64,000 bases of DNA from Janthinobacterium sp. CG3 (lineage in GTDB: Bacteria > Pseudomonadota > Gammaproteobacteria > Burkholderiales > Burkholderiaceae_D), in the NCBI RefSeq assembly GCF_000344615.1, contig NZ_KB467824.1, positions 170,445 through 234,444 of the forward strand, given 5' to 3'. The position numbers were made by a program, and so were the translations under genes. Under the pieces are notes generated by a model. It was not told the DNA's origin. It ran no database searches and was given only the letters and a program-made list of their open reading frames with translations. Position 1 is the first letter of the stretch. Each line of letters opens with the position of its first letter. Positions 1-64,000 of the stretch are shown piece after piece.

Positions 1-1
1 G

Positions 2-391
<390 letters not shown>

Positions 392-431
392 GCGAAGCTC
401 AGCGTGCCGCGCCGGCCTTCGGGGCCGGCGG

Positions 432-464
432 AAAAAAAGCGAGCCCGCGTGGCTCGCTTTTTTT
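432..464 (+). terminator. Intrinsic terminator after gltA
   Basis: A perfect 7-bp GC stem (GCGAGCC / GGCTCGC) with a 5-base loop is preceded by A7 and followed by T8, so it can work in both directions. It lies about 40 bases past the gltA stop. A second GC-rich hairpin (GCCGGCC / GGCCGGC) lies just upstream. Confidence 0.9.
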
Positions 465-516
465 GCGCCGCGCCGCCGATATTCAACATCGTGATGACTG
501 GAATTCCTAAATGTAA

Positions 517-546
517 TTGGATATATATCTCGGGTTCGGATATATT
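517..546 (+). promoter_or_regulatory. Probable sigma-70 promoter with a GGATATAT direct repeat
   Basis: TTGGAT and TATATT are 18 bases apart and lie about 40 bases before the start of the small gene at 584. GGATATAT occurs twice (519-526 and 538-545), 19 bases apart. The AT-rich patch stands out from the GC-rich surroundings. The promoter call is inference from spacing and composition. Confidence 0.4.
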
Positions 547-583
547 GCAGTGCAACATTAGACCAATTGACGAGGACTGCACC

Positions 584-853
584 ATGACGACATTATCAGC
601 GAACCATCCCACCCTGGCGAACTCGGGCAACAGCTACGCCAAAAACGTTCTGCAAGCGGGGCAGGCGCTTGTCGCCGCGATATTCGCGCTGAACGGCGCC
701 CTGGCCACGCGCCGGAAAAACCGCAAGGAGTGGCTGGAAACGGCGGCAATGCTCAGCCACAAGGCCGATGCCCACCAGGAAGGCAGCCCGGCCTACGCCG
801 CCGAGTTGCGCTATTTCTCCGCGCTGAGCCTGGCGCGCTACTCCGAGTCCTGA
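584..853 (+). CDS. Small hypothetical protein (89 aa)
   Basis: Function not recognised. ATG at 584 was chosen because GAGGA at 572-576 gives a good ribosome binding site; the frame is open further upstream but without a ribosome binding site. Residues 20-42 are mildly hydrophobic (VLQAGQALVAAIFALNGAL) and are followed by basic residues (RRKNRK), so a single membrane-associated helix is possible. The C-terminal half is polar and Ala-rich and ends in LARYSES. The gene stands alone between the gltA terminator and the LysR gene and has its own AT-rich promoter-like region. GC-rich codon use matches the neighbours, which supports real coding. Confidence 0.55.
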   Translation: MTTLSANHPTLANSGNSYAKNVLQAGQALVAAIFALNGALATRRKNRKEWLETAAMLSHKADAHQEGSPAYAAELRYFSALSLARYSES

Positions 854-1002
854 TCGTCCGGGCGGGCGCCGGCGCGCAATGAAATTCCAAGCGGCAATCC
901 GCCATCCGATCGGGAGTACACATGTTGTCGGGCGTTGCGCGCGGCGGCGGCTTAGAGCAAGGGGCGTCTCGTCGGTGCCGTCGAAACCGAGCAAATTGCG
1001 CT

Positions 1003-1020
1003 ATTATTCGGTCGAATAAT
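1003..1020. promoter_or_regulatory. Perfect inverted repeat, likely operator of the LysR gene
   Basis: ATTATTCG, two bases, then CGAATAAT form a perfect 8-bp inverted repeat ending 19 bases before the LysR start codon. CGAAT recurs at 1024-1028. The position suits autoregulation, but it could equally be a short hairpin in the leader. Binding is inferred from symmetry and position only. Confidence 0.5.
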
Positions 1021-1039
1021 TGCTCGAATCGGACGAACC

Positions 1040-1978
1040 ATGGATCGCATCACGGCCGCACAGGTGTTTGTGGAAATCGCCGAGCGCGGCAGCATGGTCG
1101 CCGCCGCCGACGCGCTCGACATGTCGCGCGCGATGGTGACGCGCTACCTGGCCGAGATGGAGCAGTGGGCCGGCGCCCGGCTGCTGCACCGGACCACGCG
1201 CCGGCTCAGCCTGACCGACGCCGGCGACGCGACGCTGCTGCGTTGTCGGAGCATGCTGGAGCTGGCCGGCGCGATGGCGGTGCGGGCGGACGGCGCCGCC
1301 GACGCGCCCCACGGCCTGCTGCGCATCACCTGTTCGCAAACGCTGGCGCAGACCGCGCTGGCGCCGGCGGTGACGGCCTACCTGCGGCGCTATCCGCGCA
1401 CCGCCGTCGACCTACAAATTGAAAACCGCGCCGTCAATCTGGTGGAGCAGCGCATCGACCTGGCGTTGCGCATCACCAACGCGCTCGAACCGAACCTGAT
1501 CGCCCGCCAGCTCGGCCATTGCGCATCGGTGGTGTGCGCCGCGCCGGCCTATCTGGCCGCGCGCGGCACGCCGCAGCGGGCCGAGGACCTGGCGCTGCAC
1601 AACTGCCTGACCTACACCTACTTCGGCAAGAGCCTGTGGCAGTTCAGCCGGGACGGCGCGGCGCTGTCGGTGCCGGTCAGCGGCAACCTGTCGGCCAACG
1701 AGTCGATGGTGCTGTTGACGGCGACGGCGGAGGGGGCCGGCATATCCTTGCAGCCGCTGTTTTCTGCCGCCCCGCTGCTCGCCAGCGGCCAGCTGGTGGC
1801 GCTGCTGCCGGCGTACCAGCCGCAGGAAATGGGTATTTACGGCATCTACACGTCGCGCCAGCACATGGCGCCGGCGTTGCGGGCGATGCTCGATTTCCTG
1901 GTCGCCTGGTTCGCCAGCGATCCGCGCTGGCTGGCCGCGACGGCGTTGCCACGGCCGCGCGCCAAGTCCACACGCTGA
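1040..1978 (+). CDS. LysR-family transcriptional regulator
   Basis: DNA-binding regulator of 312 aa, the usual length of the family. The N-terminal winged helix-turn-helix spans about residues 1-60 (FVEIAERGSMVAAADALDM, then the TRYLAEME recognition helix and LLHRTTRRLSLT wing). The rest is the periplasmic-binding-protein-like effector domain from about residue 92. It begins GLLRITC and includes the typical LVEQRIDLALRI stretch. This looks like the CrgA/YhjC-type group that often controls oxidoreductase or efflux genes. No divergent target gene is next to it, because the small protein upstream reads in the same direction. The inverted repeat at 1003-1020 suggests autoregulation. The effector cannot be read from sequence. 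Confidence 0.93.
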   Translation: MDRITAAQVFVEIAERGSMVAAADALDMSRAMVTRYLAEMEQWAGARLLHRTTRRLSLTDAGDATLLRCRSMLELAGAMAVRADGAADAPHGLLRITCSQTLAQTALAPAVTAYLRRYPRTAVDLQIENRAVNLVEQRIDLALRITNALEPNLIARQLGHCASVVCAAPAYLAARGTPQRAEDLALHNCLTYTYFGKSLWQFSRDGAALSVPVSGNLSANESMVLLTATAEGAGISLQPLFSAAPLLASGQLVALLPAYQPQEMGIYGIYTSRQHMAPALRAMLDFLVAWFASDPRWLAATALPRPRAKSTR

Positions 1979-1989
1979 TGCTGCCATAT

Positions 1990-2012
1990 AAATAAAACAA
2001 ATTGTTTTATTT
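1990..2012. repeat. AT-only perfect palindrome after the LysR gene
   Basis: An 11-bp arm AAATAAAACAA at 1990-2000, one central base, then the exact reverse complement at 2002-2012. It lies 12 bases past the LysR stop and about 80 bases before the next gene. It could act as a weak terminator in either direction or as an operator. Nothing else is visible between 1979 and 2094. Confidence 0.6.
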
Positions 2013-2094
2013 TTATCCGGCGGCCGTTTGCGGATTGACGCCGCAGGGCATCGCCGCTAAGCTTGGCCACCATTCACCTGCCCGGGACGCCCCC

Positions 2095-2718
2095 TTGAAC
2101 GCCACCACTTCGCCCCTTTCCTCGCTCGATTTGTTGACGCCGCTGCTGGTTCCCGGCCGCCGCTTTATGCTCGGTCTGGTGGGCGCGCCCGGCGCCGGCA
2201 AGTCGACCGTCGCGCAAGCCTTGTGCGACGCGTTGCCGGGCCGCGCCGTGGTGGTGCCGATGGACGGTTTCCACCTGGCCAATTCGGAGCTGCTGCGGAT
2301 GGGGCGGCGCGACCGCAAGGGCGCCGCCGACACCTTCGACAGCGCCGGCTACGTCGCCCTGCTGGGCCGGCTGCGCCAGCGGCCGGCGGGGCAGGTGGTG
2401 TACGCGCCGGACTTCCGCCGCGAACTCGACGAGGCCGTCGCCGGCGCGATTGCGGTGCCCGACGAGTGCGAGCTGGTCATCACCGAGGGCAATTACCTGC
2501 TGCTCGACGACGGCCATTGGGCCGGCGTGCGACAGCAACTGGACGCCGTCTGGTATGTCGATATCGACGCCAAGCTGCGCCGCGAGCGGCTGGTCGCCCG
2601 GCATATGCGCTTCGGCCGCTCCGAGGCGGCGGCGCGCGATTGGGTGCTGCGCACCGACGAGCCGAACGCCCTGCTGGTGGAGGCGACCCGGCCGCGCGCC
2701 GATGTGGTGTTGCGTTAG
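2095..2718 (+). CDS. P-loop nucleoside/sugar kinase-like protein (uridine kinase/pantothenate kinase fold)
   Basis: A phosphotransferase of the PRK/uridine kinase/PanK superfamily. The P-loop is GAPGAGKST, preceded by the MLGLVG strand. PMDGFHLAN is the typical substrate-side motif of the YfhF/FrcK-type 'nucleoside/nucleotide kinase family', and RRDRKGAADTFD follows as in these enzymes. VITEGNYLLLD matches the conserved TEGNYLL motif, and the lid helix is RRERLVARHMRFGRS. TTG at 2095 was chosen because it leaves the usual 20-30 residues before the P-loop; an ATG at 2167 would start inside the first strand, and a TTG at 2002 adds an unconserved-looking leader inside the palindrome. The substrate (fructose, a nucleoside or similar) cannot be decided. 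Confidence 0.8.
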   Translation: MNATTSPLSSLDLLTPLLVPGRRFMLGLVGAPGAGKSTVAQALCDALPGRAVVVPMDGFHLANSELLRMGRRDRKGAADTFDSAGYVALLGRLRQRPAGQVVYAPDFRRELDEAVAGAIAVPDECELVITEGNYLLLDDGHWAGVRQQLDAVWYVDIDAKLRRERLVARHMRFGRSEAAARDWVLRTDEPNALLVEATRPRADVVLR

Positions 2719-2843
2719 GGCGCGGCTTTTAACGGTTTCAATAGAATAATTGAGATTTTTATACTATTGCCTTCTTGTCAGCGTGGCGATGCCTAGCGAC
2801 CCGATCTAATTGTGGCCACTGTTACTATTTATTACCTGAACGG

Positions 2844-2873
2844 TTGTCCTGATTCAATATCGCGTGCTATCCT
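2844..2873 (+). promoter_or_regulatory. Candidate promoter of the sucA operon
   Basis: TTGTCC (2844-2849), an 18-base spacer, and an extended minus-10 TGCTATCCT (2865-2873). It lies about 140 bases before sucA, leaving a leader of roughly 130 bases. The whole gap 2719-3013 has no convincing coding frame and is more AT-rich than its flanks, as expected of a regulatory region. No specific operator was recognised. Confidence 0.4.
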
Positions 2874-3013
2874 ACCTCACCGTTTTTTCGAACAGTGCCC
2901 GTTTTAAAGCCCTTCCCCACAACTTGATGTGCAATCCGCTAACCGGTCAGGCCGTGTCGCGGAAGGTTAGATTAACCCGCTAATCTCGCGAAACGCGAAG
3001 AAAGGTGAGCAAT

Positions 3014-5869
3014 ATGATGCAACAATTTACGTCCAACTCCTACCTGTTTGGTGGGAACGCCCCGTACGTGGAAGACCTGTACGAGGCGTACCTGAACAAC
3101 CCAGGCTCGGTGCCGGACAACTGGCGCGCGTACTTCGACGCCATGCAGAACGTGCCCGCCGTCGACGGTTCCAACAAGCCCGACGTGGCGCACGCGTCCG
3201 TGGTCGCCTCGTTCGCCGAGCGCGCCAAAGCCGGTCCTATCCGCGTCGTCACCGCCTCGCTGGACGCCGAAATGGGCCGCAAGCGCGTCGCCGCCACGCA
3301 ACTGGTCGCCGCTTACCGCTACCTCGGTTCGCACTGGGCCAATCTGGACCCGTTGCAGCGCCAGGAACGTCCGATGATCCCGGAACTGGAACCGAGCTTC
3401 TACGGTTTCACCGACGCGGACATGGACACCGTCTTCAATATCAGTAACACCTATTTCGGCCCTGAAACGGCATCGCTGCGCGATCTGCTGAACTTCCTGC
3501 GCGAAACCTACACCCGTTCGATCGGCGCCGAGTTCATGTACATCTCGGACCCGGCCGAAAAGCGCTGGTTGCAGGAAAAGTTGGAATCGATCCGCTCGAC
3601 CCCGACCTTCACCAACGAGAAAAAAATCCACATCCTCGACCGCCTGACCGCGGCCGAAGGCCTGGAACGCTATCTGCACACCAAGTACGTCGGCCAGAAG
3701 CGCTTCTCGCTCGAAGGCAGCGAGACCTTCATCGCCTCGATGGATGAAACCATCCAGCGCGCCGGCGAAAAAGGCGTGCAGGAAATCGTTATCGGCATGG
3801 CCCACCGCGGCCGCCTGAACGTGCTGGTCAACACCCTGGGCAAGAGTCCGCAGGAACTGTTCGAAGAATTCGAAGGCAAGCACGGCGACGACCTGCCGTC
3901 GGGCGACGTCAAATATCACCAGGGCTTCTCCAGCGATATTTCGACCGCCGGCGGCCCGGTCCACCTGTCGCTCGCGTTCAACCCGTCGCACCTGGAGATC
4001 GTCAACCCGGTCGTCGAGGGTTCGGTCAAGGCGCGCATGGACCGCCGCGGCGACAAGGACGGCGCGCAGGTGCTGCCTATCCTGGTGCATGGCGACGCCG
4101 CGTTCGCCGGCCAGGGCGTGGTCATGGAAACGCTGAATCTGGCGCAAACCCGCGGCTACCACACCGGCGGCACGGTGCACATCGTCATCAACAACCAGAT
4201 CGGCTTCACCACGTCGGACCCGCGCGACTCGCGCTCGACGCTGTATTGCTCGGACGTGGTCAAGATGATCGAGGCGCCGGTCCTGCACATCAACGGCGAC
4301 GATCCCGAAGCCGTCGTGCTGGCCACGCAGATCGCCTTGGACTACCGCATGGAGTTCAAGAAGGACATCGTGGTCGACATCATTTGCTACCGCAAACTGG
4401 GCCACAACGAACAAGACACCCCGGCGCTGACGCAGCCGCTGATGTACAAGAAAATCGGCCAGCATCCGGGCACCCGCAAGCTGTACGCGGACAAGCTGGC
4501 GGCGCAGGGCGTGATCGCCGCCGACCACGGCGACAAGATGGTCGCGGCCTTCCGCGACGCCATGGACGCCGGCAAGCACACGGTCGATCCGGTCATCTCG
4601 AACTTCAAGAACAAGTACGCGGTCGACTGGCTGCCGTTCCTGAACCGCAAATGGACCGACAGCGCCGACACCGCCGTGCCGATGACCGAGCTGAAACGCC
4701 TGGCCACCCGCATCACCACCGTGCCGGAAGACTTCAAGGTCCACTCGCTGGTCGAAAAGGTCCTGGGCGACCGCGCCACCATGGGCCGCGGCGAAATGAA
4801 CCTGGACTGGGGCATGGGCGAGCACCTGGCCTACGCCACGCTGGTCTCGTCCGGCTACGCGATCCGCCTGACCGGCCAGGACGCCGGCCGCGGCACCTTC
4901 GTGCACCGCCACGCCGTGCTGCACGACCAGAACCGCGAGCGTTGGGACGCCGGCACCTACGTGCCGCTGTCGAACGTCTCCGAGAGCCAGGCGCCGTTCA
5001 CGGTGATCGACTCGGTGCTGTCCGAAGAGGCCGTATTGGCCTTCGAATACGGCTACTCGAGCGCCGAGCCGAACACCCTGACCATCTGGGAAGCCCAGTT
5101 CGGCGATTTCGCCAACGGCGCCCAAGTGGTGATCGACCAGTTCATCAGCTCCGGCGAAGTGAAATGGGGCCGCGCCAACGGTCTGGTGATGATGCTGCCG
5201 CACGGTTACGAAGGCCAGGGCCCGGAGCACTCGTCCGCGCGTCCCGAGCGTTTCCTGCAACTGTGCGCCGACAACAACATGCAAGTGGTGCAGCCGACTT
5301 CGGCTTCGCAGATCTTCCATCTGCTGCGCCGCCAGATGGTGCGCCAGTTCCGCAAGCCGCTGGTCATCCTGACGCCGAAGTCGCTGTTGCGCAACAAGGA
5401 CGCCGGTTCGCCGCTGACCGACCTGGCCAAGGGCGCCTTCCACACCGTGATCGGCGAAGTCGACGAGAAAATCGACGCCAAGAAGGTCAAGCGCGTTATC
5501 GCCTGCTCCGGCAAGGTTTACTACGACCTGGTCAACGCGCGTAAAACCCGCGGCCAGAGCGACACCGCGATCGTGCGTATCGAGCAGCTGTATCCGTTCC
5601 CGCACAAGTCGTTCGCCGCGGAACTGAAGAAGTTCCCGAACCTGAACGAAGTGGTCTGGGCCCAGGACGAGCCGCAAAACCAGGGGCCGTGGTTCCAGAT
5701 CCAACACAATATCTTCGAGAGCCTGGACGCCGGCCAGCGTCTGGCCTACGCCGGCCGTCCCGCCTCCGCGTCGCCTGCCGTCGGTTACTACGACAAGCAC
5801 TACGCGCAGCAAAAGGACCTGCTGGAAACGGCATTCTCGAAGTTAAAAGGTTTTGTTCTGACCAAATAA
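3014..5869 (+). CDS. sucA: 2-oxoglutarate dehydrogenase E1 component
   Basis: Thiamine-diphosphate-dependent decarboxylase that starts the 2-oxoglutarate to succinyl-CoA reaction in the cytoplasmic multienzyme complex. Length 951 aa, normal for the homodimeric E1. The N-terminal E2-binding segment (SNSYLFGGNAPYVEDLYEAY) is followed by the GMAHRGRLNVLVN motif, the HGDAAFAGQGVV thiamine-diphosphate region, NNQIGFTTSDP, and the C-terminal transketolase-like part (LPHGYEGQGPEHSSAR). ATG at 3014 follows AAAGG with good spacing; a GTG at 3005 is less likely. It is the first gene of sucA-odhB-lpdA. The intergenic gap to odhB is 60 bases and holds a ribosome binding site but no terminator, so co-transcription is expected. 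Confidence 0.97.
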   Translation: MMQQFTSNSYLFGGNAPYVEDLYEAYLNNPGSVPDNWRAYFDAMQNVPAVDGSNKPDVAHASVVASFAERAKAGPIRVVTASLDAEMGRKRVAATQLVAAYRYLGSHWANLDPLQRQERPMIPELEPSFYGFTDADMDTVFNISNTYFGPETASLRDLLNFLRETYTRSIGAEFMYISDPAEKRWLQEKLESIRSTPTFTNEKKIHILDRLTAAEGLERYLHTKYVGQKRFSLEGSETFIASMDETIQRAGEKGVQEIVIGMAHRGRLNVLVNTLGKSPQELFEEFEGKHGDDLPSGDVKYHQGFSSDISTAGGPVHLSLAFNPSHLEIVNPVVEGSVKARMDRRGDKDGAQVLPILVHGDAAFAGQGVVMETLNLAQTRGYHTGGTVHIVINNQIGFTTSDPRDSRSTLYCSDVVKMIEAPVLHINGDDPEAVVLATQIALDYRMEFKKDIVVDIICYRKLGHNEQDTPALTQPLMYKKIGQHPGTRKLYADKLAAQGVIAADHGDKMVAAFRDAMDAGKHTVDPVISNFKNKYAVDWLPFLNRKWTDSADTAVPMTELKRLATRITTVPEDFKVHSLVEKVLGDRATMGRGEMNLDWGMGEHLAYATLVSSGYAIRLTGQDAGRGTFVHRHAVLHDQNRERWDAGTYVPLSNVSESQAPFTVIDSVLSEEAVLAFEYGYSSAEPNTLTIWEAQFGDFANGAQVVIDQFISSGEVKWGRANGLVMMLPHGYEGQGPEHSSARPERFLQLCADNNMQVVQPTSASQIFHLLRRQMVRQFRKPLVILTPKSLLRNKDAGSPLTDLAKGAFHTVIGEVDEKIDAKKVKRVIACSGKVYYDLVNARKTRGQSDTAIVRIEQLYPFPHKSFAAELKKFPNLNEVVWAQDEPQNQGPWFQIQHNIFESLDAGQRLAYAGRPASASPAVGYYDKHYAQQKDLLETAFSKLKGFVLTK

Positions 5870-5929
5870 ACACCGCGCGCGCCGCGCCGCGAGCGCGGCG
5901 CCGCAACAATACAATATACGGAGTAATAC

Positions 5930-7204
5930 ATGGCACAAATCGAAGTCAAGGTTCCACAATTATCGGAATCGGTTGCAGAAGCAACCCTGCTGACATGGCA
6001 TAAAAAAGTCGGCGAACCTGTGGGCCGCGACGAGAACATGATCGACATCGAGACCGACAAGGTCGTGCTCGAGCTGCCGGCGCCGTCCGCCGGCGTGATC
6101 GTGCAAATCATCAAGGGCGACGGCAGCACCGTCGTCGCCGGCGAAGTCATCGCCATCATCGACACCGAAGGTCCGGCCAAAGTGAGTCCGATGGAAGTGT
6201 CGTCGATTCCACAGCCGGCCGCGCAAGCCGCCGCCGACGCCTCGCAGGCGCCGGCTTCGAGCGCCGCGCCGGTCGCCAGCAAGGGCGACGTCGCCATGCC
6301 GGCCGCCGCCAAGCTGCTGTCGGAAAACAACATGACTGCCGCGCAAGTGAGCGGCACCGGTAAGGACGGCCGCGTCACCAAGGGCGACGTCCTGAACGCC
6401 GTGGCCGCCAAGGCGCCGGTGGTGGCGCCGGTCGCCGCGCCGGCCGTGCCGGCCAAGGCCGCGCTGCAGCATGTGGCCGCGCCGGCCGCCGCCAACCTGG
6501 GCGAGCGTCCGGAAGAGCGCGTGCCGATGAGCCGCCTGCGCGCCCGCATCGCCGAGCGTCTGGTGATGTCGCAGTCGACCAACGCGATCCTGACCACGTT
6601 CAACGAAGTGAACATGCAGCCGGTGATCGACCTGCGCAACAAGTACAAGGACAAGTTCGAGAAGGAGCACGGCGTCAAGCTGGGCTTCATGTCCTTCTTC
6701 GTCAAGGCCGCCGTCGCCGCGCTGAAAAAGTACCCGATCATCAACGCCTCGGTCGACGGCAACGACATCGTCTACCACGGTTACTTCGACATCGGTATCG
6801 CGGTCGGTTCGCCGCGCGGGCTGGTGGTGCCGATCATCCGCAACGCCGACCAGATGTCGATCGCCGACATCGAGAAAAAAATCGGTGAATTCGGCAACAA
6901 GGCGAAAGAGGGCAAGCTGACCCTGGACGACCTGACCGGCGGTACCTTCTCGATCTCCAACGGCGGCACCTTCGGCTCGATGCTGTCGACCCCGATCATC
7001 AACCCGCCACAGTCGGCGATCCTGGGCGTGCACGCGACCAAGGACCGCGCCGTGGTCGAAAACGGCCAGGTCGTGGTGCGCCCGATGAACTATCTGGCGA
7101 TGTCCTACGACCACCGCATCATCGACGGCCGCGAAGCCGTGCTGGGCCTGGTAGCGATGAAGGAAGCGCTGGAAGACCCCGCGCGCCTGCTGCTGGACCT
7201 GTAA
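5930..7204 (+). CDS. odhB: Dihydrolipoyllysine succinyltransferase, E2 of 2-oxoglutarate dehydrogenase
   Basis: Transfers the succinyl group from lipoamide to CoA and forms the core of the complex. Residues 1-75 are one lipoyl domain, with the lipoylated lysine in [12 protein letters not shown]. An Ala/Pro-rich linker follows. The E1/E3-binding domain is about residues 120-155 ([24 protein letters not shown]). A second Ala/Pro linker leads to the acyltransferase domain from about residue 190. The catalytic HRIIDG (His395, Asp399) is intact. At 424 aa the length is normal. GGAG precedes the ATG by a few bases. Confidence 0.97.
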
Positions 7205-7252
7205 GCGGCAACACGTCACCAGCGCACTAGAAAAGACCAGCGGCAAGGAGTC

Positions 7253-7300
7253 GGGGTCGGCCCTTAGGGCTGACCCCAGGGTCACGCCCCTGGTTTTTTT
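7253..7300 (+). terminator. Double hairpin with T-run between odhB and lpdA
   Basis: An 11-bp stem (GGGGTCGGCCC / GGGCTGACCCC, one G-U pair) overlaps a second stem CCAGGG / CCCTGG followed by T7. It could end part of the transcripts after odhB and so lower lpdA relative to sucA-odhB, or form an alternative fold. The GGGGTC..GACCCC core recurs at 10792 and, partly, near 22392. Confidence 0.65.
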
Positions 7301-7346
7301 ATCTATTGTGGATTTGGTTCCAGAAGAACAGATTGGGAATTAGACA

Positions 7347-8783
7347 ATGAGTACAACAAAACAATTCGACGTCGTCGTCATCGGTGGCGGCCCTGGCGGC
7401 TACATCGCCGCCATCCGCGCCGCGCAACTGGGTTTTTCGGTCGCCTGTATCGATGAAGCCGTCAACGCCAAGGGCGCGCCCGCGCTGGGCGGCACCTGCA
7501 CCAACGTCGGTTGCATTCCGTCGAAGGCGCTGCTGCAATCGTCCGAGCACTACGAACACGCCGGCCACAGCTTCGCCGAGCACGGCATCGACGTCGCCGG
7601 CCTGACGCTGAACCTGGGCCAGATGCTCAAGCGCAAGGACACGGTCGTCAAGCAAAACAACGACGGCATCCTGTACCTGTTCAAGAAAAACAAGGTCACC
7701 TTCTTCCACGGCCGCGCCGCCTTCGCCGGCGCCGCCACCGCGGAAGGGTATGCGCTGGCCGTCACCGGCGCCGCCAACGAGGCGATCAGCGCCAAGCACG
7801 TCATCATCGCCACCGGCTCGAACCCGCGCGAACTGCCGGGTGCGCCGTTTGACGAGAAGCTGATCCTGTCGAACACCGGCGCGCTGGCCATCGACGCCGT
7901 GCCGGCCAACCTCGGCGTCATCGGCGCCGGCGTCATCGGCCTGGAAATGGGCAGCGTCTGGCGCCGCCTGGGCGCCAAGGTGACGGTGCTGGAAGGCTTG
8001 CCTGTGTTGCTGGGCGCGGTCGACGAGCAAATCGCCAAGGAAGCGGGCAAGTTGTTCGCCAAGCAGGGTCTGGCGATCAGCCTGGGTTGCAAAATCGGCG
8101 CGATCAAGGCCGGCAAGAACAACGTCACGGTGGAATACGTCGACGCCAAGGGCGCGGCGCAGAAAGCCGTGTTCGACAAGTTGATCATCTCGATCGGCCG
8201 CGTGCCGAACACCAACGGCCTGGGCGCCGACAAGGCCGGCCTGCAACTCGACGAACGCGGCTTCGTCGCCGTCGACGCCGACTGCAAGACCAACCTGCCG
8301 AACGTGTGGGCGGTGGGCGACGTGGTGCGCGGCCCGATGCTGGCGCACAAGGCGGAGGAAGAGGGCGTCGCGGTGGCCGAGCGTATCGCCGGCCAGCACG
8401 GCCACACCAACTTCAACACCATCCCTTGGGTCATCTACACCTCGCCGGAAATCGCCTGGGTCGGCCAGACGGAGCAGCAATTGAAGGCCGCCGGCATCGC
8501 TTACAAGTCCGGCACCTTCCCGTTCATGGCGAACGGGCGCGCGCGCGCGCTGGGCGACACCTCGGGCATGGTCAAGTTCCTGGCCGACGCGGTCAGCGAC
8601 GAAATCCTGGGCGTGCACATCGTCGGTCCGATGGCTTCCGAGCTGATCTCCGAAGCCGTCGTGGCGATGGAGTTCAAGGCCTCGGCCGAAGACATCGCCC
8701 GCATCTGCCACGCCCATCCGTCCCTGTCCGAAGCGACCAAGGAAGCCGCGCTGGCCGTTGACAAGCGCACCTTGAACTTTTAA
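7347..8783 (+). CDS. lpdA: Dihydrolipoyl dehydrogenase (E3)
   Basis: Flavoprotein that reoxidises dihydrolipoamide with NAD+ in the 2-oxoglutarate dehydrogenase complex. Length 478 aa. The FAD-binding [10 protein letters not shown] starts at residue 13. The redox-active disulfide is Cys51/Cys56 in [13 protein letters not shown]. The NAD-binding [13 protein letters not shown] and the second FAD motif [14 protein letters not shown] follow. The catalytic base lies in HAHPSLSE near residue 457 (the family usually has HAHPT). There is no N-terminal lipoyl domain, so this is the oxoglutarate- rather than the pyruvate-type E3. It follows odhB after a 142-base gap that contains a terminator-like structure. 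Confidence 0.97.
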
Positions 8784-8893
8784 GCGTCGCCGCGGGCCGG
8801 CCTTGCGCCGGTTCGCCGGACGCCCACGACTGTCCCATCGGCCGCGCCGGCATATCCTTGCCGCTGCGGCCGCAGCACGTTGAAGCGAACCAC

Positions 8894-9991
8894 ATGAACG
8901 TTGAAGAGTTTTACCAGAACGCGTTGCAGCAACGCGATTTCAAGGCCGACGAGGCGCAGCGCCGCGCGGTCGACCGGCTGCAGCGCGCCTACGCGGAGTG
9001 GGTCGGCTTCAAGGCGCAGCGCTCGAACGGCTTCAAGCGCCTGATCAACCGTCCCGACGTGCCGCGCGGCGTCTACATGTGGGGCGGGGTGGGGCGCGGA
9101 AAATCGTTTTTGATGGACAGTTTTTATTCGGTGGTGCCGCTGGTGCGCAAGACCCGCGTGCATTTCCACGAATTCATGCGCGGCGTGCACCGCCAGTTGG
9201 ACGAACTCAAGGGCGTGGCCAATCCGCTCGACGAGGTGGCGCGGCGCATCGCCAAGAAATACCGCTTGATTTGTTTCGACGAATTCCACGTCTCCGACAT
9301 CGCCGACGCGATGATTCTGTACAATCTGCTCACGGCCCTGTTCGAGAACGGCGTCTCCTTCATCATGACGTCGAACTACGACCCGGACCTGCTGTACCCG
9401 GACGGCCTGCACCGCGACCGCATGCTGCCGACCATCGCGCTGCTCAAGGCCAAGCTTGACGTGCTCAACGTCGACGCCGGCGTCGACTACCGCGGCCGGG
9501 CGCTGGAACAGGTCGACAGCTATTACACGCCGCTGGGCGCGGCGGCCGACGCGTCGCTGCGCCACGCCTACGCCAGCGTGGCCGAGACCGCCGACGAGGA
9601 CCCGCACGTGATGATCGAGAACCGCGAAATCCGCTGCCTGCGCCGCGCCGGCGGGCTGATCTGGTTTGATTTCGCCACCCTGTGCGGCGGGCCGCGCTCG
9701 CAGAACGATTACCTGGAAATCGCCAGCCGCTTCCATACGGTGATATTGTCGGCGATACCGGCGATGTCGGCCGGGATGTCGTCCGAGGCGCGCCGCTTCA
9801 CCTGGCTGATCGACGTGTTCTACGACCAGAAGGTGAAGTTGCTGATGTCGGCCGAGGTGGCGCCGGACCAGTTGTATACCAACGGCATGCTGGCCAACGA
9901 GTTTCACCGCACCGTCTCGCGTATTGTCGAGATGCAGTCGCGCGAATATATGGAAAAAGAGCGGCGGGGCGCGGCCGACGCGCTCGCCTGA
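8894..9991 (+). CDS. zapE: Cell division ATPase ZapE (AFG1 family)
   Basis: P-loop ATPase of 365 aa that in E. coli associates with and destabilises FtsZ rings and is homologous to mitochondrial AFG1/LACE1. The Walker A is GGVGRGKSFLMD. The conserved HFHEFMR segment follows, then Walker B LICFDEFHVSDIADAMIL, MTSNYDPDLLYPDGL and the C-terminal DVFYDQKVKLL. ATG at 8894 gives the conventional N-terminus MNVEEFYQNAL. Position directly after lpdA is conserved in Burkholderiales. The 110-base gap after lpdA has only a small GC-rich inverted repeat. The next gene starts 35 bases after its stop and is probably co-transcribed. Confidence 0.93.
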   Translation: MNVEEFYQNALQQRDFKADEAQRRAVDRLQRAYAEWVGFKAQRSNGFKRLINRPDVPRGVYMWGGVGRGKSFLMDSFYSVVPLVRKTRVHFHEFMRGVHRQLDELKGVANPLDEVARRIAKKYRLICFDEFHVSDIADAMILYNLLTALFENGVSFIMTSNYDPDLLYPDGLHRDRMLPTIALLKAKLDVLNVDAGVDYRGRALEQVDSYYTPLGAAADASLRHAYASVAETADEDPHVMIENREIRCLRRAGGLIWFDFATLCGGPRSQNDYLEIASRFHTVILSAIPAMSAGMSSEARRFTWLIDVFYDQKVKLLMSAEVAPDQLYTNGMLANEFHRTVSRIVEMQSREYMEKERRGAADALA

Positions 9992-10026
9992 GGTGGATGA
10001 GCAAGGAAGTAAGCAATGAGGAAGCA

Positions 10027-10752
10027 ATGATTATGGCAACGACTATCAGAACTACCCTGCTGGGACTGGCGCTGGGCGCCTGCGCGCTGGGCGCCGGCGC
10101 GCAGGACTTCGGCCAGCCGGTGGTGGGCGCGCCGATCGTGCCGCCGTCCCATTCGGTCGAGCAGGCCGACGCCAAGCTGGCGGAGGTGGCCAAGGGCCGC
10201 GCCGCCGCCGAGGCCACCTTCGCCGCGCGCGAGCAGGTTTGCTACGCCCGCTTCTTCGTCAACCGCTGCCTCGACAAGGCCAAGGAGGCGCGCCGCGGCG
10301 TGCTGGCTGAGTTGCGCGCCATCGAGGCCGAGGCCAGCCGTTTCAAGCGCGCCGAGTCGGTGGCGCGGCGCGACCTGGCCCTGGCCGACGCGCAGAAGAC
10401 GGCGCAGGAAACCGCCATCGCGCGCGCGGCGGCGCCGCCGAAGCGCCTGCCGGTGGCGGCCGACCCTGGCCGCGCGCCGGCCGTCGGCAAGAATCCGGCC
10501 CAGCGCCAGGCCGAGTACGACGCCAAGGCGCAGGGCCAGGCGGCGCGCGACGCCGCCGAGGCCGGCGCGCGCGCCGCCAACGCCGCCAAGTACGACGCCA
10601 AGCAGCGGGAGGCGGCCGAACGCCAGCGCAAGGTCGCCGTCAAGCAGGCCGAGAAGGCGGAGAAGGGGCGCAAGGCCGCCGCCGACAAGGCCGCGGCGGA
10701 CGCCAAGGCGGCGGCCAAGGCTGCCGCCGCCGCCGCCGAAAACAAGAAGTAG
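10027..10752 (+). CDS. Secreted Ala/Lys-rich coiled-coil protein, unknown function
   Basis: Function not recognised. 241 aa. A clear Sec signal peptide at the N-terminus (TTLLGLALGACALGAGAQD, cleavage probably after GAGA) points to the periplasm. The central part contains a conserved-looking CYARFFVNRCLDKAKEARR segment with two cysteines that could form a disulfide. The last ~120 residues are almost only Ala, Lys, Glu, Arg and Gln (AERQRKVAVKQAEKAEKGRK and Ala/Lys repeats), predicting a long coiled coil. GAGGA a few bases before the ATG at 10027 supports this start; another ATG lies at 10033. Synteny with zapE suggests a link to the cell envelope or division, which is inference only. Confidence 0.75.
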   Translation: MIMATTIRTTLLGLALGACALGAGAQDFGQPVVGAPIVPPSHSVEQADAKLAEVAKGRAAAEATFAAREQVCYARFFVNRCLDKAKEARRGVLAELRAIEAEASRFKRAESVARRDLALADAQKTAQETAIARAAAPPKRLPVAADPGRAPAVGKNPAQRQAEYDAKAQGQAARDAAEAGARAANAAKYDAKQREAAERQRKVAVKQAEKAEKGRKAAADKAAADAKAAAKAAAAAAENKK

Positions 10753-10791
10753 GGGCCGCCGATGGCTTTGTTTACGCCAACGGCGTAAGCC

Positions 10792-10806
10792 CGGGGTCCG
10801 ACCCCG
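10792..10806. repeat. GGGGTC..GACCCC palindrome between convergent genes
   Basis: CGGGGTC, one base, GACCCCG: a perfect 7-bp inverted repeat between the + strand coiled-coil gene and the - strand phosphatase. It shares its core with the hairpin at 7253-7277 and a half-site near 22392. It may serve as a bidirectional terminator or be a REP-like element. Confidence 0.5.
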
Positions 10807-10858
10807 AGGGTCCGAGCCGGCCCGTTGCCGGTGGTTTTACATGGCGCCGGCGGCGCCT

Positions 10859-11626
10859 TTACGCGGCCGGCGCCACCAGTTTGACAATCGCCATGCTGCA
10901 ATTGTCGCCCTTGCCGCCGGCCCGTTCGAGCGCCTTGCCGATCAGCCGCTCGGCGGCTTGGCGCGGGGTTTCCTTGGCCACCACCGCGGCCAGCTCGGCG
11001 TCGGCGAAAAATTGCCACAGGCCGTCGCTGCACAGCATGAAGGCGTCGCCGGCGCGCACGCCGGCGTGGCTGCCAAAGGTAATAAACGGCTCCTTGAAGC
11101 GGTTGCCCAGCGCGTTGCCCAGCAGCGCGGAGCTGCGGTGCTTGCGGGCCGACTCGGGCGCCAAGCCGTCCTGCCGCACCAGGTGCTCGACATAGGCGGC
11201 GTCGCCGCTGCGCGCGGCGCAGCGGGCGCCGTCGAAGCGGTACACGCGGCAATCGCCGACGTGCGCCCAGACCGCCTGGCGCTGCGGCCCCAGCATCAGC
11301 AGCGCCAGCGCGCAGCGCGCCTCGGCCTGGCCGAGGGCCGGACTCATCTTGACGATCGCGTGCGCCTCCTGCACCACCTCGCGCAACAGGCGCGCCATGT
11401 GCTCCGGGCTGGTGTCGGCGCCGGCGGCGAAGCCGTCGAACAGGTGTTTGCTGGTATGTAACACTTGTTCGGCGGCGGAGGCGGCGCCGTCGCCGTCGGC
11501 CAGTACCGCCATCATGTAGCCGGGCGCGCGCGCGCCGGCGTACAACGCGGCGCGGTCGTGTTGCCGGGGGCGGCCGCCGATGTGCTGGCCGGTTCCTGCT
11601 TCGATTTTGTATGCGCTCATGTCCAT
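10859..11626 (-). CDS. PP2C-family serine/threonine phosphatase
   Basis: Metal-dependent protein phosphatase of 255 aa, a single PP2C domain without membrane segment or FHA domain. Visible motifs in order: GRPRQHDRAAL near residue 18 (the RxxNED position, here with HD), VLADGDGAAS (the DGMGG position, degenerate but keeping the metal Asp), VWAHVGDCRVYRF, FMLCSDGLWQFFADAEL and GDNCSMAIVKL at the C-terminus. The key aspartates of the dinuclear metal site are therefore present. No partner kinase is next to it. ATG at 11626 is preceded by GCGGA; an ATG six bases further in (11620) is also possible. It is transcribed away from the YdcH-like gene. Confidence 0.88.
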   Translation of the reverse strand: MDMSAYKIEAGTGQHIGGRPRQHDRAALYAGARAPGYMMAVLADGDGAASAAEQVLHTSKHLFDGFAAGADTSPEHMARLLREVVQEAHAIVKMSPALGQAEARCALALLMLGPQRQAVWAHVGDCRVYRFDGARCAARSGDAAYVEHLVRQDGLAPESARKHRSSALLGNALGNRFKEPFITFGSHAGVRAGDAFMLCSDGLWQFFADAELAAVVAKETPRQAAERLIGKALERAGGKGDNCSMAIVKLVAPAA

Positions 11627-11835
11627 TCCGCTGTCTTGCCGCCCGCCGGTTGCGCCGCGCCCGGCCCCCGCGTTGTGAATGCAGGTTGGCGGCGGCGTCG
11701 CTGTAGATTAAACTATCACCTGTAAGCAGTTTTGTTGCAAGTAAAGGTTGTTGTTATGGCGAAACTATTGGCGACAATACGCGCCGCCGCTCAGCCTCCC
11801 GGAACGTTTTGTCTCAACCGCAAAGAATGCGACAC

Positions 11836-12036
11836 ATGACCGATGCACTGGAAATACAGCGGCGCCTGGTGGAACTCGATGTCGAACATCGGGATTTGGA
11901 CGCCGTCATCGACTTGCTGATACTCGATGGCCACCACGACGAATTGCAGCTGCGCCGCTTGAAAAAGCGTAAATTGCAGCTGAAGGATTACATTACTTTG
12001 TTGAAAATGCAATTAGTGCCCGATGTCCCGGCCTGA
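11836..12036 (+). CDS. YdcH-family (DUF465) small protein
   Basis: A 66-aa protein predicted to be a helical hairpin. The conserved family signature is complete: ELDVEHRDLDAVIDLL in the first helix, then HHDELQLRRLKKRKLQLKD in the second. The C-terminal QLVPDVPA is typical of the betaproteobacterial members. ATG at 11836 gives the standard start MTDALEIQRR; an ATG at 11827 adds three residues. Function is unknown for the family. It lies 37 bases before the helicase gene and may be co-transcribed with it. The 200-base gap to the divergent phosphatase has no other gene. Confidence 0.88.
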   Translation: MTDALEIQRRLVELDVEHRDLDAVIDLLILDGHHDELQLRRLKKRKLQLKDYITLLKMQLVPDVPA

Positions 12037-12073
12037 CCGGCGCCAGTAGCGCCCCGCCTCACCGAAGCTTATT

Positions 12074-14140
12074 TTGACCGAACCCCTTACCATGCCCGCC
12101 CCGGCGGCCGGCGCCAGCGAAGCGCCGCAGCCCGTCGCCGTCGCCGGCAAACACGACGCCGACATCGACCGCCTGTTCGGCGCCGGCGGCCCGCTCAGCC
12201 CCGCCGTCGGCAGTTACCGTCCGCGCCGTTCGCAGACCGAGATGGCGAAAGCCATCGCCAGCGCCATCGACGGCCAGAAAACCTTGATCGCCGAGGCCGG
12301 CACCGGCACGGGCAAAACCTTCGCCTACCTGGTGCCGGCGTTGCTGTGGGGCGGCAAGACCATTGTTTCCACCGGCACCAAGAACTTGCAGGACCAGCTG
12401 TTCCTGCGCGACATCCCGACCGTGCGCGCGGCCCTGCGGGCGCCGGTCTCGGTGGCGCTGCTCAAGGGCCGCTCGAACTACGTCTGCCACTACCACCTAG
12501 AGCGCACCTTGCAGAACGGGCGCATGACCTCGCGCGACGACGTCGGCCACCTGCGCGAAATCTCGCGCTTCATCAAGATGACCAGCTCCGGCGACAAGGC
12601 CGAGCTGGCCAAGGTGCCGGAAAACGCGTTGATCTGGAACCTGGTGACGTCGACCCGCGACACCTGCATGGGCGCCGAATGCCAGTACTACCAGGATTGT
12701 TTCGTGATGAAGGCGCGCAAGGAGGCCCAGCAGGCCGACGTCGTCGTCGTCAACCACCACCTGTTTTTCGCCGACGTGGCGCTGAAGGACACCGGCGTGG
12801 CCGAGTTGCTGCCGTCGGCCAACACCATCATTTTCGACGAGGCGCACCAGCTGCCCGACACCGCCACGCTGTTTTTCGGCAGCACCGTGTCGACCTCGCA
12901 GGTGCTCGAACTGTGCCGCGACGTGCTGGCCGAAGGCCTGGCGCACGCCCGCGGCATCGACTGGGGCAAGACCGTTACCGTCGTCGAGAAGGCGGCGCGC
13001 GACCTGCGCTTGACGTTCCCGCAAGACATCGTGCGCCTGTCGCTGGCGCAGATCGCGCCGTCGAGCGACTTCTTCCCGGCGCTGGAGACCCTGAAGGACG
13101 AGCTCGACGGCATGGTCGCCGTGCTGGAAACCCAGGCCGAGCGCGCCGAGACGCTGGAGCAGTGCCGCACCCGCGGCGTGGAACTGGCGCAGCAACTGGC
13201 GCGCTGGAAGTTCGATCCGAAGGCCAAGGTCGCCGCCGGCGAGGAGGCGGTGTTCTGGGTCGAGGCGTTTTCCAGCTCGCTGCAACTGCACCAGACCCCG
13301 CTGTCGATCGCGCCCATCTTCAACAACCAGCGCGAGGGCGTGCCGCGCAGCTGGATCTTCACCTCGGCCACGCTGGCGGTGAAGAACGACTTCAAGCATT
13401 TTTCGGAGCAGATGGGCCTGGCCGGCGAGCCGGCGCAGTCCTGGCCCAGTCCGTTCGACTACGCGCGCCAGGGCTTGCTGTACGTGCCGCAAAACCTGCC
13501 GCAGCCGAATGCGCTCGGCTACACCGACGCCGTGCTCGACTGCGCGCTGCCGATCATCGAGGCGGCCGGCGGGCGCACCTTCCTGCTGTGCACCACTTTG
13601 CGGGCGGTTAAGCGCGCCGCCGAGCGCTTGCGCGAAGAGTTCGCCGCGCGCGGCCTGAACTACCCGCTGTTCGTGCAGGGCGACCGCGGCCGTACCGAGC
13701 TGCTCGACCAGTTCCGCGCCGCCGGCAACGGCGTGCTGATCGGCAGCCAGAGCTTCTGGGAAGGCGTCGACGTGCGCGGCGAGGCCTTGTCGCTGGTGAT
13801 CATCGACAAGCTGCCGTTCGCGCCGCCGGACGACCCGGTGCTGGCCGCGCGCATCGAAGTGATGGAAAAGCAGGGCAAGAACGGCTTTATGCACCACTCG
13901 CTGCCGGAGGCGATCATCAACCTGAAGCAGGGCGCCGGCCGGCTGATCCGCGACGAGGGCGACCGCGGCGTGCTGATGATCTGCGACCCGCGGCTGATCT
14001 CCAAGCCGTACGGCAAGCGCATCTGGCAAAGCCTGCCGCCGTTCAAGCGCACGCGCGAAGCGGCCGACGTCATCGCGTTCTTCCAGAACCCGCAAGGCGC
14101 CGGCGCGCCCGAAGCGCAGCCCGAACCCGACGCCGCATAA
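12074..14140 (+). CDS. ATP-dependent DNA helicase, DinG/YoaA (XPD-like) family
   Basis: Superfamily 2 iron-sulfur helicase of 688 aa, acting in DNA repair or replication-fork restart. Walker A is AEAGTGTGKTFAYL near residue 74. Four cysteines of a 4Fe-4S cluster sit between motifs Ia and II: NYVCHYH, then DTCMGAECQYYQDC. VVVNHHLFFAD and the DEAH box IIFDEAHQLPD follow. The C-terminal helicase half has IGSQSFWEGVDVRG and the GAGRLIRDEGDRG motif VI. The cluster cysteines favour YoaA-type over cluster-less relatives. TTG at 12074 has GAAG upstream; ATG at 12092 is the alternative. It is convergent with the quinone oxidoreductase, and the 131-base gap has no clear terminator. Confidence 0.92.
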   Translation: MTEPLTMPAPAAGASEAPQPVAVAGKHDADIDRLFGAGGPLSPAVGSYRPRRSQTEMAKAIASAIDGQKTLIAEAGTGTGKTFAYLVPALLWGGKTIVSTGTKNLQDQLFLRDIPTVRAALRAPVSVALLKGRSNYVCHYHLERTLQNGRMTSRDDVGHLREISRFIKMTSSGDKAELAKVPENALIWNLVTSTRDTCMGAECQYYQDCFVMKARKEAQQADVVVVNHHLFFADVALKDTGVAELLPSANTIIFDEAHQLPDTATLFFGSTVSTSQVLELCRDVLAEGLAHARGIDWGKTVTVVEKAARDLRLTFPQDIVRLSLAQIAPSSDFFPALETLKDELDGMVAVLETQAERAETLEQCRTRGVELAQQLARWKFDPKAKVAAGEEAVFWVEAFSSSLQLHQTPLSIAPIFNNQREGVPRSWIFTSATLAVKNDFKHFSEQMGLAGEPAQSWPSPFDYARQGLLYVPQNLPQPNALGYTDAVLDCALPIIEAAGGRTFLLCTTLRAVKRAAERLREEFAARGLNYPLFVQGDRGRTELLDQFRAAGNGVLIGSQSFWEGVDVRGEALSLVIIDKLPFAPPDDPVLAARIEVMEKQGKNGFMHHSLPEAIINLKQGAGRLIRDEGDRGVLMICDPRLISKPYGKRIWQSLPPFKRTREAADVIAFFQNPQGAGAPEAQPEPDAA

Positions 14141-14271
14141 AGCCGGGCGCGGCGAGGTTGCCGGCCGGCTGGGCCCGGTGGGCGTCGCCCGGCCGGCGTC
14201 GGCGGCGGCCCCGGCGTCGCGTGACGCCGCCGCGCAGCCGAGCCGCGTCGGCCTGGCTTAACGGCTGCGCC

Positions 14272-15249
14272 TCACCCCGGCAAAATCACCACTTTCCCCG
14301 TCACCTTGCGCGCCGCCATGTCGTTGAGCGCCCGCGCGGTGTCGGCCAGCGCGTAGCGCGCCGAGATGTGCGGCTTGATCTTGCCTTCGGCCAGCCAGCC
14401 CATCAACTGGCGCATCGCCGCCAGGTTGGCCTGCGGCTCGCGCTTGGCGTACTCGCCCCAGAACACGCCGATCAGCGCGGCGCCCTTGAGCAGCGTCAAA
14501 TTCAACGGCAGCTTGGGAATCTCGCCGTTGGCGAAACCGACCACCAGGTAACGCCCGCGCCAGCCGATGGCGCGGAAGGCCGGCTCGGCGTAGACGCCGC
14601 CGACCGGATCGTAAATCACGTCCGGGCCCTTGCCGCCGGTGGCCGCCTTGATCGCCTCGCGCAAGTCCTCGGTGCTGTAGTTGATGGTGGCGTCGGCGCC
14701 GTGGGCGCGGCACACCGCCAGCTTTTCTTCGCTGGAGGCGGCGGCGATGACGCGCGCGCCGAGCGCCTTGCCGATCTCGATCGCCGCCAGTCCGACGCCG
14801 CCGGCCGCGCCGAGAACTAGCATGGTCTCGCCAGCTTTGAGCATGGCGCGGTCGACCACCGCGTGGTGCGAGGTGCCATAGGTGAGGGTAATGGCGGCCG
14901 CCGTGTCGAAGTCCATGCCGGCCGGCATCGGCATCAGGGCCTGCGCCGGCACCGCCAGTTGCTGGGCGAAGCCGCCCTGGGCGCTGAAGGCGATGCCGCG
15001 GTCGCCCACCCGCCAGCCGGCCACGCCCTCGCCGACGGCGCGCACCACGCCGGCCACTTCGCTGCCCGGCGTGAACGGCAGCGCCGGCTTGAATTGGTAC
15101 TTGCCCTGGATGATCAGCACGTCGGGGAAGTTGACCGCGGCCGCCTTCACGTCGAGCACCACCTGGCCCGGCCCCGCCAGCAAGTCCGGCAACTCTTCCA
15201 CCACCAGGCTGTCGGGCGGGCCCCAGGCTTTGCAAACAATGGCTTTCAT
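14272..15249 (-). CDS. NADPH:quinone oxidoreductase family protein (zinc-free MDR)
   Basis: Medium-chain dehydrogenase/reductase of 325 aa that reduces quinones or enoyl compounds with NADPH. The N-terminal GroES-like domain has AAAVNFPDVLIIQGKY and PGSEVAGVVRAVGEGV, where zinc-ligand cysteines are absent. The Rossmann domain contains LVLGAAGGVGLAAIEIGK. VIYDPVGG and WRGRYLVVGFANG follow as in the QOR group. A good ribosome binding site (GGAG, 8 bases) precedes the ATG at 15249. It is divergent from the TIR cassette; the shared 216-base region contains an 18-bp palindrome. The true substrate is not evident. Confidence 0.92.
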   Translation of the reverse strand: MKAIVCKAWGPPDSLVVEELPDLLAGPGQVVLDVKAAAVNFPDVLIIQGKYQFKPALPFTPGSEVAGVVRAVGEGVAGWRVGDRGIAFSAQGGFAQQLAVPAQALMPMPAGMDFDTAAAITLTYGTSHHAVVDRAMLKAGETMLVLGAAGGVGLAAIEIGKALGARVIAAASSEEKLAVCRAHGADATINYSTEDLREAIKAATGGKGPDVIYDPVGGVYAEPAFRAIGWRGRYLVVGFANGEIPKLPLNLTLLKGAALIGVFWGEYAKREPQANLAAMRQLMGWLAEGKIKPHISARYALADTARALNDMAARKVTGKVVILPG

Positions 15250-15372
15250 GTACGCGTCTCCGTTTGTTCTTTGTTATAAAAAAGTACGACCGTTTGATTT
15301 TTTATTATGCCTGAATCCGCGCGCCCGCGTACGTGCGGCGGCCGGCGCCGGCAACGCATGAGGCCGATGTAA

Positions 15373-15390
15373 CTTTGCGCCGGCGCAAAG
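15373..15390. promoter_or_regulatory. 18-bp perfect palindrome upstream of the TIR cassette
   Basis: CTTTGCGCC followed directly by GGCGCAAAG. It lies 75 bases before the TIR start and 125 bases before the divergent oxidoreductase, in the only intergenic stretch that can hold both promoters. This suits a dimeric repressor site. A shorter relative (TGCGCC-CC-GGCGCA) lies just after the cassette at 18627-18640. Confidence 0.45.
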
Positions 15391-15465
15391 CGCTACCAGG
15401 TCAGCTTGCTACAGTGGCTCAAAGAGCGAAGTTATGAGGAAGGCAAGAAACAGGGGGGGGATGAT

Positions 15466-16071
15466 ATGAAAATCCGCTACGGCTGTTTCTTAAGCTATGC
15501 GCACGGCCATTATGCGCATATGAGCAAGTTCAAGGACGACTTGGTCGACGCGCTCAAGTGTTACCTGGAACCGCACCTCGACAACGAATACGCGCTGTTT
15601 GTCGACAGCGAGCAGCTCGGCGGCGGCGACGACCTGGATCAGCGCATCGCCCGCGCCCTGTGCGAGAGCGTCTGCATGGTGGTCCTGTACACCCCCAAAT
15701 ACGAAGCGCACGGCTATACCCGGCGCGAGTTCGCCGCGATGCAAATGATTGAAAACGAACGCAAGCAGTGGTACACCCTGCCCAGCCACCTGATCATCCC
15801 GGTGATCATGACGCGCCATCCCGCCGGTTTGCCGCAGCAAATCGCCGGGCCTGGCATGTACGCCGATTTTTCCGGCTACACGCTGGCCAGCGGCGACCTG
15901 AAGGCCAATGTGGCGTACCTGCCCGATATTGAAAAAATCGTGCTGCGGATCGCCAGCCACTACCACCTGTTGAAAAGCGCGACCCCAGCCGGCCACGATT
16001 GCAGCCGTTTCGTGATGCCCGATATTCCGCCGGAATGGCGTGCCATTCCGCCCCCCCATTTTCCACGCTAA
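15466..16071 (+). CDS. TIR-domain protein of a two-gene TIR/NTPase cassette
   Basis: A 201-aa protein whose first ~165 residues form a TIR-like domain. FLSYAHG at residues 8-14 is the first strand and box 1. FVDSEQLGGGDDLDQRIARAL corresponds to the alphaB/box 2 region. MVVLYTPKY is strand D, and YTRREF places Glu88 at the position of the catalytic glutamate of TIR NADases. IIPVIMTRH and DIEKIVLRIASHY complete the fold. The last 30 residues are Pro-rich and unordered. ATG at 15466 begins exactly at the first TIR strand; an upstream ATG-less extension is possible. The next gene begins 9 bases after the stop, so the two are one unit. Expected activity is NAD+ cleavage or TIR-TIR assembly; this is inference from the family. 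Confidence 0.85.
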   Translation: MKIRYGCFLSYAHGHYAHMSKFKDDLVDALKCYLEPHLDNEYALFVDSEQLGGGDDLDQRIARALCESVCMVVLYTPKYEAHGYTRREFAAMQMIENERKQWYTLPSHLIIPVIMTRHPAGLPQQIAGPGMYADFSGYTLASGDLKANVAYLPDIEKIVLRIASHYHLLKSATPAGHDCSRFVMPDIPPEWRAIPPPHFPR

Positions 16072-16080
16072 AGGTTCGCC

Positions 16081-18585
16081 ATGGAACTCCACCGACTGTT
16101 CCTGCCGCCGCTCACCGCGCCCGGCGAAGTCATCACCTTCTACTCGTATAAAGGCGGTACCGGCCGCACCATGGCCCTGTCCAACATCGCCGTGCTGTTG
16201 GCGCGGCGGCAGAACGCCACCGTGCCGATCCTGATGATCGACTGGGACATGGAGGCGCCCGGCCTGCACCATTATTTCGGCCAGCACGAGGAGCGCCCCG
16301 GGGTGCTGGAATTTTTCGAGGCTTGCCGCGCCCAGCTCGAGCGCTTCGACCTGGAGCCGGCCGACCCGGGCGGCGTCGACGCCGAGGCCGACGCCGAGGC
16401 CGATACCGTGCTGGCCCAGCGGGTGCTCGACGCCATCGACTGGCAGCAGTATGTGGTGCGGGTCGACCAGAGCAGCCCGCTGTACCTGATGCGCGCCGGC
16501 CGCTTCGACGCCAGCTACAGCGACCGCCTGGCCGACATGCACTGGGACCGCCTGTTCCACGCCTGCCCCGCGCTGTTCCGTTGCTTCGCCGACAACCTGG
16601 CGCGGCATTTCCGCTACGTGCTGGTCGATTCGCGCACCGGCCGCACCGACAGCGCCGGCATCTGCACCACTTTGCTGCCGAAAAAGCTGGTGGTGGTGTT
16701 CACCCCCAACCGCCAAAGCCTGGAAGGGGTCGAGGCGCTGGTCACGAGGGCGATCGAATACCGCCGCAGCCACGAGGACGAGCAGCGTCCGCTGCTGGTG
16801 TATCCCTTGCCCTCGCGCATTGAAATGGGCGACGGCGAGCAGCGCGCGCAATGGCGCCGCGGCGATACGCACAAGGGCATCTTCGGCTTCCAGCCGATGT
16901 TCGAGCGCCTGCTGCGCCTGTCCTACGGCCTGCCGCTAATCGACCTGGACAGCTACTTCGACGAGGTCCAGCTACAACAAACCAAAACCTTCGCCTACGG
17001 CGAGCAACTGGCGGTGCGCATCGACCAGGGCGGCGACCGCTTTTCGCTGACGCGCACCTTCGAAGCCTTCCTGTTCTGGATGACGGGCGGCTATTTCCCC
17101 TGGCAGTCGAGCCGGGAAATCCATTTGCTGGCCGCCATCGACGAGGCCCGCCACACCCTCGACGACGGCCTGAGCCGGCCGGTGGCGCTGCCGCTGGCGC
17201 GCGACCTGGGGCGCCTGGGCGAGCTGTATAGCAAAGAGGGCAAGACCGGCCAGGCCCTCGACTGCGTGCGCGAATGCCTGGCGATGCGCGCGCGCCTGCT
17301 CGGCGAGGACCATGCCGACACGCTCGACAGCAAGGCCGCGCTGGCGCGGCTGCTGCGCCTGTGCGGCAAGCTCGACGAGGCGCGCTTCCTCGAAGAGGCG
17401 ATCGTCGACGCGCGCACCCAGTTGCTCGGCGCCGAGCATCCGGCCACGCTGGCCGGCATGGCGAACCTGGCCGCGACGCTGGCCCAGCAGGGCGACTGCG
17501 CCACCGCGCTGGCGCTGCAGGACGCGGTGCTGGCCGCCTACATGCGCCTGCTCGGGCGGGAGCATTTGCTGACCCTGGGCGCGCTCGACAGCCGCGCCGC
17601 CACGCTGGCGCAAATGGGCGGGCTGGAGCAGGCCCGCACGCTGCTCGAGACGGTGGTGGCGGCGCGCGAGCGCCTGTTGGGCGTCGAGCACGCCGACACC
17701 CTCGACAGCCAGCACGCGCTGGCGCAGGTGTTGGCGCGGCTCAACGACCTGGCCGGCGCGCGCCGCCTGTTCGACGCCGTGGCCAGGGCGCAGCAGCACC
17801 GGCTCGGCGGCGACCATCCGACCACCCTGGCGACGCTGGACCGGCTCGGCGAGGTGCTGACCCGGCTGGGCGACTGGCCGGCGGCGCGCATGCTGCACGA
17901 GACGCTGCTGGCGGCGCGCGAACGCAGCAACGGCGCGGAGCACCCGGACACGCAGATGAGCCGGCGCAACCTGGCGCAGGCGCTGGCGCGCTATGGCGAG
18001 CCGGAGGCGCCGCACGGCGGCCGCGAGCCGCCGCTGCAAGCCTTGCGCGGCCAGCGCACGCCGTCCTGGTGGCCGCAGCAGGCCGGCCCCAGCCACGAGC
18101 CGGCGCACGACCGGGAGCAACAGCGGCGCGAGCAGCGCGAGCGGCACAACGTCGCGCGCGCGCTGGAAGACGCGGTGCTTGGCGCCAGCGACAGCCTGCT
18201 CAGCGCGCACCACCAGAGCCTGGCGGCGGCGTCGCCGTATCCGGAGCGCCTGCTCGACGTCGAACTGCACGGCGCGCACGGCTTGCACGAGGCGATGATG
18301 CTGGGCGGCCACGGCGCCGAGCCGCCGGCCACGCTGGCGCACATGATCAACACGCTGCAAGCCTTGCTCGACAGCGAGCAGCTGCGCCAGGCGCGCGAAC
18401 TGGCCGACCGCCTGCGCGAGCCGCTGTTCAAGCCCGGCGTGGCGAGCAAGTTGCGCAAGCGCGGCATGACGGTATTGAAGCGCACCTACCGCTTGCAGGG
18501 CGACAAGGACGCGCTGGTCGCGCTGCAAGAGGAGGAGGTCTTGGCGCTGGAGGGGGCGCTGGAGGCGCGCGTCGGCAATCGCTGA
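16081..18585 (+). CDS. KGGTGR-motif P-loop NTPase with kinesin-light-chain-type TPR repeats
   Basis: An 834-aa protein. The N-terminal SIMIBI/ParA-like ATPase has a variant Walker A, YSYKGGTGRTMALSN (residues 22-36), the hallmark of the 'KGGVGR' group. DWDMEAPG (54-61) is the Walker A'-like/switch motif and VLVDSRTGRTDSAG the switch II region. From about residue 360 come at least five ~42-residue TPR units of the kinesin light chain type, recognisable by repeated G.[ED]H..TL signatures (LGEDHADTLDS, LGAEHPATLAG, LGREHLLTLGA, LGVEHADTLDS, LGGDHPTTLAT, GAEHPDTQMS). A C-terminal ~190-residue helical domain is not recognised. Similar NTPase plus TPR plus TIR sets occur in bacterial conflict and signalling systems. 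AAAGG precedes the ATG. Confidence 0.85.
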   Translation: MELHRLFLPPLTAPGEVITFYSYKGGTGRTMALSNIAVLLARRQNATVPILMIDWDMEAPGLHHYFGQHEERPGVLEFFEACRAQLERFDLEPADPGGVDAEADAEADTVLAQRVLDAIDWQQYVVRVDQSSPLYLMRAGRFDASYSDRLADMHWDRLFHACPALFRCFADNLARHFRYVLVDSRTGRTDSAGICTTLLPKKLVVVFTPNRQSLEGVEALVTRAIEYRRSHEDEQRPLLVYPLPSRIEMGDGEQRAQWRRGDTHKGIFGFQPMFERLLRLSYGLPLIDLDSYFDEVQLQQTKTFAYGEQLAVRIDQGGDRFSLTRTFEAFLFWMTGGYFPWQSSREIHLLAAIDEARHTLDDGLSRPVALPLARDLGRLGELYSKEGKTGQALDCVRECLAMRARLLGEDHADTLDSKAALARLLRLCGKLDEARFLEEAIVDARTQLLGAEHPATLAGMANLAATLAQQGDCATALALQDAVLAAYMRLLGREHLLTLGALDSRAATLAQMGGLEQARTLLETVVAARERLLGVEHADTLDSQHALAQVLARLNDLAGARRLFDAVARAQQHRLGGDHPTTLATLDRLGEVLTRLGDWPAARMLHETLLAARERSNGAEHPDTQMSRRNLAQALARYGEPEAPHGGREPPLQALRGQRTPSWWPQQAGPSHEPAHDREQQRREQRERHNVARALEDAVLGASDSLLSAHHQSLAAASPYPERLLDVELHGAHGLHEAMMLGGHGAEPPATLAHMINTLQALLDSEQLRQARELADRLREPLFKPGVASKLRKRGMTVLKRTYRLQGDKDALVALQEEEVLALEGALEARVGNR

Positions 18586-18626
18586 GCGCGCCCCGGCCGG
18601 CCTTGCGCGGCGGCCCCGCCGGCCAA

Positions 18627-18640
18627 TGCGCCCCGGCGCA
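18627..18640. repeat. Inverted repeat after the TIR/NTPase cassette
   Basis: TGCGCC, CC, GGCGCA followed by AAAA. It resembles the palindrome upstream of the cassette (core GCGCC..GGCGC) and lies 42 bases after the NTPase stop. It may be a terminator fragment or a boundary mark. Confidence 0.35.
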
Positions 18641-18705
18641 AAATTTAAATCTCAAACGGGGCACCGCGTGCTCAGCCGGAGCGTTGCTTCAGGTAAAATC
18701 GGTGC

Positions 18706-19443
18706 ATGAGAATCCTTATCAGTAATGACGACGGCTACCTCGCCCCCGGCATCGCCGCGCTCGCCGAGGCGCTCGCCGCCATCGCCGACATTGTGGTGGT
18801 GGCGCCGGACAGCAACCGCTCGGGCGCGTCCAACTCGCTGTCGCTGGACCGGCCCCTGTCGGTGCAGCGGGCCGCCAACGGTTTCTATTTCGTCAACGGA
18901 ACGCCGACCGACTGCGTCCACGTGGCGCTGACCGGCATGCTGATCGAGCGCCCGGACCTGGTGGTGTCGGGCATCAACAACGGCCCCAACATGGGCGACG
19001 ACACCTTGTACTCGGGCACCGTGGCGGCCGCCACCGAGGCTTACCTGTTCGGTATCCCGGCGATCGCCTTTTCCCAGGCCGCCTACGGCTGGACCCATGT
19101 CGACGCGGCCGCCCGGCTGGCCCGGGACATCGTGCAGCGGCGCTTCGACGAGTTGCAAAAACCGTATCTGCTGAACGTCAACATCCCCAACCTGCCGTAC
19201 GAGCAGCTCGGCAACGTGGTCGCCACGCGCCTGGGGCGGCGCCATGCGGCCGAGCCGGTGATCAAGGCGCTCGACCCGCGCGGGCGCGAAATTTTTTGGA
19301 TCGGCCCGCCGGGCGCGACCCGCGACGCCGGCGAAGGCACCGACTTCCACGCGGTGGCGCAGGGGCGGGTGTCGATCACGCCGCTGCAAATCGACCTGAC
19401 CCACAAAACCCAACTCGATGCATTGGCAAAAGGCTTGGCATGA
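18706..19443 (+). CDS. surE: 5'/3'-nucleotidase SurE
   Basis: Metal-dependent nucleoside monophosphatase of 245 aa, a stationary-phase survival protein. The metal-binding N-terminus [11 protein letters not shown] is intact. [15 protein letters not shown] and [11 protein letters not shown] follow, then [21 protein letters not shown] and LLNVNIPN. The stop overlaps the pcm start (ATGA), so the pair is translationally coupled. TAAAAT lies only 12 bases before the ATG; if that is the minus-10, transcripts would begin at or very near the start codon. Order surE-pcm-nlpD-rpoS is conserved across many proteobacteria. Confidence 0.97.
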
Positions 19444-20345
19444 GCGACAAACACCGAAATTTCCCGCTGTCCTTGTCGGCCGTGGTCGATAAATCGGTGA
19501 AGAAGAGCGGCGAGTTCGCGCCGGCCCGGGTGGCCACGCCGCAGACGGCGACGCAGAACGCGGCCCGGAGCGCGGCGCAAAGCGCGGCCCGCGGCACGCT
19601 CCAGCAGGCCGCCCAGGAAGCGCGGCCCGGCGCCTCGCCGTCGCGCGCCCACGGCTACGCGCTGGAGCGGGCGCAGTCGCAGGCGCCGGCGGCGCCGCCG
19701 CGGCAAAATCCGCTGGTGTCGGCGGCGGTGCGGCGCGCCATGGTGGCGCGGGTGGCCAAGCTGGGCGTCAAGGACGGCCAGGTGCTGGCGGCGATGGAAA
19801 CGGTGCCGCGCCACCTGTTCATGGAGGAGGCGCTGGCCTCGCAAGCCTATATCGACGCCTCGCTGCCGATCGGCCACCACCAAACCATCTCCCAGCCCTA
19901 TATCGTGGCGCGCATGATCGAGGTGATGCGCAACGGCGGCGCGCTGCAGCGGGTGCTGGAAATCGGCACCGGCTGCGGCTACCAGGCGGCGGTGCTGTCG
20001 CTGCTGGCCAAGGAGGTGTATTCGATCGAGCGCATCAAGCCCCTGCACGAGCTGGCCAAGAGCAATTTGCGGCCGCTGCGCGTGGCGAATCTGCGCTTGC
20101 ACTACGGAGATGGTATGCTTGGCCTGCCGCAGGCGGCGCCGTTTGACGGCATCATCCTCGCCGCGGCCGGTCTGGAAGTGCCACAAGCCCTGCTGGAACA
20201 ACTGACAATCGGCGGGCGCCTGGTGGCACCGGTGGGCGCCCGCTTGCAACATCTACAATTGATTACCCGCCTGGGCAAACAGGAATGGCGCAGCGATACA
20301 CTGGAGGATTGCCATTTCGTGCCCTTGCGTCCCGGAATCGTATGA
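19440..20345 (+). CDS. pcm: Protein-L-isoaspartate O-methyltransferase with N-terminal extension
   Basis: Repairs isoaspartyl residues in aged proteins by SAM-dependent methylation. 301 aa, about 90 longer than the usual ~210. The extra N-terminus (residues 1-90) is low complexity, rich in Ala, Gln and Arg ([20 protein letters not shown]). The catalytic domain begins at about residue 95 ([20 protein letters not shown]). It shows the family motifs [24 protein letters not shown] and [15 protein letters not shown], then YSIERIKPL and the C-terminal region [14 protein letters not shown]. The ATG overlaps the surE stop by four bases. The start could be later, but no better ribosome binding site is seen. 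Confidence 0.95.
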
Positions 20346-20390
20346 TGCTTGCCGAGAGACAAAGCCGGACGGACAGAATTGACACACATT

Positions 20391-21341
20391 ATGAGAATGA
20401 CTAAAAAAAGCCACATTGCCGTACTGACTATTTCGCTGGGCCTGCTGAGCGCCTGCAGCTCGACTTCGAACCGCGCGCCGGTTGTCGACCGCACCTCGGT
20501 CGAGGCCACCAAGGGCATCGCCGACGACGGCAAGGACCGCGACCCGGCCCTGTACACCGTCAAGAAGGGCGACACGCTGATCCGCATCGCCCTCGAATAC
20601 GGCCAGAACTACCGCGACCTGGTGGCCTGGAACAACCTGTCCAATCCGAACGACATCAAGGTAGACCAGGTGCTGCGCGTGCAGCCGCCGGAAGCCGGCT
20701 CGGGCGCCCAGACCGTGGCGGTGGCGATGCCGCCGGTCGAAGTGCGGCCGCCGCCGGCGCCGGCGCTGCCGAAGAAGAACGGGCCGCGCGGCGACAAGCG
20801 CGCCTACACCGACGCCGCGCTGGCCGAGTTGCAGCGCGTCGACGGCGCGCCCGCCGGCACCGCCGTGGCCGTGGCCGCCAGGCCCGAGCGCAACGCCGAC
20901 CGCGAAACGGCGGCCGCCGCCAACGCCGCTCCGGTTGCGGCCGCGGCCGCCGCCTCGTCGAGCGCCGAAGACGACAAGCTGAGCTGGATGTGGCCGTCCG
21001 AAGGGCGCATCATCGCCAGCTTCGACGAGGGCAAGAACAAGGGCATCGACATCGCCGGCAGGGCCGGCCAGCAGGTGATGGCGGCCGGCTCCGGTAAAGT
21101 CATGTATGCCGGCAGCGGTATCCGCGGATATGGTAATCTCGTTATTGTGAAGCACAGTAATAGTTTGTTGTCGGCCTACGCGCACAACCGCAGCATCGTT
21201 GTGAAGGAAGGCCAGAGCGTGAACAAGGGTCAGATGATCGCCGAAATGGGCGACTCCGACGCCGACGGCGTCAAGCTGCATTTTGAAATCAGGCAGCAGG
21301 GCAAGCCGGTCGATCCTTCGAAATTCCTGCCTAACCGTTAG
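20391..21341 (+). CDS. nlpD: NlpD-type LysM/M23 lipoprotein (amidase activator)
   Basis: Outer-membrane lipoprotein of 316 aa that activates the AmiC-type cell-wall amidase during division. The lipobox LLSAC is near residue 20. One LysM domain follows ([28 protein letters not shown]). An Ala/Pro-rich linker leads to a C-terminal M23/LytM domain. The active-site histidines of true M23 enzymes are missing: NKGIDIAG replaces HxGxD, and VKLHFEIR keeps only one His of the HxH motif. This is the normal degenerate state of NlpD/EnvC. ATG at 20391 starts the signal peptide. It lies directly before rpoS; in other bacteria an rpoS promoter lies within nlpD. Confidence 0.94.
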
Positions 21342-21349
21342 ATACCGCA

Positions 21350-22363
21350 ATGACACACATGCCGCCCGACCAGCTGGAAGACGATACGGCACCGGACCAG
21401 TTTCCGGAGGAGTCCATCGACGACATGGCGGTCGACTCCGGCGAGGCGGCGGACGAGGACGGCGCGGTCGAGGTCGGGGCGGCGCTGGAAAGCGTCGACG
21501 AATTGAAGAAGGTGCTGGCGGCCGAACTGTCGACCGACACCACCCAGCACTACCTGAACCAGATCGGCACGCGCGCGCTGCTCAGCGCGCCGCAGGAGGT
21601 GCACTACGCCACCCTGGCCAAGCAGGGCAATTTCGAGGCGCGCCAGACCATGATCGAACACAACCTGCGGCTGGTGGTGTCGATCGCCAAACACTACATC
21701 AACCGCGGCGTGGTCCTGCTCGACATGATCGAGGAGGGCAACATCGGCCTGATGCGGGCGATCGACAAGTTCGAGCCCGAGCGCGGCTTCCGCTTTTCCA
21801 CCTACGCCACCTGGTGGATACGCCAGAGCATCGAGCGGGCCATCATGAACCAGGCGCGCACGGTGCGCCTGCCGGTGCACATGGTGCGCGAGCTGAACCA
21901 GATCCTGCGCGGCAAATACCACCTCGAAGCGCAACACCACAACGGCAAGGACGCCACCGCCGAGGACATTGCCCAGCTGGTCGGGCGCACGGTCGAGGAG
22001 GTGCAGGACATCCTGGCGCTGTCCGAGCACGCCACCTCGCTCGACGCGCCGCTCGACAACGACCCGCAGTCGTCGCTGATGGACATGCTGCCGGGCGACG
22101 CCGACGCCGGCCCCGACGCCCGCGCCGAGCACCGCGAAATGACGGTGCTGGTGCGCGACTGGCTGACCAAGCTGCCCGACAAGCAGCGCGTCGTCATCAT
22201 GCGCCGCTTCGGGCTCGACAACGACGACCCGGCCACGCTGGAAACGCTGGCCGAGGAAATGGGCGTCACGCGCGAGCGGGTGCGGCAGATCCAGCAAGAG
22301 GCGCTGGTCAAGCTCAAGCGCGCGATGGCCGCCCGCGGCGTGGTGCGCGACTCGCTGCTATAA
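21350..22363 (+). CDS. rpoS: RNA polymerase sigma factor RpoS
   Basis: Stationary-phase and general stress sigma factor, 337 aa. An acidic N-terminal extension (about residues 1-55) precedes region 1.2 ([11 protein letters not shown]). Region 2 shows [61 protein letters not shown]. Region 3 has [11 protein letters not shown]. Region 4 has [16 protein letters not shown] and the helix-turn-helix TLEEMG-type segment ending in [12 protein letters not shown]. It begins 8 bases after nlpD. Downstream (22376-22440) is a GC-rich stretch with a GGGGTCCGACC half-site resembling the repeats at 7253 and 10792. Confidence 0.96.
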
Positions 22364-22541
22364 GCGCGCCGCCGCCCCGGGTCCAGGCCCTCGGGGTCCG
22401 ACCTTCTCGCCCTGGCGCCGGCCCTTGCCCCTGGTTTAAAGCCCGCCCCCCCAAAGCCGCATCTGCTATCATACGCCCCGCTCGCGGCGTCCGCACACCC
22501 CATCCCATCCGCGCCTGGCCCACTTTTACATACTGATCGTT

Positions 22542-23882
22542 ATGCAAGAAAATATCATCGAAATCGAATCGCTCGACATGGACGCCCGTGGCGTCGGCCA
22601 TTTGGAAAACGAGGACGGCACCCCGGGCAAGGTGGTGTTTGTCGAAGGCGCGCTGCCGGGCGAGCGCGTGAGCTTCCTCACCTTCAAGAAAAAGAAAAGC
22701 TGGGAAGCGGCGCGCATGACCGCGCTGCACCGCGAATCGTCGATGCGGGTCAAGCCGAAGTGCGTGCACTACGAAATTTGCGGCGGCTGCTCGATGCAGC
22801 ATCTGGAGCCGTCGGCCCAGGTCGCCATCAAGCAGCGCGTGCTGGAAGACAACCTGTGGCACATCGGCAAGGTGCGCGCCGAAACGGTGATGCGGCCGAT
22901 GTACGGCCCGACCTGGGGCTACCGCTACCGCGCGCGCCTGTCGGTGCGCCACGTCAAGAAAAAAGACACCGTGCTGGTCGGCTTCCATGAAAAGAAATCG
23001 GCCTTCGTGGCCGACATGAGCAGCTGCGAAATCCTGCCGCCGCACGTGTCGGCGATGCTGCTGCCGCTGCGCGCGCTGATCGGCTCGCTGTCGATCTTCG
23101 AGCACATGCCGCAGATCGAACTGGCGGTCGGCGAGGAAACCACGGCGATGGTGCTGCGCATCATGGCGCCGCTGACGGCCGACGACGAAGCCAAGCTCAA
23201 GGCCTTCGCCGACGCCTGGGACGTGCAGTGGTGGTTGCAGGTCAAAGGGCCCGAAACGGCGGTGCCGTTCTATCCGCTGGACAAGGAACTGTATTACCTG
23301 CTGCCGGAATTCGGCGTCAAAATGCCGTTCAAGCCGGTCGACTTCACCCAGGTCAACCACCACATCAACCGCGTGCTGGTGGCCAAGGCGCTGCGCCTGC
23401 TGGCGGTGCGGCCGGAAGACCGCGTCGCCGATCTGTTTTGCGGCCTGGGCAACTTCACGCTGCCGCTGGCCACCCAGGGCAGCGAAGTCGTCGGTATCGA
23501 GGGCAGCACCACGCTGACCGAGCGCGCGCTGGCGAACGCCAAGGCCAACGGCCTGTCGGCCAAGACCTCGTTCTCGACGCGCAACCTGTTCGACGTCACG
23601 ACCGAGGACTTGATCGCGTTGGGCAAGTTCGACCGCATGTTGATCGATCCGCCGCGCGACGGCGCGATGGCGGTGTGCCAGGCGCTGGCCGGCCTGCGCC
23701 AGAGCCGTCCCGACATGATGCCAAAGCGCATCGTCTACGTGTCGTGCAGCCCGTCGACGCTGGCGCGCGACGCCGGCATCCTGACGTTGGAGGCCGGTTA
23801 TGTACTGAAGCAGGCGGGCGTGGTCAACATGTTCCCGCACACCTCGCACGTCGAATCGATGGCGGTGTTCGAGCTGGTTTAA
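22542..23882 (+). CDS. rlmD: 23S rRNA (uracil-5-)-methyltransferase RlmD
   Basis: SAM-dependent enzyme that makes m5U1939 in 23S rRNA. 446 aa. The N-terminal TRAM domain (IEIESLDMDARGVGH) leads to a 4Fe-4S site with Cys74, Cys80 and Cys83 (CVHYEICGGC) and Cys162 (SSCEI). The methyltransferase domain has VADLFCGLGNFTLPLA and DPPRDGA, and the catalytic cysteine near residue 402 in VYVSCSPSTLARD. Length and motifs fit RlmD better than RlmC, which is shorter. A perfect 11-bp hairpin without T-run follows at 23895-23917. Confidence 0.95.
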   Translation: MQENIIEIESLDMDARGVGHLENEDGTPGKVVFVEGALPGERVSFLTFKKKKSWEAARMTALHRESSMRVKPKCVHYEICGGCSMQHLEPSAQVAIKQRVLEDNLWHIGKVRAETVMRPMYGPTWGYRYRARLSVRHVKKKDTVLVGFHEKKSAFVADMSSCEILPPHVSAMLLPLRALIGSLSIFEHMPQIELAVGEETTAMVLRIMAPLTADDEAKLKAFADAWDVQWWLQVKGPETAVPFYPLDKELYYLLPEFGVKMPFKPVDFTQVNHHINRVLVAKALRLLAVRPEDRVADLFCGLGNFTLPLATQGSEVVGIEGSTTLTERALANAKANGLSAKTSFSTRNLFDVTTEDLIALGKFDRMLIDPPRDGAMAVCQALAGLRQSRPDMMPKRIVYVSCSPSTLARDAGILTLEAGYVLKQAGVVNMFPHTSHVESMAVFELV

Positions 23883-24333
23883 CGCCGGCAATGGCTGGCG
23901 GCCGGCCCGGCCGCCAGTCGCGATACCGGAGGAGGGCGCAAGGCCTTCCATACCACTTCAAATCCGCTGGAAATTGGTCTGGGTTTTGCTCCCCGGACAA
24001 TTTTCATGCGCATAGGCTACCTTTGGCCGCGGCGCTCCCTTTTTCTCGATTCCCCGTTTGATTCCGCCTATGCCGGGTGTGCGCCGGCGCGTGCGCGCCG
24101 AAGCAATCCAGGCGCGGATTTCCTGCCGTTTATTGCAAACGCAGCATTGATTTTTCCTTAATACATGGTTGCCTCACAATTGGTATTACTGGTTTTGATG
24201 CCACTATAAAACCACTTGACCACCAGTTGTTTCCGCAACATGCTCGGCCTCGACAACGCATCGTCAACTACGGGAGCGCTTTCAGCCGGAAGAGTCGCGG
24301 AGTGGGGTTCCGCCAAACGACAGAGGAGACATC
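23883..24333. other. Intergenic region upstream of the chitinase
   Basis: 451 bases without a credible gene. The first 40 bases hold a perfect inverted repeat (CTGGCGGCCGG, one base, complement; 23895-23917), probably the rlmD transcript end. The rest is clearly more AT-rich than the flanks, as expected of a regulated promoter region. A small hairpin GCGGA/TCCGC lies at about 24297-24313, and GAGGA before 24334 is the chitinase ribosome binding site. No riboswitch consensus was recognised. Confidence 0.5.
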
Positions 24334-26307
<1,974 letters not shown>

Positions 26308-26326
26308 TCCGTAGTGGCAGGTGAGG

Positions 26327-26360
26327 GCGGCGGACATGATCACCATGTCCGCCGCTTTTT
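26327..26360 (+). terminator. Intrinsic terminator after the chitinase
   Basis: A perfect 12-bp stem (GCGGCGGACATG / CATGTCCGCCGC) with a 5-base loop and T5. It separates the chitinase from the JmjC-like gene 25 bases further on. Confidence 0.92.
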
Positions 26361-26384
26361 CGTCATTGTAGGAAGGAGATAGAA

Positions 26385-27416
26385 ATGGACCGTATGCGTG
26401 CCATAAACACCGCGCCGCCAACCGAGTTAAGCCACGAATGGCGGCGCTGGATTGCCGAGAACTTGATACTGGGCAGTCATCCCGCCAGCCTGATTCCGAT
26501 CCTGGTGCAGGCCGGCATTGCCGAGCGCGACGCCGCCGCCGAGCTTGAGCAGGCGCTGCGCAGTCCGTACATCGAAGGCGCGGCCCGGTTGCGCAACCGG
26601 CTGGCCAAGCGCGACTGGGTGCTCGACATTTACCGCAAGCTGAACCGCCTGCGGGCGCCGCGCATCGAGCGCCGCCACCGCTTGTCGGCGGACCAGTTCC
26701 TGTCCGAGTATTACCGGGCGAATCAGCCCGTCATCATCACCGGCATGATGGATGACTGGCCGGCGATGCGGAAATGGAGTCTGGACTATTTCCGCGAAAA
26801 TTTTGCCGGGCGCGACGTCGAAGTCCAATTCGGCCGCAACGCCGACGACAACTATGAAATGAACAGTGTCGCGCACAAACGCAAGATGCCCTTCGGCGAC
26901 TACGTCGACCTGGTGCGCGACTGCGGCGGCGGCAACGATTTTTACATGACCGCCAACAACGACTCGTTGAACCGGCAGTCGCTGGCCGAGCTGTGGGCCG
27001 ATATCGGCCAGCTGCCGGAGTACCTGAGCCAGGACGCCGGCCGGCGCGGCTTTTTGTGGCTGGGTCCGGCCGGCACCGTCACGCCGTTCCACCATGACTT
27101 GACGAATAACTTCATGGCCCAGGTGATGGGGCGCAAACGGCTGCGCATCATCCCGGCGTGCGAGGTGGCCAAGCTGTCGAACCAGCAGCACTGCTTCACG
27201 CAGCTGGACGGGCGCAAGCTCGACTTCCGCCGCTTCCCGGACGCGGCGCAGGCGCAAATGCTGGAGTGCGTGCTGGAGCGCGGCGAGATCCTGTTCCTGC
27301 CGGTGGGTTGCTGGCACTTCGTCGAGGGGCTGGAGACCTCGGCTACGGTGGCCTTTACCAACTTCCGTTGGGACAACGACTTCTACAGCAACTACCCCGC
27401 TAACCATGAGTTTTAA
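26385..27416 (+). CDS. JmjC/cupin-like Fe(II)/2-oxoglutarate oxygenase
   Basis: 343 aa. After a ~100-residue N-terminal helical part comes a cupin_8/JmjC domain starting PVIITGMMDDWPAMRKWSLDYF. The Fe(II) ligands are visible as HHD (FHHDLTNNFMAQ) and the distal His in PVGCWHFVEGL. LWLGPAGTVTPF and the C-terminal FTNFRW are typical of this family. Such enzymes hydroxylate protein or small-molecule substrates; which one is unknown. AAGGAGAT gives a strong ribosome binding site for ATG at 26385. The gene is flanked by terminators on both sides, so it is a single-gene unit. Its position after the chitinase may be chance. Confidence 0.88.
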   Translation: MDRMRAINTAPPTELSHEWRRWIAENLILGSHPASLIPILVQAGIAERDAAAELEQALRSPYIEGAARLRNRLAKRDWVLDIYRKLNRLRAPRIERRHRLSADQFLSEYYRANQPVIITGMMDDWPAMRKWSLDYFRENFAGRDVEVQFGRNADDNYEMNSVAHKRKMPFGDYVDLVRDCGGGNDFYMTANNDSLNRQSLAELWADIGQLPEYLSQDAGRRGFLWLGPAGTVTPFHHDLTNNFMAQVMGRKRLRIIPACEVAKLSNQQHCFTQLDGRKLDFRRFPDAAQAQMLECVLERGEILFLPVGCWHFVEGLETSATVAFTNFRWDNDFYSNYPANHEF

Positions 27417-27451
27417 GTGTTGTTCGCCGCGTCTGCGACAAACTCGGACGA

Positions 27452-27482
27452 AAAAAAGCCGACCTCGAAGGTCGGCTTTTTG
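27452..27482. terminator. Bidirectional terminator between JmjC-like gene and yccA
   Basis: AAAAAAAGCCGACC, TCGA, GGTCGGCTTTTT: a 9-bp GC stem flanked by A7 and T5. It lies between convergent genes and can end transcripts from both. Confidence 0.92.
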
Positions 27483-27502
27483 ACGCCGCGTTGCCGCGTC
27501 GC

Positions 27503-28189
27503 TTAGTCGCGGCTACCGCCGCCAATGCCCAGCAGGGACAGCAGGCTGGTGAAGATGTTGTAGACGTCGAGGTAGATGCTCAGCGTGGCGGTGATGTAGT
27601 TGGTTTCGCCGCCGTTGATGATCTGCTGCACGTCATACAGGATGTAGGCCGAGAAGATGGCGATGGCCATGACCGAGATCACGATCGACAGCGCCGACAT
27701 GCCCAGGAAGATGTTGGCAACCGACGCCAGCAGCAGAACGATGACGCCGGCGAACAGCCATTTTCCCATCGCCGAGAAGTCGCGCTTGGATACCGTGGCG
27801 ATGCTGGCCATGACGGCCAGGATGCTGGCGGTGCCGCCGAAGGCGGTCATGATCAGCATGCCGCCGTTCGAGTAGCCCAGCGTGCGGGTCAGGATCGGCG
27901 TCAGCATCAGGCCCATGAAGAAGGTGAAGCCGAGCAGGAACGCCACGCCCAGGCCGGAGTCCTTGGTTTTTTGAATCGCGAAGATGAAGCCGAACGCGAT
28001 CGCCATGAACAGCAGCATGCCCATGCCGCCGCCCAACATCGGCAGGTGCATTTGCACGCCGATGAAGGCGCCGAGCACGGTTGGGATCATCGACAGCGCC
28101 AGCAGCCAATAAGTATTGCGCAGTACGCGGTGGCGCACTTGCTGCATGCCTCCGGTCATGTCGTAGGTGCGTTGCATGTTTTGGGTCAT
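27503..28189 (-). CDS. Bax inhibitor-1/YccA family membrane protein
   Basis: Inner-membrane protein of 228 aa with about seven hydrophobic segments, beginning LRNTYWLLALSMIPTVLGAF. The BI-1 signature is seen in the last third: SALSIVISVMAIAIFSAYILYDVQQIINGG, with the conserved aspartate in YD, then LSIYLDVYNIFTSLLSLLGI. E. coli YccA protects SecY by modulating the FtsH protease, which is notable because the FtsH modulators hflK and hflC lie 11 kb downstream. GGAGG a few bases before the ATG at 28189 decides the start. Confidence 0.94.
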   Translation of the reverse strand: MTQNMQRTYDMTGGMQQVRHRVLRNTYWLLALSMIPTVLGAFIGVQMHLPMLGGGMGMLLFMAIAFGFIFAIQKTKDSGLGVAFLLGFTFFMGLMLTPILTRTLGYSNGGMLIMTAFGGTASILAVMASIATVSKRDFSAMGKWLFAGVIVLLLASVANIFLGMSALSIVISVMAIAIFSAYILYDVQQIINGGETNYITATLSIYLDVYNIFTSLLSLLGIGGGSRD

Positions 28190-28348
28190 AATGCCTCCGA
28201 GTTCGTTGGATCAGGTTACTACTTGTTCAAAGCATAGCACGGCTGCGGTTTTTCACAAAAATACTGGCTTAAGAATCAATTAAGCGCAGGCTTTGGCGGC
28301 GAAAACGCCCCTCCCGTGGGCCGATTCTGGGTTGCAGGGGGTGTTGTA

Positions 28349-28357
28349 TGGTAAAAT
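28349..28357 (+). promoter_or_regulatory. Extended minus-10 promoter of ndk
   Basis: TGGTAAAAT, an extended minus-10 element, 63 bases before the ndk start. No good minus-35 is seen at 17 bases, as is common with TGn elements. The implied leader is about 57 bases and AT-rich. Confidence 0.45.
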
Positions 28358-28420
28358 CGAAGGTTGATTGAGTTATCAATTTCTTGTTTTAAACCTTTCT
28401 TTTTATTGGAGTTTTTACAC

Positions 28421-28837
28421 ATGGCTATCGAACGCACCCTGTCGATCATCAAACCAGACGCAGTTGCAAAAAACGTCATCGGTCAAATCTACAGCCGTTT
28501 TGAAGGCGCTGGCCTGAAGATCGTCGCTGCCCGTATGGCCCAGCTGTCGCGCGAAGAAGCTGAAGGTTTCTACGCCGCTCACAAAGAGCGCGGCTTCTTC
28601 AAGGATCTGGTTGACTTCATGGTTTCCGGTCCCGTCATGATCCAGGCCCTGGAAGGCGAAAACGCCGTCCTGGCCCACCGCGACCTGATGGGCGCAACCG
28701 ATCCTAAGAAAGCGGAAAAAGGCACGATCCGCGCCGATTTCGCTGAATCGATCGACGCTAACGCCGTGCACGGTTCCGACGCCGTCGACGCCGCCAAGGT
28801 TGAAATCGCTTACTTCTTCCCAGGCTTCGCAGCCTAA
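28421..28837 (+). CDS. ndk: Nucleoside diphosphate kinase
   Basis: Transfers the gamma-phosphate of ATP to nucleoside diphosphates through a phosphohistidine. 138 aa. The N-terminus [17 protein letters not shown] is canonical and the active-site His117 lies in NAVHGSDA. Codon use is less GC-biased at third positions than in its neighbours, as often in highly expressed genes. A hairpin with T5 follows. It heads the conserved ndk-rlmN-pilW-rodZ-ispG-hisS run. Confidence 0.97.
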
Positions 28838-28866
28838 GTTGCACCCGTTACACTGATACACCCCCG

Positions 28867-28901
28867 TTCCCGCCGCGCCTTGCGCGCGGGAATGGATTTT
28901 T
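28867..28901 (+). terminator. Intrinsic terminator after ndk
   Basis: TTCCCGC(C)GCGC, CTT, GCGCGCGGGAA, then TGGATTTTT: an 11-bp stem with one bulged base and a short T-run. It would leave ndk as its own transcript, with partial read-through into rlmN. Confidence 0.65.
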
Positions 28902-28922
28902 AGAATTGTTTTGAAAACGAAT

Positions 28923-30094
<1,172 letters not shown>

Positions 30095-30095
<1 letters not shown>

Positions 30096-30913
30096 TGAGG
30101 GGCTTCGCTCACCGCCGCACGCTGGCCCTGGCCGCCGCCTTCGCGGCCGCGCTGCTGGGCGGCTGCGCGGCGGGCGGTGGCGTCGGCCAGAGCGGCAAGG
30201 CCGAGCTGGCCACCAGCTCGGACCAGTCGGCCGAGCAAAAGCGCGCGGCGATCCGCCTGCAACTGGCGGCCGGCTACTACGAGCAGGGCCAGCTGGAAGT
30301 GGCGCTGGACGAGGTTAAGCAGGCCCTGCAGGCCGACCCCAACCTGGCCGACGGCTACGGCGTGCGCGCCCTGATCTACATGGGCATGGGCCAGAACGCG
30401 CTGGCCGAGGATAATTTCCTGCGCGCGCTGAAATTGGCGCCGCAGCAGGCCGACCTGAGCAATAATTACGGCTCCTTCCTGTGCCGCAACGGCCGCGCCG
30501 CCGAGGCGATGGCCTACTTCGACGCCGCGCTGAAGAACCCGGCCTACCAGTCGCCGGGCCAGGCCTACAACAACGCCGGCTCGTGCGGGCTGCAGCTCAA
30601 GGACAACGCCGGCGCCGAACGCTACTTGCTGCAGGCGCTGAAGAGCACGCCCGACCTGCCGGCGACCAACGTCAACCTGGCGCGGGTCTATTACGAACGG
30701 CGCGACTACGCGCGAGCCGGGTTGTTCATTTCCCGGTTGACGAAAATAGCGAAAATGGAGAGCCTGACGGCCGATGTGCTGTGGCTCGCGATCAAGGTGC
30801 AGCATCAGCTCGGTGATGCGGGTGCGGAAGCAAGCATGGCGACGCAATTGCGCCGCCATCATTCCGCCTCGCCCGAATATGCTGCTTATCAACGTGGGGC
30901 GTTTGATGAGTGA
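30095..30913 (+). CDS. pilW: Type IV pilus biogenesis lipoprotein PilW/PilF
   Basis: TPR pilotin needed for stability or assembly of the PilQ secretin at the outer membrane. 272 aa. The lipobox LLGGC is near residue 24. Six TPR-like helical pairs follow, for example RLQLAAGYYEQGQLEVALDE, LADGYGVRALIYMGMG, LSNNYGSFLCRNGRAAEAMAYF and AYNNAGSCGLQLKDNAGAERYL. CxN and NNYGSFLC are typical of the family. It overlaps both neighbours (rlmN by one base, rodZ by eight), so this is a tight operon. Confidence 0.93.
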
Positions 30914-31850
30914 GACAGGGATACCAATGAATTCAGAGTGGGCAGAACAGCCGCAGTCCCAGGGCAACCTGGGGGCGCCCGGAGCGCAATTGAAGGCGCA
31001 GCGCGAAGCCATGGGTTGGACCGTCGAAAACGTGGCCGACCAGCTCAAGCTGGCGCCGCGCCAAGTGGTCGCGCTGGAAGAGGGCGACTTCGCTTCGCTG
31101 CCGAACCTGGCCGTGGTGCGCGGCTTCGTGCGCGCCTACGCCAAGGTGGTCAAGCTGGACCCGGTGCCGCTGGTGGCGATGATCGACGTCAATCCGACCC
31201 CCAGCGCCGAAGCGGCGCCGGCGCGACGCGAGATTTCCGCCTCGTTCTCCGAGGCGCGCTTCCCGTCGATGACGCAGCGTTCGTCGACCAAACCGACCGT
31301 GTGGATCGTCGCGGCGGTGGCCGCGGCGGTGGCCGCCGCGCTGCTGGCCTACAAGTTCGGCTATATCTCGCCGGCCATGTTCGCGCAGTCCGACAAGGCC
31401 GCCGCGCCGGTCGCCGCCAGCGCCCCCGCGCCGGTCGGCACCGCGCCGGTGGAAACCACCTTGATAAAACCGGGGCAGGAACTGGCGCCGCTGCAAACGA
31501 CGTCGGTGCCGCTAATTTCGGTGCCCGGCCCGGCCAACCCGACGGCGCCCGCGCCGGCCTCCGCCGGCACGCCGACGCCGGCCGTCGACGCCGCCGCCCC
31601 GGCCGCCACCGCCAACGCGCTGGTGCTGACCGTGGCGCAGGATTCCTGGGTCGACATCCGCCGCGCCAGCGGTGGCGCGCCGCTGATTTCGCGCATCGTC
31701 AAGGCGGGCGGCACGGAAACATTCAACATCACCGAGCCGGTGCAACTGGTGGTCGGCAAGCCGGCCGGCGTCGAGGCCAAGCTGCGCGGCGCCAAGCTGG
31801 AACTGACGCCGGTGCCGGGTGGTACCACTTCACGTTTAAACATTCAATAA
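30906..31850 (+). CDS. rodZ: RodZ-like cytoskeletal protein (HTH domain, TM, DUF4115)
   Basis: Single-pass inner-membrane protein linking MreB to the cell-elongation machinery. 314 aa. The N-terminal HTH_25 domain ([47 protein letters not shown]) is cytoplasmic. One membrane helix lies at about 130-153 ([20 protein letters not shown]). An Ala/Pro/Thr-rich periplasmic linker leads to the C-terminal DUF4115 domain ([37 protein letters not shown]). ATG at 30906 overlaps the pilW end; ATG at 30927 is an alternative. Confidence 0.93.
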
Positions 31851-31851
31851 T

Positions 31852-33108
31852 ATGTCCTCCTCGAATACAGCCATCGGATCGGGCCCGTCGGGCCGGCGCG
31901 ACAGCCGCAGCGTCTTGATCGCGCACGGCCAGCGCCGCATTGTCGTCGGCGGCGGCGCCCCCGTGGTGGTGCAGTCGATGACCAACACCGACACCGCCGA
32001 CGCCGTCGGCACGGCCATCCAGATCAAGGAGCTGGCCCGCGCCGGCTCGGAGCTGGTGCGCCTGACGGTGGACCGGCCCGAGGCCGCCGCCGCTGTGCCG
32101 TATATCCGCGAGCAGTTGGATAAAATGGGCATCGACGTGCCGCTGGTGGGCGACTTCCATTACAACGGCCACACGCTGTTGAACGACTACCCGGACTGCG
32201 CGCGCGCGCTGTCGAAGTACCGCATCAACCCCGGCAACGTCGGCAAGGGCGCCAAGCGCGACACCCAGTTCGCCCAGATGATCGAGGCCGCCTGCAAGTA
32301 CGGCAAGCCGGTGCGCATCGGCGTCAACTGGGGCAGCCTGGACCAGGCCTTGCTGGCCCGCATCATGGACCAGAACGCCATGCGCGCCGACCCCTGGACC
32401 GCGCAGGCGGTGATGTACGAGGCGCTGGTAACGTCGGCGGTGGAGAACGCCGTCCGCGCCGAGGAGCTGGGCCTGGCACGCGACCAGATCATCCTGTCGT
32501 GCAAGGTGTCGGGCGTGCAAGACCTGATCGCCGTGTACCGCGAGTTGGCGCGCCGCTGCGACTACCCGCTGCACCTGGGCCTGACCGAGGCCGGCATGGG
32601 CAGCAAGGGCATCGTCGCCTCGACGGCGGCGCTGTCGGTGCTGCTGCAAGAGGGCATCGGCGACACCATCCGCATTTCGCTGACGCCCGAGCCGGGCGGC
32701 GACCGCTGCAAGGAAGTCGTGGTGGCGCAGGAGATCCTGCAAACCATGGGCCTGCGCAAGTTCGCGCCGATGGTGATCGCCTGCCCGGGTTGCGGGCGCA
32801 CCACCTCGACCACCTTCCAGGAGCTGGCCGACAACATCCAGACCTATCTGCGCGAGCAGATGCCGGAATGGAAGAAGCTGTATCCGGGCGTGGAAGCGAT
32901 GAACGTCGCCGTGATGGGCTGCATCGTCAACGGCCCGGGCGAGTCGAAGCACGCCAACATCGGCATCAGCCTGCCGGGCACCGGCGAGTCGCCGGCCGCG
33001 CCGGTGTTCGTCGACGGCCAGAAAAGCGTGACCCTGCGCGGCGAGCGCATCGTCGAGGAATTCCAGGACATCGTGCTGGCGTACGTGAAGAGCCACTACG
33101 GAAAATAA
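31852..33108 (+). CDS. ispG: 4-hydroxy-3-methylbut-2-enyl diphosphate synthase (IspG)
   Basis: Iron-sulfur enzyme of the MEP isoprenoid pathway that reduces MEcPP to HMBPP. 418 aa, the two-domain bacterial form. Cluster ligands are Cys311 and Cys314 (ACPGCGRT) and Cys357 ([11 protein letters not shown]), with Glu364 as fourth ligand. The N-terminal barrel has [14 protein letters not shown] and [12 protein letters not shown]. It begins one base after the rodZ stop. A small inverted repeat lies between it and hisS. Confidence 0.97.
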
Positions 33109-33145
33109 ACGCATCATGGCGCCGCGTGCGCCGGCTTCAACGTAG

Positions 33146-33173
33146 GTCGGGTTAGCCGAAGGCGCAACCCGAC
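33146..33173. repeat. GTCGGGTT..AACCCGAC inverted repeat
   Basis: An 8-bp arm pair with a 12-base centre, CGTAGGTCGGGTTAGC...GCAACCCGAC in form. This type of intergenic element is scattered through many proteobacterial genomes. A related one lies at 48050-48077. It sits between ispG and hisS with no T-run. Confidence 0.6.
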
Positions 33174-33211
33174 ACACGCGGCCCCACCGAACCACGGAAT
33201 AGAAGAACACT

Positions 33212-34564
33212 ATGTCAGAAAATAAAAAAGCAGAGAAAATCACCGGCGTCAAAGGCATGAACGACGTCTTGCCGGCCGACGCGCCGCTGTGGGAATTGTT
33301 CGAGAACACCGCCCAGTCGATCATGCAAAGCTACGGCTTCCAGCAGATCCGCACGCCGATCGTCGAAGAGACCAAGCTGTTCGCGCGCGCCATCGGCGCC
33401 GTCACCGACATCGTCGAAAAGGAAATGTACTCGTTTACCGATTCGATGAACGGCGACAACCTGACCTTGCGCCCCGAAGGCACCGCCGGCGTGGTGCGCG
33501 CCGTGGTCGAGCACAATCTGGTCTACGAAGGCCCGAAACGGCTGTGGTACAAGGGCCAGATGTTCCGCCACGAGCGCCCGCAAAAGGGCCGCTACCGCCA
33601 GTTCTACCAGTTCGGCGCGGAGGCGGTCGGCTTCACCGGCCCCGACATCGACGCCGAAATGATCATGCTGTGCCGCCGCCTGTGGGACGACCTGGGCCTG
33701 GAAAACATCCGTCTCGAACTGAACTCGATCGGCGACGCCGGCGAGCGCCTGCGCCACCGCGCCGACCTGATCGCCTACCTCGAAGGCCACGTGGACGTGC
33801 TCGACGAGGAGGCCAAGCGCCGCCTGCACAGCAATCCGCTGCGCATCCTCGACACCAAGAACCCGGCCATGCAGGAATTGGTCAACGCCGCGCCGAAGCT
33901 GCTCGACTACCTGGGCGCCGAATCGCTGGCCCACTTCGACGGCGTGCAGAAGATCTTGAACCACAACAACGTGCCGTTCACCATCAACCCGCGCCTGGTG
34001 CGCGGCCTGGACTACTACAACCGCACCGTGTTCGAATGGGTCAGCGACGCGCTCGGCTCGCAAGGCACCGTCTGCGCCGGCGGCCGCTACGACGGCATGG
34101 TGGAAATGTTCGGCGGCAAACCGACGCCGGCGGTCGGCTTCGCGATGGGCATCGAACGCCTGGTGCTGCTGATGAAAGCGGCCGGCGAACCGGAGCTGCC
34201 GGGCCAGTGCGACGTGTATATGGTGCACCAGGGCGAGGGCGCGCAACTGCAGGCTTTCGTGCTGGCCGAACGGATTCGCGATGCCGGCCTCGACGTTGTG
34301 CTACATTGCGCAGCTAGCAACGGCGGCGGCAGCTTCAAGACGCAGATGAAAAAAGCCGACGCCAGCGGCGCCGCCTTCGCCGTCATCCTCGGCGAAGACG
34401 AGGTGACGCAGCACGTGGCCAACGTCAAGGCGCTGCGCGCCTCCGACGAGGGTCAGCAGCAGAGCACGGTGCCGTTCGACCAGGTGGTCGACTTCCTGGT
34501 GGACCAGATCACCGGTTGCACCGACCCGAGCCACGACCACGGCCACACCCATTTTCACCATTGA
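33212..34564 (+). CDS. hisS: Histidyl-tRNA synthetase with His-rich C-terminal tail
   Basis: Class II aminoacyl-tRNA synthetase of 450 aa. Motif 1 region [15 protein letters not shown], motif 2 [20 protein letters not shown], the histidine-specific [16 protein letters not shown] and motif 3 [11 protein letters not shown] are all present. The anticodon-binding domain occupies the last ~120 residues. Unusually, the protein ends [13 protein letters not shown], six histidines in the last ten residues, beyond the end of the normal domain. ATG at 33212 is followed by a Lys/Glu-rich start ([11 protein letters not shown]). Confidence 0.97.
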
Positions 34565-34620
34565 TGTCTGAAATACGTTTTTTTCGCGCATTTTTTCGCT
34601 AACCATTACAACCGATACTC

Positions 34621-35274
34621 ATGGCATACGACCTCGAAGAACAAGAACAATTAGCTTCGCTTAAAGCGTGGTGGAACCAGTACGGCAACCTGACATCGTG
34701 GGTGCTGATCGTCGCCATGGGCTCGTACAGCGCCTGGACCGGCTGGAACTACTACCAGCGCAGCCAGTCCACCCAGGCTTCGCAGCTGTACGACGAAGTG
34801 CAGAACGCCGTCACCGCCAAGGACAACGCCAAGGTGCAGCGCGCCGCCGGCGACATGGAAAGCCGCTTCGGCCGCACCGCCTATGCGCAGATGAGCGCCC
34901 TGGCCGCGGCCAAGAGCGCCTACGAGGCGAAGGACTTGAAAGCGGCCAAGGCCCAGTTGCAATGGGTCGCCGAGCACGGCAACGAGGAATTCAAGGCGGT
35001 CGCGGCACTGCGCCTGGCCGGCGTGCTGCTCGACGAGAAAGCCTACGACGAGGCGCTGAAGGCGCTGGCGGGCGAACTGCCGGCGCAGTTCGCCGGCGCC
35101 GTGGCCGACCGCAAGGGCGACATCCTGGTGGCGCAGAACAAGCTGGTCGAGGCGCGCGCCGCCTACCTGGCCGCGCTGGCCGCGACCGACAAGAAGAACC
35201 CGGGCCGCCAGTTGATCGAAGTCAAGCTCGAAGCCATCGGCGGCAGCGTGCCAGAGACCAAGGCGGCCGCTTAA
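34621..35274 (+). CDS. YfgM-type ancillary SecYEG translocon subunit
   Basis: Inner-membrane TPR protein of 217 aa, homologous to E. coli YfgM, which works with PpiD at the Sec translocon. The cytoplasmic start (MAYDLEEQEQLASLKAWWNQYG) is the family signature. One membrane helix follows at about 24-45 (WVLIVAMGSYSAWTGWNYY). The periplasmic part has TPR-like pairs (KSAYEAKDLKAAKAQLQWVA, LRLAGVLLDEKAYDEALKAL). Position between hisS and bamB is the classic one. Confidence 0.92.
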   Translation: MAYDLEEQEQLASLKAWWNQYGNLTSWVLIVAMGSYSAWTGWNYYQRSQSTQASQLYDEVQNAVTAKDNAKVQRAAGDMESRFGRTAYAQMSALAAAKSAYEAKDLKAAKAQLQWVAEHGNEEFKAVAALRLAGVLLDEKAYDEALKALAGELPAQFAGAVADRKGDILVAQNKLVEARAAYLAALAATDKKNPGRQLIEVKLEAIGGSVPETKAAA

Positions 35275-35367
35275 GCGGCTGCGATACGGCCCGCGGCTGC
35301 GGCCGGCGGGTTGCGTGGCCCCGCCGCGGCGGGGCGTGCATTCATAGTAGAGATCAAGGTTAAACTT

Positions 35368-36513
35368 ATGCGTATCACCGAAAAGCTGGTTGGTCTGGGT
35401 CTGCTGGTTCTGGTGGCGGGCTGTTCCTCATTGAATCCGTTCGCCTCGAAACAGACGAAAAACCTGCCGGCCAAGCTGGTCGAGTTAAAATCGAGCATTG
35501 CCGTGCGCAACGTTTGGAAGCAGTCGATCGGCAAGGCCGGCGCGTATTCGTTCACGCCGGCGCTGGCCGGCGGCAGCCTGTACGTGGCCGCCAAGGACGG
35601 CGCCGTGGCGCGCCTGGACGCGGGCAGCGGACGCGAAGTGTGGCGCATCAAGGCCGGCGGCGAGCTAACCGCCGGCGTCGGCAGCGACGGCGCGGTGGTG
35701 GTGGTCGGCGGCGCCAAGGGCGTGGTACTGGCCTTCGACGCCGATGGCAAGCAGTTGTGGAAGCAGCAGGCGTCGAGCGAAATCCTGTCGGCCCCGGTGG
35801 TCGGCCAGGACGTCGTGGTGGTGCGCAGCGTCGACAACCGCATCGTCGCCTTCGACGCCAAGACCGGCGCCAAGAAATGGACCGTGCAGCGCACCACGCC
35901 GTCGCTGACCCTGCGCAACGCGCCGGGCATGGTGATCGGCGGCGACAACGTCTACGTGGCCCAGCCCGGCGGCAAACTGCTGGCGCTGACCCTGGCCGCC
36001 GGCGTGCCGCGCTGGGAGGCGGTGGTCGGCGAGCCGCGCGGCGCCACCGAGCTGGAACGCGTCACCGACATCGCCGGCACGCCGGTGCTGTTCGACAAGG
36101 ACGTTTGCGCGGTCTCGTACCAGGGCCGGGTCGCTTGCTTCGACGCCGCCACCGGCGTGCCGCGCTGGACCAAGGAACTCTCGTCCGACGTCGGCGTGGC
36201 CGTCGACCAGCGTTTTGTTTTCACCGCCGACGAGAAGGGCGCGCTCGCCGCGTTCAGTCGCGAAGGCGGCCAGAGCGCGTGGAAGAACGACGCGCTGGCC
36301 TACCGCCGCCTGTCGACCCCCTTGTCTTACGGTCGCGCGGTCGCGGTCGGCGATTTTGAAGGTTACATCCACTTCCTGTCACGGGAAGATGGCGCAGTAA
36401 TAGGTCGCGTCAGCACCGACGGCAGCCCGGTTATCTCGGTTCCCGTCGTCGCAGGCACGAATTTGATTTTTCAAACCCAATCAGGGACAGTGACCGCTCT
36501 CGCGGTCGAGTAA
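35368..36513 (+). CDS. bamB: Outer membrane protein assembly factor BamB
   Basis: Lipoprotein of the BAM complex that inserts beta-barrel proteins into the outer membrane. 381 aa. Lipobox LVAGC puts the lipidated residue at Cys19. The rest is an eight-bladed beta-propeller of PQQ-like repeats, for example [62 protein letters not shown] and [22 protein letters not shown] at 35368 starts the signal peptide. der follows after five bases. Confidence 0.95.
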
Positions 36514-36518
36514 TACAA

Positions 36519-37862
36519 ATGAAGCCGGTAATAGCACTAGTAGGTCGACCCAATGTTGGGAAATCGACTTTATTCAATCGTCTGACCCGCTCGCGCGACG
36601 CGCTGGTGGCCGACCTCCCTGGGTTGACGCGCGATCGTCACTATGGCGAAGGTCGGGTAGGCGAACGTCCCTTCCTGGTCATCGACACGGGCGGTTTCGA
36701 GCCCGTCGCCAAGGAAGGCATCATGCACCAGATGGCGCTGCAGACCAAGCAGGCCGTGGCCGAGGCCGACATCGTGATCTTCATCGTCGACGGCCGCCAG
36801 GGCCTGACGCCGCACGACAAGACCATCACCGACTTCCTGCGCAAGAGCGGCCGGCCGGTGATCCTGGTCGTCAACAAGGCCGAGGGCATGCGCTACACCG
36901 CCGTGGTGTCGGAGTTCTACGAGCTGGGCATGGGCGATCCGATCGCCATCTCCTCGGCCCACGGCGACGGCGTCACCGACATGATCGAAGAGGCGCTCAA
37001 CACCGCCTTCTCGCTGCGTCCGCAAGAGGCTGAAGAGCTCGACCCGGTCGCCCGCGGCATCAAGATCGCCATCGTCGGCCGGCCCAACGTCGGCAAGTCG
37101 ACGCTGGTCAACACCCTGCTGGGCGAAGAGCGCGTGATCGCCTTCGACATGCCGGGCACGACCCGCGACGCGATCGAGATCCCGTTCGAGCGCGACGGCC
37201 AGCAATACACGCTGATCGACACCGCCGGCATCCGCCGCCGCGGCAAGGTGTTCGAGGCGATCGAGAAATTCTCGGTCATCAAGACGCTGCAGTCGATCTC
37301 GGAAGCCAACGTGGTGGTGCTGCTGCTCGACGCGCAGCAGGACATCTCGGAGCAGGACGCGCACATCGCCGGCTTCGTGCTGGAAACCGGCCGCGCGCTG
37401 GTGGTGGCCGTCAACAAGTGGGACGGCCTGCAGTCGGACCAGCGCGACGAGATCAAGATCGACATCGACCGCAAGCTCGACTTCCTGTCCTTCGCCCAGA
37501 CCCATTTCATCTCGGCGCTGAAGGGCTCCGGCATCGCCCCGCTGATGAAGTCGCTCAACGCGGCCTACGCGGCCGCCATGTGCGACCTGTCGACGCCGAA
37601 GCTGACGCGCGCCTTGATCGAGGCGGTCGAGAAGCAGGAACCGCGGCGCAAGGGTTCGATCCGTCCGAAGCTGCGTTACGCGCACCAGGGCGGCATGAAC
37701 CCGCCGATCATTGTTATCCACGGCAACGCCCTGGACGCCGTCGGCGATCCGTACAAGCGTTACCTGGAGAAGCATTTCCGCGACACCTTCTCGCTGGTCG
37801 GCACGCCGCTGCGCATCGAGCTGCGCACCGGCAAGAACCCGTTCAATAAAACACAGAAATAG
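36519..37862 (+). CDS. der: Ribosome biogenesis GTPase Der (EngA)
   Basis: Double GTPase needed for 50S ribosomal subunit maturation. 447 aa. First G domain: [29 protein letters not shown]. Second G domain: [12 protein letters not shown] near residue 187, [22 protein letters not shown]. The C-terminal KH-like domain includes [18 protein letters not shown] and [23 protein letters not shown]. All G motifs are intact. A long hairpin lies in the gap to hfq. Confidence 0.97.
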
Positions 37863-37905
37863 TCGCCGCCTGTGCGACGGACGGCGCCAAAACAGGTTAC
37901 AGTAG

Positions 37906-37945
37906 CCAATAAGCATCATTCTCTTTGCGGAGAATGATGCATTGG
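37906..37945 (+). promoter_or_regulatory. Long hairpin between der and hfq
   Basis: CCAAT, AA, GCATCATTCTC, a 6-base loop, GAGAATGATGC, ATTGG: 16 base pairs interrupted by two bulged bases. It has no T-run, so a simple terminator is unlikely. It lies 60 bases before hfq, where Hfq autoregulation or RNase processing of a der-hfq transcript could act. Confidence 0.6.
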
Positions 37946-38004
37946 CACTTGAAATCGGGCGAGTCGTCTCCAATTCTTAATTACAACAACATCACGGAGC
38001 TGTT

Positions 38005-38241
38005 ATGAGCAACAAAGGGCAACTGTTACAAGACCCATTCCTCAATGCATTACGCAAAGAGCATGTTCCTGTTTCTATCTACCTGGTCAACGGCATTAAA
38101 CTGCAGGGCCATATTGAATCATTCGATCAATACGTCGTCTTGCTGCGCAATACGGTCACGCAAATGGTGTACAAGCACGCCATTTCGACCGTGGTGCCGG
38201 CGCGCGCCGTCAATCTCAATATTGAAACCGAAGCGGAATAA
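38005..38241 (+). CDS. hfq: RNA chaperone Hfq
   Basis: Hexameric Sm-like protein that pairs small RNAs with mRNAs. 78 aa. The Sm1 motif ([29 protein letters not shown]) and Sm2 motif ([15 protein letters not shown]) are canonical. The C-terminal tail is short ([11 protein letters not shown]), as in other betaproteobacteria, compared with the longer E. coli tail. ACGGAG precedes the ATG. Order der-hfq-hflX-hflK-hflC is conserved. Confidence 0.98.
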
Positions 38242-38283
38242 GGCCTTGGGCCAAACTTTCCCCACCACCTGCCAGAATGCCGT

Positions 38284-39516
38284 ATGCGCGCAGCCTTAGT
38301 CGGAGTTGACTTCGGTCACGGTGATTTCACCGCCAGCGTCGAGGAATTGATGCTGCTGTCGCGTTCGGCCGGCGCGGACCCGATCACGACCATCACGGCC
38401 AAGCGGTCGAGCCCGGATTCGGCGTATTTCGTCGGCAGCGGCAAGGCCGGCGAGATCGCCGACGCGGTGGTCAATGACGGGCTTGAAATCGTCATTTTCA
38501 ACCACGCGCTGTCGCCGGCCCAGCAGCGCAACCTGGAAAAGCGCCTGAACATCCGGGTGCTCGACCGCACCAGCCTGATCCTCGACATCTTCGCCCAACG
38601 CGCCAAAAGCCACGAAGGCAAGCTGCAGGTCGAGCTGGCCCAGTTGCAGCATCTGGCCACCCGCCTGATCCGCGGCTGGACCCATCTGGAACGCCAGAAG
38701 GGCGGTATCGGCCTGCGCGGTCCCGGCGAAACCCAGCTCGAGACCGACCGCCGCCTGATCGGCGACCGCGTCAAGGCGCTGCGCGCGCGTCTGGAGAAGT
38801 TGCACAAGCAGCGCGAAACCCAGCGCCGCGCGCGCGGGCGCAGCCACACCTTCTCGGTGTCGCTGGTCGGCTACACCAACGCCGGCAAGTCGACGCTGTT
38901 CAACGCCGTCACCAAGGCCGGCGTGTACGTCGCCGACCAGCTGTTCGCCACGCTCGACACCACCTCGCGCCGGGTTTACCTGGGGCAGGACGTCGGCAAC
39001 GTGGTGATCTCGGACACGGTCGGCTTCGTGCGCGAACTGCCGCACCAACTGGTGGCGGCCTTCCGCGCCACGCTCGAAGAGACCATCCACGCCGACCTGC
39101 TGCTGCACGTCGTCGACGCGGCCTCGCCGGTGCGCATGGAGCAGATCGAACAGGTCAACCTGGTCTTGAAAGAGATCGGCGCCGACCACATTCCGCAGAT
39201 ACTGGTGTGGAACAAAATCGACGCCGCCGGCCTCGAACCGGCGGTCGAGCGCGACGAGGACGGCAAGCTGCACCGCGTCTTCATCAGCGCGCAGAAGGGC
39301 ATCGGCCTCGATTTGCTGCGCGCGGCGATCGTCGAGTCGGCCAAGGACGCGCCCGGTTCGGCCCACCTGTACCAGCAGCCGGACGACGAGCCGGCGCAGT
39401 ACCGGGGCGCGGACGAAGCGCCGGACGACGCGCAGGGCGACGCCAGTTCGGACCAGGCCTGCGAGGCTGATCCGACAGATAGTAATCCAACCAACATCCA
39501 TGCCGGAACACGATAG
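38284..39516 (+). CDS. hflX: Ribosome-associated GTPase HflX
   Basis: GTPase that binds the 50S subunit and rescues or splits stalled ribosomes under stress. 410 aa. The N-terminal glycine-rich nucleotide-binding half has AYFVGSGKAGEIAD and VLDRTSLILDIFAQRAKSHEGKLQVELAQL. GGIGLRGPGETQLETDRR follows. The G domain shows GYTNAGKSTLFN, the TLDTTSRR switch, SDTVGFVRELPHQLV and VWNKID. The acidic C-terminal tail (about 40 residues) is not conserved. Its end lies two bases before the hflK ATG at 39518. Confidence 0.96.
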   Translation: MRAALVGVDFGHGDFTASVEELMLLSRSAGADPITTITAKRSSPDSAYFVGSGKAGEIADAVVNDGLEIVIFNHALSPAQQRNLEKRLNIRVLDRTSLILDIFAQRAKSHEGKLQVELAQLQHLATRLIRGWTHLERQKGGIGLRGPGETQLETDRRLIGDRVKALRARLEKLHKQRETQRRARGRSHTFSVSLVGYTNAGKSTLFNAVTKAGVYVADQLFATLDTTSRRVYLGQDVGNVVISDTVGFVRELPHQLVAAFRATLEETIHADLLLHVVDAASPVRMEQIEQVNLVLKEIGADHIPQILVWNKIDAAGLEPAVERDEDGKLHRVFISAQKGIGLDLLRAAIVESAKDAPGSAHLYQQPDDEPAQYRGADEAPDDAQGDASSDQACEADPTDSNPTNIHAGTR

Positions 39517-39517
39517 T

Positions 39518-40813
39518 ATGCTTGTCTCCCTAAAGAAAAAAATCGGCTTGAAGCTGTCCCTGAACGATCCTCGCTGGGGTAATCGGAAGGACGACGCCAA
39601 CAAAGCCCAAGAGGGCAAAAAGCCCGGCGAAGGTCCGCCGGACCTGGACCAGTTGTGGCGCGACTTCACCAACCGCCTGAACACCTTTTTCGGCCAGAAG
39701 AACCGGCCCGACGGCGGCGGCAACAACGGTGGCGGTGGCGGCATGCTGCCCGACATGAAGGGGGCCGGCATCACCGTCGGCGTGGCCGCTTCGGTGGCGG
39801 CGCTGATCTGGCTCGCCAGCGGCGCCTTTATCGTGCAGGAGGGCCAGACCGGCGTGGTGCTGACGTTCGGCAAATACAGCCATTCGACGCCGGCCGGTTT
39901 CAACTGGCGCTGGCCGTACCCGTTTCAAAGCGACGAGACCGTCAACGTGTCGCAGGTGCGCACCGTCGAGGTGGGCTACCGCAAGTCGGTGCGCGACAAG
40001 CAGGCCAAGGAATCGCTGATGCTGACCGACGATGAAAACATCATCGACATCCAGTTCGCGGTGCAATACAAGCTCAAGGACCCGGTCGCCTGGTTGTTCA
40101 ACAACCGCGAACAGGAAGAGACCCTGCGCCAGGTCGCCGAGACCTCGATCCGCGAGATCGTCGGGCGCAGCAAGATGGACTTCGTGCTCTACGAGGGCCG
40201 CGAAAAAGTCGCCTTCGACACCCAGCAACTGATGCAGCACATCCTCGACCGCTACGCCGTCGGCGCCGTCGTCACCAACGTGACGATGCAGGCGGTGCAA
40301 CCGCCCGAGCAGGTGCAAACCGCGTTCGACGACGCCGTCAAGGCGGGCCAGGACCGCGAGCGCCAGAAAAACGAGGGCCAGGCCTACGCCAACCAGGTGG
40401 TGCCGGTGGCGCGCGGTAACGCCTTCCGCCTGCTGCAGGAAGCCGAAGCCTACCGCTCCATGGTCACGCAAAACGCCATCGGTAACGCCTCGCGCTTCCA
40501 GCAGGTGCTGGCCGAGTACCAGAAGGCGCCCGGCGTGACGCGCGACCGCATGTACCTGGAGACGATGCAGCAAATCTTCTCCAGCGCCAGCAAGGTCATG
40601 GTCGACGCGAAAAGCGGCAGCAACCTGCTGTACCTGCCGCTCGACAAGCTGATCGCCCAAAGCGCCGCCCAGGACGCCAGCGCAGCGGCGGCCAAGGCCG
40701 CGGCGACGCCGCAGGCCAGCACCGCGCTGCCGCCGGAATTGATACAAACAGTGGAAGGGTCGCGCCGCGACAGCCGTTCCCGGGAATCGTCGCGTGATCG
40801 GGAGAGCCGCTAA
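39518..40813 (+). CDS. hflK: FtsH protease modulator HflK
   Basis: SPFH-domain membrane protein forming the HflKC cage around FtsH. 431 aa. The N-terminal cytoplasmic part (LKKKIGLKLSLNDPRWG) has a Gly/Asn-rich stretch, then one membrane helix (ITVGVAASVAALIWLASGAFIV). The SPFH domain runs from VQEGQTGVVLTFGKYS to about residue 330, with RTVEVGYR and the coiled region AGQDRERQKNEGQAYANQVVP. ATG at 39518 gives the usual MLVSLKKKIG start; ATG at 39500 would overlap hflX. Its stop shares one base with the hflC start. Confidence 0.95.
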   Translation: MLVSLKKKIGLKLSLNDPRWGNRKDDANKAQEGKKPGEGPPDLDQLWRDFTNRLNTFFGQKNRPDGGGNNGGGGGMLPDMKGAGITVGVAASVAALIWLASGAFIVQEGQTGVVLTFGKYSHSTPAGFNWRWPYPFQSDETVNVSQVRTVEVGYRKSVRDKQAKESLMLTDDENIIDIQFAVQYKLKDPVAWLFNNREQEETLRQVAETSIREIVGRSKMDFVLYEGREKVAFDTQQLMQHILDRYAVGAVVTNVTMQAVQPPEQVQTAFDDAVKAGQDRERQKNEGQAYANQVVPVARGNAFRLLQEAEAYRSMVTQNAIGNASRFQQVLAEYQKAPGVTRDRMYLETMQQIFSSASKVMVDAKSGSNLLYLPLDKLIAQSAAQDASAAAAKAAATPQASTALPPELIQTVEGSRRDSRSRESSRDRESR

Positions 40814-41709
40814 TGAATCGCATCGTCACAGCCTTGGTCGCGGGCTTTATCGCGCTGATGCTCCTGTCGTCGACCGTCTTCATCGTCGATCAGCGTAAAT
40901 ACGCCATCGTGTTCGCGCTGGGCGAGGTCAAGCAGGTTATCAAGGAGCCGGGTCTGCACTTCAAACTGCCGCCGCCGTTCCAGAACGTGCTGTTCCTCGA
41001 CAAGCGCATCATGACCATCGAATCGCCGGAGGCGGACCGCTTCATCACGGCCGAGAAGATGAACATCCTGGTCGACGCCTTCGTCAAATGGCGCATCGTC
41101 GAGCCGAAACTGTACTTCGTCAGCTTCGGCGGCGACGAGGGCAGGGCGCGCGACCGCATGTCGCAAATCGTCAAGGCGTCGCTGAACGACGAAATCACCA
41201 AGCGCACGGTGCGCGAAGTCATTTCCGGCCAGCGCGGCAAGGTCATGGACGCTATCCTCGCCAAGGTCGTCGCCGAATCGAAACTGATCGGCATTGAAAT
41301 CATCGACGTGCGCCTGAAACGCGTCGACTACGTCGAGCAGATCAACAACTCGGTGTACGAGCGGATGAAATCGGAACGCGTGCGGGTCGCCAACGAACTG
41401 CGCTCGACCGGTTCGGCCGACTCCGAGAAGATCCGCGCCGACGCCGACAAGCAGCGCACCGTGATCCTGGCCGAAGCCTACCGCGAGGCGGAGAAAATCC
41501 GCGGCGAGGGCGACGCCAAGGCTTCGCTGACCTACTCCGAGGCGTTCGGCAAGAACCCCGAGTTCTACAAGTTCTACCGCAGCTTGGAAGCCTACCGCGC
41601 GACGTTCAAGAGCCACAGCGACGTCATGGTGGTGGACGCCAACTCGGACTTCTTCAAATACTTCAAAGGGTCCGGCGCGTCCGGCCCGGCGGCGCCGGCG
41701 AAGAAGTAA
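40813..41709 (+). CDS. hflC: FtsH protease modulator HflC
   Basis: Partner of HflK in the periplasmic SPFH cage. 298 aa. One N-terminal membrane helix (IVTALVAGFIALMLLSSTVFIV) is followed by VDQRKYAIVFALGEVKQVIKEPGLHFKLPPPFQNV and the SPFH domain. EAYREAEKIRGEGDAKA and FYRSLEAYRATF are diagnostic of HflC. Translation is coupled to hflK by ATAATG-type overlap. A long terminator follows, ending the der-hfq-hflXKC unit. Confidence 0.95.
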   Translation: MNRIVTALVAGFIALMLLSSTVFIVDQRKYAIVFALGEVKQVIKEPGLHFKLPPPFQNVLFLDKRIMTIESPEADRFITAEKMNILVDAFVKWRIVEPKLYFVSFGGDEGRARDRMSQIVKASLNDEITKRTVREVISGQRGKVMDAILAKVVAESKLIGIEIIDVRLKRVDYVEQINNSVYERMKSERVRVANELRSTGSADSEKIRADADKQRTVILAEAYREAEKIRGEGDAKASLTYSEAFGKNPEFYKFYRSLEAYRATFKSHSDVMVVDANSDFFKYFKGSGASGPAAPAKK

Positions 41710-41726
41710 GCGGCAGTCCCAGCGCG

Positions 41727-41799
41727 GACCGGGGCCGGTCCTTGCATCCCAACATTCTTCAGGGAATGCTGGCGTGCAAGGCCCGGCCCCGGTCTTTTT
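41727..41799 (+). terminator. Very long hairpin terminator after hflC
   Basis: A ~30-bp imperfect stem: GACCGGGGCCGG at 41727-41738 pairs with CCGGCCCCGGTC at 41783-41794, then CCTTGCA with TGCAAGG and CAACATTC with GAATGCTG-type pairing, and T5 after it. The stem is much longer than needed for termination. Confidence 0.88.
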
Positions 41800-41999
41800 A
41801 ACGCCTTTCGACGGCGTTTCGAGCTGTATAGACATCGTTGCCGGCCGGGCTGTAGGCGGATTTTCTGGTCGCCGCGAGCGAACTTATCCCTGTTGCCACA
41901 CATTTTCGCGTAAAATATCAGGTTCGGCCTTCTGCTGCGTGCGCGTTTCTCCGTCGCGCAGAAAGCATTTTTCAACTTTCTTCCGTATCTTGTCCCCTC

Positions 42000-43160
42000 A
42001 TGCCGAATTGGCTTTTGCCCGAAAATATCGCCGATGTATTGCCGTCGGAAGCGCGCAAGATTGAAGAGTTGCGTCGGCTCATGCTCGATAATTTCCGTCT
42101 GTACGGATATGAACTCGTCATGCCGCCGCTGCTGGAGTATCTGGAGTCGCTGCTGACAGGCGCCGGCGCGGATACCGATCTGCGCACCTTTAAACTGGTC
42201 GACCAGCTGTCCGGGCGCATGCTCGGCCTGCGCGCCGACATGACGATCCAGGTCGCCCGCATCGACGCCCACCTGCTGAACCGGGCTTCGGTGACGCGCC
42301 TGTGCTACGCCGGCAGTGTGCTGCACACGCGCCCGTCCGGCCTGCACGCGACGCGCGAGCCGCTGCAGATCGGCGCCGAGATCTACGGCCACGCCGGCCT
42401 CGAAGCGGACGCCGAGATCCAGGAACTGGCGCTGGCGTCGCTGGCCCTGGCCGGCTTTAGCGAAGTGCGGCTGGACCTGTCGCACGTCGGCGTGCTGCGC
42501 GCCATCATCGCCGACGACGCCGCCGCCCTCAAGGACGAGGCGGCGCTGTACACGCTGCTGCGCGCGAAAGACGCGCCGGGCCTGGGCGCGCTGACGGCGA
42601 ACTACCTGCCGGTCACCCGCGCGGCCCTGCTGGCCTTGCCCGGCCTGTACGGCGACATCGACGTGCTGGCCAGGGCGCGCGACGTGCTGCCGCCGCTGCC
42701 CGGCATCGGCAAGGCGCTGGCCGAGTTGGCGGCGCTGGCCGGATCGGCCATCGGCCGCGCCGAAGTGGCGATCGACCTGGCCGACCTGCGCGGCTACCAA
42801 TATGAAAGCGGCGCCATGTTCGCGCTGTACGTGCCGGGCTTGCCGAACGCGGTGGCGCGCGGCGGCCGTTACGACCACGTCGGCGAAGCGTTCGGCCGGG
42901 CCCGTCCCGCCACCGGCTTTTCGCTCGACCTGCGCGAACTGGCGCGGCTGCTGCCGACCGCGGAGCGCAAGCATTCGATTCGCGCGCCGTGGGGCAACGC
43001 CCCCGAATTGAGGGAAAAAATCGCCGAGCTGCGCAAAGCCGGCGAGGTGGTGATCCAGAGCATGCCTGGTCACAGCAATGAACAAGACGAGTTCGAGTGC
43101 GATCGCGCGCTGGTCCTTGACGATAATGGTAGTAACTGGATTCTTAAAAACTTAGGTTAA
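42000..43160 (+). CDS. hisZ: ATP phosphoribosyltransferase regulatory subunit HisZ
   Basis: Catalytically inactive HisRS paralogue that activates the short HisG for the first step of histidine synthesis. 386 aa. The class II fold shows [48 protein letters not shown] and [24 protein letters not shown]. The anticodon domain of HisRS is missing, as expected. Start at ATG 42000. The 290-base gap before it holds the hflC terminator and then a plausible promoter (TTGCCA at 41893, TATCAG at 41916, 17 apart). purA follows after two bases. Confidence 0.95.
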
Positions 43161-43162
43161 GT

Positions 43163-44476
43163 ATGTCAAAGAAAATTATGGCAAAGAACGTTGTGGTTAT
43201 CGGCACCCAATGGGGCGATGAAGGTAAGGGCAAGATTGTTGACTGGTTGACCGATCACGCCCAGGGCGTGGTGCGCTTCCAGGGCGGCCACAACGCCGGC
43301 CACACGCTGGTCATCGGCGGCGTCAAAACCGCCTTGCAACTGATCCCGTCGGGCATCATGCGCCCGGGCGTGGCCTGCTACATCGGCAACGGCGTGGTGG
43401 TGTCGGTGCCGGACGTGCTGCGCGAAATCGACAAGCTGCAAGCCGTTGGCGTTGAAGTCGCCTCGCGCCTGAAGATCTCGGAAGCGTCGCCGGTTATCCT
43501 GCCGTACCACTCGGCTCTGGACGCGGCGCGCGAAGCGGCCCGCGGCGCCGCCAAGATCGGCACCACCGGCAAGGGCATCGGCCCGGCCTACGAAGACAAA
43601 GTGGCACGCCGCGCGATCCGCATCGCCGACCTGCTCAACGAAAGCCGCTTCGCCGAGAAACTGGCCGAGAACCTCGACTACCATAACTTCGTGCTGGAAA
43701 ACTACCTGAAGGCGCCGAAAGTCGACTACCAGAAGACCCTGGACGACGCGCTGGCCTACGTGCCGCGCCTGCGCCCCATGGTCGCCGACGTCTCCAGCGC
43801 GCTGTACGCCGCGCACAAGGCCGGCGCCAACCTGCTGTTCGAAGGCGCGCAGGGCAGCTTGCTCGACGTCGACCACGGCACCTACCCGTACGTCACCTCG
43901 TCGAACTGCGTGGCCGGCAACGCCGCCGCCGGTTCGGGCGTCGGTCCGAACATGCTGCACTACATCCTGGGCATCACCAAGGCCTACACGACGCGCGTCG
44001 GCTCCGGCCCGTTCCCGTCCGAGCTGAGCACGGACGACGGCGTCGGCCACCACCTGTCGGCGGTCGGCCACGAGTTCGGCACCGTCACCGGCCGCGCCCG
44101 CCGCTGCGGCTGGTTCGACGCCGCGCTGCTGCGCCGCTCGGTGCAGATCAACGGCGTGTCGGGCATGTGCCTGACCAAGCTGGACGTACTGGACGGCCTG
44201 GAAACGCTGAAGCTGTGCACCGGCTACATGCTCGACGGGCGCAACGTCGACATCTTCCCGGTTGGCGCCGAAGACGCCGCCCGCTGCGTGCCGATCTACG
44301 AAGAAATGCCGGGCTGGAAAGACAGCACCGTCGGCGCGAAATCGCTGGCCGCGCTGCCTGCCGCCGCACGCGCCTACATCAAGCGCATCGAAGAACTGGT
44401 CGGCGTGCCGATCGACATGGTCTCGACCGGCCCGGATCGCGAAGAAACGATCGTGCTGCGTCACCCATTCGAATAA
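43163..44476 (+). CDS. purA: Adenylosuccinate synthetase
   Basis: GTP-dependent conversion of IMP and aspartate to adenylosuccinate in AMP synthesis. 437 aa. The N-terminus holds [16 protein letters not shown] and [47 protein letters not shown] and [12 protein letters not shown] follow. All catalytic motifs are intact. ATG at 43163 was taken; ATG at 43178 (MAKNVVVIG) is equally common in relatives. It is linked to hisZ and to a phosphoribosyltransferase, a purine/histidine grouping. Confidence 0.97.
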
Positions 44477-44498
44477 TAAAAGTAGACGGAAAAGTATT

Positions 44499-45044
44499 AT
44501 GACGACTCCACAAACGAACGAAAAACACCTCTGGGTGTCCTGGGACGAATACCACCGCCTGATCGAGCGCCTGGCGCTCAAAGTATACGAATCGGGTTGG
44601 AAATTCGACCAGGTGCTGTGCCTGGCGCGCGGCGGCGTGCGTCCGGGCGACGTGTTTTCGCGCATCTTCGACGTGCCGCTGGCGATCCTGTCGACCAGCT
44701 CGTACCGCGAAGAAGCGGGCACCGTGCGCGGCGACCTCGACATCGCCAAATACATGACGATGACCAAGGGACCGCTGGCCGGCCGCATCCTGCTGGTTGA
44801 CGACCTGGTCGACTCCGGCGTGACGCTGGAAAAAGTCACCAAGCACCTGGAGACGAACTTCTCCGGCGTCACCGAAGTGCGTTCGGCCGTCATCTGGACC
44901 AAGGGTTGCTCGTCGATCCGTCCTGACTACTGCATGGAAGACCTGCCGCACAATCCGTGGATACACCAGCCGTTCGAAGACTACGACGGCCTGCGTCCGC
45001 ACCAGTTGGCGGCGTGGCTGAAGAAAGACGACACGGCCGCGTAA
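44499..45044 (+). CDS. Phosphoribosyltransferase (Gpt-like)
   Basis: Type I PRPP-dependent phosphoribosyltransferase of 181 aa. The PRPP loop is ILLVDDLVDSGVTLEKV, and CLARGGVRPGDVFSRIF is the PPi loop region. The N-terminal WVSWDEYHRLIERLALKVYESGW and C-terminal PHNPWIHQPFEDYDG fit the COG2236 group of xanthine/hypoxanthine-type enzymes. The base specificity is uncertain. It lies 22 bases after purA and shares its transcript up to the terminator at 45065, suggesting purine salvage. Confidence 0.9.
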   Translation: MTTPQTNEKHLWVSWDEYHRLIERLALKVYESGWKFDQVLCLARGGVRPGDVFSRIFDVPLAILSTSSYREEAGTVRGDLDIAKYMTMTKGPLAGRILLVDDLVDSGVTLEKVTKHLETNFSGVTEVRSAVIWTKGCSSIRPDYCMEDLPHNPWIHQPFEDYDGLRPHQLAAWLKKDDTAA

Positions 45045-45064
45045 TCGACCGGGTTAGATGACAA

Positions 45065-45100
45065 TGGCGGGTGAGCTTAACGGTTCACCCGCCATTTTTT
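45065..45100 (+). terminator. Intrinsic terminator after the phosphoribosyltransferase
   Basis: TGGCGGGTGA, 10 bases, TCACCCGCCA, then T6. A perfect 10-bp stem that ends the hisZ-purA-phosphoribosyltransferase unit. Confidence 0.92.
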
Positions 45101-45308
45101 ATGGGCGCAACAACGCTAGGCTCCCGCACCGGCGTCGGCGCCGTGATTCCGCCGACTTCCCATGCGTGCGCCCTGGCCGTCGTGGCACGCTTGATCAGTT
45201 TCTCCGTGCAGACGAATAGATAGGCGCTTCCAGCCGGCCCGCCGGGCGCCTGCAATGGCCGCCCGAGCGTGATATGCTTGCCCTTCAAATAAGCTTTCGA
45301 CACCCGCT

Positions 45309-45821
45309 ATGACGACTCTGAAAACCGCGCGGCTCACGCTTGAGCCGGTCACCGAGCAGCACTACGCTGGGCTGCGCCAATTGAACACCGATCCCGCCGT
45401 CATGCGTTTCCTCAACGGCGGCCTGCCCGAAACCGAGGAGGCGACGCGGGCGATGATCGCGCGCGTCATGGCGGCGTGGGCGGCGTGGGGTTACTCGTGG
45501 TGGGCGCTGATCGCCGACGACACCGGCGAACTGATCGGCGCGGCCTGCCTGCAGCACCTCGACCGCGACGCCAGCAAGCCGCGCGAGATCGGCTGGCGGC
45601 TGGGCCGGAACTGCTGGGGCAAGGGCTATGCCACCGAGGCGGCGCGGGCGATTGTCGAATTCGCCTTCGAGGTGGTCGGCGCGGACGTGCTGTACGCCGT
45701 CGCGAACCCGGACAATGCCGCCTCGATCAAGGTGATGGAGCGGCTCGGCATGCGCTACGTCGGCATCGAAACTTTTTACGACCAGCCGTGCGCGACCTAC
45801 CGCCTCGACCGGCCCGCCTGA
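45309..45821 (+). CDS. GNAT-family N-acetyltransferase (RimJ/RimL-like)
   Basis: Acetyl-CoA-dependent transferase of 170 aa. TARLTLEPVTEQHYAGL opens the fold. IGWRLGRNCWGKGYATEAARAIVEFAF is the acetyl-CoA pyrophosphate-binding motif A of the RimJ/RimL group. VANPDNAASIKVMERLGMRYVG is the typical C-terminal motif. The substrate is unknown. The 208 bases between the upstream terminator and this gene hold no convincing gene. It is convergent with the binding-protein gene; 28 bases separate the stops. Confidence 0.9.
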   Translation: MTTLKTARLTLEPVTEQHYAGLRQLNTDPAVMRFLNGGLPETEEATRAMIARVMAAWAAWGYSWWALIADDTGELIGAACLQHLDRDASKPREIGWRLGRNCWGKGYATEAARAIVEFAFEVVGADVLYAVANPDNAASIKVMERLGMRYVGIETFYDQPCATYRLDRPA

Positions 45822-45849
45822 AACGGTCCAGCCGGCCCCGCTGCGCCGG

Positions 45850-47901
45850 TCACTTGAGGTAGCCGGAGTCCTTCATTTGCCGCAACACCAGCGCCTGCGC
45901 GGCGGCGAGCGCTTGCCTGACGCTTTGCCGGCCGCTCAGCGTGGCCGCCACCTCCTGTCCGACCTGGTCGCCGATGGCTGGAAACTCGGGGATGCTGACA
46001 TACTGCATCTCGCGGTACAGTCCCGGTTTCACGCCGGCGTCGCGCTGGTCGGCGCTTTCGATCGCGCCCAGCACGAACTGGGCGAACGGCGCCGCTTTCA
46101 AGTAATTCTCGTTCTGGTAGGTCGACTTGCGCGTGCCGGGCGGAATCGCCGCCCAGCCGTGGTATTTGGCCACCATGCCGATATAGTTTTTCGATGTGGC
46201 CCAGGCGATGAACTGCGCCGCCTCGGCCTTGTGCAACGAGGAGTTGGGCACCGCCAGGGCCCAGCTCCACAGCCACGCGCCGCCTTTTCTACCGGGCGCG
46301 CCCGGCGCCGCCACGTAGCCCAGTTGCGAGGCGACGTTCGAGCGTAGCGGGTTCGACAACACGCTGGCGGCCACGGTGGCGTCGATCCAGATGCCGCAGT
46401 GGCCGTCCGAGAACAGTCTCAGGTTTTCCTTGAAGCTGTTGCGTTCGGGGTTGGGCGGGCCGTAGCGGGTCAGCAGGTCGCGGTACATCTCCACTGTCTT
46501 TTCCCAAGCGGCGGAATCGAGGTCCGGCTGGCCCTGCTCGTCGAACCAGCGCCCGCCGTAGGCGCTGGCCATCGACGTCAGCAAGGCCATGTTGTCGCCC
46601 CAGCCGGGTTTGCCGCGCAGGCAAACGCCGTAGATCCCGGCCGCCGGCTTGTGGAGCTTCGCCGCCAGCGCCTTGATGTCGTCGTAGCTGGGCGCCACCG
46701 GCATGGCCAGGCCCGCCTTGGCGAACAGGTCCTTGCGGTAGTACGTCATGACGCTTTCGGCGTAAAACGGCAGCGCGTACAGCTGCTTTTGGTACGACAG
46801 GCCGCTGCGCACGGCCGGCAGCAGGTCGTCGACGTCGTAGTTGTCGGGCGGTTGCAGCGGCGTCAGCCAACCGCGCTTGGCCCAGATCGGCGTTTCGTAG
46901 GTGCCGATGGTGAGGATGTCGAACTGGCCGTCGGAGATGGCGAGGTCGCTTAGCAGGCGCAAGCGCAGCACCTCCTCGTCGAGTACGCGCCACTCCAGTT
47001 CGATGCCCGGATGCTGCTTCTGATATTCGACGGAGAGGGCGCGCATCACCAGCATGTCGCTATTGTTGACGGTGGCGATGACCAGCCGCGTCTTGTTCTT
47101 CGCGGCCTTGGCGGGCGAGTACAGGCCGTGCTTTTTCAGGATGCCGGTCAGCGTGCCGTCGCGCGTCATGTCGGCCAGGCCTTCGTTGAAGGCCACCAGC
47201 AATTGCCGTTGCCGTTCGGTGGCGGTGGCGAAGGCGACGTGGAATGCGCGCTGGGCCAGTGGCGGCGTCATGAACTCGTAGTCGCCGATCAGGTGCGGGC
47301 GCCGGCCCACCATCAGGTCGGCCGCCGTGTACTTGTCGATCAGGGCGAAGTCGATGCGGTCGCGCTCCAGTTTGTCGAGGTTTTGCAGGTCGTTCGCGGC
47401 CGCCTCCCGGTGCGCGATTTTGGCGTTGTCGAACGCCGCCGGCGCGGCGGCGCCGCGCACCACGCCGAATCGGTGCGCGTTCAGCGACGCCAGCAGGCCT
47501 TCGCCCTTGTCGGCGGCGCCCGGCGCGGGGTGCGGCGCAAGGGTCTTTTTCCTCAGCAATCCGATGCTATCGCCGGGGAAGGGCAGCGAGTAAGCCAGGC
47601 CGGCGGTGCCGCCCTCGCCGGCCTCGCGCGCCAGCGGCAGCACCGCGTCGACCTCGCCGGTCTGGGCCAGTTGCAGCGCCCGCGCCAGCGGGTAAAAGGC
47701 GATTTTGACGCGGTAGCCGCGGCGCTTGAACGCCTCCGTCGCCAGTTCGGAGACGTAGCCGTTTTCCGGTAGGGTGGTGCCGATGTAGGGGGTGCGCTCG
47801 CTGGCCGCCAGCGTCACCAGCGGCTCGGCCCGCGGCGCTGCCGCCAGTAGCAGGGCGAGCAGGGCCGGCAGCGTAAAAGTCCGCAATTTGTTGGAGAGCA
47901 T
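45850..47901 (-). CDS. Two-headed periplasmic binding protein (family 3 domain fused to polyol-type family 1 domain)
   Basis: 683 aa. A Sec signal (LPALLALLLAAAPRAEP) precedes a family 3 solute-binding domain at about 25-270 (RTPYIGTTLPENGYVSELATEAFKRRG, YPLARALQLAQTGEVDAVLP, VAFNEGLADMTRDGTLTGILKKHG). A second complete binding domain runs from about 280 to the end. It closely resembles mannitol/sorbitol (SmoE/MtlE) binding proteins: FDILTIGTYETPIWAKRGWL, YDVDDLLPAVRSGLSY, LYALPFYAESVMTYYRKDLF, CLRGKPGWGDNMALL, CGIWIDATVAAS and KAAPFAQFVL. Start ATG at 47901 has GGGGGA upstream. No permease or ATPase gene is adjacent, so it may serve in sensing or supply a distant transporter. Confidence 0.85.
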   Translation of the reverse strand: MLSNKLRTFTLPALLALLLAAAPRAEPLVTLAASERTPYIGTTLPENGYVSELATEAFKRRGYRVKIAFYPLARALQLAQTGEVDAVLPLAREAGEGGTAGLAYSLPFPGDSIGLLRKKTLAPHPAPGAADKGEGLLASLNAHRFGVVRGAAAPAAFDNAKIAHREAAANDLQNLDKLERDRIDFALIDKYTAADLMVGRRPHLIGDYEFMTPPLAQRAFHVAFATATERQRQLLVAFNEGLADMTRDGTLTGILKKHGLYSPAKAAKNKTRLVIATVNNSDMLVMRALSVEYQKQHPGIELEWRVLDEEVLRLRLLSDLAISDGQFDILTIGTYETPIWAKRGWLTPLQPPDNYDVDDLLPAVRSGLSYQKQLYALPFYAESVMTYYRKDLFAKAGLAMPVAPSYDDIKALAAKLHKPAAGIYGVCLRGKPGWGDNMALLTSMASAYGGRWFDEQGQPDLDSAAWEKTVEMYRDLLTRYGPPNPERNSFKENLRLFSDGHCGIWIDATVAASVLSNPLRSNVASQLGYVAAPGAPGRKGGAWLWSWALAVPNSSLHKAEAAQFIAWATSKNYIGMVAKYHGWAAIPPGTRKSTYQNENYLKAAPFAQFVLGAIESADQRDAGVKPGLYREMQYVSIPEFPAIGDQVGQEVAATLSGRQSVRQALAAAQALVLRQMKDSGYLK

Positions 47902-48049
47902 GTTTCCCCCGTGCGCGTGTGTGGCTGTGGCTGATGGGGCGGCGTGGGCCGCGCCATCGGCAGACTGTAGCACGCGGCGGGGCGCCGGCCCAAGATATTC
48001 GGGAAAGGGCGAAGGACGGGGCGGTGCCGCTGTTGTGTTGGTGGAAATC

Positions 48050-48077
48050 GTCGGATTACGCGTTCCGCTCATCCGAC
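48050..48077. repeat. GTCGGAT..ATCCGAC inverted repeat
   Basis: A 7-bp arm pair with a 14-base centre and flanking CCTACG. It is the same kind of element as at 33146-33173, in the gap between uvrB and the binding-protein gene. Confidence 0.55.
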
Positions 48078-48120
48078 CTACGCAAACTCATTTGGCGGCA
48101 TTGGGGCGCCCCCGCCGTTT

Positions 48121-50208
<2,088 letters not shown>

Positions 50209-50313
50209 ACGAATCAGACCTTTGTTAGAATAGTGCTCTGCTGGCGACGCTTATTGGAGACGCTGTCAGCAATCCGCTGCGAACCCTGCTTCCCAATCGA
50301 ATCCAATCTTATC

Positions 50314-51531
50314 ATGACGAATCCTTCCGCTCCCGCCAGCCTGTTCAGTGCCATCGACATGGCCCCACGTGACCCGATCCTGGGCATCACCGAAGCCTTC
50401 AACGCTGATAAAAACCCTGCCAAGATCAATCTTGGCGTCGGCGTCTATTATGACGAAAACGGCAAAGTTCCGCTGCTCTCGTGCGTCCGCAAGGCCGAAG
50501 CGATCCTGATCGAACAAGCGGCGCCGCGCACCTACCTGCCGATCGACGGCCTGGCCACCTACGACGCCGCCGTGCAAGAACTGGTATTTGGCGCCGACAG
50601 CGCGGTTATTCAAGAGCGCCGCGCGGTCACCGTGCAGGCCATCGGCGGCACCGGCGCGCTGAAAATCGGCGCCGACTTCCTGCAGCGCTTCGCGCCGGGC
50701 GCGCAAGTGTACATCAGCGACCCGAGCTGGGAAAACCACCGCGCGCTGTTCGAAAGCGCCGGTTTCGTCGTCAACAACTACGCCTACTACGACGCGGCCA
50801 CCCGCGGCGTGAACTTCGACGGCATGCTGGCCGACCTGCGGGCGATGCCGCGCGGTTCGATCGTGCTGATGCACGCCTGCTGCCACAACCCGACCGGCGC
50901 CGACCTGAACGCCGACCAATGGGGTGAAGTCATCGCCGCCGTCAGCGCCGGCGGCCTGATCCCGTTCCTCGACATGGCCTACCAGGGCTTCGGCGCCGGT
51001 ATCGCCGAAGACGGCGCCGTGGTGCGTCGCTTCGTCGCGGCCGGCGGCCCGCTGCTGATCTCGAACTCGTTCTCGAAGTCGTTCTCGCTGTACGGCGAGC
51101 GCGTCGGCGCGCTGAGCGTGGTTGCCGCCAGCACCGAAGAAGCGGCGCGCGTGCTGTCGCAGCTGAAGCGCGTGGTGCGCACCAACTATTCGAACCCGCC
51201 GGTGCATGGCGGCAAGGTCGTCGCCACCGTGCTGACCACGCCGGAACTGCGCCAGCTGTGGGAAGACGAGCTGGCCGCGATGCGCGTGCGCATCCGCGAA
51301 ATGCGCGAAGCGTTTGTCAGCAAGTTGAAAGAGAAGGCCCCGGCCCACGATTTCGACTTCGTCAACAAGCAAGTCGGCATGTTCTCGTACTCCGGCCTGA
51401 CCAAGGCCCAGGTCGAGACGCTGGCGCGCGAGCACTCGGTGTACGCCGTCGACACCGGCCGTATCTGCGTCGCGCCTTTGAACATGGGCAATATCGACAA
51501 GGTTATTGACGCGATCGCCAAAGTCCTTTAA
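50314..51531 (+). CDS. tyrB: Aromatic amino acid/aspartate aminotransferase
   Basis: PLP enzyme of 405 aa in the AspC/TyrB group that transaminates aromatic 2-oxoacids or oxaloacetate with glutamate. INLGVGVYYDENGKVPLLSCV, CCHNPTGADL and FLDMAYQGFGAG are family motifs. The PLP lysine is in SNSFSKSFSLYGERVGAL. The C-terminal ICVAPLNMGNIDKVI holds the substrate arginine region, although the usual RICVAGLN reads RICVAPLN. ATG at 50314 is the normal N-terminus; the symbol tyrB rather than aspC is a guess. Two small hairpins (51543-51571, 51584-51601) follow before the tRNA promoter. Confidence 0.92.
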   Translation: MTNPSAPASLFSAIDMAPRDPILGITEAFNADKNPAKINLGVGVYYDENGKVPLLSCVRKAEAILIEQAAPRTYLPIDGLATYDAAVQELVFGADSAVIQERRAVTVQAIGGTGALKIGADFLQRFAPGAQVYISDPSWENHRALFESAGFVVNNYAYYDAATRGVNFDGMLADLRAMPRGSIVLMHACCHNPTGADLNADQWGEVIAAVSAGGLIPFLDMAYQGFGAGIAEDGAVVRRFVAAGGPLLISNSFSKSFSLYGERVGALSVVAASTEEAARVLSQLKRVVRTNYSNPPVHGGKVVATVLTTPELRQLWEDELAAMRVRIREMREAFVSKLKEKAPAHDFDFVNKQVGMFSYSGLTKAQVETLAREHSVYAVDTGRICVAPLNMGNIDKVIDAIAKVL

Positions 51532-51612
51532 GATATTGCTTCTTCGGATCTAGTCGCAAGATTGATCCGAAAGGGTAACAAAAACGCCGACGAAAGGGCG
51601 TCATCGGAAAGC

Positions 51613-51640
51613 TTGATGATGCGCTTAAGAAGTATATAAT
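51613..51640 (+). promoter_or_regulatory. Promoter of the first tRNA-Asn
   Basis: TTGATG, 16 bases, TATAAT (51635-51640), about 12 bases before the tRNA 5' end. This is a near-consensus sigma-70 promoter. Confidence 0.75.
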
Positions 51641-51643
51641 GTT

Positions 51644-51730
51644 GCCTCTTTTCCCTGATAGCTCAGTTGGTAGAGCGACGGACTGTTAATCCGCAGGTCC
51701 CTGGTTCGAGTCCAGGTCGGGGAGCCAGAA
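51644..51730 (+). repeat. 87-bp direct repeat, copy 1 (tRNA-Asn with flanks)
   Basis: Identical to 53305-53391. It covers the whole tRNA plus GCCTCTTT before and GAA after it. The two copies enclose 1.57 kb of gene debris. Confidence 0.9.
51652..51727 (+). tRNA. tRNA-Asn (GTT), copy 1
   Basis: 76 bases with encoded CCA. The acceptor stem TCCCTGA pairs with TCGGGGA, the D-loop is AGCTCAGTTGGTAGAGC, the anticodon GTT is at 51685-51687 in CTGTTAA, and the T-arm is GGTTCGAGTCC. All four arms pair well. It has its own promoter and terminator. Confidence 0.97.
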
Positions 51731-51739
51731 TTAAAAAGA

Positions 51740-51770
51740 AATGGTTACGAGCAATCGTAGCCATTTTTTT
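51740..51770 (+). terminator. Intrinsic terminator after tRNA-Asn copy 1
   Basis: AATGGTTACGA, GCAA, TCGTAGCCATT, then T5: an 11-bp stem with one G-U pair, 13 bases after the tRNA. Confidence 0.9.
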
Positions 51771-51996
51771 CGCCTGCGTATTTGCGCCGCCCATCGCACC
51801 ATTGCCACCGCTTGGGCCGGCACGCCACCGCCGACGCGCGCCAAAGACTCTGCGGCTGCTAGGGCGAGCCGTTAAAGCTGCTCACAGTGCGTCACCCATT
51901 TGTCGAGGATTGGTGAGCTCTGTTACGTTGATTCTCGAGCGCTCTGAGGGTACTGCTTCAAGGAAAAATGGGCTGGAAAGCGAAAGGATGGCAGTT

Positions 51997-52440
51997 ATGA
52001 GTAACGATAAAGATCAATCCTATGTGGATATGGGAATGCAAGCCGGAGATAGGGCAGCCCATCAAGCGCTCGCTCCGTTGCACAGAAGCATTAACCGTGC
52101 CTTGTCCGCTAAATGCTCAAGGGGCTATGGCAAGAAATTAAAAGATTTAGGCTTCGTTTTGCGTGTCGATGGCGAGTTTTGGCATTGGGAAAAGGTTGGA
52201 TGCGATAATGTTGCCGGACGGAGGGCGGGTACGGCAACGGTCGATATTTTCATGTCAAAAGAAACGTGGCAAGGAGTGTCAACTGATGAACTGAAGCGCT
52301 TCTTAAGTAAGCATTTGAGGGAGGGGTTCGTCCTCATGCTTGATAAGCTGAAGCACCTTGGCGTTGAATTTGACGAGAAGAATCTTGCTTCCGATTTTGA
52401 CGAAGCCATCCGACTTTTCGAGAACACCGAGATTCCGTAG
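51997..52440 (+). CDS. Hypothetical protein of foreign character between two tRNA-Asn genes
   Basis: Function not recognised. 147 aa, soluble, no signal peptide. AAAGGA at 51983-51988 supports ATG at 51997; ATG at 51988 is possible. The centre reads KLKDLGFVLRVDGEFWHWEKVG, then TATVDIFMSKETWQGVS and an acidic helical C-terminus ending FENTEIP. The 'W-rich strand then helix' layout is like small immunity-type or DUF4304-like proteins, but this is only a resemblance. Third codon positions are clearly less GC-rich than in all neighbours (TTT, GAT, AAA, TTA are common), a sign of recent transfer. The 226 bases after the tRNA terminator hold no other gene. Confidence 0.6.
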   Translation: MSNDKDQSYVDMGMQAGDRAAHQALAPLHRSINRALSAKCSRGYGKKLKDLGFVLRVDGEFWHWEKVGCDNVAGRRAGTATVDIFMSKETWQGVSTDELKRFLSKHLREGFVLMLDKLKHLGVEFDEKNLASDFDEAIRLFENTEIP

Positions 52441-52484
52441 TCTCCGGGATAACTTCGCCACTCAAACGTACCGGATGATAGCGC

Positions 52485-52901
52485 GTGCTGCCGGCCTCGA
52501 AGCACGTCGGCGAAGTGGCCAAGACATACTATCTGCGCCAGGCCGTCGAACGGGGTTTCGACGCCGCTGCTTTCCTTGACCGCCGCGGCCGCCTCAGCGA
52601 AGGCTCCATCTGGAATATGACTTTTTGGGACGGCGAGGCGGTGGTGTGGCCCATCGCCGACATGCTGGCAGGCACTGCGATGGGCACCGTCCGCCGGCAA
52701 CTGGCACGCCTCGGCGTCGCCCAACGCGACCAAGAGGTGACGCTGGCCGACCTGCGGGCATTGGCCGGGGCGGTGGTCATGAATTCCTGGAGGCCGGGCG
52801 TGGCGCTGCGTCGCATCGGCTCGGCGCCCCTGCCCGAGGCGCCGTCCTTCGTGGAGCAGCTTCACCGCGCCTTCCATGCCGAGCAAGCGACCCGGCCGTG
52901 A
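52485..52901 (+). pseudogene. 3' remnant of a class IV aminotransferase-like gene
   Basis: The frame has an in-frame stop (TAG, 52479) just before it and no ribosome binding site. It encodes the C-terminal half (~139 aa) of a PLP-fold IV aminotransferase/aminodeoxychorismate lyase-like protein. SKHVGEVAKTYYLRQAVERGFDAAAFLDRRG contains the usual xxYLRxxA..GFDDA segment. RLSEGSIWNMTFWDGEAVVWP is the LxEGs.sN motif. The catalytic-lysine-bearing N-terminal half is missing, so it is judged to be a broken gene. High GC matches the core genome, unlike the gene before it. Confidence 0.6.
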
Positions 52902-52937
52902 GCTCAAGCGTGGCCGTTCGCTATTCCTGGCGCTCAG

Positions 52938-53247
52938 AAGATCATCACCGTCGGCGTCACCGGCGACCACACCTTCACCTTCGACATTTCCGGCAGGTCG
53001 CACGGCAACATGGGCTGGACGAGCCGGAGTTTCACCTTCCAGGCCATCAGCGCGATGAGCAAGCTGCATTTCTCCGTCGACAGCAGCAACTCCGCTTTTG
53101 GCGCCGCTCTGGACAACATCTCGGTCACCTCCGCCGTGCCGGAAGCCGAGACCTACGGCATGTTGCTGGCCGGTTTGGCGCTGCTTGGCGCCATCGCACG
53201 ACGCGAGGAAGCGGCGGCTCAAAACGACGGGGCTTGCCGTCGCCTGA
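52938..53247 (+). pseudogene. 3' remnant of a PEP-CTERM protein gene
   Basis: The frame codes for ITVGVTGDHTFTFDISG, then FQAISAMSKLHFSVDSS and ALDNISVTS, the end of a beta-sandwich 'choice-of-anchor' type domain. It closes with VPEAETYGMLLAGLALLGAIARRE, a clear PEP-CTERM sorting signal (PEP-like motif, hydrophobic helix, Arg cluster). No start codon or signal peptide lies upstream in frame. The frame reads on through the gene's own terminator to 53300, so the original stop is lost or shifted. It is the 3' end of a former exported, exosortase-processed protein. Confidence 0.6.
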
Positions 53248-53251
53248 GATC

Positions 53252-53274
53252 CCGCGCTACGGCGCGGTTTTTTT
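53252..53274 (+). terminator. Terminator of the PEP-CTERM remnant
   Basis: CCGCGC, TACG, GCGCGG, T7. It stands directly after the remnant; its T-run overlaps the minus-35 of the second tRNA promoter. Confidence 0.85.
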
Positions 53275-53301
53275 GCAAATTTCAATTCGATGCGTTATAG
53301 T
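53273..53301 (+). promoter_or_regulatory. Promoter of the second tRNA-Asn
   Basis: TTGCAA, 17 bases, TATAGT (53296-53301), 11 bases before the tRNA. It differs in sequence from the promoter of copy 1. Confidence 0.7.
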
Positions 53302-53304
53302 GCG

Positions 53305-53391
53305 GCCTCTTTTCCCTGATAGCTCAGTTGGTAGAGCGACGGACTGTTAATCCGCAGGTCCCTGGTTCGAGTCCAGGTCGGGGAGCCAGAA
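53305..53391 (+). repeat. 87-bp direct repeat, copy 2 (tRNA-Asn with flanks)
   Basis: Identical to 51644-51730, including short flanks outside the tRNA. Confidence 0.9.
53313..53388 (+). tRNA. tRNA-Asn (GTT), copy 2
   Basis: Base-for-base the same as copy 1, with anticodon GTT in CTGTTAA and encoded CCA. It has a separate promoter and terminator, so both copies should be expressed. Confidence 0.97.
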
Positions 53392-53404
53392 CACAGCGTG
53401 AATA

Positions 53405-53436
53405 CAAAGGCCTTCCTCGGAAGGCCTTTGTCGTTT
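53405..53436 (+). terminator. Terminator after tRNA-Asn copy 2
   Basis: CAAAGGCCTTCC, two bases, GGAAGGCCTTTG: a perfect 12-bp stem followed by TCGTTT. The T-run is weak but the stem is strong. Confidence 0.75.
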
Positions 53437-53506
53437 ACGCCAAACGGCGGGTGTTGTGCCGGGGGAGTCGGGTAAGTCTTAGGTAAGTCTTATATACTGG
53501 CGAACT

Positions 53507-54346
53507 ATGCGCATACAGTTATTCTCAGACCTCCATCTCGAACGTTATCCCGACTTCCGCCCCCGTATCGCTACCGACGTCGACGTCGTGGTGCTGGCCG
53601 GCGATATCGGCTCCTATCAAGCGGGCTCGTGTCTGGAGACCGGCGACTTCGGCCTCGAACGATTTTCACCTTTGCGGCCGGACTCAACGTGTTCCACAGT
53701 CCTGTTCGTGCCGGGCAATCACGAATTCGACACGCTTGAGTTCGATGAAACGTATATTCGCCTGCGCCAGACGTGTGAGCGTCTCGGTATCACCTGGCTG
53801 GACCGCGAAGTCGTCACGCTCGGACGCGTTCGTTTCGCTGGCACCACGCTATGGAGCGATTTCGAGGCACTCGCCGGCAAGGAAAAAACGCCGACCAAGC
53901 AAATGCAAATGCTCAGCAAGGCCTACCGCGCGGCAAACTACTATTTAAGCAAGAACACGACGCTGAAAGGTGGCGAGCCTCTGCTGGCCGAGGGTATTCG
54001 TGACATGTCGCTCGCATGCCAGGCTTGGCTTCGCGCCGCGCTGTCCGTGCCGTTCGACGGCACAACCATAGCGGTAACGCATTTTGCCCCCACGCTGCTG
54101 AGCGCCGACCCGCGATACGGCCTGACGCCGGGTACGGCGGGATTCTGCAATGCGCTGGACGACCTTTTTCCGCTCGCCGACGTGTGGATGCACGGGCACC
54201 TTCATTGCATGAATGACTATATCGTTCAAGGTAACCAAGATGGCCGGCCTTGGACGTGTCGGGTTGTCGCCAATCCTCTGGGCTACTTGAGTAAAGGCGA
54301 GCAGGAGGGATTCCGCGGAAATCTGGTTATCGAGGTTCCGTCGTAA
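53507..54346 (+). CDS. Calcineurin-like metallophosphoesterase
   Basis: Predicted dinuclear metal phosphohydrolase of 279 aa. The five metal-binding motifs are seen: FSDLHLE at residue 6, VVLAGDIGS, FVPGNHEFD, VTHFAPT and MHGHLHCMNDY. The substrate is unknown; relatives act on phosphodiesters or nucleotides. No membrane segment. It stands alone after the tRNA terminator and before the T6SS island. Codon use is slightly less GC-biased than in the core genes. The 263 bases after it hold no gene or clear terminator. Confidence 0.88.
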   Translation: MRIQLFSDLHLERYPDFRPRIATDVDVVVLAGDIGSYQAGSCLETGDFGLERFSPLRPDSTCSTVLFVPGNHEFDTLEFDETYIRLRQTCERLGITWLDREVVTLGRVRFAGTTLWSDFEALAGKEKTPTKQMQMLSKAYRAANYYLSKNTTLKGGEPLLAEGIRDMSLACQAWLRAALSVPFDGTTIAVTHFAPTLLSADPRYGLTPGTAGFCNALDDLFPLADVWMHGHLHCMNDYIVQGNQDGRPWTCRVVANPLGYLSKGEQEGFRGNLVIEVPS

Positions 54347-54609
54347 TTGTCAATCGAAACGCGCTTCGCGAACACGCTTTGGCTGACCAGCCCATTGCGG
54401 ACCCAGCGATTTTGATTCGATTAGCGCGCCAAACCGCTCAAGAGGGCCGTTCGCGCCCGATCCGCGCCCCATTCCCTGTGACTGGCAGCCGGTGCCGTTG
54501 AGTCTGCTCAAAGTTCGTCCCCGATCTCGCATCTACCATAGAAAGTGTCGACGCTGCGCCATCGCGATCAGTCAAGCTTGCTTACGTGTATCTGGAAAGG
54601 TATAAGCGC

Positions 54610-57333
54610 ATGGGGACGGAATTCCAACACCTGCAAGAGATGATCAGCGCCCGTCAGCGTAGCCGCATCTTGCGCCTGGCATTCCCCAACAACGACGGGC
54701 CGCCATTCGAACTTGTTGTCAACAAACTGAACGCGGTCGAAAGCCTGTCCCGAGATTTTGAATTCACCATTGAACTGCTGTCCGACCGCGCCAACCTCGC
54801 GCTCAAGGATATGCAGGGCAAAATGTTGTCCGTCGCGCTAGTACAGGCAAACGGCACGCTGCGCTATTTTTCAGGTTATTGTTTTACCTTTTGCCTGAAG
54901 AAAGCGGGAAATATTTCGTATTATGAGGCCACGCTAGGGCCGTGGCTGAAGTATCTGACTTTCGGTAAGGACAACTACCTATTCCATAACAAGACACTAC
55001 GCGAACAAACGGCAAGTATGTTCGGCGACTACGCCGTCCCTGCCGACTGGGACTTGCGTTTTGTCCACGACGATCCGGCCATGACGGACGCCATGCAGTT
55101 CCGCGAGAGCGACCATAACTACCTGCATCGACGCTGGGAGGCCGCTGGCTGGCATTACTATTATATTCATACGGACCGGGGGCACAAACTCGTGCTTTCC
55201 GATGACTCCACCAGGGCCGATCCGATCGACGACGATCCGGAAATCCGTTTCCACCGGCACGGCGGCTCGCTGGAGGAGGAAGCGATCAGTGAATGGTCGT
55301 CGCTGCGGCAGCTCATACCGAGCAGCGTGACGTTGGCGGGCTTCGATTTTAAACAGCCATATCCTCGTCAGGTTTCCGTGCCTACTGTAAATCGACAAGG
55401 GCGCGTGGCCGATACCGAATCGTATGAATATGTGGGCGCGTACGGCTTCAAGGACCGCGCGGACGGTGACGCCCAAGCGCGTTTGCGGATGCAGGAAATG
55501 GAAGCGGCGGCCAAGCAATTTAAGGCCGCCACAAACAATCGCCGGGTGGCGCCTGGCTACTGGTTTAGCTTCGCCGACCGCCTCGACGAAAATCCATTCG
55601 GCTATGGTAATGACCCCGGCAGAAACCAGTTTCTGATTATCGAAGTCCAGCATGTCGCAACAAATAACTATTTGCAGGAAACGGACGAAGCGCCGCACTA
55701 CAGGAATCACTTGACCTGTATCCGCAAGATCATTCCATGGCGGCCGGGGCGAGGCTACAACAGCGTTGACGTCAGAATGTTGGGCCCGCAAACCGCCATC
55801 GTGGTTGGGCCGGCGGGTGACGGCAGCATTCACACCGACCAGTACGGCCGAATCCGCGTGCAGTTCCACTGGGATCGGGTCGGCGGCAACGACGAGGGCA
55901 GTTCTAGCTGGATGCGGGTAGGCGCTTGGTGGGCGGGCAACCAGCTTGGCGCGACCGCCATTCCTCGCGTCGGTTCCGAGGTGGTGGTTCACTGGCTGGA
56001 CGGCTCGCCGGACCGGCCCTACGTTGCCAATGCCATCCATAACGAGCGCTACATGCCGTCGTGGTCATTGCCGGCCCAGCGGGCGCTGACCGGTTTCCGC
56101 ACACGCGAACTCACTCCTGGGGGTGGTGGGAATAATGCTGCCGGACGCAGCAACCACTTAATTTTCGACGACTCCTACAAAAAAATTCAAGTCCAGCTAA
56201 AAAGCGACCATCAGCATTCTCAACTTTCGCTGGGATCCATTACCCGTATAGAGGGCAATGCCGGCCGCACCGATGCGCGCGGCGAAGGCTGGGAGTTGGC
56301 GACGGACGGGTGGGGCGTGGCGCGCGCGGGCAAAGGTTTGCTGATTACGACCGAGGCGCGGCCGCGTGCCGCGTCGCACATCAAGGACATGGGCGAGACG
56401 TTGCAGCGCTTGGCCGCTGCCCGCGAACAGCACGAGGAACAGGCCGCCGCCGCGCGCCAGCAAGGCGCGCAGGAACAACCGGGCCAACAAGCCGATGTGA
56501 GCGACGCCATCAAGGTGCAGAACGACGCCATCAAGGGCGCCGGCAGCGCGGAAGCCTTCCCGGAACTGGCCGCGCCGCACCTGGTGCTGGCCAGCCCAGC
56601 CGGCATCGAAACCACCACGGCGCAATCGACCCATATTGCCAGCGACCAGCATACGGCGATCACCACAGGGAAGCATTTTTCCGTCGCTACCGGCGACAGC
56701 TTCTTCGCCAGCGTCAGCCAGACCTTTCGCCTGTTCGTCCACAAGGCCGGCATGAAGCTGATCGCGGCGTCGGGCAAGGTCAGCATACAGGCCCAGAGCG
56801 ACGAAATCGACATCATCGCGAAGAAGGTGCTTGCCTTGATCAGTGAACAGGACTGGGTGGAAATCCGCGGCAAACTGGGCGTGCGCTTCTCGGGCGGAAC
56901 CGACACGCTTGAAATTAGCGATACGTCCCAATTCTTTACCCGCAAGCCCGTGCTGTTTCACGGTAATTTGGAGACCCTGCCGTCGCGTACCGCGCCGCCG
57001 CCGCCCGACGTGTTGCCCGAGGTTCTGGCGACGGCGCCCAAGCCCGGGCATTTGCAGCACACCCTGCAATCGCATACGGACGGCAAGCGCTACGCGCACG
57101 TACCTTACGCTTTGTACAAGGACGGTGCGAAGGTGGAAGACGGGCTGACCGACGAGTTCGGGCGCATTCTGGTCGAACACCAAACCGGTACACCGCGCTA
57201 CACCGTCAAACTGCCCAACGGCGAAGAAATCGCACTCAATGCCAATGCCAACCTTGCCTCAGCCGACGAGTCGCAGTCAAACGTCGGCATGCGCGCCCTG
57301 CACGACACGCCGGAAAGTCGCCATCATGACTGA
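54610..57333 (+). CDS. vgrG: Type VI secretion tip protein VgrG with transthyretin-like C-terminus
   Basis: Trimeric spike tip of the T6SS that carries effectors. 907 aa. The gp27-like part spans about 15-400 (LVVNKLNAVESLSRDFEF, HNYLHRRWEAAGWHYYY). The gp5 OB-fold is at about 407-482 (HTDQYGRIRVQFHWDRVG, ATAIPRVGSEVVVHWLDGSPDRPYV). An Ala/Gln-rich coiled segment lies at about 596-650. A DUF2345 domain follows at about 651-765 (APHLVLASPAGIETTT). A Pro-rich hinge leads to a transthyretin-like module at about 815-875 (YALYKDGAKVEDGLTDEFGRI). Such C-terminal modules bind phospholipase effectors in other T6SS. GAAAGG supports ATG at 54610 over GTG at 54586. Confidence 0.95.
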   Translation: MGTEFQHLQEMISARQRSRILRLAFPNNDGPPFELVVNKLNAVESLSRDFEFTIELLSDRANLALKDMQGKMLSVALVQANGTLRYFSGYCFTFCLKKAGNISYYEATLGPWLKYLTFGKDNYLFHNKTLREQTASMFGDYAVPADWDLRFVHDDPAMTDAMQFRESDHNYLHRRWEAAGWHYYYIHTDRGHKLVLSDDSTRADPIDDDPEIRFHRHGGSLEEEAISEWSSLRQLIPSSVTLAGFDFKQPYPRQVSVPTVNRQGRVADTESYEYVGAYGFKDRADGDAQARLRMQEMEAAAKQFKAATNNRRVAPGYWFSFADRLDENPFGYGNDPGRNQFLIIEVQHVATNNYLQETDEAPHYRNHLTCIRKIIPWRPGRGYNSVDVRMLGPQTAIVVGPAGDGSIHTDQYGRIRVQFHWDRVGGNDEGSSSWMRVGAWWAGNQLGATAIPRVGSEVVVHWLDGSPDRPYVANAIHNERYMPSWSLPAQRALTGFRTRELTPGGGGNNAAGRSNHLIFDDSYKKIQVQLKSDHQHSQLSLGSITRIEGNAGRTDARGEGWELATDGWGVARAGKGLLITTEARPRAASHIKDMGETLQRLAAAREQHEEQAAAARQQGAQEQPGQQADVSDAIKVQNDAIKGAGSAEAFPELAAPHLVLASPAGIETTTAQSTHIASDQHTAITTGKHFSVATGDSFFASVSQTFRLFVHKAGMKLIAASGKVSIQAQSDEIDIIAKKVLALISEQDWVEIRGKLGVRFSGGTDTLEISDTSQFFTRKPVLFHGNLETLPSRTAPPPPDVLPEVLATAPKPGHLQHTLQSHTDGKRYAHVPYALYKDGAKVEDGLTDEFGRILVEHQTGTPRYTVKLPNGEEIALNANANLASADESQSNVGMRALHDTPESRHHD

Positions 57334-57381
57334 GCGAGACCGCCAATCGGCGCCATCAACGAATGATACTTAAGGAAAACC

Positions 57382-59412
57382 ATGTCATCCGATCCGATCC
57401 GGCGCGTTGAAACCACGCACATCGACGAAGTCCGGCGCACTGCCACCAGTACCACCCAGTGGTTCGCGGAAAAACGCCATGCCACCCATCCAATCACTCA
57501 TAACAACCAGCTCAAGGTGTTGTTTTGCGGCGAAGAAGGCTTCGCCGATATCGCAACGCAGATCGAAAGCGCGAAGCAAAGCATCGACCTCGTTTGCTGG
57601 GGCTTCGACCCCGGCATGGAACTAAGGCGTGGCGCCGGTCCTACTTGGCCGAGGGGCAAGACCTATGGCGATCTACTGATCGAAGCGAGGAACCGTGGTG
57701 TCAAGGTGCGCCTGCTGGTCTGGTTCGACAGGCGTGTGGCAGGCAAAACGCTTAACATGCCAGGGCACTCCCACGGCACTTCGCCATGGCGCACCAGCAG
57801 CGGCAGCGCGGCGGCCGACAAGATCAACGCTAAGCGCAGCCTGGACATGCTGCAAGCGGACTGGGAGAAGCCACGCCCACACATCAAAGGTCAAAAAATC
57901 AGGAAAATTACCCGGGAGATGATTCCGCTGCTGGCGCGCGAAGAGTACTGCTACAGTTGGTGCGACGCCGCCTTCCACGGCCTACTGCCGGGCATCGAAG
58001 TGCGTAAGCGTAGCGGCGACGCGGGCAAGATCAAGCGCAGTCTCGCGTCGGAGCAACGTCAACCTGGCTCCATGTCTCAAATGGAAATAGAACGCGCGGG
58101 CTTGATCCTTGCCGGCACCCACCATCAAAAGACAATCTTGATCGACTTCGCCTACGAGGGCGGCAGCAGGGCGGTCGGCTACGTGATGGGTCTCAATTCC
58201 GTTACCGACTACTGGGACACGTGCGAGCACAAACTTGAAGATCCCCGGCGCGAGCAGGGGGCCGAACTGACGGCAAAGGAATGTGTGCAGGACGGGGAGG
58301 CGGACCCCGGATTTCTTAGCCTCAAGCCCTACCAGGACTACGCCTGTCGTATCGACGGCGGCAAGGCGCTGATTGCGGTCTACAACAATTTTGTAACCGG
58401 CTGGGATCGCTCCATAGATGATCGTATGCATACGGCGGCGAACCAATGCGTGGCCCGTGACGAGTGCAAGGCAGTACCTCCCGCGCTACTGCGCAAGGCG
58501 GAGCCGGGCAACTCCACCGTGCAGATCGTGCGCACCCAGCCGGATGAGGACGACAAAAGCATCAAGGATATCTACTATCTCGCAACCGACGCGGCCTGCC
58601 TGGCCGGTGGCTACCTTTACGTCGAGAATCAGTACTTCCAGAACGAAGAGTGGGCGCAGCGTCTGATGCAAAAGCGAAAGGACGTGGTAGCCGCATGGAA
58701 ACGCGGAGCCGCCAAGGCGGGGAAAAGTATGGAAGACATGCCGGTCATGCACGTGTTTATCGTCATACCCGTGCCGGAGCGGGCTCAAATGATCCCCACC
58801 ACGCACGATACGCTCACCGCGCTGGGGGCGCCGGGCGGCATGACGGGGCAGGTGAAAATGATCGATGAAGTCAATAAAAGTACCAGGGCGCTATTTACCA
58901 GGGATGAACTGGGCATTCCCACGAATAACAGTGTCGATCTCCCCGCCGTCGTACGGCACGCCAATGAAATGGAAAAGCGCGATTCCATACAACTGGAGAA
59001 TATTTTTAGCGCAAAAGTTGCCGTCGCCATGCTGCAGGTGAGTGGTTATGACAAGCGCCGTTGGCGCTACCGCGAAATATACATCCATTCCAAATTGCTG
59101 CTGGTCGACGATGGATTTATGACGCTCGGCAGCGCCAACCTGAACCAACGCAGTATGGCCGTCGACAGTGAAATCAACATTGCCACGAATGATGCCGCGC
59201 TTGCCCGGAGCATGCGCAATCGGATCTGGATGCAGCATAGCGGTGGTCTGATCAACGGGAATGGTGGCACCCAGGCGGATATTGCGGAGGCTTTTAAGCA
59301 ATGGAAAAAATTGATGCACTCAAATTTGGCTCGGAAAAAGGAAGGGGCGGCAATGGTTGGATTTTTGCTGCCACTAGAGGACAAACGCAGCTCAACGATG
59401 CGGTTGGGCTAG
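57382..59412 (+). CDS. Phospholipase D-type T6SS effector (Tle5-like)
   Basis: 676 aa with two HKD motifs, the signature of active PLD enzymes. Motif 1 is HQKTILID (His248, Lys250, Asp255), followed by GYVMGLNSVTDYWD. Motif 2 is HSKLLLVDD (His569, Lys571, Asp576), followed by TLGSANLNQRSMAVDSEI. No signal peptide or membrane helix, as for VgrG-loaded cargo. An N-terminal QIESAKQSIDLVCWGFDPGMEL strand-helix begins the first PLD half. It lies 48 bases after vgrG and two bases before a Sel1-like lipoprotein, the arrangement of Tle5 effectors and their Tli5 immunity proteins. Expected target: phospholipids of the rival cell's membranes. Confidence 0.92.
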   Translation: MSSDPIRRVETTHIDEVRRTATSTTQWFAEKRHATHPITHNNQLKVLFCGEEGFADIATQIESAKQSIDLVCWGFDPGMELRRGAGPTWPRGKTYGDLLIEARNRGVKVRLLVWFDRRVAGKTLNMPGHSHGTSPWRTSSGSAAADKINAKRSLDMLQADWEKPRPHIKGQKIRKITREMIPLLAREEYCYSWCDAAFHGLLPGIEVRKRSGDAGKIKRSLASEQRQPGSMSQMEIERAGLILAGTHHQKTILIDFAYEGGSRAVGYVMGLNSVTDYWDTCEHKLEDPRREQGAELTAKECVQDGEADPGFLSLKPYQDYACRIDGGKALIAVYNNFVTGWDRSIDDRMHTAANQCVARDECKAVPPALLRKAEPGNSTVQIVRTQPDEDDKSIKDIYYLATDAACLAGGYLYVENQYFQNEEWAQRLMQKRKDVVAAWKRGAAKAGKSMEDMPVMHVFIVIPVPERAQMIPTTHDTLTALGAPGGMTGQVKMIDEVNKSTRALFTRDELGIPTNNSVDLPAVVRHANEMEKRDSIQLENIFSAKVAVAMLQVSGYDKRRWRYREIYIHSKLLLVDDGFMTLGSANLNQRSMAVDSEINIATNDAALARSMRNRIWMQHSGGLINGNGGTQADIAEAFKQWKKLMHSNLARKKEGAAMVGFLLPLEDKRSSTMRLG

Positions 59413-61112
59413 CAATGCGACGGCCCCGTCGACTATGCGATCACTTGCCGCGTGCTGTGCTGGCGGCCTTGCTGTGCCTTTCATCAATTGCCTGCAAAAT
59501 GCCAAACAAACCTACGCCTCTGCCCAGAAATCAAAGTTTGCCTTTATTTGATCCGCACATGCCGACCTTCGCTTGCGAAGTGGAGTCGACTATAGTCCCT
59601 GCCATCGACGCGCAGGCCGAGGAATGGTTTCTGGAGGCGCGCGCGCTTGAAGGCCCTGAAACGATAGCGGAAGACCGCGACTATAAGAAAATCGTCCAGT
59701 TGACTCGGCAGGCTGCCGAACGCAAGCATTGGAAGGCGATGTTAAACCTGGCCAGCCTGTACCTCGAAAAGCGCGATCCTCTGCATGGCGTGGAAGATGC
59801 GTTGAAGCTAGTGGAAAACGCAATGCAGCTCGGCATCCCGGCCGCCTATGACCGCATGGGGACCTATTACATGAATGGCACGGGCGTTGGCGGTGACGCC
59901 ACAAGAGCATTCGCGTTTTGGCAGAAGGCCGCCCAGATCGGCAGTCCCCACGCGATGACCTTCCTAGCCAACAAAATGGACGCGACCTATGACAGTCCTA
60001 GTGGCGGGTTCTGGGCCAATATTCCCGTCGCGATCAAAATGTTGGAATGCGCATTCGGCCAGGGCTATGGACCCGCCGCCGAGCGCTTGAGTTCCTTAAT
60101 TGCAGGCAACAGGCCTCCTTCCGGCCGGGGCGACCGCACCGCGGAGACTAGCGCCAGGGCGGTAAAAGTGCTGCACGAGGGGGTGAAATTAGGTTGTGAG
60201 GAGTGCGCAAACAGCCTGCGGTCGGAATTCAACGGGGAATTTAACATCGCCGACATTTTGCCGCCGCATATCGACAAAGCCAGATCAGCGCGCTATAGCA
60301 TTATTCAAGATGGCCTAGGCTTTAACCCTGACCGCCGTTTTCCCAACCTTGACCAAGTGCTGCCGCTGCCGCCGGCACCTTTGCCCGACTGGAACGGCGA
60401 CCGCGACACCCTAATGAACGCGGCAATGGGCGTGAAGCCGAAGCCACCGCCACCAAAGCCCAGCGCCGCGTCGTTGCGCACCGGCCGCCATTTCCTCGAC
60501 GCCGCCTTTCTCTTCCGCCATACCGGCGAGATGACCAGCGGTGCGTGTGCGCCGCGAGCCGGCTACTGGCAACCGACCGGCCACCAGCAGCCAGAGCGCA
60601 TCCGCGAGCAACTCGTCAAGACGCCACCCGGCCTGTATGTCGCCGACGAGCGGTTCGAGCAGTTTTTCGATCCGAGCGATGAGCGGCAGCCCGTCATTGG
60701 CGTGGTTTGGGAGCGCTGGGATACGCAAAGGCATAACGACGAAGCGGTCGAACCCCGCGCCGTATCGGGCTTGATACGTGAAGTGCAGGGCGCCGCCCCG
60801 CTCATGGCCTGCCCGGCAGGCCGAGCCTGCCCCGCCAGCGGCGTGTGGCAGCCCTGGGTGCATAACTCGCACCCGCTGCGCGCCATCGTCAACCAGCACT
60901 GGCGGCAAGTCTGGCTGACCAAGGGCCAACCGTTTCCGCGGCCTGAACAGGAGTGGCTTCTGGCCTTGCCTGAGCGGGAAGTCACTTGGCACTTGATGGA
61001 TGACGTGGGCGTGAACTTGGTCTAGCCGCGCCGCTGGCGCTGAAGAATGCTTGTCGGCGAGTTCGACAGTTGCTAAGGGGGGGAAGCCATGAAACACCAA
61101 GGACGCGGCGTC
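59366..61112 (+). repeat. Tandem duplication, unit 1
   Basis: Runs from the last ~45 bases of the phospholipase gene through the whole immunity gene to the first ~24 bases of a PAAR gene. Unit 2 is 61128-62380. Most differences are single bases, apart from two deletions in unit 2. Confidence 0.85.
59415..61025 (+). CDS. Sel1-repeat lipoprotein, probable immunity protein of the phospholipase
   Basis: 536 aa. The signal ends in SSIAC (lipidated Cys27), so the mature protein is periplasmic and membrane anchored. TPR/Sel1-like units follow at about 90-260 (KAMLNLASLYLEKRDPLHGVEDALKLVENAMQLG, AAYDRMGTYYMNGTGVGGDATRAFAFWQKAAQIGSPHAM). The C-terminal ~170 residues (from RTGRHFLDAAFLFRHTGEM) form a separate domain with ASGVWQPWV and LLALPEREVTWHLM, seen in several T6SS-linked proteins. 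ATG at 59415 is two bases after the phospholipase stop, so expression is coupled. Periplasmic Sel1-like proteins are known as Tli5-type immunity partners; the pairing here is inferred. Confidence 0.82.
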   Translation: MRRPRRLCDHLPRAVLAALLCLSSIACKMPNKPTPLPRNQSLPLFDPHMPTFACEVESTIVPAIDAQAEEWFLEARALEGPETIAEDRDYKKIVQLTRQAAERKHWKAMLNLASLYLEKRDPLHGVEDALKLVENAMQLGIPAAYDRMGTYYMNGTGVGGDATRAFAFWQKAAQIGSPHAMTFLANKMDATYDSPSGGFWANIPVAIKMLECAFGQGYGPAAERLSSLIAGNRPPSGRGDRTAETSARAVKVLHEGVKLGCEECANSLRSEFNGEFNIADILPPHIDKARSARYSIIQDGLGFNPDRRFPNLDQVLPLPPAPLPDWNGDRDTLMNAAMGVKPKPPPPKPSAASLRTGRHFLDAAFLFRHTGEMTSGACAPRAGYWQPTGHQQPERIREQLVKTPPGLYVADERFEQFFDPSDERQPVIGVVWERWDTQRHNDEAVEPRAVSGLIREVQGAAPLMACPAGRACPASGVWQPWVHNSHPLRAIVNQHWRQVWLTKGQPFPRPEQEWLLALPEREVTWHLMDDVGVNLV

Positions 61113-61178
61113 GTCGACCGAGACTTAAATTTGCCACTACTTGAGGATAAGCGCAGCTCAACGATGCGGTTGGGCTAG
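61089..61178 (+). pseudogene. Chimeric 29-codon frame: PAAR start fused to phospholipase tail
   Basis: It begins MKHQGRGVV, matching the PAAR gene start MQHQGRGVI at 62357, and ends LEDKRSSTMRLG, matching the last residues of the phospholipase (ending at 59412). It is in frame from ATG to TAG, and an AAGGGGGGAAGCC ribosome-binding-like stretch precedes it. It marks the junction between the two units of the tandem duplication. It is too short to be a working protein but is translatable and leads into the next start codon two bases later. Confidence 0.75.
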
Positions 61179-62380
61179 CAATGCGACGGCGACGTCGATT
61201 ATGCGATCACCTGCCGCGCGCCGTGCTGGCAGCCTTGCTGTGCTTTTCATCCATTTCCTGCAAAATGCCAAACGAATCCACGCCGCTGCCCCGAAATCAA
61301 AGTTTGCCTTTATTTGATACGCACATGCCGACCTTCGTTTGCGAGGTGGAGTCGACTAAAGTCCCTGCCATCGATGCGCAGGCCGAGGAATGGTTTCTTG
61401 AGGCGCGCGCGCTTGAAGGCCCTGAAACGATAGCGGAAGACCGCGACTACAAGAAAATTGTCCAGTTGACGTGGCAGGCCGCCGAACGCAAGCATTGGAA
61501 AGCGATGTTAAACCTGGCCAGCCTGTACATCGAAAAGCGCGATCCTCTGCATGGCGTGGAAGATGCGTTGAAGCTAGTGGAAAACGCAATGCAGCTCGGC
61601 ATCCCGGCCGCCTATGACCGCATGGGGACCTATTACATGAATGGCACGGGCGTTGGCGGTGACGCCACGAGAGCATTTGCGTTTTGGCAGAAGGCCGCCC
61701 AGATCGGCAGTCCCCAAGCGATGACCTTGCTAGCCAACAAAATGGATGCAACCTATGACAGTCCTAGCGGTGGGTTCTGGGCCAACATTCCAGTCGCGAC
61801 TAAAATGCTGGAATGCGCATTCGGCCAGGGCTATGGACCCGCCGCCAGACGCTTGAGTTCATTAATCGCAGGCAACAGGCCTCCGTCCGGCCGGGGCAAC
61901 CGCACCGCGGAGACCAGCGCCAAGGCGGTAAAAGTGCTGCACGAGGGGGTAAAACTAGGTTGTGAGGAGTGCGCAAACAGCCTGCAAGTGGAATTCGACG
62001 GGGCCTTTGGTATCGCCGACATTTTGCCGCCGCATATCGACAAAGCCAGATCAGAGCGCTATGGGATTATACAAGCTGATCTACGCTTCTACCCCGACCG
62101 CCGTTTCCCCAACCTTGACCAAGTGCTGCCGCTGCCGCCAGCACCTTTGCCCGACTGGAACGGCGACCGCGACACCCTCCTCAACGCCGCAACGGGCGTG
62201 AAGCCAAAGCCACCGCCACCAAAGCCCACCGCCGCGTCGTTGAGCATGGATCGCTATTTCCTCGACGCCCGTTTTCTTTTCCGCCATACCGGCTCACCGA
62301 CGGTCGGTTCGGGGATTTTTTCGATCCGAAGTTCGACAATTGTTAAGGAGTAAGCCATGCAACACCAAGGACGCGGCGTC
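61128..62380 (+). repeat. Tandem duplication, unit 2 (with deletions)
   Basis: Second copy of 59366-61112. It is about 490 bases shorter because the 3' third of the immunity gene was lost. It ends inside the intact PAAR gene. Confidence 0.85.
61181..62353 (+). CDS. Second, C-terminally truncated Sel1-like lipoprotein copy
   Basis: 390 aa. Residues 1-374 are nearly identical to the first copy, including the signal (SSISC, a slightly weaker lipobox) and all Sel1-like units. After FLFRHTG the frame changes to a short unrelated tail (SPTVGSGIFSIRSSTIVKE). In another frame this tail DNA still reads RFGDFFDPK, matching RFEQFFDP of copy 1, and then the copy 1 downstream sequence. So two deletions removed most of the C-terminal domain. 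Substitutions in the remaining part are few, so it may still be made. It could be a variant immunity protein or a decaying copy. ATG at 61181 follows the chimeric frame by two bases. Confidence 0.75.
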   Translation: MRRRRRLCDHLPRAVLAALLCFSSISCKMPNESTPLPRNQSLPLFDTHMPTFVCEVESTKVPAIDAQAEEWFLEARALEGPETIAEDRDYKKIVQLTWQAAERKHWKAMLNLASLYIEKRDPLHGVEDALKLVENAMQLGIPAAYDRMGTYYMNGTGVGGDATRAFAFWQKAAQIGSPQAMTLLANKMDATYDSPSGGFWANIPVATKMLECAFGQGYGPAARRLSSLIAGNRPPSGRGNRTAETSAKAVKVLHEGVKLGCEECANSLQVEFDGAFGIADILPPHIDKARSERYGIIQADLRFYPDRRFPNLDQVLPLPPAPLPDWNGDRDTLLNAATGVKPKPPPPKPTAASLSMDRYFLDARFLFRHTGSPTVGSGIFSIRSSTIVKE

Positions 62381-62614
62381 ATCCGCCTGGGCGATAAAAC
62401 CGACCACGGCGGCACGGTGGTCAAGGCGTCATCCGGCACCGTCGTCATGGGCAAAGCCGCCGCGCTGGCCGATGACATGACGCGCTGCCCGAAATGCAAA
62501 GGCGACTTCCCGATCAAGCCGGATGGCGCGGGCGCTCGGCACGCGGGCCGCGCGTATGCGTATCACGATGACGTCACCGCGTGCGGCGCGAAGCTCGTCA
62601 CGTCGCTCAAGTAA
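62357..62614 (+). CDS. PAAR-domain T6SS tip protein
   Basis: 85 aa, a stand-alone PAAR cone that sharpens the VgrG spike. GVIRLGDKTDHGGTVVKASS and MGKAAALADDMTRCPKCKGDFPI are the PAAR repeats; the histidine and cysteines (CPKC, ACGAK) are the likely zinc ligands. The C-terminus is YAYHDDVTACGAKLVTSLK. A strong ribosome binding site (AAGGAG) precedes the ATG. There is no fused toxin domain, so cargo would be carried by VgrG or by the following gene. Confidence 0.9.
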   Translation: MQHQGRGVIRLGDKTDHGGTVVKASSGTVVMGKAAALADDMTRCPKCKGDFPIKPDGAGARHAGRAYAYHDDVTACGAKLVTSLK

Positions 62615-62668
62615 TTGGACGAGGAACCGGCGGCCGTTGCGTGGTGCGTCGAATGGAGGGTACTGGAC

Positions 62669-63190
62669 ATGAAACCTGCACAATCCCAACTGCGCGCGCC
62701 AGGCGCAGCGCCAAGCATGGATAGGAACATGGTCGGTTTGACGGCGGGAATGGCGGGCGCCGCGCCACCCGTTTCGCTGGATTTTCTTGCCGCGCTTGGC
62801 AACGCCCTCGCTCCCAGCGCCGATCCGCACCCTGTGGGCGCCCGCAACGTTGGGCTCGTTCCCGCATGGCAGCGTTGGACTGCGTATATGGAAGGCAAGC
62901 CAGGCGAGCGGTCTTCGGCTGACCAGCTCATTGCCGACCCGGGCTATCGATTCGATCAGAGCGCCAAACTGATCAAGGAGGCCATCAGCGTCGATCCGGT
63001 GTGGCGGCGCATAGTTTCGAATGGCGCGCCAGGGCAAGAGCCCGATATGGGACACGACTTAGTGACCGCTTCGGTGACGAGATGCGGCAACCCGCTCTGC
63101 TGCCCCACCAGGATGGCGTCACGTTCACCCGCATCGATGGCGTCTACGTATTCGACACCATGTTCGCCGGGGAGCGTGACCTCGCCTTGA
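62669..63190 (+). CDS. Unknown frame after PAAR, possible 5' part of a frameshifted gene
   Basis: Not recognised. 173 aa in this frame. GGAGGG lies about ten bases before ATG at 62669. Residues ~1-125 look like coding sequence (Pro/Ala-rich start, then WQRWTAYMEGKPGERSSADQLIADPGYRFDQSAKLIKEAISVDPVWRRI). The last 45 residues (CGNPLCCPTRMASRSPASMAS) have the unnatural look of a shifted frame. The overlapping frame at 63001 takes over the good protein character from about 63040. The two together would make a protein of about 330 aa, the expected place for cargo or an adaptor in a PAAR operon. Confidence 0.45.
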   Translation: MKPAQSQLRAPGAAPSMDRNMVGLTAGMAGAAPPVSLDFLAALGNALAPSADPHPVGARNVGLVPAWQRWTAYMEGKPGERSSADQLIADPGYRFDQSAKLIKEAISVDPVWRRIVSNGAPGQEPDMGHDLVTASVTRCGNPLCCPTRMASRSPASMASTYSTPCSPGSVTSP

Positions 63191-63672
63191 TCGCGATCTA
63201 CGACCTGGGCGCCCATCCGGGACGGGGCATCAGTGGCATCAACCTGGTAATTGGCAATGAGAACGAACCGCTGGTACGCGTCATGGAGCGAATTTCCGCC
63301 AAATTAGCTCATGAAGATCGCCTTCACTACCAAGCCGTCGCCCAGATCTGCGCCAAAGTATTTTTGTACTGGAACGTGGAGCTGGCACGCCGCGTCGAGG
63401 AGACCGCGTACACCGACGCAATGCAGCAACTCGCGCGACTTGGACCAAGGAAGGCTGCGAAAGTGCGGCGCCGGCTTGATCACTTATACGACCGTATTTT
63501 GTTGGGACCGCTCACGCAGCCCGGTCACGCTCCCCGCGCGCATGGGGAGGTGTCTGCGCACTGGCGACGTGGGCACTTCCGCATGCAACCGCACGGGCCA
63601 CAACGGTCGCTTCGCAAAATTATCTTCATTGCTCCGGTGCTGGATCGCTTGACTGTGGCAGCCGTATCATGA
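63001..63672 (+). CDS. Unknown protein, possible 3' part of the frameshifted gene after PAAR
   Basis: Not recognised. 223 aa from GTG 63001, but the true start is unknown. From RLSDRFGDEMRQPALL on it reads as a compact soluble protein (YVFDTMFAGERDLALIAIYDLG, RVMERISAKLAHEDRLHYQAVAQICAKVFLYWNVELA). The end HWRRGHFRMQPHGPQRSLRKIIFIAPVL is like C-termini often seen in mobile-element or replication-associated hypothetical proteins. It overlaps the previous frame by 190 bases in a different phase. A single-base indel near 63030-63070 would join the two. The 223 bases after it hold no gene. Confidence 0.5.
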   Translation: MAAHSFEWRARARARYGTRLSDRFGDEMRQPALLPHQDGVTFTRIDGVYVFDTMFAGERDLALIAIYDLGAHPGRGISGINLVIGNENEPLVRVMERISAKLAHEDRLHYQAVAQICAKVFLYWNVELARRVEETAYTDAMQQLARLGPRKAAKVRRRLDHLYDRILLGPLTQPGHAPRAHGEVSAHWRRGHFRMQPHGPQRSLRKIIFIAPVLDRLTVAAVS

Positions 63673-63895
63673 GCCCCGCGTGGAGGCGCGCCCTTCTGTC
63701 CGTGAGGCATAACTTTCCCTGCGGCCCGCGTGGCTTGATGTCGTAGAAGCGGCAGGCGTCGCCAGGGCGGTAGGAGGTTTACTAAACCAATCGCGCGCGC
63801 CATGGTCTATCCATGGATGGCTGGATTTGCACGTCTACCGTGATTTCCTTTTTGAAAAATCACGTTTCGCCTGTGCTGGATCGAAAGGAAGAATC

Positions 63896-64000
63896 ATGCT
63901 GGCAGCTACCAATGGCGCGTCCACCTCGATCTGGATGGACACCGCGTCTGTTCCCGCCTACCCGCCGTTGGCCGGCGACCTTGACACCAGCGTGTGTGTC
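63896..64000 (+). CDS. FAD-dependent oxidoreductase, N-terminal fragment (runs off window)
   Basis: The first 35 codons of a gene with a good ribosome binding site (AAAGGAAG, 6 bases). The sequence SIWMDTASVPAYPPLAGDLDTSVCV is the typical lead-in of DAO/GlpD-like FAD oxidoreductases, in which DxDVCVIGAGIAG follows directly; the GxGxxG itself is outside the window. The assignment therefore rests on the lead-in only. Confidence 0.6.
   Translation, partial: MLAATNGASTSIWMDTASVPAYPPLAGDLDTSVCV

Follow-up and report, generated by a model that had tools for sequence, protein, structure and literature searches.

Genes of the TIR/NTPase-TPR locus

The window (64,000 nt of Janthinobacterium sp. CG3, contig NZ_KB467824.1) contains a two-gene unit in which a small TIR protein is followed, after an intergenic gap of nine bases (16072-16080), by a large NTPase-TPR protein. 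The features of the locus are as follows.

14272..15249, minus strand: PIG3-type quinone oxidoreductase gene, upstream neighbour outside the pair (score below the subfamily cut-off)
15466..16071, plus strand: TIR_2 protein, 201 aa (ATG 15466, stop 16071)
15727..15729, plus strand: Glu88 of the TIR (YTRRE), proposed catalytic residue
15994..16068, plus strand: conserved TIR C-terminal tail ending FPR (FP[RK] near the end in 79/80)
16081..18585, plus strand: KGGTGR NTPase-TPR protein, 834 aa
16150..16170, plus strand: P-loop KGGTGRT, residues 24-30
17110..17994, plus strand: kinesin-light-chain (KLC) type TPR array, residues 344-638
18001..18582, plus strand: partly disordered C-terminus of the NTPase-TPR protein
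18706..19443, plus strand: surE, downstream neighbour

Open reading frames, Pfam, NCBIfam and AlphaFold models bear out the architecture proposed in an earlier sequence-only reading, including the KLC-type TPRs. The start given there for the cassette (15373) lies upstream of the TIR gene, which itself begins at ATG 15466; TTG 15406 is a possible alternative start, but the alignment of relatives begins at the ATG.

The TIR protein belongs to the TIR_2 family (PF13676; 39.7 bits, cut-off 28), and its genome has no other TIR_2 match at E 0.001; among 54 genomes picked for carrying this TIR, a second such match is absent from 39 and present in 15. The best PDB matches of the AlphaFold model (mean pLDDT 85.4) are TIR domains (Foldseek, E from 1.4e-4), NADase TIRs among them; the non-catalytic TIRs TLR1, TLR5 and TRAM are also matched, and TM-scores are modest overall, both of which count against an NADase reading. 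Searching solved structures by sequence with the TIR profile gave no match at E 0.1. A weak phmmer alignment (E 0.39) places Glu88 on the glutamate of the WxxxE-type motif of a solved TIR, which we take to be the catalytic residue, with Tyr84 at the position of the tryptophan; Tyr or Phe replaces this Trp in the TIR and its relatives. Glu88 is invariant across 35 aligned TIR rows, and the RRE motif is retained in 80/80 relatives.

The partner is a KGGVGR-motif variant ATPase (NF047398, AAA_KGGVGR; 120.2 bits, cut-off 90), with a second motif, DWDMEAPG, beginning at residue 54. Six stretches are matched by TPR_12 and six by TPR_10 (Pfam), the array is modelled as 14 helices, and the TPR domains of KLC1 and KLC2 are the top PDB matches of the model; a sequence search of solved structures gave one weak match. 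The C-terminal stretch, described in the sequence-only reading as lacking a recognised domain, indeed has no Pfam match beyond about residue 642; AlphaFold predicts disorder at residues 641-673 and 709-749 and helices at 752-833, and a CTD match is found in some relatives only.

Further neighbours encode YoaA (a DinG-like helicase), Pcm, an NlpD-like protein (below cut-off) and RpoS. No terminator-like site was found between the NTPase gene and surE, and a promoter scan returned no sigma-70-like site (0.6 expected).

Distribution and inheritance

The TIR is present in 36 of 40 genomes of the genus, CG3 included. Downstream of the pair, surE is found in 76 of 80 loci (the best 80 of 136 stretches, so that divergent members are under-sampled), the contigs ending first in the other four, and it lies 3' of the pair in all loci of a separate 34-locus set, which partly duplicates the 80-locus set, so the counts are not additive. 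In genomes of other genera of the family, 0/18 have the pair at surE, as the sequence-only reading had anticipated for relatives, and in nine of the 18 the quinone oxidoreductase gene adjoins surE without it. TIR-bearing rows form one clade, comprising Janthinobacterium, Duganella, Rugamonas, Pseudoduganella and Massilia, in a FastTree phylogeny built from linked genes on the flanks (with some rows only half complete; locus L142, with QGGAGRS, left out), and the pair is vertically inherited within this clade. Because it has been cleanly lost in genomes G021, G028, G037 and G133 (assembly completeness 88 and 82% for G028 and G037), the pair is dispensable; G021 and G037 group as sister genomes in the phylogeny, so that a single event may account for both losses.

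Outside the clade the TIR is scarce. An order-wide search recovered it in 6/399 genomes, namely five of its own family (CG3 included) and G683, a member of another family. Phylum-wide, 4/398 genomes were matched, two of them from its own family and two weakly (E about 1e-5), the weak matches lying in large TIR-bearing proteins. Plasmid carriage of the TIR was considered and rejected, as neither this TIR nor the distant TIR of G683 (locus L166) matched any plasmid record; the NTPase domain matched 11 such records. Neither variable position nor sporadic presence in close relatives, as expected of a mobile cassette, was observed, and a mobile defence island or cassette is rejected by the fixed surE position and clade-wide presence of the pair.

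Selection on the TIR and decay of its partner

Across 12 close pairs chosen by eye, dN/dS was 0.022-0.105 for the TIR, 0.032-0.165 for surE and 0.021-0.449 for the NTPase domain; a value of 1.87 for the NTPase remainder of L158/L160, based on very few codons, was set aside. The TIR is thus under surE-like purifying selection. Evolution is faster in the TPR and C-terminal region (0.15-0.52 in 11/12 pairs).

The P-loop motif is intact in 60 of 79 relatives and degenerate in 19, and it has changed repeatedly, with at least three changes on the tree, a count that cannot by itself say whether the motif was gained or lost; its intact state in G683 favours loss. The proposal of the sequence-only reading that the NTPase-TPR protein senses a threat or peptide ligand and unleashes the TIR needs to be qualified in view of the degenerate motifs. 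Partners in L076, L158 and L160 lack TPRs, and their TIRs retain the tail. In L058 and L141, which represent one species, the partner is gone and the TIR is retained with an altered tail; in L141, one deletion may have altered the tail as a side effect.

The TIR genes known from bacteria are for the most part mobile defence genes that change rapidly. Here, a TIR that is constant across the clade and fixed in position stands against a partner whose nucleotide pocket or TPRs have gone in places and which one species has lost altogether, and this contrast offers a naturally occurring test of which component of a TIR switch is important.

Relationship to known systems

The closest known kind is FxsC/FxsT of the FxSxx-COOH system, which likewise combines a small TIR-like protein with a TPR protein. 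FxsC_Nterm (NF040588) is the best NCBIfam match of the TIR (45.1 bits, cut-off 130), and FxSxx_TPR/FxsT (NF040586) that of the NTPase protein (138.7 bits, cut-off 300; residues 381-729). The sequence-only reading knew of no named system to fit the Pro-rich TIR tail and the unrecognised C-terminal domain; named kin do exist, both scoring below the family cut-offs. The FxsB radical SAM maturase (TIGR04269) was over its cut-off in 0/18 genomes (best score in CG3, 34.5 of 370 bits), and in the near relative G003 two radical-SAM genes reached 229.1 and 221 bits, also under the FxsB cut-off. On these grounds membership of the FxSxx-COOH system was rejected, and that the pair represents the C and T halves of a complete FxSxx-COOH peptide system, already disfavoured by the low scores and missing FxsB despite the top NCBIfam matches, is hardly credible. 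Kaur et al. (2020; PMC7159879) describe, in related actinobacterial peptide systems, an AP-ATPase-TPR protein with an extra inactive MinD/ParA-like domain; in contrast, a Pfam scan of the partner studied here gave no AP-ATPase match, and the locus is core to a proteobacterial clade.

The pair in G683 has the same gene order, a TIR alike over its full length including the tail, and a partner with TPRs and an intact KGGTGRT motif, but it lies among CHAT/LCAT and TPR-S/cyclase genes rather than at surE. That so distant a pair shares the TIR tail and has such neighbours suggests an origin in a conflict system. The predicted fold is shared with the NADase TIRs of SPARTA, AbTir, RUN1 and SARM1 (Foldseek); the locus differs from these in having no Argonaute, ARM/SAM or NLR parts, and instead a MinD/ParA-like NTPase-TPR partner.

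Kin in conflict-type settings include a plasmid-borne KGGVGR-TIR fusion in Sinorhizobium and a KGGVGR-Mrr-NACHT protein. In PADLOC-DB 2.0.0, residues 16-73 of the NTPase gave a partial match to PDC-M28B (E 1.1e-13) and the TIR a partial match to PDC-S66 (E 5.3e-6), two different candidate families; no single system was matched full-length by both genes. The KGGVGR domain is over cut-off in 37/398 genomes phylum-wide, and among 29 listed loci its motif is often internal to the protein. Pairing with a TIR is not the rule for this domain, since a scan of nine KGGVGR proteins at E 0.001 yielded no TIR match. An open-licence literature search found no title on this TIR/NTPase-TPR pair, which may have been published elsewhere.

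Proposed function

The reading we prefer, with about even confidence, is that of a domesticated, predicted TIR NADase with an NTPase or pseudo-NTPase-TPR scaffold, kept as an inherited pair beside surE-pcm-nlpD-rpoS. On this view, the common ancestor of the clade would have acquired a TIR effector and its regulator as a two-gene module of the FxsC/FxsT type, which would have settled between surE and the quinone oxidoreductase gene and been domesticated there. The TIR probably processes NAD+ enzymatically, with an activity that requires assembly. Its conserved tail probably binds the NTPase domain of the partner, the TPR array of which would respond to a cue, either peptide or protein, and thereby keep the TIR inactive or assemble it. 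In partners with an intact P-loop, the switch may be set by binding of nucleotide; the NTPase domain of most Massilia sampled, and of some Pseudoduganella, would instead have turned into a scaffold that lacks a normal P-loop. As output, the pair would signal growth arrest or stress when cell density is high, unlike a fast-evolving phage sensor.

A vertically inherited anti-phage abortive infection system, in which the TPR/NTPase protein would detect a phage product and trigger NAD+ depletion by the TIR, is possible but doubtful. The TIR fold is nearest to defence and immune TIRs, KGGVGR and TIR kin occur in conflict-type settings, PADLOC candidate families are partially matched, the TPR and C-terminal part changes more quickly, as would suit a sensor, and the pair is cleanly lost now and then; against this, the neighbours are housekeeping genes, the position is fixed, the TIR is as constrained as surE, and plasmid records lack it. 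The sequence-only reading had itself named vertical conservation with no link to defence islands as evidence against a defence cassette, and this is largely what is found at the surE locus, because the pair keeps to one position among housekeeping genes and its TIR is under surE-like selection. What survives of that reading is a conserved-Glu TIR beside a KGGTGR-NTPase/KLC-TPR protein with conflict-type kin; a mobile or variable cassette does not. The degenerate P-loop of 19/79 partners, which accordingly need not be catalysts, and the Tyr/Phe in place of the usual Trp would fit a non-enzymatic adaptor, with the TIR and NTPase-TPR protein forming a signalling scaffold that does not cleave NAD+, but the retention of Glu88 and its RRE neighbours in 80/80 relatives makes this quite improbable.

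The preferred reading, of a domesticated TIR NADase, gives a lead to a possible role of bacterial TIRs beyond phage defence, in culturable environmental bacteria. Extending it, the ex-conflict TIR could be a regular part of a stationary-phase and cell-density programme, in which NAD+ processing slows the cell, the regulator is a pseudo-NTPase in several lineages, and SurE handles the nucleotide product; we regard this version as unlikely. In favour of the preferred reading, a mutant of strain HH01 defective in quorum sensing shows lower expression of a core TIR gene (Jab_2c19720; PMC5080296), which is probably the TIR described here. Counting against it, violacein alone is shared as a quorum-regulated homologue with a second strain, HH102, which did not show the TIR gene, and no NTPase neighbour appears in the published quorum regulon (PMC5080296). 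The JAI-1 motif (TTGAN6/7TCAA) was found neither within 350 nt upstream in the window nor in any of the 21 Janthinobacterium loci; overall, it occurs in five of 81 rows (four Massilia and one Pseudoduganella), with 0.42 expected by shuffling.

TIR Gene and NTPase-TPR Partner

As the sequence-only reading had stated, a TIR gene is followed, after 9 bases, by a gene for an NTPase-TPR protein (hereafter the partner):

15466–16071: TIR_2 protein, 201 aa (Pfam TIR_2)
16081–18585: NTPase-TPR protein, 834 aa, with a KGGTGRT P-loop and a TPR array of the kinesin-light-chain type

The pair is real, with both domains above their cut-offs (39.7 vs. 28 bits for TIR_2 in a Pfam profile search; 120.2 vs. 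90 bits for KGGVGR-motif variant ATPases), and each is the sole match of its kind in its own genome (TIR_2 at E 0.001; KGGVGR over cut-off). The predicted TIR structure (mean pLDDT 85.4) gives 14 PDB hits with E no higher than 0.001, including the TIRs of SPARTA, RUN1, AbTir, SNC1, and SARM1, as well as TLR5. The partner model (mean pLDDT 81.7, pTM 0.67) matches TPR structures of KLC1/KLC2, several of them peptide-bound; the partner C-terminus has no Pfam match in a profile search. A scan of a named-species collection yielded 136 stretches, the best 80 of which were kept; in these, Glu88, the proposed catalytic residue, is present within RRE in all 80 TIRs, and FP[RK] lies close to the TIR C-terminus in 79.

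Distribution and Ancestry

The TIR query matches 36 of 40 genus genomes (its own included; the others at 77–94% identity), 96 of 294 genomes from the family (spread over 5 of 44 genera), 6 of 399 order-wide (one outside the family), and 4 of 398 phylum-wide. The best 80 of the 136 named-species stretches comprise 23 from Duganella, 21 from Janthinobacterium, 15 from Massilia, 9 from Pseudoduganella, 8 from Rugamonas, and 4 without genus, the closest being Janthinobacterium fluminis (TIR identity 94%).

Neighboring genes in the window match, by NCBIfam, YoaA, a PIG3-type quinone oxidoreductase (QOR), SurE, Pcm, NlpD, and RpoS, with QOR (256 of 296.8 bits) and NlpD (210.7 of 311) below cut-off. 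No terminator-like site was found between the NTPase gene and surE, and surE lies downstream in the same direction in all loci of a 34-locus set and in 76 of the best 80 named-species loci (the remaining four contigs stop before it). Within the 1.5 kb seen at the surE site, the pair occurs in none of 18 genomes of other genera, and in 9 of these QOR adjoins surE, leaving an empty site. In a FastTree of the flanking proteins, the TIR-bearing rows form a single clade of 114 rows with a support of 100, together with those TIR-less rows of genomes G021, G028, G037, and G133 that are present in the tree. YoaA is followed directly by surE in the first three and QOR by surE in G133, and these absences inside the clade are clean losses. 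The contig of a further genome, G031, stops 485 bases before surE. The simplest reading is that the pair was gained once at the surE site and later inherited with occasional loss.

Of 21 named Janthinobacterium loci, just one has QOR (window 14272–15249) at the same place beside the pair. About 150 bases at the end of surE (window 19296–19443) are also covered by the longest pcm reading frame; because its methyltransferase match begins at residue 146, the true pcm start may lie later.

Relationship to Conflict Systems

The best NCBIfam matches are below cut-off, to FxsC_Nterm for the TIR (45.1 of 130 bits) and to FxSxx_TPR, FxsT, for the partner (138.7 of 300). FxsB was over cut-off in none of 18 genomes searched, and two radical-SAM genes of a near relative (G003) reach 229 and 221 of 370 bits against it. 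In actinobacterial peptide systems, Kaur et al. (2020; PMC7159879) describe an AP-ATPase-TPR protein with an inactive MinD/ParA-like domain. The same pair (TIR 212 aa, NTPase-TPR 984 aa) occurs in G683, from another family of the order, where the NTPase-TPR protein reaches 281 of 300 bits to FxSxx_TPR and the distant TIR likewise ends PEW...FPR. Beside it (L166 3257–14966) are a 2062-aa protein matching CHAT, LCAT, and DUF7379 and a 603-aa protein matching TPR-S and cyclase; these surroundings are possibly a conflict cluster of uncharacterised kind. On a Sinorhizobium plasmid (L199 5995–8199), a KGGVGR NTPase and a TIR are fused in one chain close to two more TIR-annotated genes. Given these kin in the G683 cluster and the plasmid fusion, the pair likely stems from a conflict system. 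TIR pairing is not general among KGGVGR proteins, none of the nine scanned having a TIR match.

The proposal of a defence or signalling cassette is thus half right: the kin point to a conflict-system origin, but the pair is fixed beside surE and inherited in the clade. We read it as a variant TIR conflict module that has become domesticated.

On Rhizobium and Massilia plasmids, an MqsA-family antitoxin gene directly precedes a ~620-aa KGGVGR or ParA-type NTPase (L200 5486–7854; L201 5434–7854), possibly a two-gene system. At L232 1432–3675, a single reading frame joins KGGVGR, Mrr restriction endonuclease, and NACHT domains.

Selection and Decay of the Partner

Across 12 close pairs of loci, dN/dS was 0.022–0.105 for TIR, 0.032–0.165 for surE, and 0.021–0.449 for the NTPase domain. 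In 10 of them the TIR value was below that of the NTPase domain; the remaining two are Janthinobacterium pairs whose P-loop is intact. The TPR and C-terminal remainder gave 0.15–0.52 (11 pairs). Of the 79 partners in the 80 stretches kept from 136, 60 have an intact KGGxGR[ST] and 19 a degenerate form (e.g., ESGTARS, EGGPARN, RGGAGCT, QDGCGRS; 17 called by script, two from reading frame translation), with a minimum of three changes on the tree, where 107 rows, counting duplicates, could be assigned a state. Degenerate NTPase domains remain under purifying selection (dN/dS 0.17–0.45; L134/L137, L138/L139, L147/L151, L156/L144, L154/L150).

Three partners lack TPRs (346–350 aa; L076, L158, L160) and their TIRs retain the tail; Janthinobacterium sp. 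FT58W (L141 = L058) has lost the NTPase gene, and its TIR has an altered tail but an intact body. From these cases, the tail would appear to dock on the NTPase domain; a single deletion may underlie both changes in FT58W.

Proposed Function

From Glu88 and the fold, the TIR would be an NAD+-processing enzyme, controlled through its tail by the partner, which would act as a peptide-reading TPR arm upon a MinD/ParA-like platform whose P-loop motif was lost several times; the output would be an arrest linked to density or stress. We give this mechanism as a whole an even chance of being correct. The alternative that the pair is a vertically inherited phage defence we consider less likely. The evolutionary behavior of the pair is unusual, and a published regulon of strain HH01 offers an expression lead open to testing.

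In Janthinobacterium sp. HH01, Jab_2c19720 (‘TIR domain containing protein’) had a log-fold change of -2.29 in a jqsA mutant at the transition to stationary phase; its entry gives no qRT-PCR value, and classes it as core genome except strain Marseille, with a JAI-1 motif present (Haack et al., 2016; PMC5080296). Because another TIR_2 match occurs in only 15 of 54 genomes, all chosen for carrying the window-type TIR, this core gene is probably the window-type TIR gene. Against this lead, the same study reports no regulated homologues shared between HH01 and a second strain, HH102, except violacein, and lists no NTPase neighbor. Within 350 nt upstream of TIR, the JAI-1 motif, as published there, was found neither in the window nor at any of the 21 Janthinobacterium loci; 5 of 81 rows have it, vs. 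0.42 expected by simple shuffling.

Twelve of the 23 Duganella loci (L082, L084, L087, L090, L092, L094, L096, L101, L104, L108, L124, L143) carry a one-mismatch form, TTGTN6TCAA, 63–64 nt ahead of the TIR start; it may be a variant JAI-1 site.
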